Positions 1 to 64,000 of a stretch of 64,000 bases of DNA are shown one piece after another (position 1 is the stretch's first letter; the number at the start of each line of letters is the position of its first letter). The position numbers and the translations under genes are program-made. The notes below the pieces were generated by a model. It was given only the letters and a program-made list of their open reading frames with translations, was not told the DNA's origin and did no database searches. The DNA comes from Bacteroidota bacterium. Lineage in GTDB: Bacteria > Bacteroidota > Bacteroidia > Chitinophagales > Chitinophagaceae. Where the stretch lies: positions 62,001 to 126,000 of the forward strand of contig VGGR01000002.1 in NCBI GenBank assembly GCA_016868585.1. Direction: 5' to 3'.

Positions 1-1101
1 GGAGCCGTTTCTGAAAATGTAGCGTGCATTGTTATCGGTTCCGGGAGCAGCCGTTGAAGTGAACGCACCGCCCCAATAATTCTGGGGCTGGTCGTTGGTG
101 ACCAACCCATCCGTGCCTTTATTGGGTCGGATGCCTTGGTAAGTGCCATTGGTGTTTTCACGAAGCAAGTAGGGTGTCCGGGGGTCTGTCACAGCGGTGA
201 ACATGGTGCTCAAGCCGGTCATAAGATTTACCACAAAGCGACCTTGACGCATAGTTCCAACGTTACTGCGGAAGGGGCCATAGAAATTGAAGGTTCCGGA
301 CAAGCCGGAAGCCTGAAACTTGGCAGTGGCATCATCGGCTGCGCTGTTGATGCCAAGGTTCGCATACTTGATAACGGAATCCGGCCGATAGATGCTCTTG
401 TTGGTAAGGTGATTGAAACTGCGGGCTAGTACGGAGTAAGCGAACTTTTTCCATTTCTCGCGGTTTCCCTTGTAGAAAAAAGCATCTCCCAAAGCGAGGT
501 TAGCCTCACTAACATTATCATCCGTACGGTTGAGGTAGAACAAGGCTAAATGGGCCTGCTTACGACACTCTTCATACATTTCTTCTTGCGAGTCATAGTT
601 GAAGACTAGCAAATTGGCATCAAAGGCTTGTTTTAGGATAGCCTCCCCGTAAGTGGTGGTCAAGGTCAGCCAACTCCAGGCCAGAATAGCATGTCCTACA
701 CCCGTATAGTCCCATTTTTTCTCTTCCTTGCTCCAGTCTATCATGCGTTGGAGGTTCTGGCCCATGCCATAGTAATGCATGGCCCAAATGGAGCCCATTA
801 AATCACTTGCTCCGGTTGCTCCACCCATCTGATCGAATTGGTCACCGATGGTGTTGGTGGCCCAGAACTGTACGTACCGCCCAATACGCATTCCGTCATT
901 TGCCGTTCCATAGGCGCTTCCTTGTGCGGAGGAGCTGCCTACAAAATTGCCGATGATACCGGGCAGTAAACTTTCAACCGGTACGCGAGTGGGAGCATTG
1001 GGATTCCTGTAGGCCTCATCGATTTTTTTGCTGCAGGAAGATATACCAAGTAAGGTTAGGGCGACAAGCGGAAGGGTTAATATTTTTTTCATGTGTTTCA
1101 T
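1..1101 (-). CDS. SusD/RagB-family nutrient-binding lipoprotein (C-terminus beyond window)
   Basis: The minus-strand frame is open from the ATG at 1101 (a second in-frame ATG lies at 1092) to the window edge, giving 367 residues without the C-terminus. The N-terminus is a hydrophobic signal ending in a lipobox-like GISSC, so it should be an outer-membrane lipoprotein. It continues with SusD-like features: the stretch NPNAPTRVP after the signal, and helical, Trp/Tyr-rich segments such as WAMHYYGMGQ and WSWLTLTTTYG. It lies 19 nt downstream of the SusC gene, the usual susC-susD order, and would cap the SusC pore and bind its ligand. The substrate cannot be read from the sequence. No glycoside hydrolase or regulator is visible beside it. 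Confidence 0.88.
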   Translation of the reverse strand, partial: MKHMKKILTLPLVALTLLGISSCSKKIDEAYRNPNAPTRVPVESLLPGIIGNFVGSSSAQGSAYGTANDGMRIGRYVQFWATNTIGDQFDQMGGATGASDLMGSIWAMHYYGMGQNLQRMIDWSKEEKKWDYTGVGHAILAWSWLTLTTTYGEAILKQAFDANLLVFNYDSQEEMYEECRKQAHLALFYLNRTDDNVSEANLALGDAFFYKGNREKWKKFAYSVLARSFNHLTNKSIYRPDSVIKYANLGINSAADDATAKFQASGLSGTFNFYGPFRSNVGTMRQGRFVVNLMTGLSTMFTAVTDPRTPYLLRENTNGTYQGIRPNKGTDGLVTNDQPQNYWGGAFTSTAAPGTDNNARYIFRNGS

Positions 1102-1120
1102 AATATTTTTTTGTCGTTTA

Positions 1121-4100
1121 TCAGAAGGAAGCTCTCAAACCAACATTGAGTTGCAGGGGAGAGGGCAGGGTTCCATAATCAAAACCGAAAGCACCCACAC
1201 CCAAACTACCGGCGGTATTTCCGTTGACGGCAGGATCCGCACCGCTGTAGTTGGTGAGCAGGATCAGGTCGTTTCCGGTCACGAATAAGCTCATGGACTT
1301 GAAACTCTTGATAAAGCTCTTGGGCAAGGTGTAATTCAAGGTGATGTCACGCAGACGGAACCAGTTCACGTCGCGCTCAATGAAGAATTCTTCTGGCATG
1401 GTTGTGTAGTACTGCTCGTTAAAGGCAGGGATGACGGAGATGGTATTGACCGTTGGAGTAGCAGAGTTTTGCAATCCATCGTTCAATACGCCTTGGATTA
1501 CGCGGGGAACGTAGCGGTCCTCCGTCAGTCTACTCTTCCCGATACGAGTAAGATAGGCATTGGTACCATTGAAGATGTCGCCACCTACTTTCAGATCCCA
1601 AAGCATACTGAGCCTCCAATTGCCCCAACGCAAGGTATTGTTCCAACCCAGAGTAAAGTCGGGGTTGCGGTCTCCCTTAATGGTGAAAACACCGTCGCCC
1701 ACAGGCAATCCGTTGGCCGGATTGATCAGGATCTGTCCGGCGATGTTACGTGCATAACCGAACGCCGTGATGGAGGTGGTGGGTCCTCCAAAGACCAAAC
1801 CGCCCCGGGCGTTCCCATACAACCAGGTGTCTGAGATGTAGTACTCCGCAACGTTGCGGGGAAGACCAATTACTTGATTCCACATGCGGTTGAAGTTGAA
1901 GCGCATGTTCCAAACCAGTCCTTTTTTACGGATCACATCATAGTCCATGCTAATCTCTACCCCCTGGTTTTGAGTACTGGCCGCATTCTGTGTATTCAAC
2001 ACAAAGCCAGTACCGTAACTCAAGCGAAAGGCTTGGATGATCTGTCCTTTGTTCTTGGTGTTGTAATATGTCAGGTCCAGGTTCAGGCTGTTGTTGAACA
2101 AGCGCAACTCGGTTCCCAACTCATAGGTGCTCTGACGCTCAGGGGCCAAATCAGGACTGTTATTAAAGAATCCAAAGGAGGAACCTCCACCGCTTGCGAA
2201 GTTGTTTACAAATACAGATTGTGTTGAATAGGGCGTATTCAAACGAGCAGTACCGGCCAATGAGGTGCGTAGTTTCCAGTAGTTAACAATGCCGTTCTTT
2301 TTTACTTCAGGGAAGATGTCGCTCATAATAAAACTTATGCTTCCGCCGGGGTAGTTGTATTTACGATTTTGAACCGGCAGCGTGGAAGCCTCCTCAAAAC
2401 GATGGGTATAGCTCAGGAAGGCCAGGTTTTTAAAGCTCATAGCAAACTCCCCAAAATAAGCTCCTTGGCGTAGGATCTGTTTGTTGTATTCTCCGAAGGC
2501 GTTACGCAAAAGTCGCAAACGAGTATTTCGACGCGTAACGGTGCTATCCATATAGCCATTTACAAGCGTCTGGAGATCGCGGTCAGTCACTACAACAGGA
2601 GTTCCACCAGCGACCAGATCCCCGTTTGCATCACGAGGTGTCCTGTACATTTTACCGTCAAGGATATTGACATTATCCACAATATTGGTGCCGGAAACGG
2701 CCCACATACGTGTTTCATAATCTTGCCACATGGTACCCACCATCAGGCGCATGTTAAGATGCTTACCGATATTCTTTTTAAAAGTGGAGGTGACGGTGTG
2801 GTTGTAGCCAATGAATTTTCTCCAGTATTGATCCAGCGAACCACCAGAGCCGGAAGACACGTAGAAGGATTGGGGGTGATAGAACCAATATCCGTTCAGG
2901 TCATAGGTGTCATATCCAAAACGTCCTGAGATGCTCCACCACTTGGTGGGGTTGATGTTTATACCCAGCGAGGCTGTGATGCGATCTGTTTGATCGAAGG
3001 CCCGGTTCTTCTTAACGTTGAACAGCGGGTTGTCGACCTCTCCGTTTGCTGAAAGACCGGAGAAAAGATCAAGCTTATCGCCCGTACTCAGGTCTTCGTA
3101 ATTGCGTATGTCGTTGTTGTTAGGCCACGACAACAGGGCCAGCAGGTATCCACCGGCACTTCTGAGTACTTTGTTGTTCTCGGATTTAACGTAAGCGATG
3201 GAGGGAAGGATCTCTATTCTGTCTTTGTAAAACTTGGTGGTATTGCTTAAACGCAGGTTGTAACGGCGGAAATTGTTTTCTGGAACCACACCCTCCTGAT
3301 CGAAGTAACTGGCGGAGAAACGAAAAATGGATTTTTTAAACCCGAAATCCCATGCTGCGTTGTGTGTTTGGGCTTTACCAGTACGAAAGAATTGACTCTT
3401 GTTATCAAAGAGTTGGGTGCCGGGGTCCCATTTAGGACCGAAATAGCGAAAAATGTTGGAGGGGGTATTGTTGGAACCGTTGGCATAATCGTTGTTTACT
3501 TCCGGCCAACGAGTCACGCGCTGCACACGGAAACTGTTGTCGTACTGCACAGCCAATTTGTTTGTCTTGGCACGCTTGGTGGTAATCAAGATGGCGCCGG
3601 AGCTGGCCTGGCTTCCGTATAGGGCCGTGGCCTCGGGACCTTTCAAAACTGTGATGGTTTCGATATCGTTGGGGTTGATGTCCGCGATCCGGTTCTGGTA
3701 GTCGTTGTTACGGTTCGGGCGGTCAGACGCAAGTCCGATTCCCTGACCACCACTCGAAGTTTCATTGATGGTTTGGTTATCCAGGATAACGCCATCCACT
3801 ACGTAAAGGGGTTGATTGCTTAATGAAAGTGAGTTGAAACCGCGAAGAACTATCGAAGAGGAAGCTCCGGCAACACCTGAAGTTTGATCAAGCGTAAGAC
3901 CTGCAACGCGACCCTGTAAACTGTTTAAAAAGTTTTCACGCTGGGTTTCCTGCACATCTGATCCTGATACTTTTTGTACGGAGTAACCTAATTCTCTAGG
4001 ATTTCTTTTGATATCCATTGCGGTTACTACCACTTCGCCCAACGTATTGTCTGCAGTTTTTAAATTCAAGCCGATTGTTTCGCTAGATCCAACTTTTACA

Positions 4101-4354
4101 TCAGTTGTTTCATAGCCAACGCTAGAAATTTGAAGAACTTCCCCCGTGTTTACACGAATGGAGAATTTACCGGTAGCATCAGTTTGTGCAAGGCGTCGCG
4201 TTCCTTTTACTCGGATCGTTACGCCGGGCAGCGGAGATTTCGAATCCTCCGCCAAAATTGTACCGCTCAGCGTTCTTTCCTGTGCTTCCACGGTAAGTGG
4301 ACTCACAACTGTAAGTAAAGTAAACGCCAACAGGACATAGAGCATTTTTCTCAT
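1121..4354 (-). CDS. SusC/RagA-family TonB-linked outer-membrane transporter
   Basis: This 1077-residue protein has a signal peptide (residues 1-24, ending VEAQ) and a carboxypeptidase-D-like beta-sandwich at about 28-107 (LSGTILAEDSKSPLPGVTI). A plug domain follows at about 110-235, with LGEVVVTA, VAGLTLDQTSGVAGASS, PLYVVDGVILD and the VLKGPEATALYG motif. The rest is a long aromatic-rich beta-barrel ending in F. Such proteins import oligosaccharides or peptides with energy from TonB-ExbBD. The family length is normal and the frame is intact. It precedes susD on the same strand with a 19-nt gap, so the two should be cotranscribed. The 118 bp upstream hold AT-rich sequence but no convincing TAnnTTTG box. 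Confidence 0.96.
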   Translation of the reverse strand: MRKMLYVLLAFTLLTVVSPLTVEAQERTLSGTILAEDSKSPLPGVTIRVKGTRRLAQTDATGKFSIRVNTGEVLQISSVGYETTDVKVGSSETIGLNLKTADNTLGEVVVTAMDIKRNPRELGYSVQKVSGSDVQETQRENFLNSLQGRVAGLTLDQTSGVAGASSSIVLRGFNSLSLSNQPLYVVDGVILDNQTINETSSGGQGIGLASDRPNRNNDYQNRIADINPNDIETITVLKGPEATALYGSQASSGAILITTKRAKTNKLAVQYDNSFRVQRVTRWPEVNNDYANGSNNTPSNIFRYFGPKWDPGTQLFDNKSQFFRTGKAQTHNAAWDFGFKKSIFRFSASYFDQEGVVPENNFRRYNLRLSNTTKFYKDRIEILPSIAYVKSENNKVLRSAGGYLLALLSWPNNNDIRNYEDLSTGDKLDLFSGLSANGEVDNPLFNVKKNRAFDQTDRITASLGININPTKWWSISGRFGYDTYDLNGYWFYHPQSFYVSSGSGGSLDQYWRKFIGYNHTVTSTFKKNIGKHLNMRLMVGTMWQDYETRMWAVSGTNIVDNVNILDGKMYRTPRDANGDLVAGGTPVVVTDRDLQTLVNGYMDSTVTRRNTRLRLLRNAFGEYNKQILRQGAYFGEFAMSFKNLAFLSYTHRFEEASTLPVQNRKYNYPGGSISFIMSDIFPEVKKNGIVNYWKLRTSLAGTARLNTPYSTQSVFVNNFASGGGSSFGFFNNSPDLAPERQSTYELGTELRLFNNSLNLDLTYYNTKNKGQIIQAFRLSYGTGFVLNTQNAASTQNQGVEISMDYDVIRKKGLVWNMRFNFNRMWNQVIGLPRNVAEYYISDTWLYGNARGGLVFGGPTTSITAFGYARNIAGQILINPANGLPVGDGVFTIKGDRNPDFTLGWNNTLRWGNWRLSMLWDLKVGGDIFNGTNAYLTRIGKSRLTEDRYVPRVIQGVLNDGLQNSATPTVNTISVIPAFNEQYYTTMPEEFFIERDVNWFRLRDITLNYTLPKSFIKSFKSMSLFVTGNDLILLTNYSGADPAVNGNTAGSLGVGAFGFDYGTLPSPLQLNVGLRASF

Positions 4355-4472
4355 GGCTGTAAGTTTGGTTATATGAATTGCAATTTATGGAAATTTCAAA
4401 CCCAAAAACCACTATGTAAGAAGATAAAAAATTAACTTACTAAGTAAAATTACGTATAGTTTAAAATTTAAC

Positions 4473-6110
4473 TTAACGTAATAGATCCAACCTGGATTTA
4501 GGTCTTCTCAAATCATTCCATTTGAACTGAGGAAGCCGCATCTCTGCGGGATTTTTTTGTTGGATGGGCCAGACAGTGCCGCTAACCATACCCCGCAGCA
4601 CAATCCGGTCAAGCGCTTGTTGTATGAAGTATATATCAATTAAGTCACTTTTGGATTCATTAATCCCCGTGTAAGAGCTGTCCTCTTCCTGTAAAAAATA
4701 AATGGTGGCCGCATTCCCAAAAGCTCTGACCGAGTCTAATGTACCTAAAGTAAACTTGCCTTCCATTCGTATCGACCCCACTTGATTGTAAATACCAGGC
4801 GCTTCTTCACTAATAATCATGCTGTTTTCAAAAACAGTCAATCGATCCGCTTTTTTATTTTTTGTAAATAGCCAAATTGTATCGCCTGTAATCTGGCTCT
4901 CTTTTGACCAAAGTACCGGGTCGCTGAATAGCCTGAATGCAGAGTCCAAATCTGTGTAATAGAGACTGTCGCATACTGCCTGCAGGGAATCAGAAAATAT
5001 TTTTACGTGATGAAATGCTTCAATATAACGGACGGAACTGTCTTTTTTTGCGAGTGCAATACGAGTTGTTTGCTTAATCCGGCTAGTATCTTTACTGATT
5101 ACACGATCCTCCTTTTTATTTGCCACTACAGGCTGCATGGCTGTAAAAATTGTATCGGCAGTGAGGTATAACGAATCAGCGTCTTGCTTTATAATTAAAA
5201 GCGGCTTACCCGTAGCCAACATACGTTCATTTTTATCCTCCCTGTATAATTGACCAGTTACTAATGTAGTGCCTTGCGCAGTATCAACCACTACCACATC
5301 CCCTATGGCTTGTGAAGTGCCCGTACTGTCGTTAAAGGCAATCCTGTTTCCGGTAATGGTGGTAGCCCCATCAATGATAACAGGCCGTTGATTGAATTCT
5401 GCTTTACCTCCTTTATAAAAGCCATCCTGCGTTTCTATTCTTCTGCCACTGCTATCTATGATGGTTGTTTTGGCGATAAAGCGATTTGTTTGTGTGGCGG
5501 TATTATACAATAATGAGTCAGTGCTGATTCGATATGCCGGGTCAGTCAGCTGTACATCACTCTTGAAATAGATCTCTTTGAGCGAAGCATAATAGTAGCC
5601 CTCACGGCTGGTTAATGTTGTCTTTTTGTTTACCACTTTTCCACCTTGTGTATAGATGCCAATGTCTGTTTGTAAGTGGTATTCGAGTGAAGGAGTGGTA
5701 AGCACAGCTTTCCGGTCAGTTAAAGACACATTTCCATCCAGGTAAGCTATTTTTTTGTCTATAAGGTATAGTAAGTGACGTGCATTAACCTGTATGCTGT
5801 CTCCATCTTTTAGTTGAATATGCTGCCAAGCTTCAAAAATATTAGCTCCATTGTTCAAGACACAACTGTCGCAATCGAAAAGTGCTTTTCCTTGTCGCAA
5901 GCGCACATGCCCGGCTAATAACTGAATTGTTGAAGTGTCATTTATTTTTAAAAGTGTGAGTCGGTCTGCGCCGAGTATTTCAACTTTATTTGTGTCTTGA
6001 GGTATAGCTACGGAGTCCCGCTTTACTATTTTTTCTTGTCCTGAAACCCAAAAAAAAGAGGGTAGTAGCAAAAAGGCAATTAGAAAAACACGAACGCAAT
6101 GCGTGTCCAT
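4473..6110 (-). CDS. OstA-like (LptA-domain) envelope protein
   Basis: This 545-residue secreted protein has a signal peptide that ends near VSGQEK. The body is repeated short beta-strand units typical of the OstA/LptA fold, with phrases such as ILGADRLTLLKIND, LAGHVRLRQGKALFDCDS and DGNVSLTDRKAVLTT. The family forms a periplasmic beta-jellyroll bridge or chaperone for lipopolysaccharide, and the Bacteroidota version is longer than LptA of enterobacteria (known for the family). Here it follows the MCE gene by 2 nt and stands in one block with an LptD-like barrel. This supports a job in LPS or lipid transport to the outer membrane (inference). The ATG at 6110 fits the signal peptide. Confidence 0.88.
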   Translation of the reverse strand: MDTHCVRVFLIAFLLLPSFFWVSGQEKIVKRDSVAIPQDTNKVEILGADRLTLLKINDTSTIQLLAGHVRLRQGKALFDCDSCVLNNGANIFEAWQHIQLKDGDSIQVNARHLLYLIDKKIAYLDGNVSLTDRKAVLTTPSLEYHLQTDIGIYTQGGKVVNKKTTLTSREGYYYASLKEIYFKSDVQLTDPAYRISTDSLLYNTATQTNRFIAKTTIIDSSGRRIETQDGFYKGGKAEFNQRPVIIDGATTITGNRIAFNDSTGTSQAIGDVVVVDTAQGTTLVTGQLYREDKNERMLATGKPLLIIKQDADSLYLTADTIFTAMQPVVANKKEDRVISKDTSRIKQTTRIALAKKDSSVRYIEAFHHVKIFSDSLQAVCDSLYYTDLDSAFRLFSDPVLWSKESQITGDTIWLFTKNKKADRLTVFENSMIISEEAPGIYNQVGSIRMEGKFTLGTLDSVRAFGNAATIYFLQEEDSSYTGINESKSDLIDIYFIQQALDRIVLRGMVSGTVWPIQQKNPAEMRLPQFKWNDLRRPKSRLDLLR

Positions 6111-6112
6111 AG

Positions 6113-7096
6113 TTATTTTCTTGGCAGCGAATCTTTACTGATGGGAGCGGTTAAAGGGATTGATTTATCCTTTTTCCCGAAAACAGAAAAACTTGCATAT
6201 CGTTTTGGATGCGATCGTAAATCGTCTAAAAGGATTTCTGCGCTTAACAATGTTTTTTGAAGTTGATCATAAAGTTGCTTATCATTCAGCAATGCTCCTG
6301 CCGTGCCTTCCCCTTTATGCAACGAAGTTGTTAGTAAATTTAGTTTATCAATAACTACGGCTAAAGTATCAAATGTTTTTTTAAGTGGCAATGAAACAAG
6401 GGAGGAAGTAATGGTAGCTGCATGATCGGTAACTTGTTCGATGGATGCTGCACTTATTGTAAGCCGCTGAGTTATGTTGGAGATATTTTCCAATGATTGG
6501 TTTACGGGGCCATTTTCCAATAGGTAGTTGTTTAATGCAGCACTGGCTATGTTTAAATTGGCAATGGTCTCGCGTAAATCGTTTCTGGTTCTGGCATTCA
6601 ATACATCATTTATACCTGCCAGGGTTTTTTTAAGGGAGTCAAGAATACTGCGAAAGTTGCTAATGGTAGGATCAAGTTGTGCTTTCACATCTCCCAGCAG
6701 ACCTGTTTCCTTTCTGGTTTGAATCGTATCTCCGTCTTGCAGAAAAGCCGACTCATTGCCTCGTTCTATCACAATAAATGAGGAGCCCACCAGACTAGAG
6801 GCGATATAGGCCACGGAATTTCGAGGAATATTGATGTTGCGTGTAAGATTGATGGTAACTATAATAGCACTTACATCTTTGTCTTTTTCTTGTTTTTGAT
6901 AAACGTAACCAACGGGAAGACCATTGATTTTTACTTCGTTCGATTTTTCAAGGCTTCCCAAATCACTAAAGACGGCAAATATTTTTTTAGAGGGAGTAAA
7001 AAGATCTTTTCCTTTTAAATAATTGAACCCAATAAATAACAGGGCTAACGCAATGATCGTTAACGCTCCCACTTTTGTTTCATTGGATAGTTTCAT
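6113..7096 (-). CDS. MCE-family (MlaD-like) lipid-transport protein
   Basis: The protein has 327 residues. One N-terminal membrane helix (VGALTIIALALLFIGFNYL, about 9-27) is followed by a single MCE domain at about 36-115, with LGSLEKSNEVKINGLPVGYV and NIPRNSVAYIASSLVGSS. A long helical tail follows, with many Asn, Leu and Ser residues. MCE proteins form hexameric periplasmic rings that carry phospholipids between membranes with an MlaE/MlaF ABC transporter. No mlaE or mlaF is in this window. The start ATG overlaps the end of the amidase gene by 4 nt, and the OstA-like gene follows after 2 nt. The three are therefore translationally close and probably one operon. Confidence 0.92.
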   Translation of the reverse strand: MKLSNETKVGALTIIALALLFIGFNYLKGKDLFTPSKKIFAVFSDLGSLEKSNEVKINGLPVGYVYQKQEKDKDVSAIIVTINLTRNINIPRNSVAYIASSLVGSSFIVIERGNESAFLQDGDTIQTRKETGLLGDVKAQLDPTISNFRSILDSLKKTLAGINDVLNARTRNDLRETIANLNIASAALNNYLLENGPVNQSLENISNITQRLTISAASIEQVTDHAATITSSLVSLPLKKTFDTLAVVIDKLNLLTTSLHKGEGTAGALLNDKQLYDQLQKTLLSAEILLDDLRSHPKRYASFSVFGKKDKSIPLTAPISKDSLPRK

Positions 7097-8100
7097 TTGA
7101 TTGTTTGTTTGTGCTTGTCCTCAACAGCTTCAAAAAAAGAATGAGTAGTCGCCAGGGTTGCGGTTGTCGGGGGGGTATTTTCCAATTGTTGTTTTTGTTC
7201 TAGCCAGGTTAAATAATTCCTTAACCCTCTTACCATGCAAGCTGAAAGCTCATCCTGACCCGTTTCACTATTGAGGTAATCCTCCTCTTCGGGGTTGGAG
7301 ATGAATCCTGTTTCAACAAGTACGCTTGGCATGGCAGTAGCTTGTAAGACCCAGATACCGATGGCGCGTTGCCTTACGTCTCGATCTACTCTTCCCACTT
7401 TTGAAAACTCATCTTGAATGAATCCAGCCAAGGTGGCACTTCTTTTGAAATACTGTTTTGTTTTGAGCAGTGATATGGCAATAAATTCCGGAGAGTTTAC
7501 GTCGATGCTTCCATAATTTTTTTCAAAATTCTCCTCTTGCATCATGGGGGCATTTTCAATTATCGCCAATTCTTTATCCTCACTTCGGTGAGCCCCCCAG
7601 ATGTAGGTTTCAGTGCCTTTAGCCTCACTGGGCAAGTAGGTGTATCTATACTGCGGTACTTTTTTTGTTCTTTTTTTTCTGCTGGCCCCTTTGCCTGTAT
7701 AATAGGTAACCGTTTTGTATCCAATGACGGAGGCTATTCTTTTTCCACGCGCCGCATTTACGTGGATACAAAGGTAGAGATCACCTTTGTTTTCATTGGC
7801 AAATTTAGCACGATCATGCAGCTCAGGATACGTATCCGTTGTGCGGGTATACAGTACTCTCAATTCGGGAAAATCTTTTGAAATAAGCGCACCTAATTTT
7901 AATGAAACAGCTAAGCAAATATCTTTTTCACTGCTAAATCGACCTTTAGCGCCGTGATCATTTCCTCCATGTCCCGGGTCAATAATCACCGTTCCTATAG
8001 CTTTTTTTGTATTGACGGTTATTGGGGCATTGCGCACAAAGGAGGAAATGGTAAGGACTCCACCCGTGATTAAAATGAAGCAAAGTATGCGTTGCGTCAT
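7093..8100 (-). CDS. N-acetylmuramoyl-L-alanine amidase (Amidase_3)
   Basis: This zinc amidase cleaves the bond between muramic acid and the peptide in peptidoglycan. Zinc ligands appear in DPGHGGNDHG (His), SEKDICLAVSL (Glu) and LCIHVNAARG (His). The catalytic Glu is in SVLVETGFISNPEEED. I chose the ATG at 8100 (335 aa) because it begins a clean signal peptide (MTQRILCFILITGGVLTISS). The longer frame to 8157 adds 19 polar residues and would leave almost no space for the divergent LptD gene. An insert of about 100 residues around YRYTYLPSEAKGTETYIWGA, between the third zinc ligand and the catalytic Glu, is common in Bacteroidota members. It is first in the amidase-MCE-OstA operon. Confidence 0.92.
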   Translation of the reverse strand: MTQRILCFILITGGVLTISSFVRNAPITVNTKKAIGTVIIDPGHGGNDHGAKGRFSSEKDICLAVSLKLGALISKDFPELRVLYTRTTDTYPELHDRAKFANENKGDLYLCIHVNAARGKRIASVIGYKTVTYYTGKGASRKKRTKKVPQYRYTYLPSEAKGTETYIWGAHRSEDKELAIIENAPMMQEENFEKNYGSIDVNSPEFIAISLLKTKQYFKRSATLAGFIQDEFSKVGRVDRDVRQRAIGIWVLQATAMPSVLVETGFISNPEEEDYLNSETGQDELSACMVRGLRNYLTWLEQKQQLENTPPTTATLATTHSFFEAVEDKHKQTIK

Positions 8101-8187
8101 GTCGGAAATACTAAAATTCACATTTTGTTTAATGTGGCTGTCAAATGGCGATTCCATAAAAGGTTACATTTGCTCTGCCTCATACTA

Positions 8188-10869
8188 ATGATTTACAAAT
8201 TTAAGCCAATTTGCTGCTTTTGGTGGACCTGTTTCATCGCTTTATTTTATGCCCAGGCGTGCATAACCCACTTGGCGGCACAATCTACTCCAACATTTCG
8301 CAAATCCTTAACAGCTCAGTCAACTGATACAATACCGTTGCGCAGAGATACCCTTCGGCAGCAGGTGGATACTTTTCAACTCAAACACTCCAAGGATACA
8401 TTAGAAGCACCCATTCAATATGCGGCAGAGGATTCCGCAGTAGTGTGGGTGCCTTCACAGAAGGTCCTTCTCTACGGAAAAACAAAAACTACCTATTCGG
8501 ATATGATCCTGCAAGCTCCTAAAGTGGAACTTGACCAGCAGACGCAAATTGTGTTAGCGACTCGATCTGCCGATAGCACAGGTAACACTATAGCTGCCGC
8601 TAATTTTAAAACCGGAGAGACCGAAATGACAAATGATACTATTCGATACAATCTTAAAACAAAAGTGGGGTTAACCACAAAAACATACACACAGCAGGGA
8701 GAAATGCTTGTTATTGGAGAAAAAGCTAAAAAAGTTAACGCCAATACCACTTTCATCAGCACCGCACGTTTTACTACCTGTCTTTTAGATGACCCTCATT
8801 TTTCCTTTGTTGCAGGGAAAATGAAGGTGATCAATAAAAAACTTGCCGTTTCTGGACCTGCGCATCCGGAATTTGAAGGCGTGCCTATTCCTATTTATGT
8901 TCCATTTGGTTTTTACCCACTTAGTCAAGGCAGGCATTCCGGACTGCTACGACCTAATTTTATTACAGACGAACGAAGGGGGATTGGATTGCAGGAGATC
9001 GGCTATTACAAAGTGATAAATGACCATTGGGACCTAAGATGGGGTGCCGATTTATTTTCTTATGGAGAATGGGCAACTAACATGGTGGCTTCTTACAGAA
9101 CCCGTTATCGCTTCAATGGAGGACTTACCTTTAATTTTCGTTCTTCGAAACAGAATTTTAAGGGCGATCCCGATTTCACCTCCAGTAAAGTTTTTAATGT
9201 GTCCTGGAGTCATTCGATGGACAGTAGGGCTCGTCCCGGCGTTAACTTTTCTGCCAATGTTAATGCGGGCTCTACTAAATACAATCAAAGCATTCCAGGT
9301 AATGCAATATTGCCTTTTCAAAATATTATGGGGTCTTCTATTAATTTTTCTAAAACCTGGAAAAACAAACCCTTCAACTTTTCTTTAAGTGCTACCCATT
9401 CGCAGAACAATAACCTGGGGTTGATCAATTTAAGCCTTCCAAATGCGGCCTTTACGGTAAATACGGTCTTTCCCTTTCAACGCAAGGAAGATGTTGGAGA
9501 TGCAAAATGGTATCAAAAATTAGGGATAGGATATACGGGTAATTTCTTTAATAACATCAGTTTTTTTGACACGCTCACTTACGGGAAAAATGGAGTCAAA
9601 CCCTTTTTTACCTACTTGCTGGATACGGCCGAGTGGGGGGCAAATCATGCTATTCCAATTACGCTTTCTCTGCCACCCGTATTGGGCGGACGATTAATTA
9701 TTTCTCCCGGAATTAGTTACAACCAAGTATGGCTACAACGGTTGACTAACTATCAATGGCACCCATCGCTTAAAAAAATCGATACCCTAAATCGAAAGGG
9801 TATGTTTGTTGATCAACGTGCCAGCTTTTCGTTGGGCTTTAATACAACTCTTTATGGTATGTATACTTTTAAACGTTCACGGGTTATTGCTATTCGACAC
9901 GTAATGCGACCACAATTGGCCTTCTCTTACACCCCTGATCTGAATCGATCCCGTATTCGTTTTACTAAGATTGACACTACGGGGCGTGGAATTTATTATA
10001 ACGAAATGGGTGGGCAAGTATTGTTCAATACGTCATCAAGACAAGCTGGCGCTATCCAGTTTGGCCTTGATAACAATCTTGAAATGAAGTTCCGCTCAAA
10101 GAAGGACACAGGAAAAGCTGCCATCAAAAAGGTGATGATCGTAGAAGGATTTGGCTTTCATGCCTCATATGATATGTTAAGAGACTCGATGCGCTTGTCC
10201 AGAGATATCCCCCTCTATATTCGTACAACATTATTTGATAAGATAAACATCAATGCTACAGCAATGCTAAACCCTTATCAACTTGATGCCAAAGGAAAAG
10301 AGATTGATAAATTGGCCTGGCAGGGCGGCAACTTCAGTTTAGGTCGGGTCACTGGCGGCAGTGTTTCAATTGCTACTAATTTTCAAAGCAAGCCGAAGGA
10401 TCCGAAAAAAGAGGAGTTAAAGCGCAAACAACAGGAAGCCCGTATGCAAGATCCTGTTCTGGCGGCAGACCAGCAGCGACTGCTTGAGTACATGCAACAG
10501 AACCCCGGTGAATTTGTGGATTTCAATATTGATTGGCAAATGAGTTTAAGTTATTCGCTTTCCTTTTACAGTCGTTTGCGACCTGATTTTAGCGGCTATG
10601 ATACCGAGTTTACCAATGGATTAAGCCTTAATGGAAGCTTTAACTTGACGCCCAAATGGAAATTGTCGGGAAGTGCCAGCGTGGATGTTAAAAAAATGGA
10701 CATTCAATACATGACCCTTTCCGTAAATAGGGATCTGCATTGCTGGCAATTATCAATCAATGTTCTACCCGTTGGGTTTATCCGCTCATTTAGTTTTACC
10801 GTTTCGCCAAAAGCGGGATTGTTACAAGATCTACGGATCAATCGAACTAGATTTTTTACAGGGTACTAG
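8188..10869 (+). CDS. LptD-like LPS-assembly outer-membrane barrel
   Basis: From the ATG at 8188 this gives 893 residues. It starts with a hydrophobic signal (CFWWTCFIALFYAQACITHL), then an OstA-like N-domain (YGKTKTTYSDMILQAPKVEL, DTIRYNLKTKVGLTTKTY), and then a large aromatic-rich beta-barrel from about residue 210. The wording LLRPNFITDERRGIGLQEIG matches the Bacteroidota LptD-like family (PF19838 type). The frame opens at 8092, but the extra 32 residues overlap the amidase signal peptide and would mask the signal peptide here. LptD inserts LPS into the outer leaflet. Genes for the other bridge components (LptA-like, MCE) are transcribed away from it from the shared 87-bp region 8101-8187. 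Confidence 0.9.
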   Translation: MIYKFKPICCFWWTCFIALFYAQACITHLAAQSTPTFRKSLTAQSTDTIPLRRDTLRQQVDTFQLKHSKDTLEAPIQYAAEDSAVVWVPSQKVLLYGKTKTTYSDMILQAPKVELDQQTQIVLATRSADSTGNTIAAANFKTGETEMTNDTIRYNLKTKVGLTTKTYTQQGEMLVIGEKAKKVNANTTFISTARFTTCLLDDPHFSFVAGKMKVINKKLAVSGPAHPEFEGVPIPIYVPFGFYPLSQGRHSGLLRPNFITDERRGIGLQEIGYYKVINDHWDLRWGADLFSYGEWATNMVASYRTRYRFNGGLTFNFRSSKQNFKGDPDFTSSKVFNVSWSHSMDSRARPGVNFSANVNAGSTKYNQSIPGNAILPFQNIMGSSINFSKTWKNKPFNFSLSATHSQNNNLGLINLSLPNAAFTVNTVFPFQRKEDVGDAKWYQKLGIGYTGNFFNNISFFDTLTYGKNGVKPFFTYLLDTAEWGANHAIPITLSLPPVLGGRLIISPGISYNQVWLQRLTNYQWHPSLKKIDTLNRKGMFVDQRASFSLGFNTTLYGMYTFKRSRVIAIRHVMRPQLAFSYTPDLNRSRIRFTKIDTTGRGIYYNEMGGQVLFNTSSRQAGAIQFGLDNNLEMKFRSKKDTGKAAIKKVMIVEGFGFHASYDMLRDSMRLSRDIPLYIRTTLFDKININATAMLNPYQLDAKGKEIDKLAWQGGNFSLGRVTGGSVSIATNFQSKPKDPKKEELKRKQQEARMQDPVLAADQQRLLEYMQQNPGEFVDFNIDWQMSLSYSLSFYSRLRPDFSGYDTEFTNGLSLNGSFNLTPKWKLSGSASVDVKKMDIQYMTLSVNRDLHCWQLSINVLPVGFIRSFSFTVSPKAGLLQDLRINRTRFFTGY

Positions 10870-11164
10870 ATCGCATGTTGCAGATAATATTCGCTCATCG
10901 TGGCAAACACCATTTCCTTCAATTGATCGGGAGATAATCCATTGGCCGCGATGGGAGGTAGAAAATCTATCTCCATCTTTCCGGGCCAACCCTATCGGCA
11001 CTTACCAGGCGGAAGTACCTTTTCATGTTGAATAAAAGAGCCGGCATGATTGCGTGATCAGTTTCAACGGCCAACTTAAACGCGCCATTGTAAAAAGCCT
11101 TGAGCGGAGCTGTTGTTCTATTTCGGCCCATATTCTTCCCAGGATTTCTGTATACCAATTCATA
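10866..11164 (-). pseudogene. plsC: Decayed C-terminal remnant of a PlsC-type 1-acylglycerol-3-phosphate acyltransferase
   Basis: Read on the minus strand, one frame (11158-10967) contains RNRTTAPLKAFYNGAFKLA and IMPALLFNMK, the region after the PEGTRN motif of PlsC acyltransferases. A second frame then carries KVLPPGK, an in-frame TAG, and GWPGKMEIDFLPPIAANGL to the stop at 10866. The second frame is the expected C-terminus of the same protein. One missing A in the run near 11031-11036 would join the halves (MK to MKKVLPPGK). The PEGTR block itself is corrupted, and the N-terminal half with the HX4D catalytic motif is absent. The remnant is squeezed between the stop of ung and the LptD stop. 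The frameshift could be a base-calling error, but the stop and the missing N-terminus could not. Confidence 0.8.
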
Positions 11165-11169
11165 AAGTT

Positions 11170-11853
11170 TTAGCGTAAATGCCAGTCAATTGGGTCCACC
11201 CCCTGTTTTACCAAATATTGATTGCAGGAGGAAAAATGTCCGCATCCTAAAAAACCTTGATGAGCAGATAAAGGAGAAGGATGTGGTGCTTTTAGAATCA
11301 AGTGCTTTGATGCATCGATCAAACCTTGTTTTTCTTGAGCAAACTTTCCCCAAAGCATGAATACAATAGTGGATCGAAGCAGCGACATTGTTTTAATAAC
11401 CGCATCTGTAAAATTGGCCCATCCGATTTTAGCATGGCTCATAGGCTCTCCTTCTCTTACCGTGAGTGAGGCATTTAATAAAAAAACACCCTGCTTAGCC
11501 CAACTGGATAAATCACCAGCATTAGGGTAGGGCATGCCCGTATCTTGCTGTAATTCTTTAAAAATATTTTGAAGCGAGGGGGGGATGGGTATTCCTTTTT
11601 GGACAGAAAAGCTTAGCCCATGAGCTTGTCCAGGACCATGATAGGGATCTTGTCCTAAAATTACCACTTTGACCTTGTCTAAAGGGGTAGAGTTAAAGGC
11701 ATTGAATAGCAAGGACCCTTTGGGATAAATTTTTTTCCCTAATTCTTTTTCCGTTTTGATGTGGTTCACTAACTGGATAAAGTAGGGTTTATTGAATTCT
11801 TCCTGTAAGGCTGTTTTCCAGGATTCTTCTATGTTGACGTTCAGTTTGCCCAT
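11170..11853 (-). CDS. ung: Uracil-DNA glycosylase, family 1
   Basis: Ung removes uracil from DNA to start base-excision repair. The water-activating motif GQDPYHGPGQAHGLSFSV has its catalytic Asp at residue 69, and the minor-groove loop HPSPLSAHQGFLGCGHFS carries the second catalytic His. The 227 residues match the family length. I chose the ATG at 11853. The frame extends two codons to a GTG at 11859, but a TAAATTTG promoter box ends on that base, so the GTG would lie inside the promoter. The gene stands alone, with a decayed plsC remnant directly downstream. Confidence 0.96.
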   Translation of the reverse strand: MGKLNVNIEESWKTALQEEFNKPYFIQLVNHIKTEKELGKKIYPKGSLLFNAFNSTPLDKVKVVILGQDPYHGPGQAHGLSFSVQKGIPIPPSLQNIFKELQQDTGMPYPNAGDLSSWAKQGVFLLNASLTVREGEPMSHAKIGWANFTDAVIKTMSLLRSTIVFMLWGKFAQEKQGLIDASKHLILKAPHPSPLSAHQGFLGCGHFSSCNQYLVKQGVDPIDWHLR

Positions 11854-11858
11854 CAGCA

Positions 11859-11866
11859 CAAATTTA
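11859..11866 (-). promoter_or_regulatory. TAnnTTTG -7 box of ung
   Basis: TAAATTTG on the minus strand ends 5 nt before the ung ATG, implying a nearly leaderless transcript. It matches the Bacteroidota -7 consensus TAnnTTTG. No clear -33 TTG is seen at the usual distance. Confidence 0.5.
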
Positions 11867-11911
11867 TCTCAAAACCAACATTTATGGCAGAGTGCATCGT
11901 TGTGAAAATTA

Positions 11912-11938
11912 AAAGCCCCTCAAAAAATGGGGGGCTTT
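11912..11938 (-). terminator. Intrinsic terminator of tRNA-Arg
   Basis: AAAGCCCC and GGGGCTTT form an 8-bp stem around a short loop. On the minus strand this lies 1 nt after the tRNA 3' end and runs into a T-rich tail (TTTTAATTTT). Confidence 0.75.
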
Positions 11939-11939
11939 G

Positions 11940-12013
11940 TGATCCGGATTGGATTCAAACCAATGACCTACTGCTTAGAAGGCAGTTGCTCTATTCAACT
12001 GAGCTACCGGACC
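11940..12013 (-). tRNA. tRNA-Arg (anticodon TCT)
   Basis: A 74-nt cloverleaf reads cleanly on the minus strand. The acceptor stem is GGTCCGG with CCGGATC (one G-U pair), and the discriminator base is A. The D arm is GCTC/GAGC. The anticodon stem is ACTGC/GCAGT around the loop CTTCTAA, giving anticodon TCT for AGA codons. The T stem is ATTGG/CCAAT with loop TTTGAAT. No CCA is encoded. A terminator follows directly. Confidence 0.96.
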
Positions 12014-12075
12014 CGGTCAGATTACTGACAGGTTGCAAATTTACATTTCTTTAAATTGCGGGACAAACCAATTGT

Positions 12076-13656
12076 ATGTCATCTACGTTTTTATATGGGG
12101 AGGGGAAACTCACCGTGTCAATTGCGCTTGATCTGGTAAATGGAACTAAAAAGGGAATATTGAGTGAGCGCACAAAGGAAATAATTGTGAGGGGAGGGCA
12201 GCACGTCAATAAAATTGTTGAAAATGGCTCCACGGTATATGGTATAAATACGGGTTTTGGCATTTTAGCAAATACCAGGATATCAAAGGAGGATACCAAA
12301 ACCTTGCAGGAAAAAATACTGCAAAGTCATAGTGTGGGAGTTGGAAACAAGGTGGCTCCTCAAGTAGCAAAGTTGATGCTGATCTCAAAAGTACATGCCC
12401 TGGCCAAGGGATATAGTGGTGTTCAGTTATCGACCTTGGAACGTATTATTTGGCATATTGATAATAACTGTATTCCTGTTGTGCCAGAAAAAGGAAGTGT
12501 GGGTGCTTCCGGCGATCTGGCACCTCTTGCTCATTTGTTTCTGCCTTTAATTGGTTTAGGTGTGATGCAGTGTAAAACGCAAAATGACAGTTGGCAGGAA
12601 GTAAGTGTCCTATCCATTTTTAAGCAGTATCAACTTTCATCGTTACAGCTTGGACCCAAAGAAGGACTGGCATTAATTAATGGCACGCAATTTATTCTTG
12701 CTTTTGCAACTGTTGGGGTTGATCGTTTTTTTAAATGTTTGGAGTTGGCAGACTGGGTAGGTGCCATGAGTTTGGAAGCATTGATGGGTTCGGTCTCTCC
12801 ATTTGATGCCCGCCTGCATGAATTAAGGCCTTTTGAAGGGTGTCAGCTGGTGGCACAACGTCTGAAAAAACTGTTACAAGGGTCGCCCATTCTAAAGAGC
12901 CATAAGGACTGTGATCGGGTACAAGACCCTTACTCACTCAGATGTATGCCTCAGGTACATGGGGCCAGTAGAAACGCATGGCTTCATTTGAAGGAACTGG
13001 TTGAAATTGAGCTAAACGCTGTAACGGACAATCCGATTGTTTTTAATGAAAATGAATCGATCAGTGGTGGTAATTTTCACGGTCAGCCCCTGGCACTACC
13101 ATTGGATTATGCCTGTTTCGCTGCTGCAGAACTGGGGAATATTAGTGACCGAAGGACCTATCTTTTACTGGAAGGCAAATGGGGATTGCCCACTTTATTG
13201 ATGGAAAAGGTTGGGTTAGATAGTGGGTTCATGATCCCCCAGTATACAACAGCTGCTTTAGTAACGGAAAACAAAACACTTTGCTTCCCCGCAAGCGCAG
13301 ATAGTGTTCCTACCTCTCTTGGTCAAGAAGATCATGTATCTATGGGAAGTATAAGTGGCCGAAAATTTAACCAAGTGATTGATAACCTGGAATACATTTT
13401 GTCAATAGAAATGTTAGTGGCTGCGCAAGCATTGGAATTCAGAAGACCTTTAAAAAGTTCATCCTTAATTGAACATATGCATGCCTTGATTCGATCCAAA
13501 ATTGAATTTGCGAAGGAGGATCGAGTTTTTGCTTTAGATATTGAGCAGGCTGCAACTCTTTTTCGTGATCCTGTTTTTTTCCAGAGTTGCTGCCAGCAAT
13601 CGGAGGTGAACGGGGTTGAATTAAATAAGGGGTTTGCTCCTTTTACCCATTACTGA
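12076..13656 (+). CDS. hutH: Histidine ammonia-lyase
   Basis: HutH deaminates L-histidine to urocanate, the first step of histidine breakdown. The 526-residue protein has the Ala-Ser-Gly triad that cyclises to the MIO cofactor at 144-146 (GSVGASGDLAPL). It also has YGINTGFG (55-62) and NGTQFILAF, and a Ser-His pair at 84-85 (QSHSVGVG), as in histidine-specific rather than tyrosine-specific lyases. hutU lies 760 bp downstream on the same strand, beyond an oppositely oriented deoD. hutI and ftcD are at 50-53 kb. The gene ends 1 nt before the end of deoD, so there is no room for a terminator between them. Confidence 0.93.
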   Translation: MSSTFLYGEGKLTVSIALDLVNGTKKGILSERTKEIIVRGGQHVNKIVENGSTVYGINTGFGILANTRISKEDTKTLQEKILQSHSVGVGNKVAPQVAKLMLISKVHALAKGYSGVQLSTLERIIWHIDNNCIPVVPEKGSVGASGDLAPLAHLFLPLIGLGVMQCKTQNDSWQEVSVLSIFKQYQLSSLQLGPKEGLALINGTQFILAFATVGVDRFFKCLELADWVGAMSLEALMGSVSPFDARLHELRPFEGCQLVAQRLKKLLQGSPILKSHKDCDRVQDPYSLRCMPQVHGASRNAWLHLKELVEIELNAVTDNPIVFNENESISGGNFHGQPLALPLDYACFAAAELGNISDRRTYLLLEGKWGLPTLLMEKVGLDSGFMIPQYTTAALVTENKTLCFPASADSVPTSLGQEDHVSMGSISGRKFNQVIDNLEYILSIEMLVAAQALEFRRPLKSSSLIEHMHALIRSKIEFAKEDRVFALDIEQAATLFRDPVFFQSCCQQSEVNGVELNKGFAPFTHY

Positions 13657-13657
13657 A

Positions 13658-14365
13658 CTAGAGGGAGGAGGCCGTATCTAAGGCAAGTTTCATCATAGGA
13701 CGTAGTGCCTGTTCTCTTTCTGCTGCAGATAATCTTTCATGAGTGGGAATAATATCGGTAACCGTTAGTAGACAAGCCGCATTTTTTGCTAAATATCTGG
13801 CATTGGCAAAAAGTGCAAACGACTCCATTTCCACCGCTCGGCAATCATACTTGGCAGCCAATGAAGGAGTACCCGGATTTTTACTGTAGAAAACATCCGT
13901 TGAGTGAGTATTTCCTATTTGAAGAGGCGTTCCGGATTGCGCAGCTACTTTATTGATCGATTCAAAAACAGCTCCCGGACATTCTTGCAACTCCTCCTCA
14001 AACCCCCAGGCGTTTTTTGCAAAAGCAGATTCACTTACCGCCCCTTTCACATTGATCAATTCATATAAACGTAGATCGGTAGTGTAAGAACCGCAGGTGC
14101 CAATTCGAATGATGTTGTCTACATTGAACTCAGTAAACAGTTCGTACGAATAGATCCCAATGGAAGGACAGCCCATGCCGCTTGCGCCGATTGTAACACG
14201 GGTATTATTATAGACGCCTGTATAAAAAAGTACATTTCGTGTTTGGCTTACTTTAACTGCATGCTTCAGGTAATTTTCTGCAATGAATTGTGCACGTAAG
14301 GGGTCTCCGGGCATTAGTACGGTAGAAGCAATTTCTCCCGTTTTTGCGTTGATATGTATACTCAT
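13658..14365 (-). CDS. deoD: Purine-nucleoside phosphorylase, DeoD type
   Basis: This enzyme splits purine (deoxy)nucleosides with phosphate into base and sugar-1-phosphate for salvage. The ATG at 14365 gives 235 residues, matching bacterial hexameric DeoD, and starts at MSIHINAKTGEIAS. The ORF extends five codons further, but those residues do not fit the family start. Visible family motifs are MPGDPLRAQFIAENYL, GASGMGCPSIGIYSYEL, IRIGTCGSY, VEMESFALFANA and the catalytic Asp in TVTDIIPTHERLS. It is divergent from hutU and sits between the two hut genes. It is unrelated to histidine breakdown. Confidence 0.93.
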   Translation of the reverse strand: MSIHINAKTGEIASTVLMPGDPLRAQFIAENYLKHAVKVSQTRNVLFYTGVYNNTRVTIGASGMGCPSIGIYSYELFTEFNVDNIIRIGTCGSYTTDLRLYELINVKGAVSESAFAKNAWGFEEELQECPGAVFESINKVAAQSGTPLQIGNTHSTDVFYSKNPGTPSLAAKYDCRAVEMESFALFANARYLAKNAACLLTVTDIIPTHERLSAAEREQALRPMMKLALDTASSL

Positions 14366-14391
14366 TTTTACAAGTTGCACTTCAAGATATG

Positions 14392-14399
14392 TATTTTTG
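14392..14399 (+). promoter_or_regulatory. TAnnTTTG -7 box of hutU
   Basis: TATTTTTG ends 19 nt before the hutU ATG in the 53-bp deoD-hutU divergent region. A TTG at 14375-14377 is closer (14 nt) than the usual 17-23 nt, so the -33 element is unclear. Confidence 0.5.
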
Positions 14400-14418
14400 C
14401 GACTAGAAAAATATTAGC

Positions 14419-16110
14419 ATGACTAAGCCTACTGATGCGGCCTTTGTAATTCCTAAAACGCCAACCGGAAATGTGCTGACTTGTAAAGGCTGGGTTCAGG
14501 AAGCTGCTCTTCGAATGATATTAAATAATCTGGACCCTGAAGTTGCCGAGTGTCCTGATCAATTAATTGTGTACGGGGGCAGAGGAAAGGCGGCTCGAGA
14601 TCCCAAGGCCTTGCATGATATCATTGGGGCGTTGAAAGTATTGGAAAATGATGAGTCTTTACTGATACAGAGTGGTAAGCCTGTCGCCATTCTTAAAACA
14701 CATGCTGATGCCCCTCGTGTTTTGCTCAGTAACTCTCAGCTGGTCCCAAATTGGGCAAATTGGCAACATTTTGAAGAACTGGAGAAGAAGGGGCTTATGA
14801 TGTATGGCCAGATGACAGCAGGCAGTTGGATTTATATCGGTTCTCAAGGTATTGTCCAGGGAACCTATGAAACCTATGCCGCTGCCGCCGATAAACATTT
14901 TGGGGGATCGCTGCAAGGAACACTTAATGTAACGGCTGGTTTGGGAGGCATGGGAGGGGCACAGCCATTAGCCATTACCATGAATGATGGAGTAGCCTTA
15001 ATTGCAGAAGTAGAGGAATGGCGAATTGACAAAAGAATTCAAACCAGGTACCTGGACGAGAAATACATAGATATCGGCCAGGCAATAAAACAAGCACTAG
15101 ACTATAAAAAAAGAGGAGAGCCCAAAAGTATAGGTGTACTTTGTAACGCGGTAGATTTATTGGAGCGTTTGTTAGCGCTGAATATCATTCCCGACACCTT
15201 AACTGACCAGACAAGTGCACATGATCCACTTATAGGATACTGGCCGGAAAACATGTCCACGGATCAAGCCAAGATTCTTAGAGTGGCCAACCCGGACCTT
15301 TATACTCAACTTTCCTATCAAACTATGTATCATCACGTATGTTTGATGGTTCAATTGCAGCAAAAAGGCGCTATTACGTTTGACTATGGAAATAATATCC
15401 GGGCAAGAGCCAAGGAATACCAGCAGCAATTTGATTCTTCATCCGCCATTGACTGCTTTTCGTTTCCTGGGTTTGTGCCTGCGTACATTCGTCCTTTATT
15501 TTGTGAGGGTAAAGGGCCCTTTCGCTGGGCTGCACTCAGCGGAGATCCGGCTGACATAGCCGTAACTGATGAAGTTATCCTGTCACTATTTCCCAATAAC
15601 AAGGGATTGATACGTTGGATGAAGATGGCAAAGGAAAAAATAGCATTTCAAGGTCTTCCTGCCCGTATCTGTTGGTTAGGACAGGGCGAAAGAGAGTTGG
15701 CTGGACAAATGTTTAACGAATTAGTTCGCTTAGGTAAGGTCAAGGCACCAATAGTAATTGGACGAGATCATTTGGATACAGGAAGTGTGGCCAGCCCTAA
15801 TCGAGAAACAGAAGCCATGCTGGATGGTAGCGATGCGGTTGCAGATTGGCCCATTTTGAATGCATTGGTGAATACCGCTGGTGGAGCAAGTTGGGTAAGC
15901 TTGCATCAGGGTGGGGGGGTAGGAATGGGATTCAGTATTCATGCGGGAATGGTTATTGTTGCAGATGGAACAGCAGCCGCCGCGGAAAGATTATCCCGTG
16001 TTTTGCGCAACGATCCAGGTGTGGGAGTGATTCGTCATGCTGATGCTGGCTATGAAACGGCTAAACAGGTGGCAAAGGAAAATAATCTGGACATACAATC
16101 CAGGCTTTAA
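14419..16110 (+). CDS. hutU: Urocanate hydratase
   Basis: HutU hydrates urocanate to imidazolone propionate, using tightly bound NAD+ as an electrophile. At 563 residues it has the family length. It shows the glycine-rich NAD segment [13 protein letters not shown] (172-184), [20 protein letters not shown], and the highly conserved C-terminal blocks [20 protein letters not shown] and [17 protein letters not shown]. It follows hutH on the same strand but has its own promoter-like box. With hutH here and hutI and ftcD at 50-53 kb, the full pathway to glutamate is present. The next 209 bp to smc show no gene and no clear terminator. Confidence 0.96.
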
Positions 16111-16319
16111 CTGGAAGTTGGTTTTGCCTAAGCAGATCGATCTATTTTTTACCTTTTGTACTATTCGTCCAGTTTGGAAACAGGGGGTGGGTTTGATTAA
16201 TTGCCCCTATGAAAACTTCTCACAATTTTTAAGGTGTCATGTGAATAACTGAACGCTGTGTAGGGTGAACGTTTTGACTATTTACCGCTAATTTCGCCAT
16301 CAAGAAAAAAGTTTGAACA

Positions 16320-19300
16320 GTGCGATTAAAGACATTAGAAATCAAGGGATTCAAAAGTTTTGCCGATAAGACTGTCATCAATTTTGATGAAACTGTAACG
16401 GGTATAGTCGGACCTAATGGATGCGGAAAATCTAACATCGTAGATAGCATTAGATGGGTGATCGGCGAACAAAAGATCAGTCACCTGAGAAGTGAAAATC
16501 TGGATAGTTTGGTTTTCAATGGCTCCAAGACACGTTCAGCAAGTGGTCTGGCTGAGGTTAGTTTAACATTTGAGAATACCCGGAATTTATTACCGACTGA
16601 TTTTAACACGGTTACCATTACCCGAAAGTTTTACAAGAGTGGGGAGAGCGAGTATCGTTTAAATGATGTGCAATGCAGACTTAAGGATATCCATAATCTT
16701 TTTATGGATACCGGAGTAAGTACAGATAGCTATGCCATTATTGCCCTGGATATGGTTGATGATCTTATCAAAGACAAGGATAACAGCCGACGTAAGATGT
16801 TAGAACAGGCTGCGGGGATTTCAATTTATAAAACAAGGAAGAAAGAAGTTAGGTCAAAATTAGATGCTACAGAACTGGATTTAGCTCGTATCGAGGATCT
16901 GCTTTTCGAGATCAATAACCAATTAAAGTCGCTGGAGAGTCAGGCAAAAAAAGCTGAAAAATATCACGAGATAAAAAATGAATATCGTGAAGTCAGTATT
17001 GAGTTGGCAAAAGCTTCATTAGAGGGGTTTAATCTCTCTTATCAGGATTTGAACGAGCAACAAAAAAAAGAGGCCGACCGAAAACATCAATTAGAAGCTA
17101 CAATTGCGACGCAAGAAGCCGGGCTTGAATCAGAAAAGCTCCATTTTCTTGAGCTGGAGAAAAGCCTTCAACAGCAACAACAAGCATTTAATGAGTTACA
17201 GCATTCCTATCGCTTAAAAGAAAATGAACGAAACCTGGCTGCTCAACGAATCGAGCATCTCAAGGAAAAACTATTATCCTTACAGCAGTTTTTAGATCGT
17301 GCGGACGGCCAGCAGAATAGCATGCAGGAAAGCCTGTCTTTCACCAGCCAACAAATCAATGCGGAAGAACTAATACTTGCACAGCTTCAGGAAGAGCATC
17401 AACAACTAAACCAGGCAGTAGAAGCAAAGACTGTTGAATTGGAACATGCACGCCAACAAGTAGAAGTATCTCGCCAATTGCATCAACAGACACAACGAAA
17501 GCAATTTGATGCCGAGAAAACCGTAGCGGTTGTCGATACTTCGGTGGCGAACATGCAAAGGGCTTTGCAGCAGTTGGAGAGTGAGCAGCAACAACGAAGC
17601 GCTCAATCGGTGCAGTTAACAACAGATCGTGCACTAAAGGAGGGGTCGTTGGAGATTAAGAAAACTGATTTAGCACAACTCCAGCTGCATCAGGAAAGAA
17701 CAATAGATCAGCTTCTGCAAACTCAGGCTGCAGTAGAACATTTGCGGGGTGAATTGGCCGACGAGAATCGAAAGCTGGATGCCAAAAAAAACGAATACGA
17801 TTTGCTCAAAAACATGATTGACTCAATGGAAGGCTATCCAGAGTCAGTTAAGTATTTGCACAACAATCCGGAGTGGAAATCAAATGTTCCTATTGTATCC
17901 GACGTACTTTATGTCAATGAAGAATATAGACTGGCGCTTGAAAATGTTCTTGAACCCTATTTGAGTTATTACGTGGTTGACAACCTGGCTGATGGTTTGT
18001 CTGCCATTGCCTTATTGGATGCCAATAAAAAGGGGAAGGCTAATTTTTTCTTATTAGAGCAGATTAATTCTCATTCTACTGCTTTACCTTCTCCGATGGA
18101 GGGAGCCATTGCCGCACTGGATGTAATTGAAGTAGAAGAGCGGTATAAAAATTTGGCCACTCACTTGTTGGGTAATGTCTACATTACGGATAATCATGAT
18201 ATTTTAAAAAATAGCCAGAGCTCCATAGTGATTGAGAAGAGCGGTAGATATGTGAAAGGGAAGGTTTCCTTGTCTGGAGGGAGTATTGGTGTATTTGAGG
18301 GAAATAAGATAGGACGGGTAAAAAATCTAGAAAAATTACTTTCGTTGGTAAAGACGCAGGAAGTTAAGGTGGAACAATTGCGTGCGGCTATTCAAGTGCG
18401 TCATAATGAAGTGATCGCATTCAACGAAGATCTCAGAGAAACAGCGTTACGTCAAACCGAAAAGGAGATTTTGCAACTTACCAATGAGGTTTTTGCATTG
18501 CAGAATAAACTCGAGAACCTTACTGCGTCCCAGCAGATTGGCGAGCAACGGCAAACAGAACTCCATACACAAATTGAGCAAACAGTACAGTCGGTAGCAA
18601 CGGTGCGTACGGAGTTGACCAGCCTAATCATACAACTTCAGGAAGATGCACAACAACTCCAGTTGGTTGAAGAGGCCTATCGAGTAGGAGAAGCTGCCTT
18701 TCAGGAAGCTTCTCGTCAATTAAACGAGTTTAATCTTGGTGTTTCACGACAGCAAAATAAAATCGCTTCTCTTCGGCAGGAGTTTGATTTCAAAAACAGT
18801 CAGCTGGCTGATTTGCAGGCTCAAATTTCAAGCAGTACTACACAGGTCCAAGATGCATTACAACATCAGCAAGAGTCGACAGTTGCCTTGGACAATATGG
18901 AAAAATCGTTAGCTCAGTTTCTGCAAGAAAAAGGGCAACAGGAAAAATTATTGAACGCGGCGGATCAGGCCTATTACAATCTAAGGAATCAACTTGCGGA
19001 AAAAGAAAGTGCTATTCGCTTGCAGGTTAAGGAAAAAGAACAAGTAGAGTTTTTATTGGCAGCTATCAAAGACAAACTAAATGAGATAAAGCTCCAGCTG
19101 GCAGGAATGAAAGAGCGAATGCGTGTTGAGTTCCGCTTAGATTTGGAGTCTATCCTTGGAGAGTCAAGAGTTACTGCAACGCCCTTAGACGAATTACAAG
19201 CTTCTGTAGAACGCATGAAAAGAAGATTAGAAAATTTGGGTGATGTCAACCCTACCGCAGTTGAGGCCTTTACTGAAATGAAAAAACGGTATGACTTTAT

Positions 19301-19841
19301 CCTGGAACAAAAAACTGATTTAGTAACGGCCAAGGGTAGTTTGTTAAAAACTATTGAAGAAGTGGAGCTAACTGCCAACCAAAAATTCACCGATACATTT
19401 GAACAAGTTCGTTCACATTTTCAAAAAGTTTTTAAAACATTATTTACGGAAGATGATCAATGTGATCTGATCTTGGAAGATCCCTCTAATGTTGCAGAGA
19501 GCGGAATTGATGTCATAGCCAAACCAAAGGGAAAACGTCCCGTCTCGCTGACACAACTTAGCGGGGGGGAAAGAGCCTTGACCGCAACCGCCTTGCTTTT
19601 TGCGATTTACCTGATTAAGCCTGCGCCATTCTGTATTTTGGATGAGGTGGATGCTCCGCTGGATGATGCCAATGTTGGAAAATTCACCAATATGATCCGT
19701 CAGTTCAGTGAAAACTCGCAGTTTATTATTGTTACACACAATAAAATGACCATGAATACGGTTGATGTCATTTATGGTGTAACCATGCAAGAGCCAGGTG
19801 TAAGCAGGTTAGTGACGGTTGACTTTAGGAACTTGCAGTAA
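16320..19841 (+). CDS. smc: Chromosome segregation protein SMC
   Basis: SMC is the ATPase of the bacterial condensin and dimerises through its hinge to fold the chromosome with ScpAB. This 1173-residue protein starts at a GTG (VRLKTLEIKGFKSFADKT). It carries Walker A GPNGCGKSN (31-39), long Gln/Glu-rich coiled coils, a hinge at about 500-660 (around GYPESVKYL and LSGGSIGVFEGNKIGR), the ABC signature LSGGERALTATALL, and Walker B CILDEVDAPLDD. A TAATTTCG box at 16289-16296 is a one-mismatch -7 element. No scpA or scpB is adjacent. Confidence 0.96.
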   Translation: MRLKTLEIKGFKSFADKTVINFDETVTGIVGPNGCGKSNIVDSIRWVIGEQKISHLRSENLDSLVFNGSKTRSASGLAEVSLTFENTRNLLPTDFNTVTITRKFYKSGESEYRLNDVQCRLKDIHNLFMDTGVSTDSYAIIALDMVDDLIKDKDNSRRKMLEQAAGISIYKTRKKEVRSKLDATELDLARIEDLLFEINNQLKSLESQAKKAEKYHEIKNEYREVSIELAKASLEGFNLSYQDLNEQQKKEADRKHQLEATIATQEAGLESEKLHFLELEKSLQQQQQAFNELQHSYRLKENERNLAAQRIEHLKEKLLSLQQFLDRADGQQNSMQESLSFTSQQINAEELILAQLQEEHQQLNQAVEAKTVELEHARQQVEVSRQLHQQTQRKQFDAEKTVAVVDTSVANMQRALQQLESEQQQRSAQSVQLTTDRALKEGSLEIKKTDLAQLQLHQERTIDQLLQTQAAVEHLRGELADENRKLDAKKNEYDLLKNMIDSMEGYPESVKYLHNNPEWKSNVPIVSDVLYVNEEYRLALENVLEPYLSYYVVDNLADGLSAIALLDANKKGKANFFLLEQINSHSTALPSPMEGAIAALDVIEVEERYKNLATHLLGNVYITDNHDILKNSQSSIVIEKSGRYVKGKVSLSGGSIGVFEGNKIGRVKNLEKLLSLVKTQEVKVEQLRAAIQVRHNEVIAFNEDLRETALRQTEKEILQLTNEVFALQNKLENLTASQQIGEQRQTELHTQIEQTVQSVATVRTELTSLIIQLQEDAQQLQLVEEAYRVGEAAFQEASRQLNEFNLGVSRQQNKIASLRQEFDFKNSQLADLQAQISSSTTQVQDALQHQQESTVALDNMEKSLAQFLQEKGQQEKLLNAADQAYYNLRNQLAEKESAIRLQVKEKEQVEFLLAAIKDKLNEIKLQLAGMKERMRVEFRLDLESILGESRVTATPLDELQASVERMKRRLENLGDVNPTAVEAFTEMKKRYDFILEQKTDLVTAKGSLLKTIEEVELTANQKFTDTFEQVRSHFQKVFKTLFTEDDQCDLILEDPSNVAESGIDVIAKPKGKRPVSLTQLSGGERALTATALLFAIYLIKPAPFCILDEVDAPLDDANVGKFTNMIRQFSENSQFIIVTHNKMTMNTVDVIYGVTMQEPGVSRLVTVDFRNLQ

Positions 19842-19857
19842 GTATCGTCATTTATTT

Positions 19858-20448
19858 ATGCTAAAAAAAGGGTTATTTATTCTTTTTTTTTCCTGTGCTT
19901 CTTGCTTAGGGATAGCCCAGGGCCTGCCCGAGGGTTTGTTTATTGGTGCTAAGGCGCCGGCGTTTAAGGGGTTTGATCAGTTTGACCGTGCAGTTCATTT
20001 GCGTGAATTGGCCAAGAAAAATCCAGTGTTACTGATCTTTTACCGAGGGTATTGGTGTCCGCATTGCACAAGGTTACTTTCCCGTATTCAAGATTCTTTG
20101 TTCCTGTTTACAAGCAAGAGGGTTACGGTGCTGGCTATTTCACCCGAGTCAAAAGAAAGTCGATCAAAAACAGTAGAGAAAACCAAAGCCGGATTCTCAT
20201 TGATTCAGGATTCTGCTTTGTTGATTTCCTCACTTTATGATGTTGCCTATTCTCTTTCTGAACTACAGCTAGCTCGTTACCAAAGTGGGGCTATTGACTT
20301 ATTGAAGATCAATCAGCCGAATCCCGCGGTACTTCCGGTGCCTGCTGTTTTTGTTATCGGTAAAGATTATTCGATCACTTATCGATTTTTTGATCTGGAT
20401 CATAAAAGACGTATTAACGTGGCTGAATTACTTTCATTATTCCAATAG
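19858..20448 (+). CDS. Secreted thiol peroxidase/redoxin (AhpC-TSA-like)
   Basis: The ATG at 19858 (196 aa) starts a signal peptide, MLKKGLFILFFSCASCLGIA. The frame extends upstream to 19819 but would overlap the end of smc. A thioredoxin-like domain follows, with GAKAPAFKGFDQFDRAVHL, FYRGYWCPHCTRLL (CPHC, a CxxC active site) and VFVIGKDYSITYRF. The GLFIGAKAP and PVLLIFYRGYWCP wording fits AhpC/TSA-like redoxins of Bacteroidota. It probably acts in the periplasm on peroxides or disulfides (inference). The gene begins 17 nt after smc and may be cotranscribed. Confidence 0.82.
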   Translation: MLKKGLFILFFSCASCLGIAQGLPEGLFIGAKAPAFKGFDQFDRAVHLRELAKKNPVLLIFYRGYWCPHCTRLLSRIQDSLFLFTSKRVTVLAISPESKESRSKTVEKTKAGFSLIQDSALLISSLYDVAYSLSELQLARYQSGAIDLLKINQPNPAVLPVPAVFVIGKDYSITYRFFDLDHKRRINVAELLSLFQ

Positions 20449-20467
20449 AAAGGGTGCCCTGAATCAT

Positions 20468-20475
20468 TATATTTG
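20468..20475 (+). promoter_or_regulatory. TAnnTTTG -7 box before the topoisomerase IV operon
   Basis: TATATTTG ends 13 nt before the ATG at 20489. It probably drives the four tightly packed genes 20489-26578. Confidence 0.5.
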
Positions 20476-20488
20476 CCAACACTAACTC

Positions 20489-22390
20489 ATGGCAGCAGAA
20501 AAAGAAAAAAAAGAAGTAGCGTATACGGAAGACAGTATACAGTCACTGGACTGGAAACAACATATTCGGTTGCGCCCCGGAATGTACATCGGTAAACTAG
20601 GAGATGGATCTTCTCCAGACGACGGAATCTATGTACTGATCAAGGAGGTAATAGATAATGCAATTGATGAATATACCATGGGGTATGGCAAGGCTGTCAA
20701 TTTATCAATTGAAGAAAAAATGGTTACCGTTCGCGATTTTGGGCGTGGCATTCCGTTGGGAAAAGTGGTAGAGGTGGTCAGTAAAATTAATACCGGGGCA
20801 AAATATGATAGCAAGGCGTTTCAGAAAGCGGTGGGACTAAACGGGGTGGGTACAAAGGCGGTTAATGCGCTAAGCGACTATTTCAAGGTTTCTGCATTCC
20901 GAGATGGAAAAGAAAAAACGGCCGAATTTTCAAGAGGAGAGTTAACAAAAGAATTTAAGGAGGCTAAAACCGATCAGCCCAATGGCACTTCAGTGAGTTT
21001 CACCCCTGATGCAACAGTTTTCAAGGGATTTCGTTTTTTTTACGATTTTATTGAAAATCAGTTATGGAACTATGCTTTTTTAAATGCCGGGTTAAAAATC
21101 AATTTTAACGGCAAAACCTTTCTAAGCAAAAATGGTTTACTGGATTTATTACAACGAAAAACGAATGAGGACGAACTCCGATATCCAATTATCCATTTGG
21201 CAGGTGCGGATATTGAAATGGCAATTTCTCATACCAATGAATACGGAGAGGATATTTACAGCTTCGTAAATGGGCAACATACCACACAAGGAGGCACACA
21301 TCTACAGGCATTTAGGGAAGCGTATATAAAGACCATACGAGATTTTTTCAAAAAGGACTACGATGCCTCAGACATTCGCACGGGCATAGTGGCGGCCATT
21401 TCTGTTCGGGTGGTTGAACCTGTGTTTGAATCACAGACTAAGACCAAATTAGGATCTGCGAACGTTGACATAGAAGGGCCTACCATGCGACAGTTTGTGG
21501 GAGATTTTCTGTCGAAGGAGTTAGATAACTTCTTGCACATGAATGCTGCGATTGCTGAGTCGCTTAAAAGAAGAATAGAGCAAAGCGAGCGGGAGCGAAA
21601 AGAATTGGCGGGGATCAAAAAATTAGCAAATGAAAGAGCTAAGAAAGCCAACTTACACAACCGGAAACTACGCGATTGTCGCTTTCATTTGAATGAGGAT
21701 GCACCAGCTCGGGGAAAAGAAGAGTTTCTTGCAAAACAACAGGAAACTACCCTGTTTATTACCGAAGGGGATAGTGCCAGCGGATCTATTACAAAGGCCA
21801 GAAATGTAGAGACCCAGGCCGTATTTAGCTTACGGGGAAAACCATTGAATTGCTTTGGGCTTACTAAAAAAGTGGTGTATGAAAATGAGGAATTTAATCT
21901 GCTGCAACATGCCCTTAATATTGAAGAAGGGTTAGAAGGATTGCGGTTTAATAATGTAGTTATTGCTACTGATGCTGACGTTGATGGTATGCATATTCGA
22001 TTGTTACTTATGACTTTTTTTCTGCAGTTTTTCCCTGATCTGGTAAAACATGAAAAAGTATATGTGCTGGAAACGCCACTGTTTCGTGTTAGAAATAAAC
22101 AGGAGACTATTTATTGCTATAGCGAATCAGAGAAACAAGTTGCCATGATAAAACTGGGATCAAAGCCCGAGGTAACACGATTCAAAGGATTGGGAGAAAT
22201 TAGTCCTGATGAATTTGCCCAATTTATTGGAACCGGTATGCGAAAGCAATTGATGCGATTAGAGCAGGGAGATCATATTCAACAACTACTTGAATATTAT
22301 ATGGGTAAGAACACGCCCGACCGTCAGGACTTTATCATCGAGAATCTTCGTTTTGAACTTGATAAAGCCGAGGACGTCGTTAATTCTTAG
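20489..22390 (+). CDS. parE: DNA topoisomerase IV subunit B (ATPase)
   Basis: This is the ATP-binding subunit of a type IIA topoisomerase that unlinks daughter chromosomes. The 633-residue protein has the GHKL ATP site ([17 protein letters not shown], near 51-67; [27 protein letters not shown]). Its TOPRIM domain has [14 protein letters not shown] and [14 protein letters not shown]. The C-terminus has [18 protein letters not shown]. GyrB and ParE are hard to tell apart by eye. The pairing with a ParC-like A subunit three genes downstream and the length support topoisomerase IV. Only 3 nt separate it from the methyltransferase gene. Confidence 0.92.
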
Positions 22391-22393
22391 CAC

Positions 22394-23179
22394 ATGTTTG
22401 AGTTTCATCAGGACCGAAACCGGTATTTCCAAATTCAATATGAAAATGCAGTGCAATATGTGTTGCCGTTCATAGAACAATCTTTCCCCATTAAAAGCCA
22501 AATGCGTGTGCTTGAAATTGGGGCCGGCGAAGGCGGTGTTTTGCGCGCATTTACAGAACGTGGCTGCAGGGCCGTAGGCGTAGAGCTTGATCCGTTGCGT
22601 GTAGAGTGGGCCTGCGGTTTTTTATGGGAAGAAATCGGCCGGGGTCAATTGTTTTACGTTGAGAAGAATATTTACGATACTGACCTTGCGCAAGATCTAA
22701 AAGGCGGCTTTGACGTGATATTATTGAAGGATGTTATCGAACACATCCATGATCAACCCAAACTCTTTCGCCGATTACATTCCGTGCTCAACATGGACGG
22801 GGTAATCTTTTTTGGATTCCCACCCTGGCAAATGCCATTTGGTGGGCACCAACAATTGGCACGTTCCTTTGTTTCCCGTTTACCCTATATTCATTTATTG
22901 CCACTTCCCTTGTATAAGGGCCTGTTAAAGCTTAATGCCGAACCGGTTGCGGATTTGCTTGAGATACGGCAAACACGTATTTCTATTGAACGATTTGAAT
23001 CCATCTGTGTGGAAACCGACTATAGGATCTTGCAAAAGATTCATTACCTGATTAACCCTATATATCAATGGAAATTTGGTTGGAAAGCCCGTAAACAATT
23101 TTCTTGGATAGCTTCCATTCCTTGGTTTCGCAATTATTTTACCACCTGTGTTTATTATTTAATTAAGTCTGCTAAATAA
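22394..23179 (+). CDS. Class I SAM-dependent methyltransferase, substrate unknown
   Basis: This 261-residue protein has a Rossmann-type SAM-binding fold: motif I VLEIGAGEGGVLRAF (about 37-51), acidic post-I VGVELDPLRVEWA, FDVILLKDVIEHIHD (motif II), and VLNMDGVIFFGFPPW (motif III). The C-terminal third is rich in aromatic and basic residues (IYQWKFGWKARKQFSW). The methyl acceptor cannot be inferred. It sits 3 nt after parE and 7 nt before the DUF1835 gene, inside the topoisomerase IV block. A role in lipid, quinone or small-molecule methylation is as possible as one tied to DNA topology. Confidence 0.82.
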   Translation: MFEFHQDRNRYFQIQYENAVQYVLPFIEQSFPIKSQMRVLEIGAGEGGVLRAFTERGCRAVGVELDPLRVEWACGFLWEEIGRGQLFYVEKNIYDTDLAQDLKGGFDVILLKDVIEHIHDQPKLFRRLHSVLNMDGVIFFGFPPWQMPFGGHQQLARSFVSRLPYIHLLPLPLYKGLLKLNAEPVADLLEIRQTRISIERFESICVETDYRILQKIHYLINPIYQWKFGWKARKQFSWIASIPWFRNYFTTCVYYLIKSAK

Positions 23180-23186
23180 GTTTTAC

Positions 23187-24032
23187 ATGTTACATGTCCT
23201 ATTCAATGAGTCCGATATTACACGGTTTAAAGAGGTACAGGAATTAGATCCTGAATTGGATGGGCCTATTGTATTCATTCGAGATGACTATGCAGTTGGG
23301 CCGCTGCAGGCCTTAGATACCGCTGAAGGTGTACACCACCGCTTAGCCTGGTGGAAGTCCTGCTATGAAAAAACGGCGTATGGTGCCATTCCTGCTTCTC
23401 CTGTCGTTAACGATGCAATGGAAGTGGCTAAAATCCAGCAATGGCTGGTAGAAAACCCATCAGGGGAATGTTGGATTTGGATGGCACAAAACCAACATGA
23501 TGTATCCGGGTATTATTGGGTAGTTGCTCAGTTAAAAAATTGGCAAGGGCGTATTCAGCTTCTTTTCCTAAACAATTTGCCATTTCTCAATGAAAAGGGA
23601 CAATTGTTCTATCCTCATTGGTTGGAAGAAATCCCAGCTAAAGAATTTTTAAAAGCCAAAAAATTAGTTCGTCCTGTATCTGCCAGCGAATTTGAAATTG
23701 ATCCTGATGAATGGAATAAATTGATGTGTGAAAATGCCGGGGTAAGAATCGTAGAAGGGGGGAAGAAACTGCTTGGCAAGGAATTCTCATACTTTGATGC
23801 AGATATCAAACGACTGCTTACCACCGAGTGGCAGCGAGCACTCCGTGTGGTAACACAGTCGCAAACCAAAATGAAAGTAAAAACAGGTGATGTATTTCTC
23901 CAGTGGCGGTTGGTCCAGTTAGCAAAGGAGGGTTTGATCGAAACAAATGAAAAATGGGAGAAAGGGTGGAAGGAACTGGATATTCGATTACGTGGAGGAG
24001 ATAAGGGCTCAACGGAACAACAGGATCAGTAA
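23187..24032 (+). CDS. DUF1835/DUF3658 domain protein, function unknown
   Basis: This 281-residue cytoplasmic protein has an N-terminal DUF1835-type segment (MLHVLFNESDITRFKEV, IVFIRDDYAVGPLQAL, RLAWWKSCYEK). A middle part has CWIWMAQNQHDVSGYYW, and a DUF3658-like C-terminal helical part has LTTEWQRALRVV, FLQWRLVQLAKEGLIE and WKELDIRLRG. I do not know a reaction for this family. It lies 7 nt after the methyltransferase and 11 nt before the topoisomerase A-subunit ATG, so it is almost certainly transcribed with both topoisomerase subunits. No signal peptide or membrane helix is visible. Confidence 0.78.
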   Translation: MLHVLFNESDITRFKEVQELDPELDGPIVFIRDDYAVGPLQALDTAEGVHHRLAWWKSCYEKTAYGAIPASPVVNDAMEVAKIQQWLVENPSGECWIWMAQNQHDVSGYYWVVAQLKNWQGRIQLLFLNNLPFLNEKGQLFYPHWLEEIPAKEFLKAKKLVRPVSASEFEIDPDEWNKLMCENAGVRIVEGGKKLLGKEFSYFDADIKRLLTTEWQRALRVVTQSQTKMKVKTGDVFLQWRLVQLAKEGLIETNEKWEKGWKELDIRLRGGDKGSTEQQDQ

Positions 24033-24043
24033 ATTTGAATGAA

Positions 24044-26578
24044 ATGGCCACTGTTAAAAACAAAATACTATCTGTGGAGACTAGGAAAGAGAATTCAATT
24101 CTTGGCCAGTACAAAAATTGGTTTCTGGACTATGCTTCATATGTTATTTTGGAACGTGCAGTTCCTGCCATTGACGATGGTCTGAAGCCTGTTCAGCGCA
24201 GGATCTTACACGCCATGAAGGAAATGGACGATGGTCGTTTCAACAAAGTTGCCAATGTGATTGGACAGGCCATGCAATTCCACCCACATGGAGATGTCAG
24301 TATTGGGGATGCTTTGGTGCATCTTGGTCAGAAAGATCTATTAATCGATACACAGGGAAATTGGGGCGATGTTCGTACGGGGGATGATGCCGCTGCTTCG
24401 CGTTACATAGAAGCACGGCTGAGCAAGTTTGCACTTGAAGTGGCCTTTAATCCTAAGACTACAGCTTGGCAACTCAGCTATGATGGGCGTAAAAACGAAC
24501 CGGTAACACTACCCATGAAGTTTCCTATGTTGCTCGCGCAAGGCGCTGAGGGAATTGCCGTGGGACTCTCAACTAAAATACTGGCACACAATTTTAATGA
24601 GTTGATTGATGCTGCCATCAAGCATCTACGTGGAAAACGTTTTGAATTGTTTCCTGATTTTCAAACGGGCGGAATGATTGACGTCACCGATTATGATCAG
24701 GGAAAACGTGGCGGTCGTGTAAAAGTGCGGGCACATATTGAAGAAGTTGATAAAAAAACATTAGTCATACGCAGTGTGCCTTATGGAGTTACTACCACGC
24801 AGTTGATGGAATCAATAGTAAAAGCGAACGATCAGGGAAAGATCAAAATCAAAAAAGTTACCGACAATACGGCTGCTGAGGTAGAGGTGCAGGTAGATTT
24901 GGTAGCAGGGATCTCCGCGGATATCACCATTGACGCCTTATATAAGTTTACTGAATGTGAAGTTTCCTTATCCCCTAATGCTTGTGTTATTGCGGAACAG
25001 CGTCCACAATTTCTCAGTGTGCAAGAGCTGTTAAAGCAATCGGTGGATCATACCAAGGAACTGCTGGATCAGGAATTACGAATACGACAAGCAGAATTAC
25101 TGGAGAAGTGGCATTACTCCTCTTTAGAAAAAATATTCTTTGAAGAGAAAATCTACAAGGAGTTAGAGAAAAAGCATAAGGATTGGGAAAAAGTATTACA
25201 GGCAATCGACAGCGCTTTTGATCCGTTCAAGAAAAAACTAAAAAGAGCGATCACACGTGAGGATATGCTCAAATTGACTGAAAAACCTGTCCGAAGGATT
25301 TATCGGTTAGATATTGCAGAGTTGGATGCGCAGATCAAGCAATTGGAGGCGGAATTAACACAAGTGAGGTATGATCTTGACCACTTAGTGGAGTATGCGA
25401 TTGCCTATTATGAAAATCTTCAAAAAAAATATGGTAAAGGCCGGGAACGAAAAACTGAAATAAAAACATTTGAAGTAATTCAGGCAAAACAGGTAGCCAT
25501 TGCCAACACAAAGTTGTATGCGAATCGTGAGGAAGGATTTATCGGGACGGGCCTTCGCAAAGACGAGTTTTTGTTCGAATGCTCCGATTTAGATGATGTG
25601 CTGGCCATCACCCGTAGAGGTATGTTGAAAGTGGTTAAAGTGGCTGAAAAATCCTTTATTGGAAAAGATATAATGTATATAGCCGTTTTTCACAAAAATG
25701 ATGAACGAACTACTTATAATTTGATTTATGTGGATGGAAAAGGAGGGATGAGTTATGCAAAACGATTTAATGTCACCGGAGTCACTCGGGATAAGGAGTA
25801 TGATTTGACAAAGGGAGATGACAAGAGCAAGGTTCATTATTTAACTGCGAATCCTAATGGGGAAGCTGAGGTGGTCAAGATCCTTTTATCTGCTCATTGT
25901 CCAGCCCGAATAAGGGAGTTCGATTTTTATTTTGAAGAATTAGCAATCAAAGGGAGAGGCAGTCTAGGGAACCAGGTAACGAAATATCCTATTCGTTCTG
26001 TAAAGTTTAAAGAGGTGGGTAAGGCCAGTATTTCCACATCCAAACAGCTCTGGTTTGATGACCAATTTGGTCGACTAAACACGGAAAGCAAAGGAATCCT
26101 CATAGGTGTCTTTGAGCCGGAGGATAGGATCCTGATCATATATGCAGAGGGGGTTTATGAAATAGGAGATCAAGAATTATCTCAAAAATTTGATCCGGAA
26201 AAAGTACTGCTGATCGAAAAATTTAATCCTTCTTCCCCAGTCACGGTCATTTATGCAGACATGGATAAAATGCACTATATGGTCAAGCGTTTCCTGATAG
26301 AAACCAGCACGTTAAAAACTAAATTTCCTTTTATTAAAGAAGGCGCGGAAAACTATGTTGAAGCGGTAACTACTGCGGTGGAGCCTTTGTTAGCTATTCA
26401 GCAGGGTAGAGGGGCACAAATAAGAAAGGCTAAGCTAAAAATTAATAAAATTGCCGAGGTTACAGGTTGGAAAACAGTGGGAACAAAATTAGCCGATTAT
26501 AGTAAGTCTACAGAGATGGAATGGGTAAAAACAAAGGCCGCCAGTGATCCGCAGCCCGAATTATTTGATCCTCATTAA
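24044..26578 (+). CDS. parC: DNA topoisomerase IV subunit A
   Basis: This is the DNA-cleaving subunit. The ATG at 24044 gives 844 residues; the frame also opens at a TTG at 24035. The N-terminus has DYASYVILERAVPAIDDGLK, QRRILHAM, the winged-helix block QFHPHGDVSIGDALV, and the catalytic Tyr in AASRYIEARLSKF (residue 121 from this ATG). A coiled-coil arm lies around 340-460. The C-terminal part resembles the beta-pinwheel DNA-wrapping domain but lacks a clear GyrA box (QRRGGKG), which favours topoisomerase IV over gyrase. Its last 4 nt overlap the end of the oppositely oriented smpB. Confidence 0.92.
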   Translation: MATVKNKILSVETRKENSILGQYKNWFLDYASYVILERAVPAIDDGLKPVQRRILHAMKEMDDGRFNKVANVIGQAMQFHPHGDVSIGDALVHLGQKDLLIDTQGNWGDVRTGDDAAASRYIEARLSKFALEVAFNPKTTAWQLSYDGRKNEPVTLPMKFPMLLAQGAEGIAVGLSTKILAHNFNELIDAAIKHLRGKRFELFPDFQTGGMIDVTDYDQGKRGGRVKVRAHIEEVDKKTLVIRSVPYGVTTTQLMESIVKANDQGKIKIKKVTDNTAAEVEVQVDLVAGISADITIDALYKFTECEVSLSPNACVIAEQRPQFLSVQELLKQSVDHTKELLDQELRIRQAELLEKWHYSSLEKIFFEEKIYKELEKKHKDWEKVLQAIDSAFDPFKKKLKRAITREDMLKLTEKPVRRIYRLDIAELDAQIKQLEAELTQVRYDLDHLVEYAIAYYENLQKKYGKGRERKTEIKTFEVIQAKQVAIANTKLYANREEGFIGTGLRKDEFLFECSDLDDVLAITRRGMLKVVKVAEKSFIGKDIMYIAVFHKNDERTTYNLIYVDGKGGMSYAKRFNVTGVTRDKEYDLTKGDDKSKVHYLTANPNGEAEVVKILLSAHCPARIREFDFYFEELAIKGRGSLGNQVTKYPIRSVKFKEVGKASISTSKQLWFDDQFGRLNTESKGILIGVFEPEDRILIIYAEGVYEIGDQELSQKFDPEKVLLIEKFNPSSPVTVIYADMDKMHYMVKRFLIETSTLKTKFPFIKEGAENYVEAVTTAVEPLLAIQQGRGAQIRKAKLKINKIAEVTGWKTVGTKLADYSKSTEMEWVKTKAASDPQPELFDPH

Positions 26579-27018
26579 TCTTCATACTGGTCTTTTTTCA
26601 TTTCTCGATCGGCCTGTTTCTTTTTCAGCGATTCTCGCTTATCCGCTTGCTTTTTTCCTTTTGCAAGTCCAATTTCTATTTTAGCAAAACCATTGGCAGC
26701 AAAGAAGATCTTCAAGGGGATCAAAGTGAATCCCTTTTCTTTTAGTTGTGACTCGATTTTTTTTATTTCCCGTTTTTGCAAAAGTAGTTTTCTGGTACGA
26801 ATCGGATCATGATTGGAATGTGTGCCATGGCTATATGGGGCAATATGAAGGGATTGAATCCAAATTTCGCCCCCTTCTACTAAGCAATAAGCATCATTAA
26901 AACTGGCCTTACCTTCTCGTAGTGATTTTACTTCAGTTCCTACTAATTGAAGTCCCGCTTCAAATTTATTTTCAATGAAGTAATTGAAAGTGGCTTGCCG
27001 ATTTAGTAGCGCAGCCAT
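26575..27018 (-). CDS. smpB: SsrA-binding protein (trans-translation)
   Basis: SmpB binds tmRNA and brings it to stalled ribosomes. The 147-residue protein has the family blocks RQATFNYFIENKFEAGLQL, GTEVKSLREGKASFNDAYC, LHIAPYSHGTHSNHDPIRTRK and LKIFFAANGFAKIEIGLAKG. A Lys/Arg-rich tail (KKKQADREMKKDQ) follows. The start codon overlaps the accD stop by one base (TAATG), which indicates translational coupling. The end overlaps parC by 4 nt. The ssrA gene itself is not in this window. Confidence 0.96.
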   Translation of the reverse strand: MAALLNRQATFNYFIENKFEAGLQLVGTEVKSLREGKASFNDAYCLVEGGEIWIQSLHIAPYSHGTHSNHDPIRTRKLLLQKREIKKIESQLKEKGFTLIPLKIFFAANGFAKIEIGLAKGKKQADKRESLKKKQADREMKKDQYED

Positions 27019-27932
27019 TATGATTGCAATAGGGAAATCAGCTGAGCGATCCTATCTTTTAATACCTTACGATGAACAATGAAATCCAAAAAACCATGCT
27101 CCAAAATAAATTCACTGCGCTGGAAGCCCTCCGGTAAATCTTTTTTTATGGTTTCTTTAATTACGCGAGGGCCCGCAAAACCGATCAACGCACCCGGTTC
27201 TGCAATGTTTAAATCCCCTAACATACCAAATGAAGCTGAAATCCCCCCAAAAGTCGGATCTGTTAGTAGTGAGATGTAAGGCAGCTGCGCATCACTTAGC
27301 TGGGATAACTTTCCGCTTGTTTTAGCAAGTTGCATGAGCGAAAATGCACTTTCCATCATACGGGCGCCACCGCTTTTTGAAATTACCATATAGGGTAATT
27401 TATGGGCAATGCAATAATCAACCGCACGGGCAAATTTTTCTCCCATGACACTCCCTAAGGAACCACCGATGAATTCAAAATCCATACAAGCCACAACAAG
27501 TCTCTTTCCGTTAACGAGACCTGTGGCCACACGCATGGAGTCTTTAAGGTCTGATTTATTCCAAATATCTTCCAGTCGTTTTTGGTATGGCTTTAAGTCG
27601 GTAAAACCTAATTTGTCTTTGCTCCGAATGGAGGCAAAGAGTTCCGTGTATTCATGTTGATCAAATAATAAACGGAAATAATCCTCACTTGCAATCCTAA
27701 AGTGATGATCGCACTTTGGACACACATGTAGGTTTTCTTCAAGTTCCAAGGCAACCGTAATTAGACCACATTCCGGACATTTATTCCATAGTCCCTCCGG
27801 AATCTCTCTCTTTTCAGATGTTTTGGTATTGATACCTTTTTTCATCCGACGAAACCAACTGGATTTGACTTCTTCAAACTTGATACCGTCACCAGTTAAA
27901 TTTGCGTCTACATCTTCAATTTTCTTCCCCAT
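27018..27932 (-). CDS. accD: Acetyl-CoA carboxylase carboxyltransferase subunit beta
   Basis: AccD, with AccA, transfers CO2 from biotin to acetyl-CoA to give malonyl-CoA for fatty acid synthesis. The zinc ribbon is visible as CPECGLITVALELEENLHVC then PKC. The crotonase-fold core shows SKSGGARMMESAFSLMQLAK and PTFGGISASFGMLGD, and ends at PEGFQRSEF. I start at the ATG 27932 (304 aa). The frame extends to a GTG at 27965, but a TATATTTG box lies between the two, at 27950-27957. The gene is followed by smpB with a one-base stop/start overlap. Confidence 0.96.
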   Translation of the reverse strand: MGKKIEDVDANLTGDGIKFEEVKSSWFRRMKKGINTKTSEKREIPEGLWNKCPECGLITVALELEENLHVCPKCDHHFRIASEDYFRLLFDQHEYTELFASIRSKDKLGFTDLKPYQKRLEDIWNKSDLKDSMRVATGLVNGKRLVVACMDFEFIGGSLGSVMGEKFARAVDYCIAHKLPYMVISKSGGARMMESAFSLMQLAKTSGKLSQLSDAQLPYISLLTDPTFGGISASFGMLGDLNIAEPGALIGFAGPRVIKETIKKDLPEGFQRSEFILEHGFLDFIVHRKVLKDRIAQLISLLQS

Positions 27933-27949
27933 AGGTCTAGCTTGATCCA

Positions 27950-27957
27950 CAAATATA
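27950..27957 (-). promoter_or_regulatory. TAnnTTTG -7 box of accD-smpB
   Basis: TATATTTG on the minus strand ends 17 nt before the accD ATG at 27932. It falls inside the longer open frame and so argues for the internal ATG as the true start. Confidence 0.5.
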
Positions 27958-27985
27958 CGAAACACTAATTTTTTGCACTTTATCC

Positions 27986-30900
27986 CTAAAAACCTTTGGA
28001 TTTTTTAGCAGTGGCGGGGAGCTTCTTGGCTATTATTTTCCTTTCTCCTTTGATAGTGGCCGCTAACTTCACGGCTTCAAAAGCATTTAGTATTCCTCCG
28101 GTTTTGGATAGCTGATCAAGTGTTGTAAGCGTACCGGTACCAGGCGTGCGAACAGCATCAGTTAGGGGGACCGCAGAGCGTTCAATCACATCTTTTATCT
28201 GTATAGCGCTCAATGTTGGGTAATATTCAAGCAGCAGTGCGGCTAGTCCCGCAACCACAGGAGAGGCCATACTGGTACCTTGTAAAAATTGGTATCTATC
28301 GCTGCCGGATGCCGTAGAATAAATTTTTACGCCTGGAGCAAAAACATCAACTTCCCCTTTTCCGTAGTTGGAAAATCCTGCAGCGATTCCTCCGGTGAGT
28401 GGGTCGCCACTGGCGCCAACAGTTATCCAATTAGCCGCTCGATTTTGGTTTACGAACAATGAACTGGGATAATTGTAGTTGGAATCAAGATTTTTACCAT
28501 CGTTGCCTGCCGCATGCACCAGGAGAACGTCTTTTTCGGCTGCGTAGGCAACGGCTTCGTCAATCCACTTTTTTTCTGGTGAGAAGCTCTTTCCAAAACT
28601 CATATTAATAAGTTGAGCGCCATTATCTACCGCATAGCGAATGGCTAAGGCAATATCTTTATCATGTTCATCACCATCTGGAACTGCACGGATGGTCATG
28701 ATGCTTACATTGTCCGCTACACCGTCTCCTCCTTTTCCATTTTCACGGACGGCTCCAATGATTCCACTTATATGCGTTCCGTGCAAGGCAGTCTCCAAGC
28801 TGACCATTACATTGTTATTCCCATAGTACTTATCGTGGATATCATCATAATTGTCTTTAACAACGGACGCTCGGTAGGGAAAGGGCGCTTGGTCTGCAAC
28901 TTTTACCTTGGATTCCAATCCCTCCAGGTAAGCTTGTAGTTCAGCAATAAAACTGATATTGGTAGATTCCAGGGCATCATTATTGGACATTAAGCTGTAC
29001 AAGGCATTTTTTGCTTTTTTCTGGTCTGTTTCATTGACAGTTAGGAGGGCTAACTCTTTTCCTAAGAAAGTGTCTTTGCCCAAGCATTTACGCAGGATGC
29101 TGTCACTTTTGACAAGGTTTGCATAAATTCTTTTTAACATGATCAATTCAGCACCACTTTCGCTTCCTTGTACTATTTCTTGTTTTGCTCTTCGCCACAT
29201 CTCATATCGAGCAAGGCCTTCCGCATTAAATTTAACCAGTGTAGGGTCAATGCTGTCATAAACCTCTTTAAAACGGTGATAGACTCTTGCTGCTTCATAG
29301 GAATCTTTTGTTACATTTTCGCCATTTTTTCCTCCGATAAAATTCCACCCGTACAGGTCATCTATATAGCCATTGTTATCATCATCCTTATTGTTGTTTG
29401 CGATTTCGCCTGGGTTTTTCCAAAACACCGTTTTCAAATCCTCATGTAGTGTGTCTACTCCTGAATCGATTACCGCAACAATTACTCGCTTGCTTTTTTT
29501 ATTGGATTCCTTTAAAAAAGAATAAGCCTTGTCCAGACTTATTCCCCAAAACCCAGTACTGGATCTGTCAAGATGATGCCAACCCTTGGGAACTTCTTTT
29601 ACCAGTGCAGGCATGGGGGTTTCTTGAGCCGTTATGCCTTGATGAACTGCCAAGGAAAATAGCAGTGCTGAAATCGATATACTTTTCATGAAAACATTTT
29701 GTAGATCAAATTTTATCCCTTGAGCCAGGGGAATTTCCTTGCTGTAATTGATAGTATTGGTTTGCCTTCTCATATATATTTTCCAGGCATCACTTCCACT
29801 TTCACGTCCCCCACCAGTTTCTTTTTCGCCTCCAAAAGCTCCACCAATCTCTGCTCCGCTAGTACCTATATTAACATTTGCAATACCGCAATCACTTCCT
29901 GCAGCACTTAAGAATTGCTCAGCTTCTCTAATATTTAATGTCATGATTGAAGAAGACAATCCCTGTGGTACTTCGTTCTGAATAGCTATGGCTTCTTTTA
30001 GCTTTTGATACTTGATAAGATATAATATAGGGGCAAATGTTTCATGGTGAACAATGGGAAGGTTGTGTTTGACTTCAGCGATACAAGGTTTAACGTAACA
30101 CCCACTTTTGTAGGCTTCTCCGTCTAGCACTCCGCCATCCACTATAAACTGTCCGCCAGCTTTTTTGCATTGTTCAATAGCATTCAGATACTGTTCCACA
30201 GCTATTTTATCAATTAAAGGCCCCATGAGATTATTACTATCTAACGGATCCCCAATCCTAATTTGGTTGAAGGCAGTTAGTAGTTTTTCTTTTACCGTTT
30301 CATACACACTTTCTTGTATTATTAGTCTTCGGGTTGTGGTACACCGCTGGCCAGCAGTTCCCACTGCGCCAAAGAGTGCTCCGCGAATTGCTATGTCCAA
30401 ATCTGCTTCCGCCGTAATTATTATGGCATTATTACCTCCTAACTCCAGCAGCGTTCTGCCCAAGCGAGCGCCCACCACGGCAGCCACTTGTTTTCCCATA
30501 CGGGTAGAGCCAGTAGCTGATATCAAGGGGATCCTGTTGTCTGCGGCCAGCCATTCACCCACTTCACGGCCTCCATTGAGGATAACACTAATTCCTTCAG
30601 GAAGATTGTTCTTTTCAAGGACCTCTGCGATAATTTTTTGACAAGCAACAGCACATAGTGGTGTTTTTTCAGAGGGCTTCCATACACAAACATCTCCACA
30701 CACCCATGCCAACATACTATTCCAACTCCATACCGCAACAGGAAAATTAAATGCAGAAATAACGCCTATAATACCAAGGGGATGATACTGCTCATACATT
30801 CGATGTCCAGGTCGCTCACTATGCATGGTCAACCCGTGCAATTGTCTGGATAATCCTACAGCAAAGTCACATATGTCAATCATTTCTTGTACTTCCCCTA

Positions 30901-31222
30901 AACCCTCTTGCAAACTTTTTCCCATTTCATAGGAAACCAGTTCGCCAAGTTGCTGTTTATTCTTTCTAATGGCGTCTCCAAATTGACGCACAATTTCTCC
31001 TCTTTTTGGAGCGGGAATCATACGCCAGGTTTCAAAAGCTGTGGAGGCGGATTGTATAGCTTTTTCGTACTCTAATTTAGTGGCAGGCGAAACAGCGCCA
31101 ATTTTTTCTCCATCTGCCGGGGAATAGGAAAAAAGGGGTGCCTGACCAGACTCTATCCAATTCAGTCCAGTGCTAACTCCAGGATGAGGTAAGGTGGAAG
31201 AAAACCAGTTTGCGAAATTCAT
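27986..31222 (-). CDS. Fused reading frame: aldehyde dehydrogenase (aminoadipate-semialdehyde type) plus secreted S8 subtilase
   Basis: One uninterrupted 1078-codon frame holds two unrelated proteins. Residues 1-507 are a complete NAD-dependent aldehyde dehydrogenase with ELGGNN (Glu260) and the catalytic Cys294 in GQRCTTTRR. They end with the family's usual tail, NYSKEIPLAQGIKFDL, and the family resembles aminoadipate-semialdehyde dehydrogenase. Four junction residues (QNVF) follow. From Met512 there is a full subtilase precursor of 567 residues: a signal peptide (SISALLFSLAVHQGITAQ), then catalytic Asp75 (VAVIDSGVDT), His303 (LHGTHISG) and Ser473 (GTSMASP), numbered from that Met. Roughly 228 residues separate Asp and His. 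A signal peptide buried mid-protein makes a working fusion unlikely. The subtilase is more probably translated from its own ATG. The gene starts 2 nt after the flippase stop. Confidence 0.88.
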   Translation of the reverse strand: MNFANWFSSTLPHPGVSTGLNWIESGQAPLFSYSPADGEKIGAVSPATKLEYEKAIQSASTAFETWRMIPAPKRGEIVRQFGDAIRKNKQQLGELVSYEMGKSLQEGLGEVQEMIDICDFAVGLSRQLHGLTMHSERPGHRMYEQYHPLGIIGVISAFNFPVAVWSWNSMLAWVCGDVCVWKPSEKTPLCAVACQKIIAEVLEKNNLPEGISVILNGGREVGEWLAADNRIPLISATGSTRMGKQVAAVVGARLGRTLLELGGNNAIIITAEADLDIAIRGALFGAVGTAGQRCTTTRRLIIQESVYETVKEKLLTAFNQIRIGDPLDSNNLMGPLIDKIAVEQYLNAIEQCKKAGGQFIVDGGVLDGEAYKSGCYVKPCIAEVKHNLPIVHHETFAPILYLIKYQKLKEAIAIQNEVPQGLSSSIMTLNIREAEQFLSAAGSDCGIANVNIGTSGAEIGGAFGGEKETGGGRESGSDAWKIYMRRQTNTINYSKEIPLAQGIKFDLQNVFMKSISISALLFSLAVHQGITAQETPMPALVKEVPKGWHHLDRSSTGFWGISLDKAYSFLKESNKKSKRVIVAVIDSGVDTLHEDLKTVFWKNPGEIANNNKDDDNNGYIDDLYGWNFIGGKNGENVTKDSYEAARVYHRFKEVYDSIDPTLVKFNAEGLARYEMWRRAKQEIVQGSESGAELIMLKRIYANLVKSDSILRKCLGKDTFLGKELALLTVNETDQKKAKNALYSLMSNNDALESTNISFIAELQAYLEGLESKVKVADQAPFPYRASVVKDNYDDIHDKYYGNNNVMVSLETALHGTHISGIIGAVRENGKGGDGVADNVSIMTIRAVPDGDEHDKDIALAIRYAVDNGAQLINMSFGKSFSPEKKWIDEAVAYAAEKDVLLVHAAGNDGKNLDSNYNYPSSLFVNQNRAANWITVGASGDPLTGGIAAGFSNYGKGEVDVFAPGVKIYSTASGSDRYQFLQGTSMASPVVAGLAALLLEYYPTLSAIQIKDVIERSAVPLTDAVRTPGTGTLTTLDQLSKTGGILNAFEAVKLAATIKGERKIIAKKLPATAKKSKGF
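29687..29701 (-). other. Dehydrogenase/subtilase junction: probable lost stop codon and internal ATG
   Basis: After the dehydrogenase tail GIKFDL the codon at 29701-29699 is CAA, one transition away from TAA. It is followed by AAT GTT TTC and the ATG (29689-29687) that opens the subtilase signal peptide. No Shine-Dalgarno is visible before the ATG, as is usual in this phylum. Reading 27986-29689 as a separate subtilase gene is the simplest alternative annotation. Confidence 0.65.
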
Positions 31223-31224
31223 GA

Positions 31225-32232
31225 TTACAGTTTTATTAATTTTTTTTTAGGCGAGTTAACCCATGGCAACAGTCCAAAACTAATTACTCCTCCACAAAGT
31301 ATCACAGCGGTTTGTACCAGCCATAAAACCCACCCAAATGCAAGTGCATTCGTATAGTCCAGTCCGTACCATTGCATGGTCTGTAAGATCAGGTAGGCAT
31401 ACGCGCCTATACCTCCGGGTGAAATAATCATTCCAATGCTGCCAACAGCAAGAATAGTAAGTGCCTCTGTTAAACCATATATGCGAGTAGCTTCAAAGGC
31501 CATGAAGCCAATATAACCAGAGAGTAGGTACATGATCCAAATAGCCAGTGTCAATAGTAGAAAAATTCGCGGTTTTTGTAATTTTCTAACAGTGAGTAAT
31601 CCATTCAATACGCGTTTGAAAAAAATAAATACTTGTTGAACTATATCGCTTATCTTTTTCTTCTTCCAGAAGATCCAGCTGATGAAGAGCAGCAATAATC
31701 CCACTATTCCCCATATCGCATAAGGATTGTAGGGTGTAGCGGTTGGGGAGTTAGTTGTAATAACCGGATTAACGATGTCATACAAATCTGGTTGGAGTCC
31801 CAGCGTAAAACCGAATACCACTAATAGGCATACCGCGTCAAATAACCGCTCCGCAATAACTGTTCCTACTAATTTCTCAACTTCAACCTTTTCATAGCGA
31901 GAGAGAAAAGTGCAACGTATAAGTTCTCCCAGTCGAGGCATGCCCAGGTTGACCAAATATCCGACCAATACGGTTAAAAAAGAATTAATGGGCTTTATTT
32001 GATATCCCATGGGATCGATCAACAGTTTCCAACGCATCCCCCTTAGATAATGGCTAAGTAATAATAAAACTGATACGGGCATAATCAACCATAAATTGGC
32101 TCGTTGAACAGCAGACTTCAGCTGCACCCATTTTTCCTGGTCCAGCTCTCGCAATGACAACCAGGCAAAGAGTAGTCCAATTACAAAAAAGACTACGTAT
32201 TGTAGGGTAGTGGTTATGAGATGTTTAGACAT
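31225..32232 (-). CDS. Flippase-like integral membrane protein (LPG-synthase TM / UPF0104 family)
   Basis: This 335-residue protein is almost entirely membrane helices, about eight. The family blocks seen are FVIGLLFAWLSLRELDQEKW, LIMPVSVLLLLSHYLRGMRW, VLVGYLVNLGMPRLGELIRC and VGSIGMIISPGGIGAYAYL. The family covers the membrane part of lysyl-phosphatidylglycerol synthase and the AglD/dolichol-type flippases. No catalytic synthase domain is attached, so the substrate is unknown. It starts at the ATG 32232, divergent from the GT5 gene over 55 bp. It is followed after 2 nt by the dehydrogenase-subtilase frame. Confidence 0.88.
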   Translation of the reverse strand: MSKHLITTTLQYVVFFVIGLLFAWLSLRELDQEKWVQLKSAVQRANLWLIMPVSVLLLLSHYLRGMRWKLLIDPMGYQIKPINSFLTVLVGYLVNLGMPRLGELIRCTFLSRYEKVEVEKLVGTVIAERLFDAVCLLVVFGFTLGLQPDLYDIVNPVITTNSPTATPYNPYAIWGIVGLLLLFISWIFWKKKKISDIVQQVFIFFKRVLNGLLTVRKLQKPRIFLLLTLAIWIMYLLSGYIGFMAFEATRIYGLTEALTILAVGSIGMIISPGGIGAYAYLILQTMQWYGLDYTNALAFGWVLWLVQTAVILCGGVISFGLLPWVNSPKKKLIKL

Positions 32233-32287
32233 TTCAGCTTGAAAATTAGTGAGTTTGACCGATTAATTTGTTAACTTCGCAACCCTT

Positions 32288-33103
32288 ATGATTGCAAAAA
32301 AACGAATTCTGCTCATTGCAAATGAGATTTCTCCCTATTTGGAGCTGACCGAGTTTGCAGAAATGGTCAATAAGCTGGCGATCAAGGCCAACGATAGTCA
32401 ATTTGAGGTCCGTTGTATTATGCCTCGTTTTGGAGTTATTAATGAAAGGCGTCATCGATTACATGAAGTGGTACGTTTATCTGGAATTAATGTTTCTGTA
32501 TTTAACGAGGACTTGCCGCTACAAATTAAAGTAGCTTCTCTTCCAAGCGCTCGTTTACAAGTTTATTTTTTAGATAATGAAGAGCTTTTCAGGCGCAAGT
32601 TCGTTTTTCATGACGAAAATGAAAAATGGTTTGATGATAACGATTTGCGTACTATTTTCTTTTGTAAAGGAGCTATGGAAACCGTAAAAAAGTTTGGCTG
32701 GCCTCCTGACGTAATCCATTGCAGTGGCTGGATGACGGGGTTAATTCCAGCTTACTTGAAGACGCTTTATAAGAAAGAGCCTGTCTTTGCACATAGCAAG
32801 GTAATCTATACTATTGGTCAAAGTACATTCAAAGAGAAATTAGGAGCCGGGTTCATAAAGAAAGCACTCATTCACCCTTCTTTAAAAGATAAGGATCTTG
32901 AGGTTTTCAAAGAGGGTACTAATACTTCTTTACAGCGGGGTGGAGCCAGCTTTGCTGATGCCATAACGTTCGGTGCTGAGAAGATCGAAAAGAAACTTTT
33001 AGAGGAATTTGGCAAGGTTAGAGGTAAAAAGACCCTTCCATACAATGAAGAGGGGGATTTAACAGAGTATTTACAACTCTACACCGACCTTGCATCCAAG
33101 TAA
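32288..33103 (+). CDS. Short GT5 glycogen/starch synthase-like protein (N-terminal domain only)
   Basis: This 271-residue protein covers just the N-terminal Rossmann domain of the GT5 glycogen synthase family: RILLIANEISPYLELTEFAEM, RCIMPRFGVINERRHRLHEV, and PPDVIHCSGWMTGLIPAYLK. The canonical K-x-G-G-L is replaced by the YLELTEFA wording. The C-terminal GT-B domain that closes the active site is missing. Short forms of about 270 residues occur widely in Bacteroidota (family knowledge), so this is not a local truncation. Whether it synthesises glucan is unclear. It is followed by the DUF4270 lipoprotein, a common neighbour. A TAACTTCG box lies just before the start. Confidence 0.82.
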   Translation: MIAKKRILLIANEISPYLELTEFAEMVNKLAIKANDSQFEVRCIMPRFGVINERRHRLHEVVRLSGINVSVFNEDLPLQIKVASLPSARLQVYFLDNEELFRRKFVFHDENEKWFDDNDLRTIFFCKGAMETVKKFGWPPDVIHCSGWMTGLIPAYLKTLYKKEPVFAHSKVIYTIGQSTFKEKLGAGFIKKALIHPSLKDKDLEVFKEGTNTSLQRGGASFADAITFGAEKIEKKLLEEFGKVRGKKTLPYNEEGDLTEYLQLYTDLASK

Positions 33104-33122
33104 ATCTCGACACTCATTATTA

Positions 33123-34559
33123 ATGCAGTTACATAAATCCTATCTCTTTTGTTTTTATTTTGTGATACCGGTAATATCTCTTTTACAGAGTTGTACCAAA
33201 ATCAATGATTCCACCACTTTAGGTAATGGACTAATCCCACCTGTAGACAATATTTTTACATTTGAGACCGTGCTGTCAACAGAAACGGACAACTTCATTT
33301 TGCCCGATTCTACTCGAGTACTTTCATCCGATTTGATGGCGTTGGGCTATATCAGCCAGGATGATGTTTTTGGCCAGGTAAAAGCCGATGGCTATTTTTC
33401 AATACTTCCTCCTAACAACATGATTTATCCTTTTTACCAAAGGGATTCATTGATAGCTGTTGATTCGGTAATTCTTTCTTTATCCTATCAGGGCGTATAC
33501 GGGGATACCAATTCCACTTCCCGGCTTCGTGTCTTTGAAATTTCCCAACAAGCTGGGTATACCGATACCACTCTTTATCGCTACGATCATCCTGATTTTT
33601 TAATTAGTCCCATGGAGCTGGGAAGCAAAACGTTTACACTAAAACGTTTAAAGGACACGGTTACCGTTATCAGAAGGAGAGATACTACTAAATTGGTAAA
33701 TGTGATACGTATTCCTCTGGATAATGCCTTTGGAGTTCGGTTGACCAATTACGATACCAGTGCTACTTCCAATGGGGGCTATAGAAGCGATTCGATTTTT
33801 AAGAAATTGTTTCGTGGATTTGCAATTAAAACTGATCAAACCGGCAATGGGCTTACGTATATCAACGCCAGCGATGCAAATACAAAATTGATCGTGTATT
33901 ATAGGGTAAGGAAAAATGGTAGTTTGGATACAACTTTTACGCAGTTCTTTCAAGGTAGAACCACACAGGCAAATTTAGTAAAACGAACGCCTGGAGGAGA
34001 GTGGGCTGCTTACCTTACCAACAACCAGCCGCGCGACGACAAAGTTTTCATCGCCTCAACACCTGGATCTTTTGCAACTATTACTATTCCTGGGTTAGAC
34101 ACGCTGAGCAACGTGATTGTGCATAGGGCGGAACTGATCGCGACCCCATTACCCACTCCACAACAGTCTTTTTTTACATTTCCCCAACGCTTATTAGTCG
34201 ACCGTATTAATTCAAGGGGAGATACCGCATTGACATTTGACCTGGATATGGGTATTCGGGATAACTATGGAACTTTTGCTTATGATCATTCCCGTTTTGG
34301 AGGTAATTTATTAAGCGATAGTACTTATCGTTTTGAGCTCACCCGCTATGTTCAAAAAATTGTGACTAACGATTCAGCTAATTATAAATTACGGGTTTAC
34401 GCTCCAGGCAGAACTAACCTATTTTCCCCTTTATATCGATATTGGGGTGCAGTATATGTGAACGATTTGGTCGCTTATGGTCGGACCGTTATTGCTGGAG
34501 GAAATTACTTGAACCCTTCCAAAAGATTAAGACTGCGGATAATTTATTCCAAGCCATAA
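33123..34559 (+). CDS. DUF4270 secreted lipoprotein
   Basis: The ATG at 33123 gives 478 residues, starting with a lipoprotein signal (LFCFYFVIPVISLLQSC, lipobox LLQSC). The frame opens earlier, at 33090, but that would overlap the preceding gene and put 11 residues before the signal. The rest is beta-rich, with repeated Asp-Thr-Thr and aromatic segments such as DSVILSLSYQGVYGDTNS, RHPSR-free barrel-like strands and a C-terminal RLRIIYSKP. This matches DUF4270 proteins of Bacteroidota, whose function I do not know. It probably stands at the outer membrane. It lies 19 nt downstream of the GT5 gene, likely in one transcript. Confidence 0.8.
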   Translation: MQLHKSYLFCFYFVIPVISLLQSCTKINDSTTLGNGLIPPVDNIFTFETVLSTETDNFILPDSTRVLSSDLMALGYISQDDVFGQVKADGYFSILPPNNMIYPFYQRDSLIAVDSVILSLSYQGVYGDTNSTSRLRVFEISQQAGYTDTTLYRYDHPDFLISPMELGSKTFTLKRLKDTVTVIRRRDTTKLVNVIRIPLDNAFGVRLTNYDTSATSNGGYRSDSIFKKLFRGFAIKTDQTGNGLTYINASDANTKLIVYYRVRKNGSLDTTFTQFFQGRTTQANLVKRTPGGEWAAYLTNNQPRDDKVFIASTPGSFATITIPGLDTLSNVIVHRAELIATPLPTPQQSFFTFPQRLLVDRINSRGDTALTFDLDMGIRDNYGTFAYDHSRFGGNLLSDSTYRFELTRYVQKIVTNDSANYKLRVYAPGRTNLFSPLYRYWGAVYVNDLVAYGRTVIAGGNYLNPSKRLRLRIIYSKP

Positions 34560-34580
34560 TCGTTCAATCTGTACTCCGCA

Positions 34581-34588
34581 TATCTTTG
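34581..34588 (+). promoter_or_regulatory. TAnnTTTG -7 box of metK
   Basis: TATCTTTG ends 20 nt before the metK ATG, in the 49-bp gap after the DUF4270 gene. No S-adenosylmethionine riboswitch fits in such a short leader. Confidence 0.5.
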
Positions 34589-34608
34589 TGGGCCTAAACT
34601 AATATTCC

Positions 34609-35862
34609 ATGCCCTATCTCTTCACTTCTGAGTCTGTTAGTGAAGGTCATCCTGATAAGGTGGCAGACCAAATTTCAGACGCATTAATTGATCATTTTCT
34701 TGCATTTGATCCACAATCCAAAGTAGCTTGTGAGACTTTGGTTACTACTGGGCAAGTGGTGTTGGCAGGAGAGGTTAAATCTAAAGCTTATTTAGATGTG
34801 CAAGAAATAGCTAGAGCGGTAATCAGAAAAATTGGTTATACCAAGAGTGAGTACATGTTTGAGGCCAATAGCTGTGGTGTTTTATCTGCCATTCATGAAC
34901 AATCTGCAGATATTAACCAGGGCGTAGATCGTAAAAAGAAGGAAGAGCAAGGAGCGGGAGACCAGGGTATGATGTTTGGATATGCTATTAACGAAACAGA
35001 GCATTGCATGCCTTTGGCACTTGACGTAGCCCATAATTTGCTGATTGAATTAGCCGCTATACGCAGAGAAAAGAATTCAAAGATGCCATATCTACGGCCA
35101 GATGCCAAGAGTCAGGTAACGCTTGAATACGATGATAACAATAAGCCAGTTCGTATCGATGCCATAGTTATTTCAACACAGCATGATGATTTTGATGCGG
35201 AAGCCAAGATGCTGGCACGAATTAAGACTGACGTAATCAACATCCTGATACCCCGGATCAAAAGCAAGTATAAGAAATACGCTAAGTTGTTTAACGATAA
35301 CATCAACTATCATATCAACCCTACCGGCAAATTTGTTATTGGAGGTCCACACGGCGATACTGGGCTTACTGGCAGAAAGATCATTGTGGACACTTATGGT
35401 GGTAAAGGTGCACATGGTGGTGGAGCATTTAGCGGTAAAGACCCATCCAAAGTAGATCGTTCAGCTGCCTACGCAACCAGGCATATTGCCAAAAATTTGG
35501 TAGCGGCTGGAGTTGCTGATGAAGTATTGGTGCAAGTATCCTACGCAATAGGTGTTGCCAAACCCACCAGTATAAATGTCAATACGTATGGTACGGCAAA
35601 AGTTTCTCTAACTGACGGCCAGATCGGTAAAATAGTTGAACAGGTATTTGATATGCGACCCTATTTTATTGAGCAACGATTGAAATTGCGTAATCCAATG
35701 TACGCAGAAACTGCTGCTTATGGCCATATGGGTCGGGTACCTGCAATTGTAGAGAAGGTATTTAGCGGACCTAACGGTAAACAGATCAAGAAAAAGGTTG
35801 AGTTGTTTACTTGGGAAAAGCTAGATTATGTGGCTAAAGTGAAAAAAGCTTTTCAGCTATAA
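34609..35862 (+). CDS. metK: S-adenosylmethionine synthase
   Basis: MetK makes S-adenosylmethionine from methionine and ATP. The 417 residues carry the signature blocks [20 protein letters not shown] near the start (ATP and Mg binding), [12 protein letters not shown] (hexapeptide motif), and [20 protein letters not shown] with [18 protein letters not shown]. The length is slightly above the 380-400 of proteobacterial forms, as is usual in Bacteroidota. It has its own promoter-like box and a strong terminator 24 nt after the stop, so it is probably monocistronic. Several methyltransferases in the window would use its product. Confidence 0.97.
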
Positions 35863-35885
35863 AACATAGCATAAAAAAACTGAGC

Positions 35886-35917
35886 AGACCCGCTGATTTT
35901 ACAGCGGGTCTTTTTTT
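35886..35917 (+). terminator. Intrinsic terminator after metK
   Basis: A perfect 10-bp stem (AGACCCGCTG/CAGCGGGTCT) with a 6-nt loop is followed by seven T residues, 24 nt after the metK stop. Confidence 0.9.
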
Positions 35918-35932
35918 CCCTTTCTTTGCCAA

Positions 35933-36709
35933 GTGAAATACTTTAGAAACAAACAAGCTCGGCCCAAAAAGAACAAACTAATACTTAGCGTAAATGCAGT
36001 AATGAAAGCACTGGAAGAAGGGGGTCAGGCATTCGATAAAATCTTTGTAAGCAGTACACTTTCGGCAACCGTAATTGGTCAACTTAAAAAGGCGGCTGCC
36101 TTGGCCACTGTGCCGGTGCAAGTAGTACCTATGGCTAAATTAAACGCTTTCAATGCAGGCAATCATGAGGGATGTGTGGCGTTGAAATCCAGGGTTACCT
36201 ACCAGCCATTGCAAGCCGTAATTGATTGGGTGGTAGGTGAAGGAAGGGTACCATTATTTTTAATGCTGGACGGCATTACGGATGTTAGAAATATTGGGGG
36301 AATAGCTCGTACGGCTTTCTGCACAGGTGTAGATGCCATTATAATACCAGACAAGGGCGTAGGGGCATTACAGGAAGATGCAGTACTAACCTCTGCAGGC
36401 GCACTTGAAAAAATTGCAATTTGTCGGGTGGATTCCTTATTAAAGGCAATTGACACACTACATTTAAATGGGGTGCAAGTATATGCCACACAGATGAAGG
36501 GAAATACTTCAATTGAAGATGTAAACTTTGAAATACCCTGTTGTATCATATTAGGGGGTGAAGAAAAAGGCATCTATCCGGCTTTGCTTAAAGGGGCAGA
36601 TTCCACGGTATATATCCCGATGCAAGGAGGTGTTGATTCTTTTAATGTTTCAGTCTCCGCAGGAATCATTTTGTATGAAGCAATGAAACAGCGGGTTCAA
36701 CGCTTATGA
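35933..36709 (+). CDS. rlmB: SpoU/TrmH-family 2'-O-ribose RNA methyltransferase (RlmB-like)
   Basis: This enzyme family methylates ribose 2'-OH in rRNA or tRNA with a trefoil-knot SAM site. The 258-residue protein starts at a GTG (VKYFRNKQARPKKNK). The substrate-binding N-domain is at 1-95. The knot motifs are LDGITDVRNIGGIARTA (motif 1), CCIILGGEEKGI (motif 2) and DSFNVSVSAGIILYEAM (motif 3). The length and N-domain resemble RlmB (23S G2251), but the exact target cannot be read. A TTTCTTTG box, one mismatch from the -7 consensus, ends 4 nt before the GTG, suggesting a leaderless message. The HMG-CoA-lyase-like gene overlaps its end by 4 nt (ATGA). Confidence 0.87.
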   Translation: MKYFRNKQARPKKNKLILSVNAVMKALEEGGQAFDKIFVSSTLSATVIGQLKKAAALATVPVQVVPMAKLNAFNAGNHEGCVALKSRVTYQPLQAVIDWVVGEGRVPLFLMLDGITDVRNIGGIARTAFCTGVDAIIIPDKGVGALQEDAVLTSAGALEKIAICRVDSLLKAIDTLHLNGVQVYATQMKGNTSIEDVNFEIPCCIILGGEEKGIYPALLKGADSTVYIPMQGGVDSFNVSVSAGIILYEAMKQRVQRL

Positions 36710-37566
36710 TACAGCAAGATCTACAACTTGTGGAATGTCCGCGTGATGCCTTGCAGGGTATAGCCGCATTTATCCCTACCCAGCGTAAGGTTGCGTATTA
36801 CAACGCGCTATTGCAAGTAGGGTTTCATACACTTGATTTTGGAAGTTTTGTTTCTAAAAAGGCTGTGCCACAGATGGCAGATACGTCGGATGTGGTTAAC
36901 GAGTTGATCAAGGGAGAGAGCACTACTAAACTTTTGGTAATCGTTGCAGGTATTAGTGGGGCTAAGGAAGCGTTGAGCAATAAGGCGATAGATGTGTTAG
37001 GATACCCATTTTCTATTTCGCCCACCTTTCAACTTAAAAATACACGTCAAAACCTTTCCGATTCCAGTGCAACCGTTTCATTAATCAATGAAGCGTGTAA
37101 GCATGCACATAAAGAGATAGTGGTTTATCTAGCGATGTCCTTTGGCAACCCCTATGGTGATCCTTACAATCACAAGATGGTTTTAGATCAAATCGAAGCG
37201 CAATTAAAATTGGGCACAGATGTTATCGCTTTGGCTGATACGGTGGGTCTCGCATCTCCCCAACAAGTTTACGAACTTACTTCAGTGGTCATCAGCACAT
37301 TTCCAGAAGCAAGCATTGGGCTACATTTACATGGCGATAAGCATAACTGGGCAGACAAAGTAAAAGCGGGATTTGATGCCGGCTGTGTTAGATTTGATGG
37401 CGCGCTGGGTGGATTTGGCGGATGTCCATTTACAGGCAGTGAGCGTGTAGGCAACCTGGATACGCTGCAGCTGATCAACTGGTTTGAGCAGCAAAAAGTC
37501 AAAACCACAATTGATGCCGTGCAACTAGTAAAATGTGCAACTATTGCGCAACAACTTTTTTCTTGA
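36706..37566 (+). CDS. Hydroxymethylglutaryl-CoA lyase-like protein (HMGL TIM barrel)
   Basis: This 286-residue TIM-barrel protein has the family landmarks ECPRDALQG (the catalytic Arg-Asp after strand 1), FVSKKAVPQMADT, ALADTVGLASPQQVYEL, HLHGDKHNW (metal-ligand His pair) and the C-terminal GGFGGCPFTG with the catalytic Cys. The family cleaves HMG-CoA to acetoacetate and acetyl-CoA in leucine breakdown. Two departures are visible: HLHG instead of the usual HCHD, and LDFGSF where the family has E in (I/V)E.(T/V)SF. It overlaps the methylase gene by 4 nt and is followed after one base by the GSCFA gene. A related acyl-CoA lyase activity is possible. Confidence 0.82.
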   Translation: MIQQDLQLVECPRDALQGIAAFIPTQRKVAYYNALLQVGFHTLDFGSFVSKKAVPQMADTSDVVNELIKGESTTKLLVIVAGISGAKEALSNKAIDVLGYPFSISPTFQLKNTRQNLSDSSATVSLINEACKHAHKEIVVYLAMSFGNPYGDPYNHKMVLDQIEAQLKLGTDVIALADTVGLASPQQVYELTSVVISTFPEASIGLHLHGDKHNWADKVKAGFDAGCVRFDGALGGFGGCPFTGSERVGNLDTLQLINWFEQQKVKTTIDAVQLVKCATIAQQLFS

Positions 37567-37567
37567 T

Positions 37568-38587
37568 ATGCAGTGGTCTTTACCCATTCATATAAAACCT
37601 CCTTTACAATTAATTGACTATCCCAGTAAGGTAATGTTATTGGGGTCTTGTTTTTCTGAGCATATGGGAACGGGACTTTCCGGGTTAAAATTTGATGTGC
37701 TGCAAAACCCGCATGGTATTCTTTTTGCTCCTGATGCTATTGCACAGGCACTGAGCGACTATATCGAATGCAAGGTCTATAGGCAACAAGATCTTTTTCA
37801 ATCAGCGGGTATTTGGTATAGCTGGAATCATCATTCCCGTTTTTCGGGTCCTGATCCGACTGTTGTACTACATAAAATCAACTCCTCTATTCAACAAGCA
37901 AATGCCTTTATCAAGCAGACTAACTTTTTAATCATTACGCTGGGTTCTGCATTTTCTTATCGACTTACCGAATTGGCAACACTGGCTTCCAAGGGAGTCA
38001 ATGACCATGTGGCTAATTGCCATCGGGCGCCTAGCAGCTGGTTCAACAAGGAGCTAATGACCATAGATCATTTGGTAGAAAAATTTGCACACACTATTCA
38101 GTCGCTCAAAAAACTTATTCCTACAGTGACTATTTTTTTCACTATTAGCCCGGTTCGACATATACGCGATGGTGTGCAAGACAATAACCGAAGCAAGGCA
38201 AGACTATTTGAAACACTACAGCAGTTAGAGGAAGCAGATAAAGCCTTATACTATTTTCCAGCCTATGAACTGGTGGTGGATGTATTGCGAGATTATCGTT
38301 TTTATGATGTGGATCTTGTTCATCCTAATTATGCGGCTACCGAGTTTGTGATTAATCATTTTTTAAAAGCTTGTTTAACTACAAATGCACAGGAGTTGGC
38401 CGCGCAGATCAAAAAGATCCAGTTAGCGTTCTGGCATCGGCCACAACATCCGACTGGTCAGTCGCATCAACAATTTCTTGCCCATTCTTTAGAAAAAGCT
38501 ATGGCATTACAAAAAAGTTATCCATTTTTGGATCTCTCTGCGGAGCGCAATTATTTTGAACAACAACTCAGCTTAAGGGGAGGGTAA
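37568..38587 (+). CDS. GSCFA domain protein (SGNH-like), function unknown
   Basis: The ATG at 37568 (339 aa) starts one base after the previous stop. The frame extends back to 37535 inside the HMGL-like gene, but the added residues are not family-like. The GSCFA motif is present in VMLLGSCFSEHMGTGL. Downstream come FLIITLGSAFSYR, TIFFTISPVRHIRDGVQDNNRSK and a catalytic-looking DLVHPNYAATEF, in the order expected for an SGNH/GDSL-type hydrolase. No signal peptide is visible. The family is common in Bacteroidota and has no firm function known to me. Its last 20 nt overlap the 3' end of the oppositely oriented phosphotransferase. Confidence 0.85.
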   Translation: MQWSLPIHIKPPLQLIDYPSKVMLLGSCFSEHMGTGLSGLKFDVLQNPHGILFAPDAIAQALSDYIECKVYRQQDLFQSAGIWYSWNHHSRFSGPDPTVVLHKINSSIQQANAFIKQTNFLIITLGSAFSYRLTELATLASKGVNDHVANCHRAPSSWFNKELMTIDHLVEKFAHTIQSLKKLIPTVTIFFTISPVRHIRDGVQDNNRSKARLFETLQQLEEADKALYYFPAYELVVDVLRDYRFYDVDLVHPNYAATEFVINHFLKACLTTNAQELAAQIKKIQLAFWHRPQHPTGQSHQQFLAHSLEKAMALQKSYPFLDLSAERNYFEQQLSLRGG

Positions 38588-39653
38588 AATTTATTTTTTG
38601 CCGGAGATGTTCTTCCAATGCTTTCAGTAAATAATATTGGTTCCAGGCACGGTCCCAATTCTGACGAGCATGTGCTGTTTTATAATAGGTATCATTCAAG
38701 AAGTAATCTGTGATAAATCTAAGACACTGTATATATATGATCCAAATGCCAGACCAATGAATCCATGCATTTTCTTTGGCCGTTGCATATTTTTCCATTG
38801 AGGATTGATAGCCATCTATTAGTGCAGTATATGCGTCTGCGTCGATTGCAATGTCTTCCCATGCCGTATGATTTTCGTCTGTTTTCCCAGCCATGGACCT
38901 GATCATATCGCCCAGATCAGAAAAATAATAACCAGGCATGGTGGTATCCAGATCAAGTATTGCAGCTACGTTGTTCGACGACTTTGTAAAAAGCAGATTG
39001 GCCGTTTTTGCATCATGATGTCTGATCCGAATGGGGAAATGCAGCGGTGAACCAACGATTGCATCAAATTGCTTCACATAGTTGACTCTATTCTCTAGAT
39101 GCTTGACTAAAACGGCTGCCTCTTGTATGCGGACGTTATTTCCTGTGGCTATCGCAGTTTGAAATTGTTGATACCGGTGGCGAAGGTTATGGAAGTTTTC
39201 CAGTGTTGGGAAAAGTGAATGATTGTTGATCACTTGGGTCATTTTCCCAAATTCCCCAAAACAGCGTGCAGCTTCGTATAACTGGGCTGTGGTAGGGGGC
39301 TTAGTAATATTCACTGCATGTTCAATAAATTCCTGGATTCTCCATGCTTGGCCCAACTGATCGTGGTGTAGAAAACCAGTATCTGAAAAGGGGAGTGGAG
39401 CTGCGATCTTAAAAGAGAGGGCTGTTTGTTGGGCTAACCAGGTTTTATAAATAATTTGATGATTGTGGATCAGTTCCAGTGGCTTTTTAAAAACATGCGT
39501 ATTGATTTGTTGCAACACTACCGGAAAAGGATAAAGGGGCGACTTACATAGCCATGTTTGGTTGATCAATCCGTTTGGTAATAATTGACAGGTTTCCTCC
39601 TGGTTTTCTAACTGTAAGCAGTTAAGTAGTGGTATGGGAATGGTGGGGTTCAT
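38568..39653 (-). CDS. Aminoglycoside-phosphotransferase/choline-kinase-fold protein
   Basis: This 361-residue protein has the APH-type kinase fold. The N-lobe shows NQTWLCKSPLYPFPVVLQQIN, the catalytic loop is IRIRHHDAKTANLLF (HxDxxxxN), and the Mg-binding segment is VAAILDLDTTMPGYYFSDLGD. Members phosphorylate small hydroxyl substrates such as choline, homoserine, N-acetylhexosamines or antibiotics. The specificity cannot be told and there is no sign that it is a resistance gene. In Bacteroidota similar proteins often sit near sugar-nucleotide genes, but none is adjacent here. It starts at the ATG 39653, divergent from rpsO over 248 bp. Confidence 0.84.
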   Translation of the reverse strand: MNPTIPIPLLNCLQLENQEETCQLLPNGLINQTWLCKSPLYPFPVVLQQINTHVFKKPLELIHNHQIIYKTWLAQQTALSFKIAAPLPFSDTGFLHHDQLGQAWRIQEFIEHAVNITKPPTTAQLYEAARCFGEFGKMTQVINNHSLFPTLENFHNLRHRYQQFQTAIATGNNVRIQEAAVLVKHLENRVNYVKQFDAIVGSPLHFPIRIRHHDAKTANLLFTKSSNNVAAILDLDTTMPGYYFSDLGDMIRSMAGKTDENHTAWEDIAIDADAYTALIDGYQSSMEKYATAKENAWIHWSGIWIIYIQCLRFITDYFLNDTYYKTAHARQNWDRAWNQYYLLKALEEHLRQKINFTLPLS

Positions 39654-39758
39654 TTAAATAATTCTGTTCCCCTTGATCTCATCGCGGGGGTAAGCTGATA
39701 AAGCCGGTCGTAAAATACCTTGTAAATCTGCAGAAAATTTAATGTTCAAATCTAAACA

Positions 39759-39779
39759 TTTGATTGAAAATCAATCAAA
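39759..39779. repeat. 9-bp palindrome upstream of rpsO
   Basis: TTTGATTGA and TCAATCAAA flank a 3-base centre (AAA). It lies 38 bp upstream of the rpsO -33 element and 106 bp upstream of the phosphotransferase start on the other strand. It could be an operator. Confidence 0.45.
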
Positions 39780-39817
39780 AACATAGTTTTCGGGATGAAA
39801 AAATTATCTCTATTTCC

Positions 39818-39847
39818 TTGTAATTCAGGGCAATATTTCTACCTTTG
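39818..39847 (+). promoter_or_regulatory. Promoter of rpsO-pnp (TTG-19-TACCTTTG)
   Basis: A TTG at 39818-39820 is separated by 19 nt from TACCTTTG at 39840-39847. This is a good match to the Bacteroidota -33/-7 consensus, and the same spacing and -7 sequence recur before rpmI. It leaves a leader of about 50 nt. Confidence 0.65.
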
Positions 39848-39858
39848 CGCCCCTGATG

Positions 39859-39884
39859 TCGGATGAATCGACTAATCGGATGAA
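39859..39884 (+). promoter_or_regulatory. Direct repeats in the rpsO leader
   Basis: TCGGATGAA occurs twice, 17 nt apart (39859-39867 and 39876-39884), just before the rpsO ATG at 39902. The position fits an S15 autoregulatory RNA element, but I could not fold a convincing three-way junction by eye. Confidence 0.35.
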
Positions 39885-39901
39885 AAATTAAAACTTTTAA
39901 G

Positions 39902-40171
39902 ATGTCTATTACAAAAGAAAAGAAAGCAAGCATTGTAACTCAATTTGCTGGATCTGCAAAAAACACAGGTTCTATCGAGGGTCAAATTGCCCTCCTCACA
40001 GAACGTATTACACACATTAGCGGCCACTTACAAGCCAACAAGAAAGACTTCTCCACCCATCGTGGACTAATGCAATTAGTTGGAAAGCGTAAACGCTTGT
40101 TAAATTATTTGCAAAAGCACAACCTGACTGGCTATCGCCAACTGATTGAGAAGTTGGGAATCCGTAAATAA
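39902..40171 (+). CDS. rpsO: 30S ribosomal protein S15
   Basis: S15 binds the central domain of 16S rRNA early in small-subunit assembly. The 89-residue sequence shows the family core GSIEGQIALLTERITHISGH, HLQANKKDFSTHRGLMQLVG and KRKRLLNYLQKHN, ending YRQLIEKLGIRK. pnp follows 119 bp downstream, the arrangement known from many bacteria. Two hairpins lie in the gap. The gene has a good promoter match upstream. Confidence 0.98.
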   Translation: MSITKEKKASIVTQFAGSAKNTGSIEGQIALLTERITHISGHLQANKKDFSTHRGLMQLVGKRKRLLNYLQKHNLTGYRQLIEKLGIRK

Positions 40172-40195
40172 ATTATTCATTGGTTAGTTTTTGTT

Positions 40196-40263
40196 TTTGC
40201 CAATATCCGCTTGGTATTGGCAAATCCTTTTAAAGATATTCTCTCTTTTCTGTTACAAGAGAG
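40196..40263 (+). promoter_or_regulatory. Two hairpins between rpsO and pnp
   Basis: Hairpin 1 (40196-40224) has a perfect 10-bp stem, TTTGCCAATA/TATTGGCAAA, with a 9-nt loop and only a weak T tail. Hairpin 2 (40241-40263) has a 7-bp stem, CTCTCTT/AAGAGAG, with a 9-nt loop, 27 nt before the pnp ATG. In enterobacteria this interval carries the rpsO attenuator and the RNase III site used for PNPase autoregulation. A like role here is inferred from position. Confidence 0.6.
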
Positions 40264-40290
40264 CGATCGGCTAACCTAAAAAAAAATTAT

Positions 40291-42462
40291 ATGTTAAAAC
40301 AACCAATTTGTACCACTTTTACTTTAGGTGAGGGACGTGAAATTACTTTAGAAACTGGCCGTTTAGCTCGTCAGGCTGATGGAGCTGTAACGGTAAGCAT
40401 GGGAAATTGTATGATACTCGCTACAGTAGTAGCGAGCAAAGAGCCGAAAGAAGGGCAAAGTTTTTTTCCATTGACGGTAGACTATCAAGAAAAATTTGCG
40501 GCAGCTGGTCGTATTCCAGGTTCCTTTTTTAAACGTGAAGCTAAATTAAATGATTATGAGGTTTTAACTAGTCGTTTAATTGATCGTGCCTTACGCCCGC
40601 TTTTCCCCGAAGATTATTTTTGTGATGTACAGGTGCTGGTAACACTAGTTTCCAGCGATCCTGAAATTATGCCTGACGCATTGGCTTGTTTGGCTGCTTC
40701 TGCCGCTTTAGCCGTTTCTGATATTCCAATCAAAGAAGTGATTTCTGAAGTACGTGTTTCAAGATTGAATGGCAGTCTTGTCATTAATCCGACCCGTACG
40801 CAAATGGAAAGTGCGGATATGGACTTTATCATTGCCGCCACTGAAAAAAACCTGATGATGGTGGAAGGAGAAGCGCAAGAATGTAGCGAGGAAGATTTGT
40901 GCAAGGTTTTAGAATTAGCACATGATGCGATTCGTATTCAGATCAAAGCACAACAAGAGCTTGGTAAATTAGCAGGGGTAACTGAAAAAAGAACCTATAC
41001 AAAACCAGCTTCAGATATAACGCTTCGCGATAAGATTTATGCCTTTGCGCAACCCAAAGTGTATGAGGTAGCCAAAGGTGCTTTTAGCAAACACGAACGA
41101 AGCAAGCGTTTTGATACCCTTAAGCAAGAATTAATAGCTTACCTCAAGCAAGATGCCGGTCTGGGTGAAACGGATAGCTTACCGGAGCTTACAAAAACAT
41201 TAACCTCAACTTATTACGGCGATCTGCAATATGATGTGGTTCGGGATATGATTTTGGACGAACGCCTGCGGTTAGATGGAAGGTCTTTAGAGACCGTTCG
41301 CCCACTTGATATGGAAGTAGATGTACTTCCTTCGCCCCATGGTTCATCCTTATTTACACGTGGTGAAACACAATCCTTGACCACAGTAACGCTGGGAACT
41401 CCATTAGATGAGTTGCTGGTGGAAAGTGCCGCAAAATCTGTGGATTCAAAATTCTACTTGCATTATAATTTTCCTCCCTTCTCTACCGGTGAAGTGAAAA
41501 TGATGCGAGGACAAAGCCGTCGTGAGGTGGGACATGGAAATTTAGCACAGCGATCATTAAAACAACTGATGCCTTCCGGTGATTTTCCATATACGGTTCG
41601 TGTGGTAAGTGATATTCTTGAGTCAAATGGGTCTTCCTCTATGGCTACCGTTTGTGCGGGTTCGCTTGCCTTGATGGATGCGGGTGTTGGCATCCCCAAA
41701 CACGTATCCGGTGTAGCAATGGGACTTATCACAAAAGGAGACAAGTTGGCTATTTTAACCGATATTCTGGGCGATGAAGATCACCTGGGTGATATGGATT
41801 TTAAAGTGACCGGTACAAGAGATGGAATCTGCGGTGTCCAAATGGATATAAAGGTTGATGGACTAAAAATGGAAGTGATGCGACAGGCACTTGATCAGGC
41901 CCGTAAAGGCCGCTTGCATATCCTGGACGCTATGTATGCCTGTATCCCAGCTGCCAGAGAAGAGGTGAAGCCTCATGCTCCTCGAATGGTCAAGTTGTTT
42001 ATTGATAAAGAATTTATTGGAGCAGTGATTGGACCTGGTGGTAAAGTGATTCAGGAAATCCAACGAGAAACTGGAACTACTATTAATCTTGAAGAGGTCA
42101 ATAACCGTGGTGAGGTTAGTGTTTTTAGTACTAACAAGGAAAGTGTGGATAAAGCCGTGGCCTGGATCAAAGGAATTGTGGCTGTACCCCAAATTGGCGA
42201 CTCGTATGATGCGGTAGTGAAATCCATCATGCCATTTGGTGCATTTGTAGAGTTTTTACCGGGAAAGCAAGGGTTGGTTCATATCAGTGAAGTCAGCTGG
42301 AAAAGACTGGAAACCTTGGATGGACTTGTAAAAGAGGGCGATCCTATGAAGGTTAAACTAATTGGTACAGATCCGAAGTCTGGTAAATTCAAATTATCAA
42401 GGAAAGCATTACTTCAAAAACCGGAGCGATCTGCTTCCGACTCAAAAGAAACAAATGACTAA
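40291..42462 (+). CDS. pnp: Polyribonucleotide nucleotidyltransferase (PNPase)
   Basis: PNPase degrades RNA 3' to 5' with phosphate and works in the degradosome. The 723 residues hold two RNase PH domains (first core GRIPGSFFKREAKLNDYEVL; second core LHYNFPPFSTGEVKMMRGQS and the Asp-rich DILGDEDHLGDMDFKVTGT). They are joined by an all-helical linker. A KH domain (FIGAVIGPGGKVIQEIQRET) and a C-terminal S1 domain (AVVKSIMPFGAFVEFLPGKQ) follow. The length is normal. It is cotranscribed with rpsO unless the intergenic hairpin stops transcription, and it ends with a strong terminator overlapping the stop region. Confidence 0.98.
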   Translation: MLKQPICTTFTLGEGREITLETGRLARQADGAVTVSMGNCMILATVVASKEPKEGQSFFPLTVDYQEKFAAAGRIPGSFFKREAKLNDYEVLTSRLIDRALRPLFPEDYFCDVQVLVTLVSSDPEIMPDALACLAASAALAVSDIPIKEVISEVRVSRLNGSLVINPTRTQMESADMDFIIAATEKNLMMVEGEAQECSEEDLCKVLELAHDAIRIQIKAQQELGKLAGVTEKRTYTKPASDITLRDKIYAFAQPKVYEVAKGAFSKHERSKRFDTLKQELIAYLKQDAGLGETDSLPELTKTLTSTYYGDLQYDVVRDMILDERLRLDGRSLETVRPLDMEVDVLPSPHGSSLFTRGETQSLTTVTLGTPLDELLVESAAKSVDSKFYLHYNFPPFSTGEVKMMRGQSRREVGHGNLAQRSLKQLMPSGDFPYTVRVVSDILESNGSSSMATVCAGSLALMDAGVGIPKHVSGVAMGLITKGDKLAILTDILGDEDHLGDMDFKVTGTRDGICGVQMDIKVDGLKMEVMRQALDQARKGRLHILDAMYACIPAAREEVKPHAPRMVKLFIDKEFIGAVIGPGGKVIQEIQRETGTTINLEEVNNRGEVSVFSTNKESVDKAVAWIKGIVAVPQIGDSYDAVVKSIMPFGAFVEFLPGKQGLVHISEVSWKRLETLDGLVKEGDPMKVKLIGTDPKSGKFKLSRKALLQKPERSASDSKETND

Positions 42463-42465
42463 GCT

Positions 42466-42491
42466 AAATGACCCGCATGGGTCATTTTTTT
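42466..42491 (+). terminator. Intrinsic terminator after pnp
   Basis: AAATGACCC and GGGTCATTT pair around GCAT, followed by a run of T. It begins 3 nt after the pnp stop and ends exactly at the ATG of the prmA remnant. Confidence 0.85.
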
Positions 42492-42747
42492 ATGGAAACT
42501 TATATTGAGTTAACGATAGAAAATAGTGGCCAAGCGCATTCTTCTTTTCTGATTGCTGCGTTGGATGCTTCTGGTTTTACCGGATTTATTGAGGAGTCAA
42601 ATCGCCTAAAGGCATACATTCCTGCCAAGGATTATAGTCCGCAATTAATGGTAAAGGGTTCAATTAGCAACGGCCGCTTATCCTCCAGAGAATGATCGAT
42701 TTGACCTGATTCTTGCAAATCCAACGATTTTTCAAGGTGTTATTTAA
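42492..42747 (+). pseudogene. prmA: Internally deleted remnant of ribosomal protein L11 methyltransferase
   Basis: From the ATG at 42492 the frame reads METYIELTIENSG and DASGFTGFIEESNRLKAYIP, the usual N-terminal domain of Bacteroidota PrmA. It stops at 42695 after about 67 residues. In the +1 frame the next bases read NDRFDLILANP (42691-42723), matching the FD.ILAN motif that normally lies about 170 residues further on, and then stop at 42747. The SAM-binding centre and the C-terminal catalytic part are therefore deleted and the ends are out of frame. Intact PrmA has about 280 residues. The remnant directly follows the pnp terminator, so it may not be transcribed. Confidence 0.78.
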
Positions 42748-42753
42748 TTAGTA

Positions 42754-42761
42754 TATTTTTG
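42754..42761 (+). promoter_or_regulatory. TAnnTTTG -7 box of plsY
   Basis: TATTTTTG ends 15 nt before the plsY ATG, just after the prmA remnant. Confidence 0.5.
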
Positions 42762-42776
42762 ATTGCCTCATAAAGC

Positions 42777-43448
42777 ATGAATGAGTTGCTACTAATATTA
42801 TTAGCCTATCTGTTAGGTAGTATTACCACCGCTGTATGGGTAAGTAAGCGTTTCTATAATATTGATATCCGCGAATATGGAAGTGGTAATGCGGGTGCAA
42901 CCAATGTCTTTCGAGTATTAGGCTCTCGTTGGGGAACTTTTGTGATGTTAATCGATATGCTTAAAGGGGTGCTTGCTGTCCAATTAGCTTGGCTGCTTCC
43001 TGAGTACATTGATTCGGAGATCCAGTTTCAGAACCTCCAGACCAGTTTAGGGATGGCGGCAGCACTCGGGCATATTTTCCCAATTTGGGCTGAATTCAGG
43101 GGTGGGAAAGGGGTGGCAACCGTGTTTGGTATGGTATTGGGGATTTCACCCATTACTGCTGTTAGTTGTGCCGGCATCTTTTTACTGGTCTTGTACCTAA
43201 CCCGATTTGTTTCTTTAAGTTCAATTTTGGCTAGTATAGCATTCCCCATATTTATCCTTGTTGTTTTCAATGTAGAAAACCCATTGTACAGAGTTTTCGC
43301 GATTGCTGTGGCTTTGATGGTGATTTTGACCCATCAAAAAAATATTGAAAGGCTTCTAAGAGGAAAGGAGACAAAAGCTTCCATTTTAAAAGGCAGGGAT
43401 CGTAGAAAACAAATTAGGTTAGAACGAAAAAGACAGCGCGGATTTTAA
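42777..43448 (+). CDS. plsY: Acyl-phosphate:glycerol-3-phosphate acyltransferase PlsY
   Basis: PlsY is the membrane enzyme that acylates glycerol-3-phosphate from acyl-phosphate, the first step of phospholipid synthesis. The 223 residues contain the three conserved loops: LLGSITTAVWVSK, REYGSGNAGATNVFRVLG, and GHIFPIWAEFRGGKGVATVFG (the HxFPxxxxFxGGKGV signature). There are about five membrane helices. The basic tail (KGRDRRKQIRLERKRQRGF) is cytoplasmic. A plsX is not in this window. The next acylation enzyme in the pathway, PlsC, is seen only as a decayed remnant at 11 kb, so an intact copy must lie elsewhere. Confidence 0.95.
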   Translation: MNELLLILLAYLLGSITTAVWVSKRFYNIDIREYGSGNAGATNVFRVLGSRWGTFVMLIDMLKGVLAVQLAWLLPEYIDSEIQFQNLQTSLGMAAALGHIFPIWAEFRGGKGVATVFGMVLGISPITAVSCAGIFLLVLYLTRFVSLSSILASIAFPIFILVVFNVENPLYRVFAIAVALMVILTHQKNIERLLRGKETKASILKGRDRRKQIRLERKRQRGF

Positions 43449-43568
43449 AAGTAACACGCTGATTTTCAGTTTATATGGGGGAAAGTGGTTCTTCTATCCC
43501 TTGAACTGATAATTGACCTGTAAAATTCATCATTTTTTGGTAACTTTACATCCCTTTAAAGTTTACCT

Positions 43569-43979
43569 ATGTCCCAGTCCATTTTCGAAAAATTACAACT
43601 GAACGGCGAGAAAAACTTACTAATTCAGGGTTTACCCTCTTCAATTGAAAAACAATTCAGCAAGCTCTCTTTTGCAAAGAATGTTACCCCTTTACTAAAA
43701 AGTCGTAGAATAGATTTTGCTTTAGTTTTTGCGATTAATGAAGTGCAGCTCAATGGTATTCTGAGAGATGTGATGGCATCTCTGAAGGAAAATTCTAAAT
43801 TCTGGGTAGCTTATCCTAAATCAACTTCAAAGATTGTAACTGACCTGAATCGCGAGTCAAGTTGGATTCAACTGACCAGCGGTGGGTATGAGAGTATTGA
43901 TAGGATCGAGCTTGATCATGTGTGGAGTGCGCTCCGTTTCGCTCGCAGTGAGATCGGGGCAATAGTGGTTAACGGATAA
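43569..43979 (+). CDS. DUF3052-like small protein
   Basis: This 136-residue protein has the layout of the DUF3052 family. Its N-terminal part has LQLNGEKNLLIQGLPSSIE, a central DFALVFAINEVQLNGILRD is followed by the hallmark FWVAYPKSTSKIVTDLNRES, and it ends with VWSALRFARSE. The central W-(V/A)-x-(Y/W)-P-K and terminal WSALRF blocks are what I recognise. The fold looks like a degenerate methyltransferase without the SAM glycine motif. No function is known to me. The last 11 nt overlap the end of the oppositely oriented dnaG. Confidence 0.7.
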   Translation: MSQSIFEKLQLNGEKNLLIQGLPSSIEKQFSKLSFAKNVTPLLKSRRIDFALVFAINEVQLNGILRDVMASLKENSKFWVAYPKSTSKIVTDLNRESSWIQLTSGGYESIDRIELDHVWSALRFARSEIGAIVVNG

Positions 43980-45999
43980 TTACTGAACCTACAGCCGCCG
44001 CTAGACTTTTCTCCACCTTCTTGAGGTGTTCATGTGTTTGCAGCAGTATATTAATTTCTTGCTGATTTTTTTCTTTTTCCAGGTCGCGCTGGTTTTCAAG
44101 TAACATACGTTTAATTTTTCGGAGCTTCAGGTAGTGAACGGCAGACCTAATTGCCTCGGGTGATTTATCTTCCTCTGATTGTAAATAATTTAGCAAATTC
44201 TCCTTTTTTTCTGGTGCTAGTGTAGCAATAAAATCGTGATACTTTTTTTCAAATAAGCTTGATTGGTACCCCTGTGTTTGACTAAAATCCTGCCGCCAAC
44301 GACTGCTTTCCTCGTGCGGAAAATGTAAAAGAGAAACGGCAAATGCGCTTAGCGTTTGATCAATATGATGAATGAATAACTGAGGCCCTTTTGGAGGCTT
44401 ACCGTTTTGTACTTCGGTCCGATAGATTTGAAATAATTTTTTTACGTTTTCGTTCTCCAATAAACCCTCGTCTATTTCCTCAAAAACATAATCAGCGACA
44501 GAAACATCGTTCAGCCATGGCTGAAAACCATATTCCAATAATATTCTGGCTACTTCTTTTTCTTGTAAATCGTCCTTGAATAAGAGCGAATAGGTTGTAT
44601 CGTCATAGCCGGCAGCTGCTGATTGCTTTGCGTTTTCCTCAAACTGTTTAGCCTCTTCAAAAGTTAATTTTTTTTCTTGTAGTGAAATACGGTCTCTAAT
44701 GAACTTGTTCACTAAATGATGAAGGCCTGCTTCTTCAATTTTAAGCAGTGTTGAACATTCTTTGATATAGTCTTGTTGCTTAGTAAAATCTTCAGCCTTA
44801 TTTATTTTTGAGATAGACTCCGCGATCCTATTAACCACCGCTGCCTTTTGATTGGTGTCTGCACCTGCTTCCTGTAAAGCCACTTCTAATTGGAATAGGA
44901 TTACATCTTTTTTATTTTTATTTACAAACTCACGAAAAGCCCCTGTGCCTACTTTATTGACATAACTGTCCGGGTCCTCTCCGTCTGGAATTAATACAAG
45001 TTTCACGACCATGCCTTCTTCTAAAGCAAGATCCAGACCTCGTAGGGCAGCTTTTATTCCAGCCTGATCTCCGTCGTAAACTATGGTAAGATTTTTTGTA
45101 TACTTCTTAATGGAGCGCAATTGATCTATCGTAAGGGCGGTTCCCCCTGAGGCTACCGCATTTTCAATTCCTGCTTGGTGTAATGAGAGTACATCCGTAT
45201 ATCCTTCAACCAATAAGCATTCATTTAATCTGTCCATTGTTTGCTTGGCATAGTAGGACCCATATAGGATTTTACTTTTTTTATAAATCTCATTTTCAGG
45301 AGAGTTGATATATTTTGGAGTTTTCTCGGAGGATTTTAAGATTCGCGCACCGAATCCCACCACTCTCCCACTAGTATTATGTATAGGGAAAATTACTCGC
45401 CCATGGTAATTGTCTTGCAGTTGATCATGGCGGTTGGTAACTAGTCCTGCCTTTTGTAATAGGGTAGGGTTGAACTGTTGCTGTAAGGCTGCTTTAGTAA
45501 AAGTATCTTTTGATTCAGGGTTATATCCCAATTGAAACTTACGTATAGTATCCATGCTAAAACCACGCTCCTCAAAATAGCTTAATCCAATTGCTTTCCC
45601 TTCCTCTGTTTCCAGAAGTTGGTGAGAAAAAAATTGTTGCGCATATTGGTTTAAGGCAAATAAACTATCGGCCGCTTGCAGTGCCTGTTGTTGTTCCTCA
45701 TTCAATTGCGTTTCTTCAACCTCGACTTGATAACGTTGCGCTAACCATTTTAAGGTTTCAGGATAGCTGTACTTCTCATGCTCCATCACAAAACTCACTA
45801 CATTGCCGCTTTTTCCGCATCCAAAGCACTTGTATATTTCTTTGGCCGGAGAAACGGTGAAAGAGGGTGTTTTTTCATTATGAAAAGGGCAAAGACCTAA
45901 CAAATTAGTTCCCCTTTTTTTTAATTTCACGAAACTGCCTATCACGTCAGTGATATCTGCTCGTGCCATTATCTGCTGGATGGAAGCGGGGGAAATCAT
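43969..45999 (-). CDS. dnaG: DNA primase
   Basis: DnaG makes the RNA primers of replication. The 676-residue protein starts with the CHC2 zinc domain (CPFHNEKTPSFTVSPAKEIY then KCFGCGKSGN). The primase core has GYNPESKDTFTKAALQ, NYHGRVIFPIHNTSGRVVGF and GSYYAKQTMDRLNECLLVEG. The TOPRIM motifs are EGYTDVLSLHQAGI and TIVYDGDQAGIKAALRGLDL, followed by PDGEDPDSYV. A helical C-terminal part (about 430-676) should bind DnaB. The start at 45999 gives MISPASIQQIMARADITDVI, as expected. It is not accompanied by rpoD or rpsU as in enterobacteria. Confidence 0.97.
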   Translation of the reverse strand: MISPASIQQIMARADITDVIGSFVKLKKRGTNLLGLCPFHNEKTPSFTVSPAKEIYKCFGCGKSGNVVSFVMEHEKYSYPETLKWLAQRYQVEVEETQLNEEQQQALQAADSLFALNQYAQQFFSHQLLETEEGKAIGLSYFEERGFSMDTIRKFQLGYNPESKDTFTKAALQQQFNPTLLQKAGLVTNRHDQLQDNYHGRVIFPIHNTSGRVVGFGARILKSSEKTPKYINSPENEIYKKSKILYGSYYAKQTMDRLNECLLVEGYTDVLSLHQAGIENAVASGGTALTIDQLRSIKKYTKNLTIVYDGDQAGIKAALRGLDLALEEGMVVKLVLIPDGEDPDSYVNKVGTGAFREFVNKNKKDVILFQLEVALQEAGADTNQKAAVVNRIAESISKINKAEDFTKQQDYIKECSTLLKIEEAGLHHLVNKFIRDRISLQEKKLTFEEAKQFEENAKQSAAAGYDDTTYSLLFKDDLQEKEVARILLEYGFQPWLNDVSVADYVFEEIDEGLLENENVKKLFQIYRTEVQNGKPPKGPQLFIHHIDQTLSAFAVSLLHFPHEESSRWRQDFSQTQGYQSSLFEKKYHDFIATLAPEKKENLLNYLQSEEDKSPEAIRSAVHYLKLRKIKRMLLENQRDLEKEKNQQEINILLQTHEHLKKVEKSLAAAVGSVIIR

Positions 46000-46029
46000 G
46001 TTGGCAAGTTAAATAAAATATACCGCAGG

Positions 46030-46695
46030 CTATGCTGGATTATCGTAGCTAATACAAACTTTATTGTCATTAGCTGAGTAAGCCAATCCAAATTCTTGTA
46101 ACACCTCCGAGGGGACGCCATTCCATTGCGTGGGTTGATTACCAACATAGCCCAGGTCTTTAACACCCATAGCCGAAGTAAAAAAGCCAGTAGCCGTTAA
46201 ATTTCGAAGCAAAGTAAAAAAACTGACCCCTTGTTGCACAGCTTTAGCTGCCTTTTCGGGGTAAGCAATTTGATCTATAACGGCAAGTTGCTCGGACAAT
46301 TTACAGTTGACAAAGGGTTGATTATATATTTTAAAACAGTACATATCCAGCCAATGAAGCCCTCCTCTCATTTGTAATTGGTGGTCTGGCATATCATTAA
46401 CAATAAAATCTAAAAACGCTGGAACCCCCGCTTGACTTGCACTTTCACTTATCTTATCAGCAGGAAGGATAATATCAACAAGCACAGTTAAAGTAGACAT
46501 TTCATGAGGAGTAAAAAAGCTGCCTTTAGCCAAGATTTTTTTCTCCAGTAGCAATTCGTCCGGACTCCTGTCCAGATTAAAAAAATTTTCTTGCTGTTTG
46601 TCGTTTAAAGCTGTTGAATTTTTGCAGCTTTCCAATGCAAAAGGAGAGGCAATGGTTCCGGTAGCAATTAGTTTTATTGATTTTCTACGATCCAT
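46030..46695 (-). CDS. Gluconate 2-dehydrogenase subunit 3-family protein
   Basis: The 221 residues begin with a Tat-like or lipoprotein-like signal, DRRKSIKLIATGTIASPFAL followed by ESC. The mature part has the family wording FFTPHEMSTLTVLVDIILPA, ASQAGVPAFLDFIVNDMPDH and QGVSFFTLLRNLTATGFFTS. Family members are small partners of membrane-bound FAD sugar or alcohol dehydrogenases. They help export through Tat and assembly of the large subunit. Its start overlaps the stop of the GMC gene by one base (TAATG), so the two are tightly coupled and probably form one enzyme. Confidence 0.87.
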   Translation of the reverse strand: MDRRKSIKLIATGTIASPFALESCKNSTALNDKQQENFFNLDRSPDELLLEKKILAKGSFFTPHEMSTLTVLVDIILPADKISESASQAGVPAFLDFIVNDMPDHQLQMRGGLHWLDMYCFKIYNQPFVNCKLSEQLAVIDQIAYPEKAAKAVQQGVSFFTLLRNLTATGFFTSAMGVKDLGYVGNQPTQWNGVPSEVLQEFGLAYSANDNKVCISYDNPA

Positions 46696-48443
46696 TATAA
46701 TTCATTTTTTTTAAGTTGATCGATAATATACTCGGAAGCGCGCATGGACAAAGCCAAGATTGTCCAGGTAATGTTCTTATCTGCTTGTGAAACAAACTGT
46801 CCACCATCTACACAAAACAAATTTTTACAATCGTGCGCTTGACTCCATTTGTTTAGAACAGCATGCTTGGGATCATTTCCCATGCGTACCGTTCCCGCTT
46901 CATGAATTATTTCGCCAGGTTTGCTTAAGCCCCAATTATTATGCGGGCCATCGTCTGCTCCCCAAGTAACTACTGCACCCATGTTGTGCATAATTTCTTT
47001 AAACGTTTCCTTCATGTGCTTGGCTTGGTTGATCTCATGTTCACTCCATTTTACATTAAATTTTAATATGGGTATTCCATAACGATCCACTTTGTTGGGG
47101 TCAATTGCACAATAATTAGTGGCTAATGGAATAGCCTCTCCACGACCAGCCATGCCTACGCCACAGCCATAGAAATAGCGATAATCCTCCTTAAGCGAGG
47201 ATCCATACCCGCCTGCTTCTTTTTTAACTCCTTTGACCAAATATTTTCCATTAAGGCTTTCAATCCCCCAATTAAAGCCATAGCTGGGTTGACTCATTCC
47301 ACCCCAGTACTCAATATGATAACCCCTTGGGAAGTCTAACTTTTTGTTATCGAGCCACCAGGGGGAATATATATGCGCTCCGCCTACACCGTCTTCATTA
47401 TAACGTTTTCTTCCAAACAGCGATGGTAAAATTCCACCCATGGCTGCACCAGTAGAATCATGAAGATATTTACCAACTACATTGCTGCTATTAGCCAGTC
47501 CATTGGGATGTCTTTCTGAAACTGAGTTCAAAAGCAACCTAGCACTTTCGCAAGCGCTAGCCCCTAAAATGACTACACGTCCACGCACTTGATGCTCACT
47601 TAAATCAATTTTATTAACATAGGAAACTCCTGTTGCCAACCCTTCATTGTTCGTTAATACTTCGCGAACCATTGCATTGGTAATCAGGTCTACATTTCCA
47701 GTGGCTAAAGCCGGAAATAGTAGCACATTGGTAGAAGAGAAGTCCGCCTTAGCGTAACTGCAATTACGATTGCATTGCCCGCAATAAAAGCACACACCTC
47801 TTCCAGCATCATTTTTAATTGCTTTGGTTAGTATAGAAAGTCTTGATGGAATTACACGAACTCCGCAATTCTCTGCACCTTTCCGAATCATTAATTCATG
47901 TAAACGTGGCTTTGGTGGGGGTAAAAAATAACCATCAGGATCGTTTTCTAAACCCTCGTTTGTTCCAAACACACCAATTCGCTGGTCAATTTTATCATAA
48001 TAGGGTTTTATGTCTTCATAACCGATAGGCCAATCATCTCCCAAACCATCGATGCTTCTTCTTTTGAAATCTTTAGGACCGAATCGAAGTGAAATACGAC
48101 CCCAGTGATTGGTACGACCACCAAGCATCCTGGCGCGCCACCACATAAAATCAGTGCCTTCTTCTTTGCTAAAAGGTTCTCCTTCTACAGTCCAACCTGC
48201 ATAGCAGGCGTCAAAATCACCAAATGGTCTATAATTAGTGCTGGCGCCTCGCCTGGGGGAATCCCAAGGATTCTTTAATTGTGTAATGTTTTTTTGGGGA
48301 TCGTAATGGTGCCCTGCCTCCAGTAAACAAACTTTGAGACCTGCTTTTGCAAGCACATAGGCAGACATCCCTCCACCTGCACCTGAGCCCACTATGACGG
48401 CATCATAAATAGTGGGAGTTTTTTTAATTTGTATAGCTGCCAT
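46695..48443 (-). CDS. GMC-family FAD oxidoreductase with a cysteine cluster (sugar/alcohol dehydrogenase)
   Basis: This 582-residue flavoprotein has the dinucleotide-binding motif VIVGSGAGGGMSAYVLAKAG (residues 17-36), the GMC signature region LGGRTNHWGRISLRF, and a C-terminal active-site block with HEAGTVRMG and VDGGQFVSQADKNITWT. Cys218, 221, 224 and 228 form C-x2-C-x2-C-x3-C (GVCFYCGQCNRNCSY), which could hold an iron-sulfur cluster as in FAD glucose and fructose dehydrogenases (inference). It lacks its own signal peptide and could be exported by piggy-back on the small subunit encoded next. No cytochrome c subunit is nearby. The substrate is unknown. Confidence 0.9.
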   Translation of the reverse strand: MAAIQIKKTPTIYDAVIVGSGAGGGMSAYVLAKAGLKVCLLEAGHHYDPQKNITQLKNPWDSPRRGASTNYRPFGDFDACYAGWTVEGEPFSKEEGTDFMWWRARMLGGRTNHWGRISLRFGPKDFKRRSIDGLGDDWPIGYEDIKPYYDKIDQRIGVFGTNEGLENDPDGYFLPPPKPRLHELMIRKGAENCGVRVIPSRLSILTKAIKNDAGRGVCFYCGQCNRNCSYAKADFSSTNVLLFPALATGNVDLITNAMVREVLTNNEGLATGVSYVNKIDLSEHQVRGRVVILGASACESARLLLNSVSERHPNGLANSSNVVGKYLHDSTGAAMGGILPSLFGRKRYNEDGVGGAHIYSPWWLDNKKLDFPRGYHIEYWGGMSQPSYGFNWGIESLNGKYLVKGVKKEAGGYGSSLKEDYRYFYGCGVGMAGRGEAIPLATNYCAIDPNKVDRYGIPILKFNVKWSEHEINQAKHMKETFKEIMHNMGAVVTWGADDGPHNNWGLSKPGEIIHEAGTVRMGNDPKHAVLNKWSQAHDCKNLFCVDGGQFVSQADKNITWTILALSMRASEYIIDQLKKNEL

Positions 48444-48473
48444 GCATCAAGAATTGGTGGCTTCAAGATACTT

Positions 48474-48481
48474 CAAATGTA
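48474..48481 (-). promoter_or_regulatory. TAnnTTTG -7 box of the GMC operon
   Basis: TACATTTG on the minus strand ends 30 nt before the GMC ATG at 48443, inside the 152-bp gap that otherwise shows no gene. Confidence 0.45.
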
Positions 48482-48595
48482 TATTTGATGATGCTAAAGT
48501 TCATAAAGATTTTATTCCTCTGTTGCAGCATTTTACCGCTTTCTGGAATTACTCAAGATTCAGAGAATTTGCTAGTATACACGTAAGTAAATTAA

Positions 48596-48832
48596 TTACT
48601 GCGCCTCTTTTACTAATAGTTTTTTTCTGCCGATGCCAAGTCCATGTAATATTTGAATAGCTGTTTTTGCTTGCCGAGGATCTTTCATTTCCACAAAGCC
48701 AAATCCTTTGGTACGTTTTGTGGCACGGTCTCGGGCAATGCTTACTGACTTAACAGGGCCGTATTTTTCAAAAAACTCTTTCAACTCTGCTTCATCCATG
48801 TCGGGGGGAAGGCCTGCTACAAATAATTTCAT
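48596..48832 (-). CDS. Single-RRM RNA-binding protein
   Basis: The ATG at 48832 gives 78 residues that are one RNA recognition motif. RNP2 is LFVAGLPP, and RNP1 is KGFGFVEM with its aromatic residues in place. The helix AELKEFFEKYGPVKSVSIAR lies between them, and GLGIGRKKLLVKEAQ closes the domain. The open frame continues 18 codons upstream but those residues do not belong to the fold. Such one-domain RRM proteins are abundant in Bacteroidota, which lack Hfq in many lineages. A role in RNA chaperoning or post-transcriptional control is plausible but unproven here. The gene stands alone. Confidence 0.93.
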   Translation of the reverse strand: MKLFVAGLPPDMDEAELKEFFEKYGPVKSVSIARDRATKRTKGFGFVEMKDPRQAKTAIQILHGLGIGRKKLLVKEAQ

Positions 48833-49000
48833 AAGGGGGTTGTAGGGATAGTAAAAATAGGCTATTACAATATTGAATTTTATCATCTTTTGTTAAAAAA
48901 AATATTGACACAGCAACTGATTGATCTTTGGAAGTTTTCAGGGCAGGACTATGGTATGGCATGGTAAAAACAATAGTATCTTTACTTTTAAATTCTTGCC

Positions 49001-50182
49001 ATGAAAGAAGTTGTAATAGTAGCTGCTGTGCGAACTCCGATGGGTAGTTTTGGAGGGAGCCTAAAAACCATATCAGCCCCTCAATTGGGAGCAATTGCTA
49101 TTAAAGGATTACTTACTAAATCCAAGCTAAATGCTTCATTGGTCACGGATGTTTTTATGGGATCTGTGTTGCAAGCCAATCTTGGACAAGCTCCGGCACG
49201 CCAGGCCGCAAAATTCGCAGGACTTGTGGATGAAGTAAACTGCACTACGGTGAATAAAGTTTGCGCAAGCGGCATGAAGGCCATTGCAATGGGGGTGCAG
49301 CACCTATTATTAGGGGACGCCGAAGTGGTAGTAGCGGGGGGCATGGAAAGCATGAGCAACATTCCCTTCTATGTAGATTCCATGCGATGGGGCAATAAAT
49401 ATGGTAACGCTTCATTGATAGATGGACTGGCTAAAGATGGTCTAACTGATGTATATGATGGAAAAGCAATGGGGGTTGCAGCCGAACATTGCGCCAGCAA
49501 ATGCGGAATATCCAGAAGTATGCAAGATGAGTTTGCCATTGAAAGTTACAAGAGATCTCAACAGGCCTGGGCTAATGGATATTTTGATGAAGAAATAATT
49601 CCGGTAGAGATCCCTCAACGAAAAGGAGATCCGGTGATAGTTGCGAAAGATGAAGAACCCTTTTTGGTAAAATTTGACAAAATTCCCACGCTGTCACCTA
49701 CTTTTCTTAAAGAAGGAACTATTACGGCAGCCAATGCATCAACGATGAATGATGGCGCTGCTGCCGTATTGCTAATGACAAAGGACAAAGCACTTTCTTT
49801 GGGCTTACAACCACTTGCTTACATCCGAAGTTACGCAGACGCAGAACAAGCCCCGCTTTGGTTTACGACCAGCCCCTCTGTGGCCCTGCCGCTGGCAATA
49901 AACAAAGCAGGACTAAAAAAAGAGGATATCAATTATTGGGAGTTAAATGAGGCGTTTTCTGTGGTCGGCATTGAAAATGCCAAACGACTTGGAATTAATT
50001 CAGCCTTTTTAAATGTAAATGGCGGAGCAGTTTCATTAGGGCATCCATTGGGTTGTTCCGGTGCCAGAATTATTACCACTCTAACGCATATACTTCGCAA
50101 TAAAAATGCTCGCTACGGTGCTGCAGGTATTTGTAACGGGGGAGGAGGTGCAAGTGCGATGGTCATAGAACGGTTTATTTAA
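49001..50182 (+). CDS. Acetyl-CoA C-acetyltransferase (thiolase)
   Basis: Thiolase condenses or cleaves acetoacetyl-CoA. The 393 residues show the acyl-enzyme Cys in NKVCASGMKAIAMG (near residue 88), the second active-site block NGGAVSLGHPLGCSGARI with its His, and the C-terminal CNGGGGASAMVIE with the proton-relay Cys. The N-terminus VVIVAAVRTPMGSFGGSL is standard. TATCTTTA just upstream is a one-mismatch -7 box. hutI follows after 4 nt, an unusual partner that places the enzyme in a histidine-breakdown transcript. A biosynthetic thiolase and a beta-oxidation type are hard to separate by eye. The length fits acetyl-CoA acetyltransferase. Confidence 0.92.
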   Translation: MKEVVIVAAVRTPMGSFGGSLKTISAPQLGAIAIKGLLTKSKLNASLVTDVFMGSVLQANLGQAPARQAAKFAGLVDEVNCTTVNKVCASGMKAIAMGVQHLLLGDAEVVVAGGMESMSNIPFYVDSMRWGNKYGNASLIDGLAKDGLTDVYDGKAMGVAAEHCASKCGISRSMQDEFAIESYKRSQQAWANGYFDEEIIPVEIPQRKGDPVIVAKDEEPFLVKFDKIPTLSPTFLKEGTITAANASTMNDGAAAVLLMTKDKALSLGLQPLAYIRSYADAEQAPLWFTTSPSVALPLAINKAGLKKEDINYWELNEAFSVVGIENAKRLGINSAFLNVNGGAVSLGHPLGCSGARIITTLTHILRNKNARYGAAGICNGGGGASAMVIERFI

Positions 50183-50186
50183 CACC

Positions 50187-51440
50187 ATGTATTGCCTGTA
50201 TTATAATATTGGTTTATTAGGAGGATTGCATCAGTTTAATGTTCCATTAAGGGGGGCCGATCTGGCCATTTTTCCACATATAAGTAATGCCTATTTGGTA
50301 ACGCAAGACGTTAAAATAGTGGAGTATGGCAGTATGCAAGATCTATCAGCGGACAAGTACTCATTTACACAATGTGTAGATGTAAAGAATGGAGCGTTAC
50401 TGCCTTCTTGGTGTGACAGTCACACACACTTGGTCTTTGCGGGTAGTCGGGAAAATGAGTTTGTCGATAAAATCAAAGGATTGAGCTATGCGGAAATTGC
50501 AGCAAAGGGTGGGGGGATACTCAATTCTGCCGTTCAATTACAGCAGACGGATGAACAAGCATTATATGAATTAGCGCTTGAACGAATTCGAGAATTGGTG
50601 CAAGCAGGAACTGGGGCCATTGAAATAAAAAGTGGTTATGGCCTGACCTTGGATGCGGAGTTAAAAATGTTACGTGTTATCAAAAGATTAAAAGAGAACA
50701 CGCCGGTGCTCATTCGCGCTACTTTTTTAGGGGCACATGCTTTTCCAACAGCTTATAAGAACAACCCAGAAGAGTACATTAAACTCATCTTGTCTGAAAT
50801 GATTCCTGCTGTGGAAAAGGAAGGACTTGCAGAGTATATTGATGTTTTTTGTGAAGAGGGCTTTTTTTCACCAGCACAGACCACTATGATATGTGAGGCT
50901 GGTTTAAAAGTTGGCTTACGTCCCCGAATTCATGCTAATCAATTTGCTGTTTCAGGTGGTGTGCAAGTAGGAGTTTCCTTAAATGCCATAAGTGTGGATC
51001 ATCTGGAGTCCATGGATGAAGCCGCTATTCATGCATTAAGCAATTCAACTACTATTGGTACCCTATTACCTAATGCTTCTTTTTTCTTAAGGATGCAAGA
51101 TGCCCCCGCTAGAAAGTTAATAGAGGCAGGTGCCCTCATTGCACTGGCATCTGATTTTAATCCCGGTTCCGCTCCTTCTGGCAACATGAACGGGGTAATA
51201 GCACAGGCCTGCATACGCCTGCGAATGCTGCCCGAGGAGGCATTTAATGCTGCCACAATAAACGGCGCCTGTGCTTTGGAGCTAGAAAATCAATGTGGGA
51301 GTATTCAAGTAGGGAAGCTTGCTAATTTTTTTATTACCAAACCAATTCCATCTCTTGCTTATTACCCCTACGCCTTTGGTTCTAATTTGATCAGCAAAAT
51401 AGTGTTACAAGGGAAAGAAATTCATTATTCTTCATTTTGA
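50187..51440 (+). CDS. hutI: Imidazolonepropionase
   Basis: HutI opens the imidazolone ring to give N-formimino-L-glutamate, the third step of histidine breakdown. The 417-residue amidohydrolase carries the metal-binding SHTHLVFAGSRENEF, the substrate-loop GGGILNSAV, EIKSGYGLTLDAELKML, FLGAHAFPTAYK, RIHANQFAVSGGV, VDHLESMDE and SDFNPGSAPSGNM. The gene lies 4 nt after the thiolase and 4 nt before ftcD. Its upstream pathway partners hutH and hutU are 34 kb away. The N-terminus MYCLYYNIGLLGG is a little longer than in related enzymes but is in frame with the only ATG. Confidence 0.95.
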   Translation: MYCLYYNIGLLGGLHQFNVPLRGADLAIFPHISNAYLVTQDVKIVEYGSMQDLSADKYSFTQCVDVKNGALLPSWCDSHTHLVFAGSRENEFVDKIKGLSYAEIAAKGGGILNSAVQLQQTDEQALYELALERIRELVQAGTGAIEIKSGYGLTLDAELKMLRVIKRLKENTPVLIRATFLGAHAFPTAYKNNPEEYIKLILSEMIPAVEKEGLAEYIDVFCEEGFFSPAQTTMICEAGLKVGLRPRIHANQFAVSGGVQVGVSLNAISVDHLESMDEAAIHALSNSTTIGTLLPNASFFLRMQDAPARKLIEAGALIALASDFNPGSAPSGNMNGVIAQACIRLRMLPEEAFNAATINGACALELENQCGSIQVGKLANFFITKPIPSLAYYPYAFGSNLISKIVLQGKEIHYSSF

Positions 51441-51444
51441 TATC

Positions 51445-53127
51445 ATGCGCAACAACCAGCAACTAATCGAATGTGTGCCCAACTTTAGTGAGGGCAGAGA
51501 CATGGATGTGATAAACCAGATCACCAATACCATTAATTCAGTGGAGGGGGTACGCCTTTTACATGTAGACCCCGGAAAAGCCACTAATAGAACTGTTGTC
51601 ACTTTTGTGGGTGCACCGGCAGCTGTAATTGAAGCCGCATTTAGAGCCATTGCAAAAGCTGGAGAATTGATTGATATGCGGCAACACAGAGGCGAACATC
51701 CTCGGATGGGTGCTACCGATGTTTGTCCTTTAATCCCCATTGCAGGGATCTCCTTGGAGCAAACCGTTGAATATGCAAAACAATTGGCTAAAAGAGTAGG
51801 GGAGGAGTTGTCTATTCCTGTTTATTGTTATGAAGCAGCACAACCCGACAAATCCCGAAGCAATTTATCGGTGATTCGTGCGGGCGAATATGAAGGATTT
51901 TTCAAGAAAATAAAAGATCCAATTTGGAAACCAGATTTTGGACCAGTTGAATTTGACCCTAAGCGTGGCGCTACAGTTGTGGGAGCAAGGGATTTTTTAA
52001 TTGCTTACAATGTTAATCTGAATACCACCTCTACGCGTCGGGCTAATTCAGTTGCTTTTGATATCCGAGAGGCCGGGCGAGTCAAGATGGAAAATGAAAA
52101 AAAAGTACTGGACGAGGTTGGAAATCCTGTGATAATCCCTGGCACTTTGAAAGCCGTAAAGGCAATAGGCTGGTTTATCAAAGAGTATGGAATTGCACAG
52201 ATTTCAATGAATCTTACCAACATCAATGTAACCCCGCTTCACATAGCCTTTGAAGAAGCTTGTAAAAAAGCAAATGAACGTGGCTTGCGCGTAACCGGCA
52301 GCGAACTGGTTGGCTTAGTACCATTAAAGTCAATCACTGATGCTGGGAAATACTTTCTACTAAAACAAAACAGATCCACTGGCGTTTCAGAAAAAGAATT
52401 AATCGAAATTGCAGTCAGATCAATGGGTTTAGATGAGCTTTCTCCTTTTCATCCAAAGGAAAAAATAATTGAATATATGCTTGAAGATAATAATACTAAA
52501 AAGCTTGTAGACAATAATTTACGCGACTTTGCCAATATTACTGCAAGTGAATCTCCAGCCCCTGGCGGGGGGTCTGTTGCGGCTTATTTGGGGGTTTTGG
52601 GAGTTTCACTAGCTACCATGGTGGCTAATCTTTCATCCCACAAAAAAGGTTGGGACCAACGATGGAAAGAGTTTGGCGACCAAGCTGAAATAGGGCAACA
52701 ACTAAAAGACAGGCTTTTGAAATTGGTAGATGCGGACACCGAGTCCTTTAATGCAATTATGCATGCTCTCTCCCTTCCCAAGTCAACTCCAAAAGAAAAA
52801 GCAATGCGAAACAAGACTATTCAAGACGCCATCAAAAAGGCTATTGAGGTGCCCATGGAGGTTATGCTGATCAGTTTAGAAAGTATGTCTTTAATTAGAG
52901 CTATGGCGGAAACCGGTAATCCAAATTCAGTTTCGGATGCTGGTGTGGGAGCGCTTTGCGCGCGAAGCGCCATCAGGGGAGCTTTTTTAAATGTTAAGAT
53001 AAATTGTGCAGGGTGCGAGGATGCTACCTATGTAAAAGGCATACTCGATAAAGGATTGAAAATAGAGCAAACAGCTATTGAAACAGAGCAAGCAATTTTG
53101 ACTATCGTAAATGGTAAAATAAAATAA
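51445..53127 (+). CDS. ftcD: Bifunctional glutamate formimidoyltransferase / formimidoyl-THF cyclodeaminase
   Basis: The 560-residue protein joins two enzymes. The transferase is at residues 1 to about 330 (IECVPNFSEGRDMDVINQI, HRGEHPRMGATDVCPLIPI with its catalytic His, and NLTNINVTPLHIAFEE). It moves the formimino group from formiminoglutamate to tetrahydrofolate, releasing glutamate. The cyclodeaminase is at about 350-555 (ESPAPGGGSVAAYLGVLG and DAGVGALCARSAIRGAFLN). It turns the product into methenyl-THF and ammonia. The same order occurs in vertebrate FTCD and many Bacteroidota. It is the last gene of the thiolase-hutI-ftcD block and ends 5 nt before the oppositely oriented ABC-F gene. 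Confidence 0.95.
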   Translation: MRNNQQLIECVPNFSEGRDMDVINQITNTINSVEGVRLLHVDPGKATNRTVVTFVGAPAAVIEAAFRAIAKAGELIDMRQHRGEHPRMGATDVCPLIPIAGISLEQTVEYAKQLAKRVGEELSIPVYCYEAAQPDKSRSNLSVIRAGEYEGFFKKIKDPIWKPDFGPVEFDPKRGATVVGARDFLIAYNVNLNTTSTRRANSVAFDIREAGRVKMENEKKVLDEVGNPVIIPGTLKAVKAIGWFIKEYGIAQISMNLTNINVTPLHIAFEEACKKANERGLRVTGSELVGLVPLKSITDAGKYFLLKQNRSTGVSEKELIEIAVRSMGLDELSPFHPKEKIIEYMLEDNNTKKLVDNNLRDFANITASESPAPGGGSVAAYLGVLGVSLATMVANLSSHKKGWDQRWKEFGDQAEIGQQLKDRLLKLVDADTESFNAIMHALSLPKSTPKEKAMRNKTIQDAIKKAIEVPMEVMLISLESMSLIRAMAETGNPNSVSDAGVGALCARSAIRGAFLNVKINCAGCEDATYVKGILDKGLKIEQTAIETEQAILTIVNGKIK

Positions 53128-53132
53128 CTTCT

Positions 53133-55070
53133 CTATTCTTCTAGTTGCATCATCGCTTCAAATAACCGTTCGTAATTTTCTGTGTGCAATTTGATGGACT
53201 GCTGACAAGCTCTATAAGAAGCCTCAAGTTTTAAAACATCCATTTTATGGGAATACAGCTGAGGATCTGCCAATTTTTTTTCTAATTTTTTTTGGAGTAA
53301 AAAGGCAGCAGCCAAGTCTTTTTCAGCTTGCTGAAATTGTTGTTGAATTCTTTGGTATTCTTTCTTTTTCCCCTTGGAAAATGGCTGCGATGAAGCGGTC
53401 GGTAACGCCGCAGTTCCAGTGGTTTTAGCAACAGGAACCGGTTTTACAACAGCGGCATTGCGTTGCTTCTCCATTCGTTCTTTCCAACTGACCCACTCTT
53501 CATATCCGCCTTTAAATTCCTTTAACAGTCCATCTTCAATCTCCCAGATTTTATTGGCGGTCTTAGCGATAAAGTAGCGATCATGGCTAACCAAAACAAG
53601 GGTACCCTCATATTTTTGAAGGGCTTCCGTCAACAGTTCACCGCTATGAAGATCTAAGTGATTGGTGGGCTCATCCAATAACAAGAAATTAGCACGGCTG
53701 GTGATAACCTTTGCAAGGGCCACACGAGCTTTTTCGCCACCGCTTAATACTTTTATCTTTTTGTCAACGTCATCTCCGCTGAATAAGAAACACCCTAATA
53801 GGGATCGTATTTCAAGATCTGTTAGCTGAGATCCACTTCCTGCCATTTCCTCTAATACGGTATGTGCAAGTGTTAGTGACTCCACTTGATGCTGTGCATA
53901 AAAACTTTGCATCACATTGTGCCCGTCCGTTTTCTCTCCCAGATCATAGGGTTCCGTACCGGCTAAGATGCGCAGCAGTGTAGACTTTCCTTTTCCATTT
54001 GCTCCAATGAGTGCAATCTTATCACCGCGATTGATTTCAGCAGTGGCTTCTCGTATAACTTCTATTTGCCCAAAGGATTTTTTGATATTCTTTAATGTTG
54101 CAATGATCTTTCCAGGCGTTTTATCTACGTTAAAATTAATCCTAAGATTAGGGCGGACTAGCTGTGCAGGATCTACTCGTTCCAACTTGTCCAGTTTTTT
54201 CATCAAGCTCTGCGCCATAGCAGCCTTACTAGCTTTGGCGCGAAACCGTTCTACTAATCTTTCTTGCTGACGAATGTAATCTTGTTGATTTTCGTAGGCC
54301 TTTTGTTGCAATTCCATTCGAACTGATTTTTCCTTTTGGTAAAAATCATAGTTCCCGGTGTAAAAGTGCAATTCCTCTTGGTAGAGCTCAACAATCTTTG
54401 TGACCATTCGATTAAGGAAATAGTTATCATGGCTGACTATCACAACGGCTCCGACATAATGTGATAAATACTTTTCAAGCCATTCAATCGAGGGTAAGTC
54501 AAGGTGGTTTGTAGGTTCGTCCAATAATAGTAGGTCTGGCTTTGCCAAGATCATCTTGGCCAGTAAAACTCGCATTCTCCAACCGCCACTGAATTCCTGA
54601 TAAGGTCTATCCAGATCGGAGGATGAAAATCCTAAACCTTGTAAAACTTCAGCGGTACGATGACGAATAGTATACCCATCTGCCGTTTCCAGCTCATGCA
54701 ATTTATCCGTGTAGGCTTCCAACAATTTTTCATCTCCTGTTTGCTCTAATTGTTTACCTAATACCTCTATTTCTTGCTCTAATTTTAGAATATTGTCAAA
54801 GGCTTGTAGGGCTACTTTTACTATATTGTCCTGTGAATTAAAACTCAGTAAATCCTGATGTAAATATCCTATGGTGGTAGCTTTACTTCGTTCTACACTA
54901 CCCGCAGTGGGTTGATAGTCGCCAACCAAAAGTTTAAGCAGGGTAGACTTCCCGGTCCCGTTATAGCCTATCAAACCAATCCTTTCGCCAGGTTGAATGT
55001 GCCACGTGGCATCGGCAATAATTAAACGCGCGCCAAACTCAAAGGTAACTTGTTGTAATCCAGCTAACAT
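53133..55070 (-). CDS. ABC-F family ATPase (ribosome-associated type)
   Basis: Two ABC cassettes lie on one chain with no membrane domain. Cassette 1 has Walker A GLIGYNGTGKST, signature FSGGWRMRVLLAKMI and LLLDEPTNHLDLPS. Cassette 2 has ALIGANGKGKST, signature LSGGEKARVALAKVI and LLLDEPTNHLDLHS. A linker of about 85 residues (P-site tRNA interaction motif type) separates them. A coiled-coil C-terminus (KGKKKEYQRIQQQFQQAEK) follows, as in Uup-like members. ABC-F proteins act on stalled or initiating ribosomes, and some give antibiotic resistance. The ATG at 55070 gives 645 residues. It is preferred over 55100 because a TACATTTG box lies between them. Confidence 0.93.
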   Translation of the reverse strand: MLAGLQQVTFEFGARLIIADATWHIQPGERIGLIGYNGTGKSTLLKLLVGDYQPTAGSVERSKATTIGYLHQDLLSFNSQDNIVKVALQAFDNILKLEQEIEVLGKQLEQTGDEKLLEAYTDKLHELETADGYTIRHRTAEVLQGLGFSSSDLDRPYQEFSGGWRMRVLLAKMILAKPDLLLLDEPTNHLDLPSIEWLEKYLSHYVGAVVIVSHDNYFLNRMVTKIVELYQEELHFYTGNYDFYQKEKSVRMELQQKAYENQQDYIRQQERLVERFRAKASKAAMAQSLMKKLDKLERVDPAQLVRPNLRINFNVDKTPGKIIATLKNIKKSFGQIEVIREATAEINRGDKIALIGANGKGKSTLLRILAGTEPYDLGEKTDGHNVMQSFYAQHQVESLTLAHTVLEEMAGSGSQLTDLEIRSLLGCFLFSGDDVDKKIKVLSGGEKARVALAKVITSRANFLLLDEPTNHLDLHSGELLTEALQKYEGTLVLVSHDRYFIAKTANKIWEIEDGLLKEFKGGYEEWVSWKERMEKQRNAAVVKPVPVAKTTGTAALPTASSQPFSKGKKKEYQRIQQQFQQAEKDLAAAFLLQKKLEKKLADPQLYSHKMDVLKLEASYRACQQSIKLHTENYERLFEAMMQLEE

Positions 55071-55079
55071 AAATCGGCG

Positions 55080-55087
55080 CAAATGTA
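55080..55087 (-). promoter_or_regulatory. TAnnTTTG -7 box of the ABC-F gene
   Basis: TACATTTG on the minus strand ends 9 nt before the ATG at 55070 and lies within the longer frame, supporting the internal start. Confidence 0.5.
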
Positions 55088-55135
55088 TCACTTCTTTCAA
55101 CCATCCCCGCTATTACTTGGAATGATAAGTAATAG

Positions 55136-55969
55136 CTAATGTGTTGGTTCGTAGATAAATCTCACTAGAGCGTTACGTTTTTCATCAGCGGCGAGATATA
55201 ACTGATATCGCTGTTCCCCGGCTTTTATGATCATCAGTGCCGTATTGGGAGGGATGGTCCCTAAATTTTCACCTACCATCACCACTTCCTGTACATTTTT
55301 TTTTGCATTAATAGACAACCGAATAGGGATGGCTCGGGCTTTTAACATTTGTCGATATACAATCGGGCGATTATTGACATAAACGGACACGGTGTCTTTA
55401 TCAATTTGCCCGTTATCAAAAAGTTCTATCTCAATAGTACAACTATCCAATCTGATTTCGCGTACCAAAACATTGGTTTTATTTTGGGTAAAAGCTGGTG
55501 AAGTATGCTTTTTCTCCAGCTTAGTTACCCGGTTCAACACGATTGTGCCAGGATCACATGTTGCTTTACCATCTGTTGCTTTATCTGCGGGAGAAATCCA
55601 GATGCCCCGAATCTGTTCGTCAGCTATGGCATTTCCCCCTCTATGATAGGTCAGTGTATATTTTTTTAAACAGGGTACACAATCCTGTTTTAGGCTAACA
55701 TCCAATAGGGTACTCTCTTCAAGCAGCAATCGATTGCTGTCTTTTGCAAAAGTGCCAACAATATTTTTTTTTATATGGTTAAATGAATCTGAATAATGTA
55801 AGGCAGTCCCTGTAATAATTCCAGAGGAGTCGGTAAGTTCAAATTGTATAGTATAAACCGGAAAGCAGCCAGTTGGTGCCATAACCAGTCGGCCTACCCA
55901 TTTACCATTTAGATCTTGTCCCGAAGCAATCATTGGAAACAATAAGGCTATCAAAACCCGAATTAGCAT
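55136..55969 (-). CDS. Secreted protein of unknown function, tandem paralogue B
   Basis: I do not recognise a named family. The 277 residues begin with a signal peptide (LIRVLIALLFPMIASGQ). The N-domain, of lipocalin-like beta strands, starts DLNGKWVGRLVM and includes a four-cysteine pattern (GCFPVY, QDCVPCLKKY, ATCDPG). The C-terminal domain of about 100 residues has ELFDNGQIDKDTVSVYVNN, the phrase GTIPPNTALMII and a final ALVRFIYEP. The same two-part layout recurs in the gene just upstream, with about the same spacing of motifs but a shorter linker here. It lies 36 nt downstream of that paralogue, likely in one transcript. Location is predicted periplasm or cell surface. Confidence 0.78.
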   Translation of the reverse strand: MLIRVLIALLFPMIASGQDLNGKWVGRLVMAPTGCFPVYTIQFELTDSSGIITGTALHYSDSFNHIKKNIVGTFAKDSNRLLLEESTLLDVSLKQDCVPCLKKYTLTYHRGGNAIADEQIRGIWISPADKATDGKATCDPGTIVLNRVTKLEKKHTSPAFTQNKTNVLVREIRLDSCTIEIELFDNGQIDKDTVSVYVNNRPIVYRQMLKARAIPIRLSINAKKNVQEVVMVGENLGTIPPNTALMIIKAGEQRYQLYLAADEKRNALVRFIYEPTH

Positions 55970-56005
55970 ATGTAGCCGAAGGTAAGGTTAATAAAGGCGG
56001 GCTAC

Positions 56006-57031
56006 TCATTTTTCATAACGAAATCGAACCACTGCATTTTTTTGTTCCGAAGATGCAAGCATAATACGAAACTGTTGACTTCCTGTTTCTACAATCATTA
56101 AGGCCGTATTGGGTGGTATTTCCCCCAGATTTTCTGCCACAATAGTCAATTCCTGAATTCCATTATGATGTTCCATATCCAAGCTGAGCGTAAGCGGAAT
56201 GGTGGATAATCTTTTTTTGCTCAGGACAAGTTTATTATTCAGATAGACTGTAACAGTATCCCCATCAATTTCTCCGTTGTCAAACAAGATAACCTGAATA
56301 TGTGGGTTTTTTACGGTAATAACCTGAATAAGATCATTGAAACGATTGTTGCTGACAGCAGGAACAACAAGCGGTTCCTGCTGTACATTCTTGCTGTTAT
56401 CTTCAGCAACTGCTTTGTCATGTATTGGTGTGGAGGAAAGGCCTGACTCCTGATTGGCTTTATCTTCAGTTGACGCGGTAACTTGGATTGGAGTTTTACG
56501 AGCAGGGGGAGACTGGTTTACTATTACTTTTTTAGCTGCTGTTTTTTGTATAAATGGCTCAGCATAAAAATCTGAAGAACTAACACGTCTGAGATAAACC
56601 TGTCCTCCTCCGCAATCATCACCCTTTTTAAGGCCCTCAGCACTATATTCGTGCTTGCTGGTAAAGCTCCCTTCCAAATACTCTTCCCTGCCCGACTTTG
56701 AATATCCTAATTGATAATTCATTAGGCAACTAACCGATCCCTCAGTAGCTTTTACTTCAATTGTTTTTAACTCTTGAATTTGCAAAGATTGACTTTCTTT
56801 TTTCCAGGCACCACTCATAGTGGCTTTCCCATAAAATACTGTTGTCAAATAGGAGTAGGAAACCCCGGTAATGGACGAGCCCGTTTGGTTGATTTGAAAT
56901 TCAACCTTATACTGGTTAAAGTCGGTTGTTACAAAATATCCTTTCCAAATTCCTGTCAGATCCTGTCCGGTAACAGCAGGGGGTAGCAAAAATGCAAATA
57001 ACAATAAAAAGTTTCCGTTTTTAAGCAACAT
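56006..57031 (-). CDS. Secreted protein of unknown function, tandem paralogue A
   Basis: The ATG at 57031 gives 341 residues with a signal peptide (LLKNGNFLLLFAFLLPPAV, then TGQ). The frame extends to a TTG at 57043, but a TATATTTG box lies there. The N-domain starts DLTGIWKGYFVT, parallel to DLNGKWVGRLVM of the next gene, and shares cysteines (VSCLMNY, GDDCGGG). A low-complexity linker of about 90 residues, rich in Ser, Pro, Lys and Ala, follows. The C-domain has LFDNGEIDGDTVTVYLNN, EIPPNTALMIVE and a final AVVRFRYEK. The two genes are evidently a tandem duplication. Function is unknown. Confidence 0.78.
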   Translation of the reverse strand: MLLKNGNFLLLFAFLLPPAVTGQDLTGIWKGYFVTTDFNQYKVEFQINQTGSSITGVSYSYLTTVFYGKATMSGAWKKESQSLQIQELKTIEVKATEGSVSCLMNYQLGYSKSGREEYLEGSFTSKHEYSAEGLKKGDDCGGGQVYLRRVSSSDFYAEPFIQKTAAKKVIVNQSPPARKTPIQVTASTEDKANQESGLSSTPIHDKAVAEDNSKNVQQEPLVVPAVSNNRFNDLIQVITVKNPHIQVILFDNGEIDGDTVTVYLNNKLVLSKKRLSTIPLTLSLDMEHHNGIQELTIVAENLGEIPPNTALMIVETGSQQFRIMLASSEQKNAVVRFRYEK

Positions 57032-57040
57032 AAGTGAATG

Positions 57041-57048
57041 CAAATATA
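57041..57048 (-). promoter_or_regulatory. TAnnTTTG -7 box of the tandem paralogues
   Basis: TATATTTG on the minus strand ends 9 nt before the ATG at 57031. The leader would be only a few bases long. Confidence 0.5.
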
Positions 57049-57137
57049 AAATTTGTGGGCATCTAATGCGAATTGTAGCCGTTTAAGGGGTAATTTTAAC
57101 ATCCTATTTTATCCTGAGATTTGCCCTTAAAATGTGT

Positions 57138-57145
57138 TAGTTTTG
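57138..57145 (+). promoter_or_regulatory. TAnnTTTG -7 box of thrS
   Basis: TAGTTTTG ends 23 nt before the thrS ATG. The short leader has no room for a tRNA-like operator or T-box. Confidence 0.45.
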
Positions 57146-57168
57146 TACTCTTTTTTTCTGAATAAACA

Positions 57169-59100
57169 ATGATAAATATAACTTTCCCAGACGGCGCGGT
57201 TCGTTTATACGATAATGGGGTTACCCCTTTTGAAATTGCCCGAGGCATAGCGGAAGGGCTTTCTAAAAAAGTATTGGCAGCCCAAGTCAATGGTTTGGTC
57301 ACTGACGCCAATCAACCCATTGAAACAGATGCCACCCTCCAATTATTGACCTGGAATGACAATGCTGGAAAATCTACATTCTGGCATTCTTCTGCACACT
57401 TAATGGCCGAGGCCGTTGAATCTGTTTTTCCAAACGTTAAGTTCTGGGTGGGGCCTGCTGTAGAAAATGGGTTTTATTACGATATGGATTTAGGAGATCG
57501 TAAGATGGCTGAAGAAGATCTGCTGTTGCTTGAAAAAAAGATGGGTGAATTGGCTAAAAAGAACAGCGCGTTCGTCCGTAAAAAAATATCAAAAGCTGAG
57601 GCTATACAGTATTTCACGGAAAAAGGTGATGAGTACAAATTAGATTTATTAGAAAGTCTCCAAGATGGAGAAATAACTTTTTATACGCAAGGAGGGTTTA
57701 CTGACCTCTGTAGAGGGCCTCATATTCCCAACACATCCTTTATCAAGGCCATTAAGCTAACCAGCATTGCCGGCGCTTATTGGAAAGGGAGCGAGAAAAA
57801 CAAAATGCTCACTCGTGTTTATGGTGTTACTTTCCCTTCGCAGAAAGAATTAGATGACTACCTGGCCATGCTTGAGGAGGCTAAAAAAAGAGACCATCGT
57901 AAGCTTGGAAAAGAACTGGGGATCTACACCATGGATGATGATGTAGGTCCTGGTTTACCGCTGTGGCTTCCAAATGGTACCATCATCATTGAGGAACTGG
58001 AAAAATTAGCGAAGGAAACTGAACAAGCAGCAGGTTACAAAAGAGTAGTAACGCCCCACATTGCCAAGGAAAGCATGTACCTAACAAGTGACCATCTTCC
58101 CTATTATGCGGATAGTATGTTCCCCCCTATGGAAATGGACGGTGAGAAGTATTATCTGAAGGCCATGAATTGTCCGCATCATCATAAAATATTTGATGCC
58201 GAACCAAAAAGCTACAAGGACCTTCCTTTCCGTATTGCGGAGTATGGCACCTGTTATCGGTATGAACAAAGTGGTGAGCTTTTTGGCTTGATGCGTGTTC
58301 GTTGTTTGCATATGAACGATGCGCATATTTATTGCAGCAAGGACCAGTTTTTTGAAGAGTTCCGTGCAGTAAACGAGATTTATCTCAAGTATTTTCAAAT
58401 TTTTGGCATCCAGAAATATGTGATGCGGTTAAGTTTACACGATTCCTCCAAATTAGGTCAGAAGTATGTGAATGAGCCAGCACTTTGGCAAGAAACAGAG
58501 ACCATGGCGAGAAAAGTGCTAATTGATACAGGTACCCCATTTGTAGAGGTTCAGGATGAAGCTGCGTTTTATGGTCCAAAAATTGATGTGCAAATATGGA
58601 GCACTATTGGTCGGGAATTTACATTAGCTACTAACCAGGTAGATTTCAATTCAGGCCTTAAGTTCAAGTTATCCTACACAACCAGCAGTAACGAGTCTGA
58701 GGTTCCCTTGATTATTCATAGAGCCCCTTTGGGAACGCATGAAAGGTTTATTGGCTTTTTGTTAGAACATTATGCCGGGCGTTTTCCACTTTGGTTATCT
58801 CCTTTACAAGTTAAAATACTCCCCATAAGCGACAAATTTCTACCCTACGCCAAACAGGTGGAAAAGATTTTGCTGGAAAATGGAATTCGGGCAGGGGTGG
58901 ACGATCGAAATGAAAAAATCGGCAAAAAAATAAGGGACACTGAACTTTCAAGAACCCCTTTTATGCTGGTTGTTGGTGAAAAGGAAATGTTGGAAAATAG
59001 CGTTTCGGTTCGACGACAAGGCATGGGAGATCAAGGACTGCAAACTCTCGATAAGTTCAAAAATCAAATGAGGGATGAAATTCAGTCTCGGAAAGGTTAA
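57169..59100 (+). CDS. thrS: Threonyl-tRNA synthetase
   Basis: ThrRS charges tRNA-Thr. The 643 residues follow the family order: TGS domain (1-60, MINITFPDGAVRLYDNG), editing domain with HSSAHLMAEAVESVFPN and a Cys-containing YTQGGFTDLCRGPHIPN, and class II catalytic core with the Zn ligand Cys in KAMNCPHHHKIF. Next come motif 2 (FRIAEYGTCYRYEQSGELFG), the IDVQIWSTIGREFTLATNQ block and motif 3 (PLIIHRAPLGTHERFIGFLL). The anticodon-binding domain ends with DKFKNQMRDEIQ. infC follows after 31 nt, the usual neighbour. It opens the transcript thrS-infC-metalloprotease. Confidence 0.97.
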   Translation: MINITFPDGAVRLYDNGVTPFEIARGIAEGLSKKVLAAQVNGLVTDANQPIETDATLQLLTWNDNAGKSTFWHSSAHLMAEAVESVFPNVKFWVGPAVENGFYYDMDLGDRKMAEEDLLLLEKKMGELAKKNSAFVRKKISKAEAIQYFTEKGDEYKLDLLESLQDGEITFYTQGGFTDLCRGPHIPNTSFIKAIKLTSIAGAYWKGSEKNKMLTRVYGVTFPSQKELDDYLAMLEEAKKRDHRKLGKELGIYTMDDDVGPGLPLWLPNGTIIIEELEKLAKETEQAAGYKRVVTPHIAKESMYLTSDHLPYYADSMFPPMEMDGEKYYLKAMNCPHHHKIFDAEPKSYKDLPFRIAEYGTCYRYEQSGELFGLMRVRCLHMNDAHIYCSKDQFFEEFRAVNEIYLKYFQIFGIQKYVMRLSLHDSSKLGQKYVNEPALWQETETMARKVLIDTGTPFVEVQDEAAFYGPKIDVQIWSTIGREFTLATNQVDFNSGLKFKLSYTTSSNESEVPLIIHRAPLGTHERFIGFLLEHYAGRFPLWLSPLQVKILPISDKFLPYAKQVEKILLENGIRAGVDDRNEKIGKKIRDTELSRTPFMLVVGEKEMLENSVSVRRQGMGDQGLQTLDKFKNQMRDEIQSRKG

Positions 59101-59131
59101 AAATTATAATTTAGTCACCTAAAACCCATCA

Positions 59132-59758
59132 ATGACAGCACCACAGAAACCCGGAGGCGGATTTAACCGCCCACCCGGAAGCGGTCCAAGACCATTTCAA
59201 GGCCAGGGAGGAAATCGTTTCAGCGGTAAAATGCCTCCCAGAAAAGAAGCAGAGCATCGGATCAATCACTTCATAAGAGCACAACAAGTTAGGTTGGTAG
59301 GGGATAACGTTGAAGTGGGTATTTATTCACTTCAAGATGCCCTGCGTCAATCACAGGAACAGGGTTTGGATCTGGTAGAAATTTCTCCCAATGTAGATCC
59401 GCCAGTATGCAAGATCATAGATCACAACAAATTCCTTTACAACAAAAAGAAAAAGGAAAAAGAAATGAAGGCCAAAAGCAAGGCCTCCGAAGTAAAAGAA
59501 ATTCGCTTTACGCCTAACACCGATGAACACGATTTTGATTTCAAGGCAAAGCATGCTATTGAATTTTTAAAAGAAGGCAATAAGGTGAAGGCATATGTTC
59601 AATTTAAAGGGCGTTCTATCCAATTTCAAGACAGAGGGCAATTGCTTTTACTGAAATTTGCTGAGCGGCTGGCGGGAATTGGAATACTTGAAAACATGCC
59701 AAAGATGGAGGGAAGAAGAATGCTGGCCATGTTTGCTCCTAAAGGGAAGAAAAAATAA
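59132..59758 (+). CDS. infC: Translation initiation factor IF-3
   Basis: IF-3 checks start-codon pairing on the 30S subunit. The 208 residues begin with an extra Gly/Pro/Arg-rich segment of about 37 residues (PQKPGGGFNRPPGSG). The IF3 N-domain follows (INHFIRAQQVRLVGDNVEVG, GLDLVEISPNVDPPVCKIID). A Lys-rich linker helix (NKKKKEKEMKAKSK) leads to the C-domain (EIRFTPNTDEHDFDFKAKHA, KVKAYVQFKGRSIQFQDRGQ). It starts with ATG, unlike the AUU codon that lets enterobacterial IF-3 regulate itself. The normal downstream genes rpmI and rplT are displaced by 2.7 kb here. Confidence 0.96.
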   Translation: MTAPQKPGGGFNRPPGSGPRPFQGQGGNRFSGKMPPRKEAEHRINHFIRAQQVRLVGDNVEVGIYSLQDALRQSQEQGLDLVEISPNVDPPVCKIIDHNKFLYNKKKKEKEMKAKSKASEVKEIRFTPNTDEHDFDFKAKHAIEFLKEGNKVKAYVQFKGRSIQFQDRGQLLLLKFAERLAGIGILENMPKMEGRRMLAMFAPKGKKK

Positions 59759-59770
59759 ATCAACTATTAA

Positions 59771-62338
59771 ATGCATAATCTTAGATTAAAACTATTGCTT
59801 TGTGTTAGCACTTTTTTGCTTGCATATTCTCATGCACAACAGCCGGCACCATCGCCTGCCAATGCGCAGCGTCCTGACACATCAAAGCGTACGCCTGGTG
59901 TACCTCCGGCAGTTTCCACCGCACCCAAGCCCTACAAAGAAGTAATTACTGCAAAGTCTGAGACCAGTAAAGGAATTTTTTGGGTACACAAAGTTGAGGA
60001 TCGATTTTATTTTGAAATTGCTGATTCTCTGTTGCAACGTGACATGCTTGTGGTAAACAGAATCTCTCAAGCACCTGCCGGTCTGAGAAGTGGGGGAAGC
60101 TTTTTTGGGTACGCGGGAGATCAGATCGGACAAAATGTAGTACGATTTGAAAAAGGACCTCGAAATAAGATTTTTCTTCGCACCATTTCTTATGCGGAAT
60201 ATGCAAAGGATTCTACTTCACCCATGTTTACCACTGTTTCTAAATCAAATGTGCAGCCCATCGTGCAGTCGTTTGACATCAAAGCATTTGGTTTAGATTC
60301 CACCAGTGTGGTAATGGATATTACCGATTTCATTAGTGGTGATAACGACGTGTTGCATTTTAATTCGGCCTTAAAATCTTCATTACGCATAGCTGCGCTA
60401 CAAGCTGATAAATCTTACGTAGTAGCCGTCAAGGCTTATCCTATCAATGTAGAAATCAAAGCCATCAAAACGTACGGAAGAGCTCCTGCTTTGCCATCAG
60501 GTCCAGGAGATGGGATGATGCAGCAGGGTAGTGGTGGCGGAAACCTGACTATGGAACTGAACAGTTCAATAGTCATTCTCCCAAAAGTACCTATGCAAGC
60601 ACGTTATTTTGATCCTCGTGTAGGATTCTTTGCAGTGGGGTATACTGATTTTGATGCTAATCCACAAGGCGTAAAAAAAATCTCATTGGTTAAGCGATGG
60701 AGACTGGAGCCCAAGCCCGAGGATCTGGAAAAATATAATATGGGCCAACTGGTTGAACCTGCTAAACCCATCATTTTTTATATCGATCCCGCAACACCTG
60801 ACAAATGGGTTCCTTATTTAATTCAAGGCATAAATGACTGGCAGGTTGCTTTTGAAAAAGCAGGTTTCAAAAATGCGATAATTGGCAAACGAGCCCCAAC
60901 AAAGTCGGAAGACAGTACCTGGAGTTTGGATGATGCCAGAAACTCTGCGGTAGTTTATAAATCATCTGAAATACCTAATGCAAGCGGACCAAGTATTGCT
61001 GATCCTCGCAGCGGTGAGATCATGGAAAGTCATATCAACTGGTATCATAACGTAATGCAATTACTGCGCAATTGGTATATGATTCAATGTGCTCCCAATG
61101 ACCCCAGGGCTCGTCAATTGCAATTTCCTGATTCGCTGATGGGCGAATTGATTCGTTTTGTGTCCTCACATGAAGTAGGACATACAATAGGATTGCGTCA
61201 TAACTATGGTTCCAGTTCAAGCGTTCCTGTTGAAAATTTGCGAAATAAAGCATGGGTAGAGGCCAACGGACACACACCTTCCATCATGGATTATGCTCGT
61301 TTCAATTACGTGGCACAGCCTGAGGATAATATCAACACGGATGGCTTATTTCCCCGGATTGGGGATTATGACAAGTGGGCAATCGAGTGGGGTTATCGTT
61401 TGTTCCCTACCTATAAAAGTCCTGATGCGGAACAATCAAAACTAAATAGTTGGGTAATTGAAAAATTAACAGACAATAGACTTTGGTTTGGCACGGAAAC
61501 AAATCCCGATGATCCTCGGTCCCAGAGCGAGCAGGTGGGTGACGATGCCATGAAAGGAAGTTACTATGGGATCAAAAACCTACAAAGAATTGTGCCAAAT
61601 CTTCAAAGCTGGACTCGCGAGGTCAACGAGGATTTCGAAGGAATGAAAACGATTTATCAGGAAGTAGTTTCTCAGTTTTCACGTTATAATGGACATGTAG
61701 CCAAATACATTGGCGGGATCATGGAAACACCCAAAACCCAGGAACAAGCGGGGCCTGTATATGAAATAGTGAGCAAAGCAAAACAAAAAGAAGCGTTGAG
61801 TTTTTTGCAAAAACAATTATTCAACACACCTGCTTGGCTATTAGATCAACAAATTTTTGACAAAACCGGCCAGAGCGGACTTACTATGATTGGTTCGGTT
61901 CAGGATAATATCCTAAACCGGATAATGAGTAGCCGCACGCTTACTAAATTAGTAGAAGCGGAGGCGGCATCTGGGAAAAAAGCATATGGAATTTTGGAGT
62001 ATATGGGAGATGTAAAAACAGGTATTTGGTCGGAGCTTACCGCCAAAAAGCCAATAGATGTTTATCGTAGAAATCTCCAAAAATCCTATGTTAACACCCT
62101 AATCAATATTTTAAACCCACCTGCCACTGCAACAGTATCTCCGGGGGGTGGTTTTGGCTCCATTGCGCCTAGCCTTGTAAGTGCCGAAAAATCAGATGTT
62201 AAAACCGTGGTAAGATCCCATTTACAACAGTTAAAAACGGATGCAAGCAATGCAACAGCCATTTACACGGATACCATGAGTAAAATTCATTTACGGGATA
62301 TTAGTGATAGAATTACTAAAGCTTTGGATCCTAAATAA
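59771..62338 (+). CDS. Large secreted zinc metalloprotease (DUF5117/DUF4953 type)
   Basis: This 855-residue protein has a signal peptide (LRLKLLLCVSTFLLAYSHAQ) and a Pro-rich linker. It continues with a DUF5117-like region (KGIFWVHKVEDRFYFEIADS, FFGYAGDQIGQNVVRFEKG). The metzincin-type zinc site HEVGHTIGLRHNYGSS is at 467-482 (HExxHxxGxxH). SIMDYARFNYVAQPEDN follows shortly after, with a Met-turn-like SIMD. The C-terminal part resembles DUF4953. The family is frequent in Bacteroidota and is probably periplasmic or surface-bound. The substrate is unknown. It lies 12 nt after infC and ends in a terminator, so it sits inside what is normally the infC-rpmI-rplT operon. Confidence 0.9.
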   Translation: MHNLRLKLLLCVSTFLLAYSHAQQPAPSPANAQRPDTSKRTPGVPPAVSTAPKPYKEVITAKSETSKGIFWVHKVEDRFYFEIADSLLQRDMLVVNRISQAPAGLRSGGSFFGYAGDQIGQNVVRFEKGPRNKIFLRTISYAEYAKDSTSPMFTTVSKSNVQPIVQSFDIKAFGLDSTSVVMDITDFISGDNDVLHFNSALKSSLRIAALQADKSYVVAVKAYPINVEIKAIKTYGRAPALPSGPGDGMMQQGSGGGNLTMELNSSIVILPKVPMQARYFDPRVGFFAVGYTDFDANPQGVKKISLVKRWRLEPKPEDLEKYNMGQLVEPAKPIIFYIDPATPDKWVPYLIQGINDWQVAFEKAGFKNAIIGKRAPTKSEDSTWSLDDARNSAVVYKSSEIPNASGPSIADPRSGEIMESHINWYHNVMQLLRNWYMIQCAPNDPRARQLQFPDSLMGELIRFVSSHEVGHTIGLRHNYGSSSSVPVENLRNKAWVEANGHTPSIMDYARFNYVAQPEDNINTDGLFPRIGDYDKWAIEWGYRLFPTYKSPDAEQSKLNSWVIEKLTDNRLWFGTETNPDDPRSQSEQVGDDAMKGSYYGIKNLQRIVPNLQSWTREVNEDFEGMKTIYQEVVSQFSRYNGHVAKYIGGIMETPKTQEQAGPVYEIVSKAKQKEALSFLQKQLFNTPAWLLDQQIFDKTGQSGLTMIGSVQDNILNRIMSSRTLTKLVEAEAASGKKAYGILEYMGDVKTGIWSELTAKKPIDVYRRNLQKSYVNTLINILNPPATATVSPGGGFGSIAPSLVSAEKSDVKTVVRSHLQQLKTDASNATAIYTDTMSKIHLRDISDRITKALDPK

Positions 62339-62362
62339 TTACAATTTGAGTCTGAATAGTAA

Positions 62363-62395
62363 AACCAGGCTTGACTCAAAAGAGCCTGGTTTTTT
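62363..62395 (+). terminator. Intrinsic terminator after the metalloprotease gene
   Basis: AACCAGGCT and AGCCTGGTT form a 9-bp stem with an 11-nt loop, followed by a T run, 24 nt after the stop codon. Confidence 0.9.
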
Positions 62396-62396
62396 A

Positions 62397-62426
62397 TTGC
62401 CCATAAGTTAGTTTAGCTTACCTTTG
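62397..62426 (+). promoter_or_regulatory. Promoter of rpmI-rplT (TTG-19-TACCTTTG)
   Basis: A TTG at 62397-62399 and TACCTTTG at 62419-62426 are spaced by 19 nt, the same arrangement and -7 sequence as before rpsO. It directly follows a terminator, so rpmI-rplT is an independent transcript here. Confidence 0.65.
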
Positions 62427-62441
62427 CAACCCATTACCGAA

Positions 62442-62477
62442 GAGGTTCGATAAAGGTCCCCCTGTGGGGAATGCCTC
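62442..62477 (+). ncRNA. Candidate structured leader of rpmI-rplT
   Basis: The leader of about 70 nt can fold into a short hairpin (TCCCC/GGGGA around CTGT, 62457-62470), enclosed by GAGG (62442-62445) pairing with CCTC (62474-62477). Ribosomal protein L20 represses its own operon in other bacteria by binding leader RNA that mimics 23S rRNA. The position fits that role, but I cannot show the mimicry. Confidence 0.4.
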
Positions 62478-62504
62478 AAGGGTTAAACAGTAATAATATT
62501 ACCT

Positions 62505-62702
62505 ATGCCAAAGGTAAAAACCAATTCTAGTGCCAAAAAACGCTTTAAAGTGACTGGTACCGGAAAAATCATGCACCAAAAGAGTTTTAAGCGACACCTT
62601 CTTACTAAAAAGTCTAAAAAAAGCAAACGCAACATGCGTTTAGATGGGACTGTTGCTAATTCACATGTTGATTTTGTAAAACGACTTCTACGACTTAAGT
62701 AA
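62505..62702 (+). CDS. rpmI: 50S ribosomal protein L35
   Basis: The 65-residue basic protein reads [20 protein letters not shown] and then [15 protein letters not shown], the family pattern. It ends FVKRLLRLK. rplT follows after 33 nt. The pair has its own promoter and leader because a metalloprotease gene separates it from infC. Confidence 0.97.
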
Positions 62703-62735
62703 TCAAACTCTTTTCTCAACCTTAATTGCTGAATT

Positions 62736-63080
62736 ATGCCACGTTCAAAAAATGCCGTCGCTCCCAAAGCAAGACGTAAAAAAATATTAAAACAAGCCAA
62801 AGGCTTTTATGGTAAACGCAAGAATGTTTTAACCGTTGCCAAAAATGTTGTCGAAAAAGGTATGACCTACATGTTTGTGGGTCGTAAGTTAAAAAAACGC
62901 GAATACCGTTCCTTGTGGATAGCTCGTATCAACGCTGCTGTTCGTGAAGAGGGGCTTACTTATTCCGTATTCATCAAAAAACTACAGGAAAAAGGAATTG
63001 AGCTAGATCGCAAGGTGCTTGCCGATCTTGCAATGAACAACCCCGAAACATTTAAGGGGTTAGTGAGCGCTGTAAAATAA
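62736..63080 (+). CDS. rplT: 50S ribosomal protein L20
   Basis: L20 binds 23S rRNA early in large-subunit assembly and can repress its own message. The 114 residues show the family core [38 protein letters not shown] and [20 protein letters not shown]. An imperfect hairpin GTGAGCG/CGCTCAC spans the stop codon (63063-63090), and a terminator follows at 63108. Confidence 0.98.
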
Positions 63081-63107
63081 ATACGCTCACTCAACAGTTA
63101 ACTTACC

Positions 63108-63130
63108 AAGGGCTTCCTGGCCCTTTTTTT
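63108..63130 (+). terminator. Intrinsic terminator after rplT
   Basis: AAGGGC and GCCCTT pair around a 6-nt loop, followed by seven T. It touches the last codon of the convergent YqaE-like gene. Confidence 0.8.
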
Positions 63131-63485
63131 ATTGTAAATTAGGCGACAAAATAACCAGTATCGAATAAATTACACCCGGAAGCCAGAACAATAGAGATAA
63201 CAAAAGGCTGATCCAAAATCTGGAATTTATTTTTCCTTCTTTTAGATAAACCGATAGCGGAGGTAGAAGTACGGCCAGAATGAACAAGAAAGCAAGCTTG
63301 GTTTTTTCAACCTCCACCAGCTTTTGAAAGCTTTTTCTAAGCTTTTTTAGGCCGTATTTTGAAGCACTTTTAGTTGCGGTGCTGTGTTTTTCCTTTACCG
63401 CAGGGTGAACTAATGGGACTGAATAAGAGGCGGTTGCTCCATTGATAAAAAACAAAAAAAGGAAACCTAGAAAAAAGTAGCGCAT
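63129..63485 (-). CDS. YqaE/Pmp3-family membrane protein with signal peptide
   Basis: The 118 residues begin with a hydrophobic signal (RYFFLGFLFLFFINGATA). A polar basic segment (KSASKYGLKKLRKSFQKLVE) precedes a Pmp3-like hairpin of two membrane helices: FLFILAVLLPPLSVYLKEG, then FWISLLLSLLFWLPGVIYSI. The LPP-x-x-V-Y and FWLPGxIYS wording identifies the family. In yeast and plants Pmp3 proteins affect membrane potential and salt tolerance. The role in Bacteroidota is unclear. It lies 7 nt after the 51-residue membrane protein on the same strand, so the two are probably an operon. Confidence 0.82.
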   Translation of the reverse strand: MRYFFLGFLFLFFINGATASYSVPLVHPAVKEKHSTATKSASKYGLKKLRKSFQKLVEVEKTKLAFLFILAVLLPPLSVYLKEGKINSRFWISLLLSLLFWLPGVIYSILVILSPNLQ

Positions 63486-63492
63486 GGAAATA

Positions 63493-63648
63493 TTATATGA
63501 TGTCCATTGCTTTTACTAATGCAGTAGTTTGGAAGGGAAGGATAAGCGACAGCCACTCCCAATGTGTGGCAATGGCCAAGATCAGGGCCGCAGTCGATGC
63601 AAAGAAAACCAACCACCAAAGTCCTTTATTCTTTTTAGTCTGTTCCAT
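63493..63648 (-). CDS. Small membrane protein, 51 residues
   Basis: On the minus strand an ATG at 63648 opens a 51-codon frame: a basic start (MEQTKKNKG), a hydrophobic helix (LWWLVFFASTAALILAIAT), a short HWEWLSL turn, and a second hydrophobic stretch (ILPFQTTALV), ending AMDII. The preceding TATTTTTG box is 15 nt before the ATG, and the YqaE-like gene follows after 7 nt. These three points support a real gene too short for usual ORF cut-offs. The overlapping plus-strand frame has no such support. I do not recognise a family. Confidence 0.7.
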   Translation of the reverse strand: MEQTKKNKGLWWLVFFASTAALILAIATHWEWLSLILPFQTTALVKAMDII

Positions 63649-63663
63649 TTTTTCTAGTTTATG

Positions 63664-63671
63664 CAAAAATA
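63664..63671 (-). promoter_or_regulatory. TAnnTTTG -7 box of the small membrane protein operon
   Basis: TATTTTTG on the minus strand ends 15 nt before the ATG at 63648. Confidence 0.55.
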
Positions 63672-63785
63672 AAGTCTATCCTTAAATTACTAAAATCAAA
63701 ACTCAAAAACCTTACTTGAATTGTTGATTTTCACTATTTTCGCCATGTGTTTCGTATACACATTAGCTTGATTGCCAATTAGATT

Positions 63786-64000
63786 GTGCCCCGCCTGCAA
63801 TTCAATATACGATTCCGCACCCAGTATGGGCAACAGCTCCTCATTATAGGAAACAGCCCGGCATTGGGTCAGTTAAAACAAGAGAATGCCATCCCCATGT
63901 GTTTTCTTGATCAGGAAACCTGGCAGCTTGAAGTAGATGTTCCTTTTCGTGGGAAAAATACTCCGCTACACTATAAATATCTATTGAAAAACCAAGATGG
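63786..64000 (+). CDS. malQ: 4-alpha-glucanotransferase, N-terminal CBM20 starch-binding domain (cut by window end)
   Basis: The last 215 bases are open in one frame, beginning after a TAG at 63780 with a GTG at 63786. The visible 71 residues read PRLQFNIRFRTQYGQQLLII and GNSPALGQL, then FLDQETWQLEVDVPF and PLHYKYLLKNQDG. This is the start of a CBM20 starch-binding module. In Bacteroidota such a module heads the long 4-alpha-glucanotransferase (MalQ), which rearranges maltodextrins. Another CBM20 enzyme is possible because the catalytic part is outside the window. A TATTTTCG box lies at 63735-63742. A 6-bp hairpin (ATGTGT/ACACAT, 63745-63763) lies in the leader. Confidence 0.7.
   Translation, partial: MPRLQFNIRFRTQYGQQLLIIGNSPALGQLKQENAIPMCFLDQETWQLEVDVPFRGKNTPLHYKYLLKNQD

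Follow-up and report, generated by a model that had tools for sequence, protein, structure and literature searches.

A probable recent stop loss places an L-piperidine-6-carboxylate dehydrogenase and a subtilase precursor in one reading frame in a member of the Chitinophagaceae

The window analyzed here is a stretch of 64,000 nucleotides from a Bacteroidota bacterium of the Chitinophagaceae (assembly GCA_016868585.1, contig VGGR01000002.1, positions 62,001 to 126,000). On its minus strand, a single frame of 1078 codons (1078 amino acids) runs from an ATG to a TAG between window positions 31222 and 27986. Both Aldedh (residues 22-488) and Peptidase_S8 (residues 578-1021) were detected in this frame with Pfam, in agreement with a preliminary description of the locus that had reported a dehydrogenase and a subtilase in one frame. 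The frame consists of 507 dehydrogenase codons, a CAA (29701-29699), the codons AAT GTT TTC and, beginning with the ATG at 29689, 567 subtilase codons; the CAA at the expected stop position and the in-frame ATG three codons behind it could thus be read directly from the sequence, as had been claimed. The following features were identified:

29702 to 31222, minus strand: L-piperidine-6-carboxylate (alpha-aminoadipic semialdehyde) dehydrogenase half, 507 codons, ending in ...PLAQGIKFDL; assigned with NCBIfam NF050084, Pfam Aldedh and solved chains.
29699 to 29701, minus strand: CAA at the stop position; TAA in the six nearest loci (L009-L014) according to the junction comparison.
29690 to 29698, minus strand: former spacer of nine bases, AAT GTT TTC, now coding for N-V-F; same length and frame in L009-L014.
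27986 to 29689, minus strand: precursor of an S8 subtilase with its own ATG, 567 codons and TAG; assigned with Pfam Peptidase_S8 and the residues Asp75, His303 and Ser473.
29627 to 29689, minus strand: signal-peptide-like start MKSISISALLFSLAVHQGITA, now internal (fusion residues 512-532); recognized from sequence and hydropathy, with similar starts in the nearest relatives.
28784 to 29464, minus strand: stretch from Asp75 to His303, predicted to be mostly helical over residues 132-276; from motif search, alignment and model.

The calculated masses are 117.2 kDa for the fusion, 55.0 kDa for the dehydrogenase and 61.7 kDa for the subtilase precursor, close to the approximately 117 versus 55 plus 60 kDa guessed earlier. 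A promoter and terminator scan returned 11 promoter-like sites compared with 13.0 in shuffles, and five terminator-like sites compared with 5.3, neither number exceeding chance.

The dehydrogenase half scores 828.7 bits against NF050084 (L-piperidine-6-carboxylate dehydrogenase) over residues 33-506, where the curated NCBIfam cut-off is 730, and it contains GQRC at 291 and LELGGN at 259, which we take to be the catalytic Cys and Glu motifs. The closest solved chains are 10fm, the antiquitin 2jg7 and 4x0t, and solved antiquitins cover nearly the whole half. Judged by family membership, residues 1-507 are a complete L-piperidine-6-carboxylate dehydrogenase. The position at which this enzyme ends is nearly fixed across relatives. 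Of the 151 loci with the tail motif, 150 have PLAQGI (in the tail at window 29702-29731), and the remaining one is truncated at a contig end. Both in family 7 and in a Thermus enzyme, LAQ is described as a crook over the substrate tunnel, and the short C-terminal tail of human ALDH7A1 is described as swinging away (PMC6127216). By analogy, the LAQ of this dehydrogenase would be the same crook. For a tetrameric dehydrogenase of another family, a review reports that five added residues resulted in 30% activity and that 17 were destabilizing (PMC8160307).

The subtilase half matches Peptidase_S8 (PF00082) with 168.7 bits at a cut-off of 21.8, and its catalytic set is complete (D75, H303, S473 and the oxyanion residue N396); by this family test it is a member of Peptidase_S8. 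By eye and by hydropathy its first 21 residues resemble a signal peptide, with a cleavage-like site between ITA and QE. The preliminary description had also pointed to an unusually long insert of about 228 residues between the catalytic Asp and His. The measured Asp-His distance of 228 confirms this length, which is nevertheless normal for the family: a motif search of 137 loci, window included, found a distance of 223-229 in 19 of 19 subtilase frames, and 11 relatives align through the insert. The insert is thus a trait of the subtilase family and is ruled out as a novelty. A structure model of the subtilase half alone, built with 12 sequences, has a mean pLDDT of 75.9 and predicts several helices over residues 132-276; with Foldseek it matches ordinary subtilisins, the best being deseasin MCP-01 (E 5.7e-17). 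Relatives of the long-insert subtilase also occur in Bacteroides and Vibrio records. Tandem related subtilase genes, 61-62% and 50% identical to the query, were seen in genome G009 (contig C206, 10028-13428).

To compare the junction, 153 relative loci were read, of which 151 carry the tail motif; one of the 151 is the locus cut by a contig end, leaving 150 readable ends, at least seven of which duplicate a place already counted. Not one of these 150 ends is fused. The stop lies 40 residues from the start of the tail motif in 143 of them, 41 residues in six and 42 in one, and residue 40 is exactly the codon that reads CAA here. The closest relative, locus L009 in genome G010, is 91% identical over residues 1-1078; its junction codons are TTA TAA AAT ATG TAC ATG, and those of this genome are CTA CAA AAT GTT TTC ATG. 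All six nearest loci (L009-L014) have TAA where CAA stands here, and the subtilase ATG follows nine bases on in the same frame; L011 contains an additional TAA inside the spacer. L009-L014 therefore show both things expected if a stop has been lost, namely an ancestral stop precisely at the junction and a downstream ATG in the same frame. The L009 junction and the identical in-frame spacer length bear out the earlier suggestion of a single base change, here T to C (TAA to CAA).

All 42 genomes of the genus match at least one of the two halves: one is fused (this genome), 38 have the junction stop and three (G006, G028 and G030) are unreadable at contig ends. A search across 298 genomes of the order gave, among the matches listed, no further full-length match that lacks the stop, which we use as supporting evidence only. 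An established composite family should show the same fusion in more than one genome; it was found in one of the 42 genus genomes and at none of the 150 readable relative ends, and the same counts rule out an ancient fusion. The preliminary description had named relatives that are always fused, with a second gene lacking a signal peptide, as an observation that would speak against a stop loss; the relatives have separate genes, and the nearest ones have a signal-peptide-like start. A recoded stop or an alternative genetic code is ruled out, since CAA is a sense codon and the junction stop of the relatives is TAA, TAG or TGA.

The pN/pS values in comparison to G010 are 0.073 for the dehydrogenase and 0.179 for the subtilase. 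Against the outgroup G025, pN of the dehydrogenase is 0.048 in this genome and 0.056 in G010, and pN of the subtilase is 0.083 and 0.091, respectively. By these values both halves look constrained, without acceleration relative to G010. Because this genome is no faster than G010 against G025, neither half appears to be decaying, and pseudogene decay is unsupported by pN/pS and by the outgroup rates. With constraint and normal rates, the stop loss should be young, harmless or false; the absence of visible relaxation fits youth and error equally.

As a control of sequence quality, frames of at least 60 codons were compared between 858,873 bases of this genome and 1,167,051 bases of G010. Only one of the 460 compared frames of this genome spans two G010 relatives, and that frame is the fusion. 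The reverse test flagged two of 459 G010 frames and revealed no clear frameshift: one of the two is an artefact of where the sequence was cut at the end of the window, and the other reflects an internal deletion in another part of this genome. A systematically poor assembly is unsupported by these results. The clean control argues against generally bad sequence, but it is no guarantee for one single base. On contig C2 at about 147170-147712, outside the window, a 401-codon G010 frame is reduced to two short frames matching its ends, likely a gene broken by an internal deletion and a frame change.

Neighbouring genes are often arranged such that a fusion is close at hand. Of 722 frames of at least 90 codons in the sampled part of this genome, 72 have another frame of at least 90 codons directly behind their stop and in the same reading frame, and the corresponding number in G010 is 110 of 1027, including the dehydrogenase-subtilase pair; the counted frames are mechanical frames, not checked genes. 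Because about 10% of the long frames sampled here are one base from fusion, the event is ordinary in kind and its precondition common. Since one base exchange in such a stop is enough to join two genes, a fusion needs no special design. In G010, a 343-codon frame upstream (the counterpart of window 31225-32232) lies in the same frame as the dehydrogenase, and thus three consecutive genes there are one base from fusion.

We regard the joined frame as probably a private, recent stop-loss allele of a strain or population, in which TAA changed to CAA and joined conserved neighbours located nine bases apart in frame. Since the relatives keep both genes apart, it is most likely a young mutation, and probably a costly one, rather than a new type of protein. 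Ribosomes starting at the dehydrogenase ATG would read on into the subtilase and produce the 117-kDa chain, and the subtilase would also be initiated at its own ATG, giving the normal 62-kDa precursor. The interpretation offered in the preliminary description is therefore supported in part: a stop loss by one base change is supported, the insert is not unusual, and the alternative of re-initiation with the fusion as a minor product is incomplete. The inner ATG may serve as an alternative start for the subtilase, but the fusion would not be merely minor, because the dehydrogenase has no stop and a ribosome that starts at its ATG and finishes can yield only the fusion.

Family membership and the inner hydrophobic start support a cytoplasmic dehydrogenase and an exported subtilase. 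A hydrophobic stretch behind an N-terminal domain can insert into the membrane as a signal-anchor, with the N-terminus inside and the C-terminus outside. In the fusion, the old signal peptide would act as such an internal signal-anchor, N inside and C outside. Signal peptidase could cut the chain after ITA; the protease would then be free on the outside, and the dehydrogenase would stay at the inner membrane with its hydrophobic tail. Fusion chains that fail to be exported would probably be degraded. Of the two enzymes, the dehydrogenase is more likely to suffer, because the conserved tail at its C-terminus cannot end freely. Swinging of the LAQ tail needs room, so the 571-residue extension should hinder it, and from this analogy an activity cost to the dehydrogenase is expected. 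It is conceivable, though we think it rather improbable, that the sole matched L-piperidine-6-carboxylate dehydrogenase is made only as an inner-membrane type II fusion, which is cut outside to give a tethered dehydrogenase and a secreted protease. If true, the strain would be a natural, living test of an enzyme placed upstream of an internal signal peptide.

The strongest competitor of the stop-loss allele is an error in consensus or assembly, in which case 29701-29699 is a stop codon in the organism and the genes are separate as in its relatives. We consider this unlikely, yet it carries appreciable weight, since the fusion is private to one assembly and every readable relative has a stop there. 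A false gene fusion also has a published precedent: in a stop-loss extension screen in yeast and fly, the one gene fusion described was judged an assembly error, and single-strain alleles were excluded because a sequencing error or a deleterious mutation was considered likely (PMC4494051). Against an error speak the 460 frames compared with G010, in which neither a second fused frame nor a clear frameshift was seen, and the spacer, which differs from that of the closest relative at further bases too, as ordinary divergence predicts. In addition, a lone wrong base hitting a stop in an otherwise clean consensus is, by our own estimate, a priori rare. A real allele is thus well ahead of an error, without certainty, the fusion base being known from one assembly and the species from one genome.

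Far less probable is an adaptive bifunctional protein, with a dehydrogenase tethered to the membrane or delivered together with the protease on purpose. It would agree with the constraint still seen on both halves, and human FALDH, with its C-terminal transmembrane helix, is a precedent for a membrane-anchored aldehyde dehydrogenase (PMC6127216). However, fused ends are absent from the 150 readable relative ends and the state is not spreading in any relative; moreover, the LAQ tail is conserved, and if the family 7 motif over the substrate tunnel needs room to swing as described (PMC6127216), the extension should hurt. The least credible reading is a real base that is functionally masked, with signal peptidase and cytoplasmic proteases quickly releasing enough dehydrogenase to avoid a phenotype: the inner signal peptide with its cleavage-like site lies directly behind the dehydrogenase, but the released enzyme would keep about 25 extra residues, and 5 or 17 were harmful to the enzyme of another family mentioned above (PMC8160307).

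As a private stop-loss allele, the locus is a clean case of a gene fusion by one base, seen before either decay or refinement has set in, and it shows how close many bacterial neighbour genes are to fusion (72 of the 722 long frames sampled here). Annotators should enter the 1078-residue product as a probable stop loss or error and not as a new bifunctional family.

The fusion is a new case of a known type of event, the stop-loss fusion of neighbouring genes. As in the yeast and fly set described in PMC4494051, a lost stop extends a conserved protein, the state is private or polymorphic and errors have to be ruled out; unlike there, what is added is an entire conserved gene from downstream that brings its own signal peptide. 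With NF050084, antiquitin and ALDH7 the dehydrogenase shares a full-length match above the cut-off and the conserved LAQ tail, whereas it has no free C-terminus and all 150 readable relatives end at most two codons from the same place. The Bacteroidota S8 subtilases with long inserts have the same catalytic residues, an Asp-His distance of 223-229 and a signal-peptide-like start, but only here does an in-frame enzyme precede the subtilase without a stop. Compared by description with human FALDH (PMC6127216), the fusion likewise has a hydrophobic segment after the catalytic domain; FALDH, however, belongs to another family and is described without an exported enzyme attached.
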